From Dissophora ornata (lineage: Eukaryota > Mortierellomycota > Mortierellomycetes > Mortierellales > Mortierellaceae), in assembly GCA_025201705.1 (NCBI GenBank), contig MU617115.1, forward strand, positions 1-22,840: a stretch of 22,840 nucleotides of DNA. The letters run 5' to 3'. Each line of letters opens with the position of its first letter. Positions within the stretch are counted from its first letter, which is position 1. A program made the position numbers and the translations under genes. The notes beneath the pieces are model-generated. The model had not been told where the DNA came from. It searched no databases and saw only the letters and a program-made list of their open reading frames with translations. Of this stretch, positions 1-22,840 are shown in pieces.

Positions 1-468
1 TGATGGCTTTCCGGGATAGGATTTGGCAGATCGTCTGGACTTCTTCGCGTACAATTGCTCTTGTGCTCTTGCCTTTGCCGTCGGCCGAGAACCAGACACC
101 TAACATTCTGGCTGCTGTCGTGGGCAAAAGGGCTGTGACTGTGTCATCTCCAAGCTGTATGGTATGGTCTTGCGTGGATGCATTAATAACCACAAGCTCT
201 GTCTTTTTTGGGTTAATTTCGATCGAATTTAGCTCGAAGAAGCTGCTCGCGATATTGACTATCTCCTGTAGATTCTGACGCGAGGGTGCCGTCCATGTGG
301 TGTCATCCATAAATGCTAGGGCAGCAATCATCAATTCGATGTCAGGGACGTCGGGTCTGACAGCTGGGAGCTTGTGGTGTTCAGCAAGGGCTTCTCGTCT
401 CATGATTGGTTTTAAAGGAGGAACGTGCGCCGGGAAGTTTTCAAGATACTCATTGGATGTCACTTTAA
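1..468 (-). mobile_element. Non-LTR (LINE-type) retrotransposon reverse transcriptase fragment, open at left edge
   Basis: The minus strand is open from a TAA at about 467-469 down to base 1, about 155 codons, and runs off the window. The translation contains FMDDTTW (around 295-315), which matches the catalytic [F/Y]xDD box of LINE-type reverse transcriptases. It is followed by a helix-like stretch and INPKKTELVVIN, the usual KT(E/K)xxV/I segment after the DD box, and then LGVWFSADG, which resembles the RT thumb motif. The first in-frame Met lies at about 402, but conserved-looking residues (PPLKPIM) precede it, so this is the interior of a longer protein whose 5' part is missing. Loss of the 5' end is the usual outcome of target-primed reverse transcription. 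No poly(A) tail is visible because the 3' end lies outside the window. The class is fairly certain; the clade is not resolved. Confidence 0.75.
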
Positions 469-597
469 TCTCTTACTTTCCATCTCTTCCCCTTTTTTTC
501 CACCACTCATATTCCCACACAAGAAACTCGCGTTCCCACACACTTTTTCCTTCCCCATCTCTTCTCTTTTCAAGCACTCGACAATCATCCAGATGCA

Positions 598-3500
598 ATG
601 GAAGAATCTCAATCGCTTCGTTTGATTGGCAAGGTGGATATCGAGAAGATCACTCTCGAACATGTTGATGGGCAGAATGTCGTTTACTGGGAGGACATCG
701 AGCAAGTCTTTCCTGGGGTCAAAAATGTCAAGAACGGTGGAGTTTCCATGAGTATGATGAGGGATTCGAATGGATTCAGGTAACCAAAACGGCCCAAATG
801 AGGATTCAACACATGTTTTAAGCGAACAATCATGCTGACCAAGTACTTTATTCCACTCTGCTCTCTAGAATCGTGCCTCATCGTATCAAGCACTGTCCGG
901 GTGTAGTCCTGGATGTTGTCTTGTCCACCACTGTCGAGCATGTCCATATCAACCCCCCAATTCAAAATCCGAGTCCGGCTCTAGACAATGTTCCCACCAA
1001 TGACTTATTTCAGGTCAGCTCCCCATCGAGCTCGACTGCCAACGGTTCCAAAACGTCCTCCATTGTAACGCCTGCCGAGTCTGTCTCTGCGCTAGCCATA
1101 GCCGCGGAGCCTTCCACAGACTTGGACCAGGTTGAAACGTTCCATTTTGGTATCCTCAGAAAATCAACCATTCAAATCCAAGAGGACATGAAGGTCGCGA
1201 CAGACGCCTTGATTGCCAGAAACCGTGCAGGAGAGTCGTTGGATGCTCACTCCATCGTAGAAGAAATTCTCCCTGTGGAGTATCGCGAGAGCGAAGCCAG
1301 TCTTTGGACAGTCACACGTGAGTTGAAAGTCCTGCACGAGCAAGGTCATACAACACAGAAGTTTGTCCAGCAAGTTTTGAAGGAAGCAAAACAGATTCAA
1401 GACCGACTGGTTCTGATCGAGCGCAAGACAGCGGCTATATTGACCCAGAGCTACGAGCTGCTCGAATATACCATCCCGAGACTTTTCATCGTACTTCCCG
1501 AAACCTCGACGACTTGGAATCCAAAGACCATGTTCCGCACCAAGTTCCGCTTGCACTTTATTTGCGAGTGCGGCGAGCACACCATGCCGGCAGTTGGAAA
1601 CACGATGCCACACCATCTTCACCTAGCCAACCATGAAGGATATGTTGTCAACAAACCGACAGAGTTCTTCAAAAAATATGGACCATTCCTGATGGTGATG
1701 CTCGAGATAATTAAGCTGGGAACAGGGATCGCAGGCCATGTCGTGCCTGCGCTGGCGAGCTTGAAGGTGGTCGACATTGTCGATTCCGCCCAATCAACCA
1801 TAGACTCGGTCACTAGCAAGGTCATTCAAGGCGTTGATTATTCTCTGGCATATCTGGACGAAAATCGTACTCTAATTCAAAAGTCCAAGGGCGTCATTGT
1901 CGAAGGAAATGCGATGGCGTCGCAGCAAGATCTTGCCAGCTACCTTGCAAGTGTCGATGGAGTGGAAGGAGTGGACCTGCGTCAACTTGGATCGTATTTG
2001 ACAGCCAACAGTTCAGACAACTTGCTGGGCAACCTTTACCGCATGACGACCAAGGATGGCTACGTCAAATGGGTCTGCCGCGACCACTATGGAGCCAGTC
2101 TTCAAGAGGAATACACCCAGAAGTTGCGCGATGTGGTCAAGCTGGCAAGAGGAGAGTTTGATGAACAACTTGGAAAGGTCAAAATTGAACTGAGATCAAG
2201 CTTTGCCGCTGCCGAGTTTTATGACACCGTCCGCAAAGCCACCAGTGTCCTCGAACTCGACGTGTCATTGTCTTGGGATCAAGAATATACCGACTTTGTC
2301 AAGCTCAAGAATATCATCTCGAGATCAACCATCAGATCGATAATGATACGCTTACACTTTAAAACAGGCCCCACCACCGACACCAAAATTAATGGAAGCC
2401 TACGGTACGATCCCATATTCGAAATTATGCGACTCTCCAAGATCCAGTCTTTTGGCGTCAGTGATGTTCCCAAAGAGTTCTTCCTACAATCCACACCACT
2501 GCCAAGGAAGGCCGATTTATCTAATCTGCGGCACTTGAGAATTGATGGGCAAGATTTCAACCGCACATATGACCTCTCCGACGCAGATATTACCAAACTC
2601 AAGTTGCTGGTTGCTCGGGCGCCAAATCTCTCTACCTTTTCATTGGGGATACCTCTGGGACGTTTGCTGCCTGTGTTGAGTGATTTTACTTCACACCAGA
2701 TCTATACGATCATCGTCAATAACTTGTCGTTGCGATTATTACCACCAAGAAGAGGATCGCACACGCCAAAGGGTACTCTTAAGGATCTGACGCATCTGTT
2801 CCAAGTTCATGGCGCGCAGCTGGAAGCGGTGAACTTTAGCAATCTTTCGGTGGATGATTCAGCAATGAAAGCCATGGTTGAGGCGACACGGAATAGCTCA
2901 AATTTGAAGGAGATTACTTTGGAGCGCGGAGACGAATATCTGGGAGATAAACGTATCAAGGATCTCGCCAGCATCGTTGCCCAGTCCAAGTTGCGCTACC
3001 TCCGGATTGCTCTGCAAACAGAGTCCGCACGTGTGCGCATTCTGAAGTCGATTCAATGGGAGCATATCCGCGAACTGAAGATTGTACTAGAACATGAAGA
3101 TCGGGAGATGGGGACGATGAAGGCATTGGTAGATGGCATAGAGAAGATTTCAGAGAGATGTAAACAGGGATATTTGAAGTATAGCGTGAGTTATACCGAG
3201 CCTAAGCCTAGTATCACCAAAACCCAGATCACTCTCAAGCTAAGCATTATACGGTATGAACGATCCGATGCATATCAAGCAACCCCTCTGGCCAAACCTG
3301 GTACGCACATGTTCTCTCAAGTCGAGATGCTTGAGGGCGCACCCGATGTCCATATCCTCGGATCGGCCTTCTCGCATATTCGTGACATCCCCAACGTCAC
3401 AAGCCTCCCCAAGATCGCAGACCAAGAAGCTGCCTCCAGCTCCGAGTCGGAGTCTCGTGAGCGCTCTATCCGATGGATGAAGAATGAATACATGTGGAAG

Positions 3501-4427
3501 CGCGAGGCCGGCATGTTGCAGCATTTGAAATCGGACATGCATGTTGTCGAGTTGTTCACCCTCTACAACCTGCCGTCCCCTGCCGAGTACCGCTTCGTAT
3601 CCATCCTGGGTCCCTTCACGCGCACGCTCGAGTCATATATCCAGGAGCGCAAGGGTATTCGCACGACCGACCGGGCCCCTACTCTTGAAGAGCAGTCTCT
3701 GGCCTTGAAGGGACCATTGACATTGATTGAGATCAAGTCGATGACCGATAGCATTGCGTCTGCTCTCAAGTGGTGCCATGATAACCATGTTGTACACCTC
3801 AGTCTCACGACTGCCAGCATTTTCTTGCAGGGGGTCTACTCTGAGCAGCAGTGGAAGCTGTGGGACTTTAGCCATGCCCGGTTTATTGGAGAGGCCGTGG
3901 ATCTTAGTACGGAGATGACGGGCTACACCGCACCCGAGATCCTGATTGCTAGTCGTCGTAGCAAGCAAAAGACTACTGCGGAACATCACGACCCGAATAA
4001 GGACACGACGGTCACCACGGCCGTCTCTGCGAACGGCGTCGTGACCAAGACCACGACCACAAAGTCCTCGACCGCGGGTACCACTATGATCACGAACCAT
4101 GATTCCGAGAAGCTGATGGCGATTACTCCGATGGATATGTGGTCATTGGGCCAGATCGCGTACGAGATGCAAACGGCCCAGCCCATGTTCACCTCTGGCG
4201 AGGACGCGCTCATCAAGCTAACGTCAGGACTCGAGAGCGGTGAAGATGCGGCCAATGCCAAGGCGCGCGACAAAATCCGTCAGCAGCTGCAGGACCATAT
4301 GAAGAAGGTTGAAATGATCCCCGATGCTGGTGCGAGGGAGATGATTACCGGCCTGCTGGAGTTAACGCCGGAGCGTCGATTGGAACATTGGGAAGTAAGG
4401 GAGCTCTACCTGGACATTCAATATTAA
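598..4427 (+). CDS. Large multidomain protein with LRR-like region and C-terminal pseudokinase (2 exons)
   Basis: Exons are 598-779 and 869-4427; the intron 780-868 is GTAACC...CTAG, and splicing gives 1246 residues. The N-terminal ~90 residues (VVYWEDIEQVFPGVK, VPHRIKHCPGVV) look like a module shared by many Mortierella proteins. A Ser/Thr-rich linker follows, then a charged coiled coil (about 170-240) ending in ILTQSYELLEY, then a block with FICECGEHT (about 290-300) and EFFKKYGPFLMVMLE. Leucine-rich-repeat-like segments span about 610-850. The last ~250 residues have a kinase fold: HVVHLSL at 1034 in place of HRD, DFS at 1060 in place of DFG, then APE at 1082 and DMWSLG at 1150. The HRD aspartate, the following Asn and the DFG glycine are gone and no clear VAIK lysine is seen, so a pseudokinase is inferred. 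The ATG at 598 is supported by the phase-correct splice. Function is unknown; the layout recalls NLR-like or signalling scaffolds. Confidence 0.85.
780..868 (+). other. Intron of the pseudokinase gene
   Basis: This is an 89-nt GT-AG intron in phase 2. The split codon AG|A restores Arg and joins the 598-779 frame to the frame running from 870 to the TAA at 4425-4427. A candidate branch-point sequence (ATGCTGACC) lies about 35 nt before the AG. Confidence 0.85.
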
Positions 4428-4431
4428 TAAA
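4426..4431 (+). terminator. AATAAA polyadenylation signal overlapping the stop codon
   Basis: The hexamer AATAAA begins inside the TAA stop (4425-4427) of the pseudokinase gene. If used, the 3' UTR would be only a few tens of bases and would end before or within the inverted paralogue relic. Confidence 0.5.
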
Positions 4432-4439
4432 AAGTCGTG

Positions 4440-4655
4440 GGATCGTAGCTCAAAGTTCTGGACGAGGATAGCACGAGGATAGCACGAGGATGTTTTTTGA
4501 ATGGTAGCAAGTCTGTCGAGGGCTTGCTTCATGTGGTCATGCAACTGATCCTGCATTTGCGACATGTTGTCGTCCTTGTCTTTGGCCTCGAGCTGTAGTG
4601 TTCTAGCCTCCAGCTGCCGTGCTAGCAAACCCAGAATCTTTTTTAAAGTCCAAGT
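4440..4655 (-). pseudogene. Relic of a paralogue of the neighbouring pseudokinase-type gene (coiled-coil segment)
   Basis: The minus strand reads LLARQLEARTLQLEAKDKD, then MQDQLHDHMKQALDRLATIQ, and then AILVQNFEL. The corresponding part of the upstream gene reads KQIQDRLVLIERKTAAILTQSYELLEY, so both share a coiled coil ending in AIL.Q..EL. The relic carries an 11-bp tandem duplication between IQKT and AILVQ and loses similarity after NFEL, with no IPRLFIVLP continuation. The fragment is too short to be a gene and lies tail-to-tail with the intact one. It is probably left over from a local inverted duplication or from another family member. The homology rests on a short match read by eye. Confidence 0.5.
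4462..4491. repeat. 11-bp direct repeat (ACGAGGATAGC) x2.7
   Basis: Three adjacent copies of ACGAGGAT, two of them followed by AGC. They lie inside the inverted paralogue relic and add a few codons between its coiled coil and the AILVQNFEL motif. Confidence 0.85.
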
Positions 4656-4880
4656 GTAGCTCGTACGAACAACTAATTTACCGGAAGTGTAAGAATAAAT
4701 AAATTGGCAGCCAGCACTTGAGGAGACACAATCCGTTCTCTACGACACACTGGGTGCGGATGACCCTCTCAAGGAATTCACTCCTCTCCTTTCGCAGTGG
4801 GCATGGTACCCCCTGTTCATCGGTTGTTTAGGCATATCACACGATCAGGAACACGAATATTACAGTGCAGTCAGCCACTG

Positions 4881-4912
4881 GTCAGGCAGTCAGGCAGTCA
4901 GGCAGTCAGGCA
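4881..4912. repeat. 8-bp tandem repeat (GTCAGGCA)x4
   Basis: Four perfect GTCAGGCA units lie in the spacer upstream of the Whi2-like gene. Their role, if any, is unknown. Confidence 0.95.
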
Positions 4913-5039
4913 TCCATCTGTCTTGACGAGCTTTCTCGTGCCTCGGCCGTGTTCTGCGACCAGAACAGACCAGACAAAATAATAATTCCCCTCCAGTGCG
5001 CCATCAACCTAGTCAACCAGTCAACTTTGCCCAACCCTC

Positions 5040-5469
5040 TTGAAGACTCAATTGGTCTTTGGCTTTGTTCTCCACCTCTCTCTGCCACCTCCCGTTCTCG
5101 TGTGTGCGCTTGCTTGCTTGCTTGCTTGTTGGCTTTGCCTTTGCCTTTGCTTGCTGCTCTCCTCGTGCGCCGCTCTCTGTTTCCTCGGGCGCCTCTGTTT
5201 GCTGCCCTCTCGTTCGCCCTCTGCTCCCCCTCTCTCCCAACCTTGTTGCTGCATCCCATCCCATCCCTTCCCCTTCCCATCCAGTCTGTCCCAGCCCTGC
5301 CAGCCCCCTCCTCCCATCCCATCATTGCCCCATCCACCTTCGCCATCTCTTCCATCTCTGCCGCTTTCTTGTTCCTCTTCTCTCTCTCTCTCTCTCTTCT
5401 TTGTCCTCGCTCTCTCTCTTCCCCCCCACCCCCCTTCTCTGTCGCCTTTGCTGCACATAACCTCCCATC
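5040..5469 (+). promoter_or_regulatory. Pyrimidine-rich upstream/leader region of the Whi2-like gene
   Basis: More than 400 nt are strongly C/T-biased on the plus strand (runs of CTTGCTTG, CCCATCCC, a (TC)n run near 5381-5397, CCCCCCACCCCCC) and end directly before the ATG at 5470. Long CT-rich leaders before start codons are common in filamentous fungi, and the delta-6 desaturase in this window has one too. Several long ORFs on both strands here are composition artefacts. No convincing TATA box is seen. Confidence 0.6.
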
Positions 5470-6486
5470 ATGGCCATGTCAAACTCGCCCATCACACAGG
5501 TCTCAGAGTCGCCCATCACCCAGGTCCAGCAATACTCGTCCGCACCACCCTCGCCCGGCCAGGGTGGCTTCCCATCCAAGCTCCTGCTGGACCTGCGCGG
5601 AACGAGATTCGAGATTGACAGGGAGGTCCTCGTCAGTCTGCCAGAGAGCATCCTCATCGTCATGTTCCCCAACGGCCTCATCCTCGGTCGGGGCCACTCT
5701 GACAGCTACGACGACGACGACGACAACAACTCGGACGAGTCCATCTCGCTGGATGACCAGATCATCTACGTCGACTTTGACCCAGCCTGCATGGACTATG
5801 TCCTCGACTTTTATCACGAAGCTCAAATGGCCGGAGAGACCCAGCGACAGGCCAACCCAACGACCCCACTCAATCTCGCCTCCCAGAACCCGCTGTTGAA
5901 CAAACAGGCCATCATTGTGCTGAGAGAGGAGCTCGATTACTTTGCAGTCATTCCACCCAAGGCTGGGTTCCCTGCAAAGGACGACATGCCCGCGACTGGA
6001 CCCGTGTTGGCGGATCCGAGCAAGGTCAACGTGAAGACACAATGCGGAACTCATCTTTTGGAGCAGCGCAAAATCTTTACGGCTCTTCAGCGAAACATCA
6101 ACAAGGAGAACAATGTTGCAGAGCAGCACCTTATCGACATGCTCTGCGTCTCTGGGTTCTCGAGAGATGATGAGTGGGGATATCGCGATATCGAGCCCAA
6201 GAAGACGTCGATTGTCAGCATTGCACTGGTCATGCTCAAGACGACAGGAAGTGGCAATCAAATGGCTACGGCCCAAAAGTTGTTGCTCTTCTGGAGAAAG
6301 CCTGCGGTAAGTTTGTTCGTTCGTTTTCAGGAACAGCCTTTGTTTTATTTTTTATTTTTTTTTGCCCAACAAACTGGGGGGGTTGATGGTTTGGGCGAAA
6401 CAAGAAAAGTGGCGAAAGGACTCTCAGGAATATCAGGGCAGGAGTTGCGAGGCTCTCTGTACTTTATTTTCTATTTTCAGGAGTGA
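5470..6486 (+). CDS. Whi2-like BTB/POZ-domain protein, putative general stress-response phosphatase cofactor
   Basis: The ATG at 5470 follows the CT-rich leader (ATCATGG context). Residues 38-70 read LLLDLRGTRFEID...SLPESILIVMFPNGL, the start of the BTB-like domain of the fungal Whi2 family. In yeast, Whi2 works with Psr1/Psr2 phosphatases in the general stress response and in restraining TORC1. An acidic Asp/Ser-rich loop (about 77-90) and further conserved-looking blocks (YVDFDPACMDYVLDFY, REELDYFAV) follow. A GTAAGT donor at 6307 and TTTTCAG acceptor ending at 6480 define a 174-nt intron; exon 2 would then be GAG TGA, giving 280 residues. Because 174 is divisible by three and the intron is open, the unspliced frame reaches the same stop (338 residues). 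The true C-terminus is doubtful: after the acceptor, other frames read VIERNVNLDTMDTMK and DNPRDAYLEIAIIQ, suggesting a frameshift or an unrecognised exon. Confidence 0.75.
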   Translation: MAMSNSPITQVSESPITQVQQYSSAPPSPGQGGFPSKLLLDLRGTRFEIDREVLVSLPESILIVMFPNGLILGRGHSDSYDDDDDNNSDESISLDDQIIYVDFDPACMDYVLDFYHEAQMAGETQRQANPTTPLNLASQNPLLNKQAIIVLREELDYFAVIPPKAGFPAKDDMPATGPVLADPSKVNVKTQCGTHLLEQRKIFTALQRNINKENNVAEQHLIDMLCVSGFSRDDEWGYRDIEPKKTSIVSIALVMLKTTGSGNQMATAQKLLLFWRKPAVSLFVRFQEQPLFYFLFFFAQQTGGVDGLGETRKVAKGLSGISGQELRGSLYFIFYFQE

Positions 6487-6644
6487 TCGAACGGAACGTC
6501 AATCTGGATACAATGGATACGATGAAAGCAAGTTGACAAAGACAATCCGCGAGACGCGTATCTGGAGATTGCGATAATTATTCAGCAAACGAGGCGTGCC
6601 ATCCCTATGTTTTGCTCGCCTCGCCGCACGACACATGTATCTGG

Positions 6645-6650
6645 AATAAA
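6645..6650 (+). terminator. AATAAA polyadenylation signal, Whi2-like gene
   Basis: AATAAA lies about 160 nt after the TGA at 6484-6486, in A-rich sequence, and is a plausible 3' end for the gene. Confidence 0.4.
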
Positions 6651-6659
6651 CAACCACAA

Positions 6660-8436
6660 AAGACAAACCGCAACCGCAATAAAAAAAAAAAACGGCAATT
6701 TTGTTTATTGTTAAGCACGGCAATTCATGCAGGCAAGGCAGGTCAATGTATATTAAAGGCAATATCGGCATTGGGAGCACCACGTAAAAGAAAGATGAAA
6801 AAAAATACCATGGAAGGAGGGCATGCATTCTACGCACACCACCAAACACAACGCAGCTCTCGTATATTATTTTTTTGTGCTTCCATTCCAATTCTCTAAC
6901 ATGCGTATTTCTCCGTTTCTCCACATTTTTCTGGCCACAATCGATAGAGGAAATGCTGGTGGGACGGCGTTGAGGTAGAACTGGATCAGGACCAACACAA
7001 ATTGCCGATCAGACTGTGGGCTAGACGGACATGGACATTGGAGTTGGTGCTTGTCTAGTTCAAGTGCTGTTTCTTGACCAGGGCGACTACATTTTAATTT
7101 ACTCGCCGTCTTTCATCCTCAACTTCTATACCAACCACTCCATCACACTTCTCCCCCTTTCCCTCTCCCTCTCCCTCTCCCTTTTTTTTTCTTTCTTGGC
7201 CAATATACCTCCCAATCTCCCTTTTGTTTTATTATTATTATCATCCAAAGTATACTATTATTATGAGATCTCTGTGCTAATGACAAATGACTTTCAGCGT
7301 CGATGAAAACTAATAAAAAAAAATGATATAACGTCCGTGGGGGGGTCTTGCAAGTGGTGTGTGTGATATGACTTTGTCCTTGAGCCCCCCCCCCTGGTCA
7401 TTAGAAAGAAACAAGGACTGTGGTTCCACACAAACACAAGTTTCTCAGCTCGAAAGAACAGGCTACCCAGAAACTATGAATCGCACTCTCTTGTCATTAA
7501 CGAGGGAGGGGGGTCATGGGCTGTGTGAGAAGAACGGAGCGAAATCAATGAAAAGATGATTCCCCCCCCTCCTCCCCGCAAATTTGACCACAAGGACGCA
7601 GGGACCCACCCCCCCTTGCGTTCATATTGAACGCACTAATGCTGATCCGACGCGAAACAGCATGCTGTTATCATAACGCGGGTATAAAATCTTGCTTTTG
7701 TTTTCATCTCAAAAAGACAAGTCCCATCCCAGCGAGATTCCCCCCCCCCTCTCTCTCTCTCTCTGTCATCAGGTTCCCACAGCGAACGTCTCCCTTTTTC
7801 CTTGTTTTTATCTACCCCCGCATTTGCAGCAACAGCAGGGGTGTACTGGACTCTAGTTATTCTGGTGTTCAGAACAAAAGGGCTCTATCTCTATAAGGCC
7901 CATGGTTTTTGTGTGTTGATGAATGAAGTGAAGCACCGTGCGGGGCAATGCTTAAACTCGGATTCATAATGTTGCAAAAACATGGTAGCTTGTATCAACG
8001 GCTTTCACCTACTTCCTTCGGCTAAGTCGAGGGGGGTTATGGTATCTTAGCACACACACACACACACACACACTGCATTTTCGTTAATACATGTGGGTTG
8101 TCAGCATGACCACGATCCTAATCAAACGTCGACATTGGGGACATATTTGATCAAATCAAGCGTACACTCAAAAAGATAACAAAGAACCCCTCCCCTCCCC
8201 TCAATAATGTGTGAAATATCGCCGCGTGGATTGGTGCGTTTTTATTATCCAGCTTTCACTGAGTGCAAAAAAAAAAAAAGAAGCACGCTTTAGTTGTCCC
8301 CCATCATCGATTTCTTTTTCACCAGTGTGTTTTTCTAAAATGCTTATAAAAAAAAATCCATATTTTTTTTTTTTGGTCCTGTTCAAAATGATATGATCCT
8401 CCTGCTTCCCCCTCCCCCTTCCGCCTGCTGCCGCGC
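6660..8436. other. Gene-poor spacer, low-complexity
   Basis: No frame is convincing on either strand. The stretch is full of homopolymers (C runs at 7387, 7562, 7741; A and T runs), a (CTCTCC)n-type tract near 7150-7180 and the CA microsatellite. A TATA-like GGTATAAAATC at 7680 is followed by CT-rich DNA as in a fungal promoter, but no coding frame follows it. The last ~200 nt are probably the 3' UTR of RPB5 on the minus strand. Confidence 0.6.
8051..8073. repeat. (CA)n microsatellite
   Basis: A perfect CA run of about 11.5 units in the non-coding spacer. Confidence 0.97.
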
Positions 8437-9819
8437 TTAGTAGCAGAGACGGTAACTGACATAACGACCACTAGTCTCCGACGGCCTCATAATCTTCACG
8501 ACCTGTCCACGCGCCAATCCGTAGTATCTTGCAATAGGATCTGAGGGCTGAATGCGAGGCAACTGCGTCTCCTTCAGGCGGCTATTATTTTTCGTTTTTC
8601 GTCAAGAATTTTTTGTTGGTTAGTTAACCATCATCGTTACGCTTTTTCGCATCCAAAAAAGGACTCTTCTTGCAGCGACACTCCCACCCACAACAGAGTA
8701 ATAATAATAAAAAACCCCCCCTGAAGAAAAGGTATCAGACCGCACTTACTATCTCTTCAACAAAGTCTCCTTCTCCTCGGGTGAGAGGACGACATGTTGT
8801 GGGACCAATGTGTGTTCTGTGATGTTGACGAGAAGATCTGCCTCCTGGAACGACTCCAAGTGATAACTGTGGCTGACTTCGCTGATCACCTTTGCGGCCG
8901 AAGGTGTGATCTTGTCCTGGTAAACAACAATTCCGCGTCCCACGCCCTTTGCCACCATCAGCTCGCAGTACCTGAAGTTGAGAGATAGAAGAATGAGCGT
9001 CAGTTAGAGGAGGAGGAAGAGGAGGAGGAGGGGTTGTTGTTCATCTGATACACGCGTAAACTTGAGGTGGGGGGATCGATATTGGAGAGTTCCCGGCTTA
9101 CTTCTTAATAGTCTTGATACCGACCGAGGCTTCATCGGGGAAGAAAACGAGCATCTGATCTGCGGGATCATCCTTCTTCTGAACCATGAACATCAACTGG
9201 GTGCGACTATTTCGAAGAACAAAAAAAAAAGGAGCTGATTAGGCGGACCGCCAGTTGACAATAATCCCACGTAATCCCTTGTTTATGCAGTTTTCTGATC
9301 CGTTTCGCCCTTTTTTTCGTCTCTCCTCTCGCCACACATTGCTGCCGATCGTCCGATAAGATCTCTTATTCCCTTGCTGTTGCCAACTGTTGAAAGTTTT
9401 CTCGTTTCCGGTATTCTCTGTCCGAGTAGGCGTTGTTTGTTGTTGTTGTTGTTGTTGTTGGGGTTTCTTGCCGCACTTACTCAACCTTTCCGTGACTGGC
9501 GAAGGTGGCTCTGAATGACTCGAGATCTTGGTCCAACTCGGCCTGAGAGATGAGGTAGCCCTATGTGGCGACAGTAAAACACCAGAAAGTGAAGATGGTT
9601 AACGAGGTGAGTCGAGGTGAAGAGGGAGACATCCCCGGTCCTACATCGTTGTAGGCAGGCGGGGAGAACCAGTCCTTCCATTAGGACATGGGTCCATGGT
9701 GTTTTTTTTTTTTTTTTGCGATTGAGGCACAAATTTTTTCTTACTCTGTGGTTGCAGAGCTGGTGGACGGTTCTGTAGACTCTCCACAGACGGACGATTT
9801 CACGAGACTCGTTATCCAT
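8437..9819 (-). CDS. RPB5: DNA-directed RNA polymerases I, II and III shared subunit RPABC1 (Rpb5), 5 exons
   Basis: Exons on the minus strand are 9745-9819, 9481-9560, 9102-9206, 8750-8971 and 8437-8581. All introns are GT-AG and join in phase to give 208 residues, close to the family's usual ~210-215. The N-terminus [21 protein letters not shown] and [13 protein letters not shown] match the eukaryote-specific jaw domain. [16 protein letters not shown] and [16 protein letters not shown]...[23 protein letters not shown] match the C-terminal assembly domain conserved with archaeal RpoH. Rpb5 sits in the lower jaw of all three nuclear polymerases and contacts downstream DNA. The start is the only in-frame ATG upstream of the conserved block. 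It is transcribed divergently from prefoldin subunit 6. Nothing is missing or broken. Confidence 0.97.
9436..9460. repeat. (TTG)n trinucleotide run in RPB5 intron 2
   Basis: About seven TTG/TGT units lie inside the intron 9207-9480 of RPB5. The minus-strand poly-Gln reading is a shadow. Confidence 0.85.
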
Positions 9820-10190
9820 TGTTATTATAATGTATTAATATGTATGAAGGGAGGGGATTAATGGATGTTGATGCAGTCGATGTCGAATGAAATGCCAGGG
9901 TGTGCTGCAACTTCGAAACGCTCAAGTGGTTTTTAAAAAAGAAAAAAAAAAAAAGCTGGGAAGCACAAACACATTTTGGCGCTGTCAATGGTGCAAAGCC
10001 ACCGATAAAAGAAGCGATTTCAACATCCTCCCTCGCCGTCACGGGACCGCGTCTTGTTTGATCATCGTTCCCCCAAAAACGTCTTCGTTTTCTCATCAGC
10101 AAAACCACAGAATACCCGACCACCCAAGTCAGGACCAGGAAAGAAAAAAAGACGCAAACGCCGACACACGTACATACAGCAAATCAAGAC
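9820..10190. promoter_or_regulatory. 371-bp divergent promoter region between RPB5 and prefoldin subunit 6
   Basis: The two start codons (minus-strand ATG at 9819, plus-strand ATG at 10191) point away from each other with nothing coding between them. The RPB5 side is A/T-rich (ATTATAATGTATTAATATG near 9823-9842). The prefoldin side is purine/CA-rich before the ATG (AATCAAGACATG). Shared regulation of two housekeeping genes is plausible but inferred only from geometry. Confidence 0.6.
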
Positions 10191-10922
10191 ATGTCAGCGG
10201 CAGCAGTAGCATTGCAAAAGAGGCTCGAGGCCGACTCGACTGCCTACCAGACCCTGCAGAAAGGTACACAGCACGGAATATAAGCGAAGCCTACACGGAG
10301 TTTTTTATATTATGAAGGCGTTATATTGCGCGTTTGTCCAGGCGTCTGCTTATTCTTGGATAACAAAGAAGAGGCGAAAAAAGAAAAGTGGGGGGCCAGA
10401 ATCCAGCTTCAACGACACTTCATTTATTAACGCGCCGTTTCTTTTTCTTTCATAATCTCTCGCAAATCAATCACATAATAATCACAATCAGAATACACAA
10501 AGGCGGTCGAGTCAAGGCAGAGACTGGACTCTCAGTTGCAGGAGAACAAGCTTGTTCAGGATGAGTTCAAGCTGCTGAAGGACGACGCCAACATTTACAA
10601 GCTCATCGGTCCCGTCCTCACCAAGCAGGACAAAGCAGAGGCCGTCACCAACGTCGACAAGCGTATCGACTTTATCAACGCTGAGATGTAGGTCTACCTC
10701 CCTTCCTCAACCCAGACTCTGTTTTGTTTTTAGTGAGTGGGGTCGTTACCCCCACATTTTTTGCAGCTAACTTGACATATACACAACCCTTCGTTTTTTT
10801 TTAATAGTGAGCGTGTGGAGAAGCAGCTTAAGGATATGCAGGAAAAGACGGAGAAGAAGAGGGTGGAGTTGGTCGAGACACAGACGGCATTGCAGCAGTA
10901 TGCGGCGGCACAACAAAAGTAA
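10191..10922 (+). CDS. YKE2: Prefoldin subunit 6 (beta-type), 3 exons
   Basis: Exons are 10191-10263, 10492-10687 and 10808-10922 with GT-AG introns, giving 127 residues, typical for beta-type prefoldin. The acceptor at 10491 was chosen over the later AG at 10502 because it keeps the heptad register: LQKEYTKAVESRQRLDSQLQ. LQENKLVQDEFKLL and IYKLIGPVL match the conserved beta-hairpin region, and both ends are coiled-coil helices. Prefoldin is the cytosolic hexameric co-chaperone that hands nascent actin and tubulin to the chaperonin CCT/TRiC; subunit 6 is Yke2/Gim1 in yeast. The ATG at 10191 begins MSAAAVALQKRLE with no alternative upstream. It is divergent from RPB5. Confidence 0.95.
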
Positions 10923-10994
10923 ACTGCAAACCAAAAGCAGTACAGATGTCCATTTTTTTTTTTTTTTTTCGCTGGAAAAAGAAAGAAAAATAAT

Positions 10995-11000
10995 AATAAA
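10995..11000 (+). terminator. AATAAA polyadenylation signal, prefoldin subunit 6
   Basis: AATAAA in an A-rich stretch about 73 nt after the TAA at 10920-10922. Confidence 0.5.
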
Positions 11001-11009
11001 AAAATAGAC

Positions 11010-11335
11010 AAACCTGATGTTTACAAGGGTTTGAACGCGAGACTTTGTAGAATGTTATGTAGAATGTTATGTAGAAGTGGCGTTTTTTTTTTTAAAAAAT
11101 GATGATGACTTTATGGTATTTTTTTTTAATGATATGGAACTTTCTTGATCTTAATCGTCCAAGAAACAAAAACAAAAAAGCAAAAAAACAAACAAAAAGA
11201 GGATGCATAAATGCTTTCTGTGAAAGTGAAGATGGTAGGAACGGATATATGTGTGTGTGTGTGTATGTATGTATGCTATACTGTCATATGTAGAGGTACT
11301 GCTCAGCACATCTACACAAGAGTGAGTGGGAGCAT
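11010..11335. other. Convergent spacer between prefoldin subunit 6 and delta-6 desaturase
   Basis: Short A/T-rich convergent 3' flanks with a doubled TGTAGAATGTTA (about 11046-11070) and a (GT)n/(GTAT)n tract at 11250-11275. No gene is seen. The desaturase 3' UTR should occupy part of it. Confidence 0.6.
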
Positions 11336-13389
11336 TTACTGGGCCTTGCCCAGCTTGGCAGCAGCGTTCGAAACTGCATTCAAACGAGCAAAGACCTCAG
11401 CAGTTCCGTCAATCATGCCTGTGGTGTGGTATGTGACGCCGTACTTTTTGCAAAGCGACTCGACTGCAGGCTGGATCTTTGAGAAGCTGTGGCGGGGCAT
11501 CGATGGGAACAGATGGTGCTCGATCTGGAAGTTCAATCCACCCGTGAACCAGTTGGCAAAGAGACCGGGGTGCACATCACGTCCAGTGATGATCTGCTTC
11601 GTGAAGAAATCCATGCTGACGGCCTCCTCCCTCGAGATCACAGGCATACCATTGTGGTTCAACGAGAACACCAATGCCAACAAGTTACCACACACAGCCT
11701 GCGAGACCAAGAAGTAGACTACAATGTTGATGGGATCCTTGATGAACAAGAACATTGTTGCAAAGTACCAGGTCCAGTGCATCGCCAATGACAGCTGCTC
11801 GACCAACGAGATGGGGACACGGGCACCGGAAGGCTTGTGGGCCTGGCCGTTGGGCATAACAAAGAGGATCGACTGAAGGCACCAAGAGAGACGGGCAAAC
11901 GAAAGAATAGGGAAGTAGAACCAGGTCTGGTTCAGGACCATGAAGCGGCTCCACATGCGGGTCAACTCCTCATCAGGAACATCCGCGAAAATCTCCAGAG
12001 CGTGCTCACTCCAGGTCAAGAGAGGGTGAGTGTCAATATCGGGGTCCTCGCCATGAACGTTGGGGGCGGCGTGGTGAGTGTTGTGCTTGTCCTTCCACCA
12101 CGAAGAAGAGAATCCCTGGCAGACACCTCCCAAGAAGGCGCCAAACAAATCACCCCAGAAACGATCCTGGAAGACTTGGTGGTGCAAAAAGTCATGGGCC
12201 AACCAGCCGCACTGCTGCCAGAACACGCCGAGCAACGAGGCCGAGATGACGTTGGCAAGGGTCGAGGTCTGACCCCACTTGGCGACAATGAAGGTCGAGA
12301 GGGCCCAGATGGACAAGTTGAAGGTGACCTTGAAGGCGTAGTAGGCCTTGGACGAGTCGTAGTAGCCCAGGGACTGGAACAGCGTGCGCAGCTTGCGGAC
12401 CTCGGCCGCAAAGTCGTCGTTCTTGATGGCGCGATCCGACTCGGCAATGTCTCCAACGTAGAAATTGGCGAGGGTCTCCCAGGCGGCCTCGGGGTGGAAG
12501 GTCTCGAACACATCTATAGCGGGTGCGCGGGGGAATAGGGTTAGGCACTGGCTGGTATAGTTTAGAATGGCGGCTGGATATTAGGGGGTCTCGGTTGCAA
12601 AAGCAAGCGCATGCAAGCCCCCATATGAAAACATGCCATTCGGCAAACCATAATATCCGTTGCCGTATTTCCAATGTGTCTGTTTTGTGCGGGGGCGACA
12701 GGTGGCAGGACGGGAAGCACCACACACCACACCACTCAGATTGCAAAACACAGGCGATCCCATAATAAATAAAATAAACACAAAGTATAAACGACAGCCA
12801 TGTGCGAGGCACGAGCAGATAAGCGTTGGGGATGTGCTAACGCCAAATAAACAATAATACCGCAGGAGAAACCAAAAAAAAAAAAACCTGAGCTTCCCAC
12901 TCTCCTTTCCTCGTACTGCCCTCCCCGAGGGAACATTGTTCCTGGAAGGGAAGAACAGGGAGGGGCCGAAATTCACCACCTCCATCGGGTGGATCTCTCG
13001 TTCTCGTGCCATGCTTACCAGTGCCGTCCTTGCCAACGTGGGTGAGAATGACGCTTCCACCGGGATGATCAGGCACAAACTCGCGGACATCGTACACCTT
13101 GTTGTCGATGATCATCAAAAAAGGTGCCTCGGCATCGTTCTTGGCCTCGGTCAGGGCATTGACATTAAGAATCTCGGCTCGAGTAAAAGTCTTGTTGCCT
13201 ATCATGTTTGCCAATCAATTATTCGTCGCAGATAGAAAAAAAAAAATAAAGGGGTGAGCGACGTGGTAATCGGATCGCGGAAGTTTTGTCCGCGGTTATC
13301 AGCGCCATTGTCGAGGGTCGAAGCGAGGGGCCAGCGGGTGGCGAGTCTCCTGTTAGGTATAGCAAGACAGACATACTGGGGGTGGCCAT
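11336..13389 (-). CDS. Delta-6 fatty acid desaturase (cytochrome b5 fusion, front-end), 3 exons
   Basis: Exons on the minus strand are 13377-13389, 13019-13198 and 11336-12513, joining to 456 residues; the M. alpina enzyme is 457. The protein has an N-terminal cytochrome b5 domain with heme motif HPGG (49-52) and second ligand His71. Three histidine boxes follow: HDFLHH (171-176), HNTHH (208-212) and QIEHH (394-398), where Q replaces H as is standard for front-end desaturases. Hydrophobic membrane segments lie between the boxes. It inserts a cis double bond at delta-6 of linoleoyl or alpha-linolenoyl chains in the ER, making gamma-linolenic or stearidonic acid, the first step toward arachidonic acid. 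The start is the ATG at 13389 in a GCCATGG context after a CT-rich leader; the 13-nt exon (MATP + A) splices through GTATGT to AG|GC. A start at the internal ATG near 13206 would lie inside the intron. Confidence 0.96.
13199..13376 (-). other. Intron 1 of the delta-6 desaturase
   Basis: A 178-nt intron with donor GTATGT at 13376-13371 and acceptor AG at 13200-13199. It separates the 13-nt first coding exon from the cytochrome b5 exon; the split codon A|GC gives Ser5. The joined start MATPSNKTFTRAE parallels the M. alpina start MAAAPSVRTFTRAE. Confidence 0.85.
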
Positions 13390-13505
13390 GGCGGACAGAC
13401 TTGCGATGGAGGGAGAAGGGGGAGATGAGGATGAGGATGAGGGAGAAGAGATGCAGAGAAGGGATGGGGCAAGAAAAAGGGAAGTGAGTGAGAAATAAAA
13501 AAATA
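13390..13505 (-). promoter_or_regulatory. Pyrimidine-rich leader of the delta-6 desaturase
   Basis: On the minus strand the ~100 nt before the ATG are almost all C/T (repeated CATCCT, TCTCC, CTTTTTC), read on the plus strand as GATGAGGATGAGG and similar. This is the same type of leader as on the Whi2-like gene and it supports the far-upstream start codon. Confidence 0.6.
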
Positions 13506-13759
13506 CAAATCCGAATCAGGAACGACTTCCAACTCAGCTCTCCGGGGAGTGTTTTTGTCGCAGTGATTGGGTTCGGTGCCAGCCAAAGGCGAGGGTTACG
13601 TACAGCGCACAGAACTGTATTCGCAGCAGCGCGAGTATACGTAGGGCAGGTCTTGCGCGAGTCTTGCTGTGTTGGCACCACCATCAGGGACAACACACAC
13701 ACAGCATGGATTGCAGCCTCGATAGATGGCTCTGCGTGCCATGGTGCAGCAGCCTAGCA

Positions 13760-13779
13760 TGTGTGTGTGTGTGTGTGTG
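13760..13779. repeat. (TG)n microsatellite
   Basis: A TG run of about ten units, about 370 nt upstream of the desaturase start. Confidence 0.95.
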
Positions 13780-13799
13780 CGTGTGAATGGTACCACTCG

Positions 13800-14478
13800 T
13801 CTGCATGTTGAGAGCGCGATAGTCTGTCCCGTGTATTACATATTGCTTCCTGAGAAAACAAACATTGTGAAAGAAGCATTATGTTCAACATATCTCCCCC
13901 ATCCAAATCGACTGTTTGGAATCGGACTCTGTGGCGCTCTCCCGGCCCCAAGAGGCGATCAACCACAAGGCGAGGAATGAGGAGTCAGATCGCCATTCCA
14001 CCCCCATTCAAGACACTAAGCAGGCAAGTTGAGTAGAAGAAGATGATGACGACAACAAAAGAAGAGGCTGTTCAGTTGGTTGGGCACTTGAACGTCTTCA
14101 AGTGCATGCAACAGATTTATGCTCTCATTAGATTAAAACTTGACAGTCAAAAAAAATTTAACTCGCTTGGGGACACGGGTGTCCGCTCGCTGGTCCTTGA
14201 CCTCTCTGTATGAAGCTCTTGCATTTCTTGCAATATTGTCTGCGAATCTCGACATGTAGTACCCGTTCACTCCCACGACAATGTATCCGAGGACTATAGC
14301 CTATTAGTAGGAGCCTCATATATCCGTTCCCCTCTACAAAGTCTACAAGGCCATCCCACGTAATATGATTCAGTGACCAAAGTCCTATTCGCATTCAGAA
14401 AAAGCGGGTAATCGTCGCGTTCTAGCACGGGTTCTGACTTGGAGGCATCCAGCCACCTTGCCTATGCTCTCCTCGCAG
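13800..14478. other. Spacer with no recognisable gene
   Basis: The longest frame is a 78-codon minus-strand ORF at 14158-14394, ending with a CKKCKSF...HPCP pattern. It has two cysteine pairs, but no family is recognised and there is no splice support. The rest is unremarkable; part must hold the distal promoter of the desaturase. A TCCTCGCAG at 14470-14478 looks like a splice acceptor for the frame that follows. Confidence 0.4.
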
Positions 14479-14602
14479 AAGTCGACTTATATGGGGCTCT
14501 TCAACAAGAAGCCGGACGAATTGGAGGAGTTCCTTGCCAATGACTGGGGCAACACAGGGTCTACCTCTGGAGACACAGACAAGGAGTTCACGAAGCGGCC
14601 TA
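14479..14602 (+). pseudogene. 5' fragment of the nuclease-like gene, cut by a MITE
   Basis: After a good acceptor (CTCCTCGCAG), the frame reads KSTYMGLFNKKPDELEEFLAN and on to DTDKEFTKRP, where the MITE begins. It is acidic and helix-like and lies directly upstream of the PD-(D/E)XK frame in the same orientation. I take it as the interrupted N-terminal part of that gene. Removing the MITE with one TA copy does not join the two frames (off by one base), so there is a further indel, a missing intron, or the link is wrong. Confidence 0.45.
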
Positions 14603-14787
14603 CAGTCAACCCCCGATATAATGCCACTCGCTGTACTGACATTTTTCATGTAGTGACACCACTTGAATTTTCATTATATTTTTTTACTATGCATTTCTTC
14701 TCGTTGTAACGACATTCGCATACAATCGCCTATAATGACACCTCCAAATCTCTATACCAAACGTGTCATTATAACGGGAGTTGACTG
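14603..14787. mobile_element. 185-bp MITE with ~25-bp terminal inverted repeats and TA target duplication (Tc1/mariner-pogo type)
   Basis: The left end reads TACAGTCAACCCCCGATATA and continues ATGCCAC. The reverse complement of the right end reads TACAGTCAACTCCCGTTATA and continues ATGACAC, so 24 of 27 bases match. TA is present at both boundaries (14601-14602 and 14788-14789), the target duplication of Tc1/mariner-superfamily elements. There is no coding capacity. Subterminal copies of TAATGACAC-like motifs include an 11-bp perfect inverted pair at 14731-14741 and 14763-14773. The CAGTCAAC... end resembles pogo/Fot1-type termini, so a non-autonomous pogo-like element is inferred. Confidence 0.85.
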
Positions 14788-14810
14788 TATTCGATATTCA
14801 ACCCAGATCG

Positions 14811-15521
14811 ATGACCGACGATGAGAAGATGGTGCTGGAAGAGATTGTCAAAGAGTGCTCTCGGAGGAACGAGGCGTATATTTTTGGCCCGAGCTCAAGT
14901 GAGTTTACAAGAAACACGATTGTCGACGCTAGCATGGTTGGAGCCATGCTATCCTATAAGGCGGACCTGTTCCTTGCGCAACAACAGCAGATGAGTGGCA
15001 GACGTGGCCATGGACCAGTGGACTTTGCCGTAATGGATCGTATTCACCAAACACAAGCTCTTGGAGTCACAGAGGTGAAAAAGGACGACCATGTGCAAGG
15101 TCTTGCTCAAAATATGGTGCAACTCGACGTAGCAGTGCAACAAAAGAAAAGGAAGCGAGTTGAGGACATGGATGACGACAGTGGAGAGAGATCTGCCACG
15201 CGCCTTAAATCATATGGCATTGTAACCGACGCATTCAAGTGGACTTTTGTTGAGTGCACATTGGAGGACGATGACACCCTGACATACAAAGTTAAGGATG
15301 TCATGGAAAACCTCAGGCTCAAACACGGACAGAAGTCGTTGAGAGAGGATAGCGAGGCTCTGTTTGGTTATGTTCTCTCGCTCTATGATCGCATGAAGGA
15401 TGAGATCGTGAACAAGAGCACACACGGAAGTCCAGTGTATGGGTCCCCGAACTCGAACAAGAGAATCGTGACTGGATTAGGACAACCTCTGTCGCTCCTC
15501 ACTGCAATAAGTGAATTGTAA
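14811..15521 (+). CDS. PD-(D/E)XK nuclease-like domain protein (multi-copy Mortierella-type family), partial
   Basis: The frame is open from the MITE edge to a TAA at 15519-15521; the first ATG is at 14811, giving 236 residues. Counting from the MITE edge (TTG at 14781 as residue 1), the core reads RRGHGPVDFAV with Asp81, then LGVTEVKKDD with Glu98-x-Lys100, then QGLAQNMVQLD. The order D, ExK and a Gln-rich helix is the signature of the restriction-endonuclease-like (PD-(D/E)XK) fold. A basic patch KKRKR follows. From memory, early-diverging fungi have many such proteins, some attached to Crinkler-type N-termini, but no such header is visible here. The N-terminus is interrupted by the MITE, so the true start is uncertain. 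The C-terminal half (YGIVTDAFKWTFVEC) looks intact. Target and role are unknown. Confidence 0.65.
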   Translation: MTDDEKMVLEEIVKECSRRNEAYIFGPSSSEFTRNTIVDASMVGAMLSYKADLFLAQQQQMSGRRGHGPVDFAVMDRIHQTQALGVTEVKKDDHVQGLAQNMVQLDVAVQQKKRKRVEDMDDDSGERSATRLKSYGIVTDAFKWTFVECTLEDDDTLTYKVKDVMENLRLKHGQKSLREDSEALFGYVLSLYDRMKDEIVNKSTHGSPVYGSPNSNKRIVTGLGQPLSLLTAISEL

Positions 15522-15990
15522 CTGGTCATGGAAGCTCATACCGAAAATACTCTTTCTGTATTTTGTTCAAACGAAAGCAAGACAAACAAAGGAGTGAGAA
15601 GGCGAATGCGCGTAGGAAATAAAAAAAAAGGAGAAAGGAAAGGAAAGGAAAGAATAGCAAAGCAATCCAACGAGATGAACTGCCCGCTCAGCTCAGCTCT
15701 ACATTTCTGTATCAATGTACACTATCCTATATCACACTCGCATCGAACTCTCCTCAGTCGCCTCGTTCTATCCTCTGCCGCCGACTTTGCCTTTTCTATT
15801 ACGACAACAAACATAACAATGAAAACAAACAAAACCTGAAGCTCACAATCTATCAGTAGTCGATGACCCAAACGCACACTTACCAAAGAAATCGAAAGTC
15901 TATTGGATCAATTGATTTACCCTCACGTTTACAAGGGCCTCTCATCACTTTCAGTGCAGCTGTTGCTGCTTCGGCGTCCGGTGCACACTT
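15522..15990. other. Spacer between nuclease-like gene and rRNA fragment
   Basis: No credible gene is seen. Purine-rich repeats (GAAAGGAAAGGAAAGG near 15632-15650) are present. From about 15955 a GC stem-loop-like stretch (GTGCAGCTG...GGTGCAC) may already belong to the 28S rRNA variable helix upstream of the conserved core. Confidence 0.4.
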
Positions 15991-16079
15991 AACATTCAAC
16001 TTAGAACTGGTACGGACGAGGGGAGTCTGACTGTCAAATTAAAACATAGCATTGCGATGGCCAGAAAGTGGTGTTGACG

Positions 16080-16113
<34 letters not shown>

Positions 16114-16138
16114 AGTGAAGAAGTTCAACCAAGCGCGC

Positions 16139-16230
<92 letters not shown>

Positions 16231-16241
16231 ACTGTCCCTAT
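15991..16241 (+). pseudogene. Detached fragment of nuclear 28S (LSU) rRNA
   Basis: The sequence from CATTCAACTTAGAACTGG through ACTCTCTTAAGGTAGCC and TAATTAGTGACGCGCATG to CCCACTGTCCCTAT is the universally conserved LSU core that contains the R2 retrotransposon target and the I-PpoI site. Similarity stops abruptly after CTGTCCCTAT, where intact genes continue CTACTATCTAGCG. Substitutions sit at highly conserved sites (CAAATTAAAAC for CTAATTAAAAC, AAGAAGTTCAACC for AAGAAATTCAACC, GCGCGCGTAAACGG for GCGCGGGTAAACGG). No other rRNA domain flanks it, so it is a non-functional dispersed copy. The left edge may extend to about 15955. Confidence 0.9.
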
Positions 16242-16289
16242 GTTCTTCTCGCCATTGACCTAACAGCCACATCTTCAGAGGTTAGTCAA

Positions 16290-17080
16290 AGTGGAAGATT
16301 GTCAAGCTCGTCAAGTCAAACACCTGCCACTTACGATCTTGATCAGGCAATGCATGAGCGACCGGAAAGGCTCTTCGGTCTCAACACTGTTTTTTCTCTT
16401 CCGCGTCAGCGTAGTTGCCCCTGTCGAGGAAAGAGGTGACGAAGAGGAACACGCCGATGTTGGTGGTGCCAGTCGAGATCTAGGGCGTTTGGGCATCGTC
16501 CTCGCCTCTGCATAGATTTAGTAGTCGAAAATATCCCTCGCCTCTCTTTTCACACATTAAAGAAATCAGAGCTGAGCGCTACTTTGTCATGCCGCTATGA
16601 TTAAAGGTGGTATCAAGTAGGGAACACATCATACCTATCTCAAGATTATCTGTCGAGTTTAGCTTTCCTTGTGAGGTTGTAGATGTTGCCGCCAAGGCCC
16701 GTGCCTGTGGTGAAGAGGACATTGCAGGTAGATCCACTAAATGATTAGCTTACTAAAGGATGGCCTAAGCCAAGAGAATGGAACTTTTGGGTTTGGGCTC
16801 GGCCGTACCCTAACACGGCGGATGGCAGCAAGGGTCTCGCTCACCTTTGCTGCAGCATGTTGAAACGCCTCCATCATAGGTTTCTGAGATATCATGTTCT
16901 CATGATTGGTTGGGATGTGGCAAATTGCAAACCGGTGCATGACATAGCATCCCTCGGCATGAACCTTCATACTAAAAAACTCGACCAAAGGTTCTAAAGT
17001 TGTATAGAGAGATAAAAGAAACATGAATGCCATGGAGAAAGTAAAAGAGTCACATCCAAATGAGATCAAACACACCTCTC
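16290..17080 (-). other. Unrecognised intron-exon-like coding fragments
   Basis: Two minus-strand segments are flanked by good splice signals. One is about 16850-17003 (CTTTAG|AA...GCAAAG|GTGAGC), reading EPLVEFFSMKVHAEGCYVMH and on to MMEAFQHAAAK. The other is about 16331-16518 (TATGCAG|AGG...AAGATC|GTAAGT), reading MPKRPRSRLAPPTSACSSSS and on to EEPFRSLMHCLIKI. A third stretch near 16640-16738 reads well on both strands. Phases do not join into one protein and no family is recognised. These may be remains of the gene that supplied the PIF1-like part, or of another one. Confidence 0.3.
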
Positions 17081-17423
17081 ACAAGAATTCCAACAACACA
17101 AACTTCGTCACCAGGAGAAAGCATCAAGATTGAGTCCAAAGCAAACTTCATCTCTTGAAGTTCTATCTGATTAAAGGCTTACCTAATTTGGTTCTGTCAT
17201 CCCAGATTTAAAAAACTTTGTTTGTCGCGATTTTTCCTTCCAGTAGTGCTAATGACAGTTCCCCTTGTAACGTCGTTGTCACAGTTGCGAAGTCGGGAAC
17301 AAGTCTACTAAAGTCCGTGTTTAGGATCTCCTCCTGAGTGTGTGTCCTATGAACATGAAGGTGCATGAGATTATCATCGCGGAAAAGCTTGGTAGTCTGC
17401 AACGGAGGCATAAGTACTGCTTA

Positions 17424-17944
17424 CCAAGTACTCGTCGTAAAGGTGATACTGCCAAGGTCCACCGACATTGTAATTGTCGGACCGCTATCGAATGCGACCT
17501 GCACAACCGAGTCAATAAGCCTATGGACTCCTCTGGTGATCGTCTGGACAGTCCCCAGGGAGCCATTGGATATTCCTGCACTACGGTGGACGTTGCTCAG
17601 GCACATTAGCTGGTCCGTGGTTCCGAATCCTAACCCATCTATCGCCTCGAATTGATACAGTTCTGAAGCGATTCCGCCAAGCAGTTTCTCGTTAAACGTT
17701 TTAGCCGACAGCGATCGGTTGAACAAGTAAAAATAGTCATCAAGCCGGTCGGTCTCATCTCGCCAAACATGGTTGAGATACAAGGACGACGGCCTGTGCT
17801 GATAATCTCTCGCAAACTCAAAGCAGGCCTCAGTGGATCGCACACCGGTTGTTGTTGGTTGCCCTCGGTTCTTGACACATTGAAGAACCGGTGGATGGTG
17901 TGGCCCTGGATATTGTTAGCGGCCACACCGGATGGCGCCAAAAG
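17424..17944 (-). pseudogene. Broken PIF1-like helicase fragment fused to the Fanzor relic
   Basis: Immediately after the Fanzor reading breaks off, the minus strand reads LLAPSGVAANNIQGHTIHRF, the PIF1/Helitron helicase motif Ia region (LAPTGxAAxNIxGxTIH). After a frameshift near 17835 it continues ACFEFARDYQ, SLYLNHVWRDETDR (like the VYRQ segment after Walker B), FNEKLLGGIASELYQFEAID and SAGISNGSLGTVQTI (like GLxNGxxGxV). Walker A is absent, cut off by the junction. The Walker B DExx region is also missing, so there is an internal deletion besides the frameshift. It ends at a TAA at 17421-17423. This could derive from a Helitron or from a host or transposon PIF1 family gene. It cannot make an active helicase. 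Confidence 0.7.
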
Positions 17945-18296
17945 ACGGTTATTGTTGCCATTGTAGAATGTGTCGAGTTGCAGTTGCATTGTTTCCAGTT
18001 CCTGGTAATAGCTAAACAAGCTGGCGCCTTCGCCACGGCGCGGTGGCATACTGCTCTCAATGTCGGCTATCGATCTTGTGGCATCCACGGGAACAAGTGC
18101 CTTTTGCTCCTCCATCTAGCGGCGATGCTTGAAGCTTGGTTGATATACAGCCTTTTGCTTGACAGCCAAATTGTAATATTTGACAGTATTGGGGCCAGGG
18201 AGTGAACCGGACGAAGGAGACGGAGTGGTGAGAGTGGGCGGGACTGATTCGATGCTTGGCACTTCCTTCTTGACGTTGGAATCAACAACAGAGACA

Positions 18297-18471
18297 TCCT
18301 CCATATCGACATCAGTATGATCAACAAGACTATTATCCTCCATATCAACATCAGTATGATCAACAAGACTATTGTCCTCCATCTCGACATCAGTATGATC
18401 AACAAGACTATTATCCTCCATCTCGACATCAGTATGATCAACAAGACTATTGTCCTCCATCAAGACATCGG
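18297..18471 (-). repeat. 39-bp tandem repeat x4.5, coding for an acidic 13-residue repeat in the Fanzor relic
   Basis: Units at 18297-18335, 18336-18374, 18375-18413 and 18414-18452, plus a partial unit, encode (M)EDNSLVDHTDV(D/E) on the minus strand. The repeats differ by only a few bases (TATCGAC/TATCAAC/TCTCGAC; TTATC/TTGTC), so the expansion is recent or has been homogenised. They lie between the RuvC-I motif and the YNLAVKQKAVYQP segment, a loop position, and keep the reading frame. Confidence 0.95.
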
Positions 18472-19345
18472 TGTCCACTTCAAAACAGTCCTTCATATCA
18501 ACGTCGACATCCTTGTTGGAAAGCCGAGGCTTTTTCTTTGCCTTGCGGCGACCCAGAGGGGGAGGAGACTCTGAAAGCAGCGCACTCGCACCAACAACAC
18601 AAGCCTGGCCAAGGTCCAAGCCTATGATGTTGATCTGCTCCGGCTCACAGCCCCGAAGGTCTGTGATATCTTGCTTAGTCTTGATGATGTTGCGGACCTC
18701 CGTTAAATAATAGTCGGTCTCTGCAGTGGCGGTGGTGAGTCGAGGAGGCAGGACGCTGTCGGGTAACCGTCTATATCGAACTGACTGTAGTTCTCTAAGT
18801 TTAAATGCCAGCAACTGTACTCGAAAACCGTCCGTCCGAATGGAGCCTTGCAAAACATATCCTTTTTTGTTGTATGTGGCAGGATTGAAATAGGCCTGCT
18901 GAAGGGGTTCGATATGATTCTTGATCTCCTCCAAAGACATCAACTGAACCGCAGCCTTGACTCCTGCTTTACCTCGTTTCCGAGAACTCGGATACTCTTT
19001 GGCAACATCTGAAAGAAGGCGCTTGATGAGGAATCCAGGCTCGATACCCGCTACCCAATAATCCACGTCTTGGAGCGTTAGCCTGCAGGCTTCGATGCTG
19101 CTGTAGGAGGGCGAGGCGAGTTCTTGAAGTCGGACTTTCAAAATGCCCCTCTTCCAGAACAATGCCACCAGATCTCTCTCACTGAACGTCAAGAATCGGT
19201 GTTCTATAGGCGACAAAGGAGCCAGTCGGCGGCTGTTGCTGCTGATCTTGTTCAAGTGGATAAAGTTCTCGATTGCTAAACGGTCCTTGCGAATCTCGAT
19301 GTTGCAACCTTCAGGCAGGAACCCTTTCTTCTTTTGAAGCTTGAG

Positions 19346-19481
19346 CTGCGATGAAACGATTGTCAGTATTAGTATATGATGCAGCAAGCTGGGGTATATG
19401 ATACAGCGAGCTAGGGTAAATGATATAGCGAGCTGGGGTAAATGATATAGCGAGCTGGAGTGTAATAACGTTGGCCCGTAC
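19346..19481 (-). other. Intron in the Fanzor relic, carrying a 21-bp minisatellite
   Basis: Donor GTACGG follows ...DLYEK and the acceptor is ATCGCAG before LKLQKKKGF, in phase 0. The frame is also open through the intron on the downstream side. Four ~21-bp units (GTAAATGATATAGCGAGCTG-like on the plus strand) fill 19372-19458. Confidence 0.75.
19372..19458. repeat. 21-bp minisatellite x4 inside the Fanzor intron
   Basis: Four adjacent units of the form GG(G)TAAATGATATAGCGAGCT. The two distal units are diverged (TATATGATGCAGCAAGCT, TATATGATACAGCGAGCT) and the two proximal ones are nearly identical. Confidence 0.9.
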
Positions 19482-19546
19482 CTTTTCATATAGGTCATAG
19501 CTCCCGTTTCTGTACATCTTCCTGATCTCGATAGAGACATGAGAAG

Positions 19547-19581
19547 CAGCGCTCCGTGTCAGCGCTCCGTGTCAGCGCTCC
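19547..19581. repeat. 13-bp tandem duplication that shifts the Fanzor reading frame
   Basis: CAGCGCTCCGTGT occurs twice, followed by CAGCGCTCC. On the minus strand the upstream frame reads GALTRSADTERC, whereas the downstream frame needs RSAASHVSIEIRKMY. The duplicated length, 13, is not a multiple of three, and with one unit the two frames would agree. Confidence 0.9.
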
Positions 19582-20836
19582 TGGGGTGAAGTCCATGGTT
19601 GCTCTTATCGCACCAGGTTCACCTTTCTCCAGCAGTCCCAACTCCTCCAAACGCTTTATGAAAGTGTTCACATCCTGTCCGATTCCTTTAAGGCGCGGAT
19701 AGTTGCCAGAGTAGAGGTATCGCAGAAAAGATTCCAGGAACTGCAGGTGCCTGTCGCCCTTGCCATCTAGGTCGCTGTCGTCCTCAATTTGACCATCGTT
19801 ATCGTTGTCATCCGGAGTGGAGTTCATATCCTTGGGTGCGATGCTTTTACAGAGAAATCCTAAGAGGGTTCCATCAAGATCTTGCAAAATACCTTGACTG
19901 AGTTGCTCAACGTACAACCCAATGATTCGCTGGCCTGATCGCTTAATGCTTGCCGCGAGATGAACAGCCTCCCTTATAGTCTTAAGTACTTCCTGCAGCA
20001 GAGCCGGCTCGTCCTTTAAAACCTCCCTGACGTTCGCTCTTAGAGTGCCAACGTTCAAGCTGACAATAGGGTGCTCCTAGCCTAGGGCACGGACAAGATC
20101 GACTTTTCTCATGTCTGCCAGTTTCTTGATCTCCTTCCGTGGGGTTTTTTTTTCGTTGCTCTGACCCTTGTCTTTGTTGGCGGTGTTGCTGCTGGTGTCG
20201 ATTGGTTTCTCGGGTGGCTTCGTCCAAGGCTTCCAGACGTACTGCTTCATGGGCCTCCGGTGACTCGTGAGTTTTCTGACGGGTGCGCTCTTTGATGGAG
20301 AACCGCGGTCGTTGACGGGAGGGATTTGCTTGGAGTTCTTGGAGCACTAGCGTCTGTCACCATGTCCTCGGGGGGTTTTCTTCTCCTTTGGAGGTGACTG
20401 GTCGATAGTGCGATACCTATTAAACTCCTGAGACGGTTTGTGCCTCCGGAATTTGTCCTCCAAAGAGCCACTGGACAAAGAGAATAATAACATCTGTAAG
20501 TCCAACATTGCTCAACCAAGTGAAAGTAGGGTATCTTGACTCCCTATGCTGTAATGCAGTAGCAGTAGCATTCTACCTGTTCCGCGTGAGTTGGAGTTCT
20601 CTTTGTTCGGTCCTGTTCCTGGCTTGTAGTTCGCACACTTGATCGAATTTGGCCTTGACAGCATCAAAAGTGAGCGCCGGCGTTTTGCCCTGGAGAGGAT
20701 GTGCAAGGCATTGGCTTCGCAAGCGTCTGTATCCGGCGAATGAACACCCGTAAAGCGTTTTCAAACGTATAATTCCCCGTGTTCTTGAGGACTACACGAC
20801 GGTCGGCCAAATAACACTTCACCATCGCTTCGGGAT

Positions 20837-21895
20837 CTATCAATTCCAGTTAAAATATCAGCACCCGGTATCTATCTACTAACCCATAATCAAGCTGATT
20901 GTAATAGTATAATGCCGATAAAACCCAGGGGGTTCATTTTTTTCATATATATTTGTATCTTGCATTCTGGTTAGAAGATGGGATGAGGTACATGGGTTTT
21001 GTGCAGTGCACGTTTAAAAACCATGGTATTCTTTGTAACAGTTGTGGGTCTTAGTAAGGCACAGGGGCACCTTGCAACCTTGCAGAATCCACAGATCCAG
21101 GTTGTGGGGGGGGGGTCTTGAAATCGCTCCCAACACTTCTCTGGGTAGTGATCGCCTTTGTTGGCAAATCGAATGGTGGGGTGGTCTGTGCACCATCATC
21201 GGGGGGGCACGTTGAAATTAAGGTTGAGGTGTCTTCTCGAGTTCACACTTATTGCACATGTCTCAAAGGGAATGATGAACGCCCTTATATTAGTTCTTTA
21301 CGTACACTAACAGGCTCAAATAAATGGGCAAGTCTTGTATTGTTGCAAAAATGCATGCCTGAATTTACTTGGGTGGTTGTCACTGCCACAACGATGTATA
21401 CGTGTTTTTGTTGTCAGGTCCATCGGGGGAGCAGCAACTTTGAGAGGCATATATTTCCTGGCATTTTTTTTTATCTCAGTCTTCTTGTCTAAAGCATCGA
21501 CCGTGACGGAAGGAATCTTCTTTGTCTTCAAGGATCTTTATGAGCCAAAATCTGAGCTGGTCTGGAAGTGAAGTCGTCGAATGCAGGAGCTCCGAGGTGG
21601 AAAAAGACAAGTAGTATATCGACGCGCTTTGAGAATATCGCCTTTTTGATCCATTCGGTCTACACTGAAGACAGTATTTCTTGTCCTTTTGGGGTAGGCA
21701 ATCAGACATTGGCAGGCGGGCGGGCGAGTTGCCCCTCAGGATGAATCGTACTTTTGATGCGAGCGAAAACGCCCAAGGAGGTTGTGTATTTTTCTTCAGT
21801 CGTCTTTTTTTTTTTTTGCGCACGGACAGATTGCCATGTGCTTTTGAAATTATAATAGGAAAAAGGCTAAATGCAATAGGAAACATCCATCCCGC
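20837..21895. other. Spacer between the two divergent Fanzor relics
   Basis: There is no convincing gene. The longest frame (21118-21492, plus, 124 codons) has no ATG start and overlaps G runs. The sequence is A/T-rich near 20940 (TTTTTTTCATATATATTTG) and contains several G or T homopolymers. Any terminal repeats of the Fanzor-carrying elements should lie here, but none could be matched by eye. Confidence 0.4.
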
Positions 21896-22665
21896 AGTGA
21901 CCCTCGATATTGAAGTGTTTAGAACTCTCTGGGAAAGCCGTACCCACCTTGCTTGCCAAAACACCCAAAGCGGTCATGCCAGCAGCTTGTTGATCGATCC
22001 ATTGAGCGTGAGGGGGGGGAGTCAGACAGAGAAATGTTCGACCGTATTTTTGTCCGCGTATCTCGACAAAGAGCGCGGATGGTGGCAGATGAAGAGGAGG
22101 AGGAGGAGGAGGCGGAGGCGGAGGATGATATAGACGACAAAAGACACATCCAATTTCTTGCCATGATACAACAACACATGTCAGACGGGAGCGTGCAAGC
22201 GTTCATTGAATCGAGCACATAGGACCTAGGCTTGTTGGTAAAAAGGGGAATAAAACTGCTCGCAACTGAACTCAAGCGCTACTACTACAGCAAAGAACTG
22301 ACGTTAGTCATCATTGTCTATCTTAATCTCTCCGCTAGGGCGCGTTTTGATCTTAATTCCTACAAGGAGCACGGCTATATTCTACGAGGGCTCCCATTCG
22401 AACAGGCGAGTTCCGCCCTTCAGCTGCTAGCTTTCAAGATGAAAGAGCTCCAGTCGGTCAGATACAAGCGACTCTCGGAGAAACGTCTTGCCACCCCCCT
22501 CCTTGAACCACTACCATTGTTGGAGGCGTGGACTACTTCCTGACCGAGGTTCCGAAATGTTGTCAAAACTCTACAGGATGTCGCTGGTCTTTGGGGGCTC
22601 TGCGCACCCGGCCAAGTTGGAGTGAGTGCGTTGTTGTTGCCCAAGGACAACCGACCTATAGTGGG
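21896..22665 (+). pseudogene. Second, heavily decayed Fanzor copy
   Basis: Successive plus-strand segments line up with the minus-strand Fanzor in the same order: VFRTLWESRTHLACQNTQSG (like VLKTIREAVHLAASIKRSG); an acidic run then DDKRHIQFLAMIQQHMSDG (like GDRHLQFLESFLRYLYSG); ATELKRYYYSKEL (like SIEIRKMYRNGSY); then, after a large deletion, FDLNSYKEHGYILRG and LQLLAFKMKELQSVRYKRL (like FNPATYNKKGYVLQG and VQLLAFKLRELQSVRYRRL); VDYFLTEV; and NVVKTLQDVAGLWG. The pieces are in different frames with stops between them (for example at about 22220). An extra C near 22548 breaks the V|RNVV join. The RuvC-I motif GLDLGQACVVGASALL is reduced to APGQVGVSALL, without the Asp. It ends in G-rich sequence. 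Confidence 0.7.
22092..22124 (+). repeat. GAGGAG-type purine repeat coding for a Glu run in the second Fanzor relic
   Basis: A (GAG)n tract with GCG interruptions encodes an acidic run at the place where the first copy has its DDNDNDGQIEDDSD linker. Confidence 0.8.
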
Positions 22666-22840
22666 GGGGAGGGGGGATTTGCTTTTATTACAACGGTGAA
22701 CTAAGTGACCCTAAACAATGAAATAGAAATGAAGGGGGGGGCATTGCAATCTCCCCGTCACGTATTACAAATTTTGGCTGTTGAAAGCAGAAAGCCGTTG
22801 TACTGTACACCTTCAAGCACCAACGTTGGGGATGGAGGAG

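Follow-up and report, generated by a model that had tools for sequence, protein, structure and literature searches.

The window analysed here, a stretch of 22,840 nucleotides from Dissophora ornata, carries on its minus strand what is probably a dead copy of a multi-exon Mortierellaceae gene, whose product of ~1200-1350 residues would join an N-terminal nuclease of the XPG/FEN1 type, through a linker, to a C-terminal Fanzor. Homology, exon pattern, a 3' junction, the domain architecture of the kin and the conservation of both active sites are the computed parts of this explanation, and in several genera two nuclease domains with conserved sites occur in one predicted protein. The copy in the window is an ordinary dead member of this XPG-Fanzor family, cut short at both ends. 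A previous sequence-only reading had described it as a decayed Fanzor gene, which is right as to the Fanzor but incomplete, since the copy derives, in all probability, from an XPG/FEN1-Fanzor fusion, has lost both ends, and owes its 3' loss to a junction with a Helitron-type helicase relic.

The architecture has gone unremarked in public genomes, most entries there being annotated as hypothetical proteins. The literature searched, with subscription papers and most preprints lying outside it, contained no paper on a Fanzor with XPG or on a Fanzor with Mortierella, which leaves such an absence unproven, and Fanzor and FEN1 came together in none of the matches listed. Should the two domains act as one enzyme, the combination would be new.

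Layout and decay of the window copy

The features of the window are collected in Table 1, where splice sites were placed by homology and not from transcripts. The copy shares 96% DNA identity with the paralogue C824 over 2498 bp, from a 5' edge of homology at 20908 to 17946, and 87% with the paralogue C298 over 2392 bp, from 20927 to the same base. The homology reaches back only as far as intron 1, and the XPG exon expected upstream of this intron is missing. In this regard, the limits first proposed for the locus proved nearly exact, exon 2 starting at 20836 and the sequence beyond the junction at 17945. Exon 2 reads DPEAMVKCYLADRRVVLKNTGNYTFENALRVFI, which tblastn aligned with the fused proteins P0002 (residues 260-292, E 2.15e-5) and P0033 (E 1.5e-5).

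Table 1. Features of the window and their positions
Feature	Position	Strand	Remarks
Decayed Fanzor copy	17946-20927	-	DNA homology to paralogues of the same 31.4 Mb genome
Intron 1 remnant	20837..20927	-	C298 homology starts at the 5' edge, C824 homology at 20908
Exon 2, segment after the XPG core in fused proteins	20577..20836	-	Frame breaks part way
Intron 2	20471..20576	-	GT...AG, homology to C123
Exon 3, linker and N-terminal Fanzor part	19482..20470	-	Frame breaks present
In-frame TAG, exon 3	20077..20079	-	TGG in C824
13-bp tandem repeat, 2.7 copies	19547..19581	-	Shifts exon 3 frame
Intron 3	19346..19481	-	Intron signals; 22-bp minisatellite at 19372-19458, 4 copies
Exon 4 as far as the junction; Fanzor core including RuvC-I	17946..19345	-	Cut before alternative glutamate, zinc finger and RuvC-III
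RuvC-I motif GLDLGQACVVGA	18587..18622	-	Read in exon 4
39-bp coding minisatellite, 4.5 copies	18296..18469	-	C824 version shorter
In-frame TAG, exon 4	18116..18118	-	TGG in C824
Helitron-type PIF1 helicase relic	17472..17945	-	Joined to Fanzor at 17946/17945
Second, separate Fanzor fragment	22316..22610	+	E 3.2e-8 at 22316-22597; 84% DNA identity to C556 at 22351-22610
Fatty-acid desaturase gene	11336-12511	-	PF00487, 8.5e-38

Two in-frame stops, frame breaks in exons 2 and 3 and the loss of both ends mean that this copy cannot encode a working nuclease; the stretch 19481-19346, with its intron signals and minisatellite, was left out of the lesion count. Both stops and the 3' junction arose after the window copy and C824 had diverged, since C824 has neither stop and keeps its C-terminus. 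Loss of the XPG exon may in turn be shared with C824 and so perhaps predate that split. The lesions had been thought datable relative to one another, and two age classes, one private to the window and one possibly common to C824, can indeed be told apart, though nothing finer. For the exon with RuvC-I, dN/dS was 0.21 between C824 and C298, 0.25 between the window and C298, and 0.50, on 13 changes, between the window and C824. These values indicate constraint during the evolution of the family and a window copy that has been free of it for a short time at most.

Fanzor identity and the catalytic C-terminus

A single-sequence PDB search with the window exon gave no match, Pfam assigned no family to the exon-4 ORF, and exon 3 produced only sub-threshold, chance-like matches, so that the link to Fanzors had to come from the kin. 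DNA homology to Fanzor paralogues bears out both the family and the legible RuvC-I first noticed in the window. The aspartate of this motif is present in the window and in all 41 ungapped rows of the kin (46 aligned). The motif reads DLG in the window, and the kin, mostly DAG, DGG or DLG with DPG in 3 of 46, differ here from the Fanzor1 proteins SpuFz1, PpFz1 and GtFz1. DPG is described, in the available text of PMC10711439, as near exclusive to Fanzors, that is, as a usual and not a strict mark. Since DPG does not mark this family, its membership is argued from the fold and the alternative glutamate of the kin.

In this line, the published Fanzor pattern, as it appears in the excerpted part of the same source (PMC10711439), places an alternative glutamate six residues ahead of the zinc finger. 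This glutamate, at that spacing, and HRD are present in C824, C298 and C123, just as in the three Fanzor1 proteins. The last exon of C824 reads VNEYYTSKKCPVC...CPHC...HRD and contains a TNB domain (4.3e-12), C123 has another (2.5e-12), and TNB matches number 59 genome-wide. Paralogues with the full C-terminus, which the sequence-only reading had proposed to look for, do exist in the same genome, C824 and C298 carrying alternative glutamate, zinc finger and HRD; a family devoid of RuvC-II/III, the finding that would have spoken against that reading, is not what these TNB matches describe. The pattern of alternative glutamate, CxxC...CxxC and final aspartate occurred in 27 of 169 proteins returned by our searches, many of them partial. 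Alternative glutamate, zinc finger and RuvC-III are gone from the window through the junction at 17946.

Foldseek was run with a fused model of the relative P0063 as the query, in place of the window copy itself, and its best matches were SpuFz1 (1.1e-9), PpFz1 (2.3e-8) and GtFz1 (3.5e-7). The TM score against SpuFz1 was 0.49 by target length, with an rmsd of 17.8 A that is large because several domains were aligned together. In comparison with Fanzor1 structures the kin add an N-terminal XPG/FEN1-like domain and a long linker, and the window copy is without the catalytic C-terminus. PpFz1 also has an extra domain, FRI, which the accessible portion of its description presents as a cyclophilin-binding insertion in RuvC, unlike the XPG addition of the kin. 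PDB matches of the C123 Fanzor exon to bile acid receptor chains (E 0.44 or worse) were taken as chance.

An XPG/FEN1-like domain upstream of the Fanzor

Several paralogues have upstream, on the same strand, an ORF with the XPG I-region (2.8e-6 in C298, above the Pfam cut-off, and 5.1e-4 in C123, below it). A single query, from C123, returned 45 XPG rows in the genome, which merged into 38 loci. At least 15 of these 38 are followed on the same strand, at a distance of at most 5 kb, by a Fanzor core or TNB, and none is preceded by one on that strand, against a rough chance expectation of ~0.3; at C190 the Fanzor within 5 kb lies on the opposite strand. The distance from XPG to TNB was 2761-3117 bp in 12 of 12. 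The pairing count drew on 40 of 105 Fanzor-core rows; on these, the 5 kb downstream of 23 of the 38 XPG loci showed no Fanzor, and an XPG partner was lacking for 47 of the 59 TNB rows. The XPG exon of C123 ends in a phase-1 donor and the following exons are in phase; C20 has introns at the same two places, as judged by eye. Exon 3 of C123 contains a single frame break, and C20 becomes degenerate downstream.

Neither the genome search with the C123 query nor tblastn revealed an XPG core in the window, where only the tail segment 20837-20739 rose above chance. C824 is also devoid of the XPG exon, with its break 19 bp further in, and its open Fanzor exons suggest that XPG may be dispensable.

The XPG-like domain of the kin has the FEN/EXO1 fold, and its best structural matches are the replication and repair nucleases EXO1, FEN1 and XPG. 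The VIA table of the full model spans residues 2-303 only and has no bearing on the Fanzor half. Seven positions that we take to be the metal-binding acidic residues of the FEN1/XPG family are kept in 59/62, 70/72, 70/71, 69/71, 69/71, 70/71 and 70/72 ungapped rows of 72 aligned domains, compared with an average of 0.63 for the major-residue fraction across the whole XPG alignment. Relative to the FEN1/EXO1/XPG (Rad2) nucleases the domain is 14-19% identical, is fused to a Fanzor and is itself a predicted nuclease. The second glutamate of the pair typical of that family is an aspartate in the kin, at a site that presumably corresponds to FEN1 160.

Predicted fused proteins in the databases

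Twenty proteins were retrieved with a query spliced from C123, among them P0002 of Podila verticillata (1296 aa) and P0005 of Linnemannia gamsii (1256 aa), both with XPG_I and TNB. Three protein searches together returned the 169 proteins mentioned above, at least 31 of which cover both the XPG query, over more than 150 positions, and the query for the Fanzor C-terminus, over more than 200. These searches need shared five-residue words, and scoring in two of the three was limited to the candidates with the most words in common, so that more distant kin may exist. The named kin belong to Haplosporangium, Podila, Linnemannia, Entomortierella, Benniella, Mortierella, Dissophora, Gryganskiella, Gamsiella and Modicella; Dissophora is a member of the Mortierellaceae, to which we take the other genera to belong as well. 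Dissophora ornata itself is represented by P0103, which is 99% identical to the XPG exon of C123 and has the same splice from XPG to exon 2, and by P0115, which matches C20 at 97, 88 and 100% in three pieces.

Ten of the 46 aligned proteins keep all seven XPG acidic positions (D or E) together with the RuvC residues D, E and D, and eight of these ten also have the four zinc cysteines; among the rest, many are incomplete and some lack certain of these residues. Pfam at 0.001 recognised TNB in 28 of the 46 and XPG_I in 9. Moreover, distances of the XPG and Fanzor halves correlate (r 0.48) over the 24 rows that cover both, a value reached by none of 2000 permutations. Public records label two Fanzor-containing entries as 'Elongation of fatty acids protein 2' (P0050) and 'subunit of tubulin prefoldin' (P0055); these are probably mis-annotations or chimeric models.

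What the XPG half may do

Nucleases of the XPG/FEN1 family cut flaps, bubbles and R-loop flanks, and the TnpB/Cas12 relatives of Fanzors cut DNA with one RuvC site. Fanzors bind their target DNA as an R-loop and cut it with a single RuvC site, as summarised in the available sections of PMC10432273 and PMC11423790. Work by Tian and Alt, as related in PMC7286691, showed that XPG in purified form cuts R-loops at their 3' flank. In intact kin, the Fanzor half with a guide RNA would open an R-loop and cut with RuvC, the XPG half would cut or trim the R-loop or flap so made, and its action could aid a double-strand break favouring the copying of the element. Taken alone, this mechanism for the XPG half, acting on the R-loop of the Fanzor half, is one to which we give somewhat less than even confidence. 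That Mortierellaceae carry live two-nuclease RNA-guided enzymes, in which a single polypeptide generates double-strand breaks whose ends are processed and also drives the copying of its own element, seems to us a little less probable still and rather unlikely. If true, the fusion of a Fanzor with a nuclease for R-loop flanks or flaps would offer a further way to cut both DNA strands and a possible lead for genome-editing enzymes.

The fusion could equally be real with an XPG domain that processes ends or flaps during transposition of the element or repair, outside guided cutting. We hold this reading as tentatively as the guided mechanism, and such end processing without a guided role is about as likely as XPG acting on the Fanzor R-loop. 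It agrees with the structural matches of the domain to EXO1, FEN1 and XPG and with the many kinds of transposons with which Fanzors travel, according to the partial texts of PMC3627910 and PMC10711439, but it differs from the guided mechanism in substrate only.

One gene or two

Both roles suppose a single polypeptide, and its basis is gene models and homology, not transcripts. Gene predictors might have merged two neighbouring genes of one mobile element, one XPG-like and one Fanzor, that make separate proteins. Several database entries contain one half only, C824 has Fanzor exons without XPG, and a methionine in the linker, a possible start, is common to 12 of the 24 fused rows. However, this same column is an alanine in 7 of the 24, different genera share conserved linker motifs, and the introns flanking the first exon of the linker in C123 keep phase. 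Moreover, 31 of the 169 models, from several genera, agree on the fusion, and the XPG-to-exon-2 splice recurs in P0103. We consider a merger of two genes improbable and keep the fused gene as our reading of the family.

The 3' junction and the helicase relic

At 17946 eight paralogues were aligned with the window (C824, C298, C58, C190, C72, C446, C231 and C421) and all eight carry on as Fanzor, the switch being found in the window alone, which upholds the original view that the catalytic C-terminus is missing. Past the junction the window reads LAPSGVAANNIQGHTIHRFF (17941-17783), which over 53 residues shares 45% identity with the C842 helicase (E 3.7e-11). A further piece at 17612-17472, in a different frame, matches weakly (E 0.022, and 0.001 in another search), as does Pif1_2B_dom (0.061). 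C842 encodes a PIF1 helicase (7.3e-27) preceded by a Helitron_like_N region (1.2e-4, with 22.8 bits against a Pfam cut-off of 28.9). The relic past 17945 resembles the helicases of C842 and C579; compared with a Helitron RepHel, the window has internal helicase fragments only. A homology search of the rest of the window gave neither a Rep domain nor a helicase N-terminus, and for this reason we name the sequence a helicase relic and not a Helitron, and favour an illegitimate junction or a deletion over a clean insertion.

That the Fanzor was cargo of an adjoining Helitron, with 17946 as a planned arrangement and not damage, is very improbable: Fanzors have been reported inside Helitrons (PMC3627910 and PMC10432273, in the text available of each) and helicase sequence starts within 5 bases of the junction, but the join interrupts both coding regions, is absent from all eight aligned paralogues and is accompanied by no Rep or helicase N-terminus elsewhere in the window, and C119, a seeming second case, is degenerate Fanzor only. 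A recurrent Fanzor-helicase fusion was considered because C119 matched across the junction (34% identity), and was rejected on its frames.

Elements and neighbours

The Fanzor family is multicopy in this genome. Alignments of the 5' side or the 3' side of the copies gave no common element termini, and target duplications and element ends were not found for the copies here. Just upstream of its XPG-less Fanzor, C824 (L029:1700-3490) has a recombinase-like ORF of 597 aa that matches NDC10_II (2.1e-8) and GCR1_C (1.5e-8), as in what we take to be Crypton-type proteins. In the MCi-2 Fanzor elements of Mucor circinelloides the 5' regions are exchangeable, and a partial Crypton transposase accompanies one of them, a situation that recalls the ORF upstream in C824; in the available part of that description (PMC3627910) no XPG-like domain is mentioned, unlike in the kin here. 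A viral origin of the family was considered and rejected, as 14 loci on viral contigs match only query residues 1160-1307, in the Fanzor C-terminus, and none the XPG part.

The sequence-only reading had also placed Fanzor copies near housekeeping genes; the desaturase gene on the same contig is uninformative on this by itself. Shortly past the Fanzor stop, C824 and C298 (L029 and L030), and not C231, share the palindrome GTGTGTT-CGCC-AACACAC, which may belong to an element end or to a guide RNA. TNB scores are equal in C96, C4 and C209, equal in C44 and C228, and close in C248 and C796, which suggests recent duplications of a kind that might expose element ends. A 116-bp repeat at 14674-14789 of the window is 94% identical to a place in C231 near another Fanzor copy.
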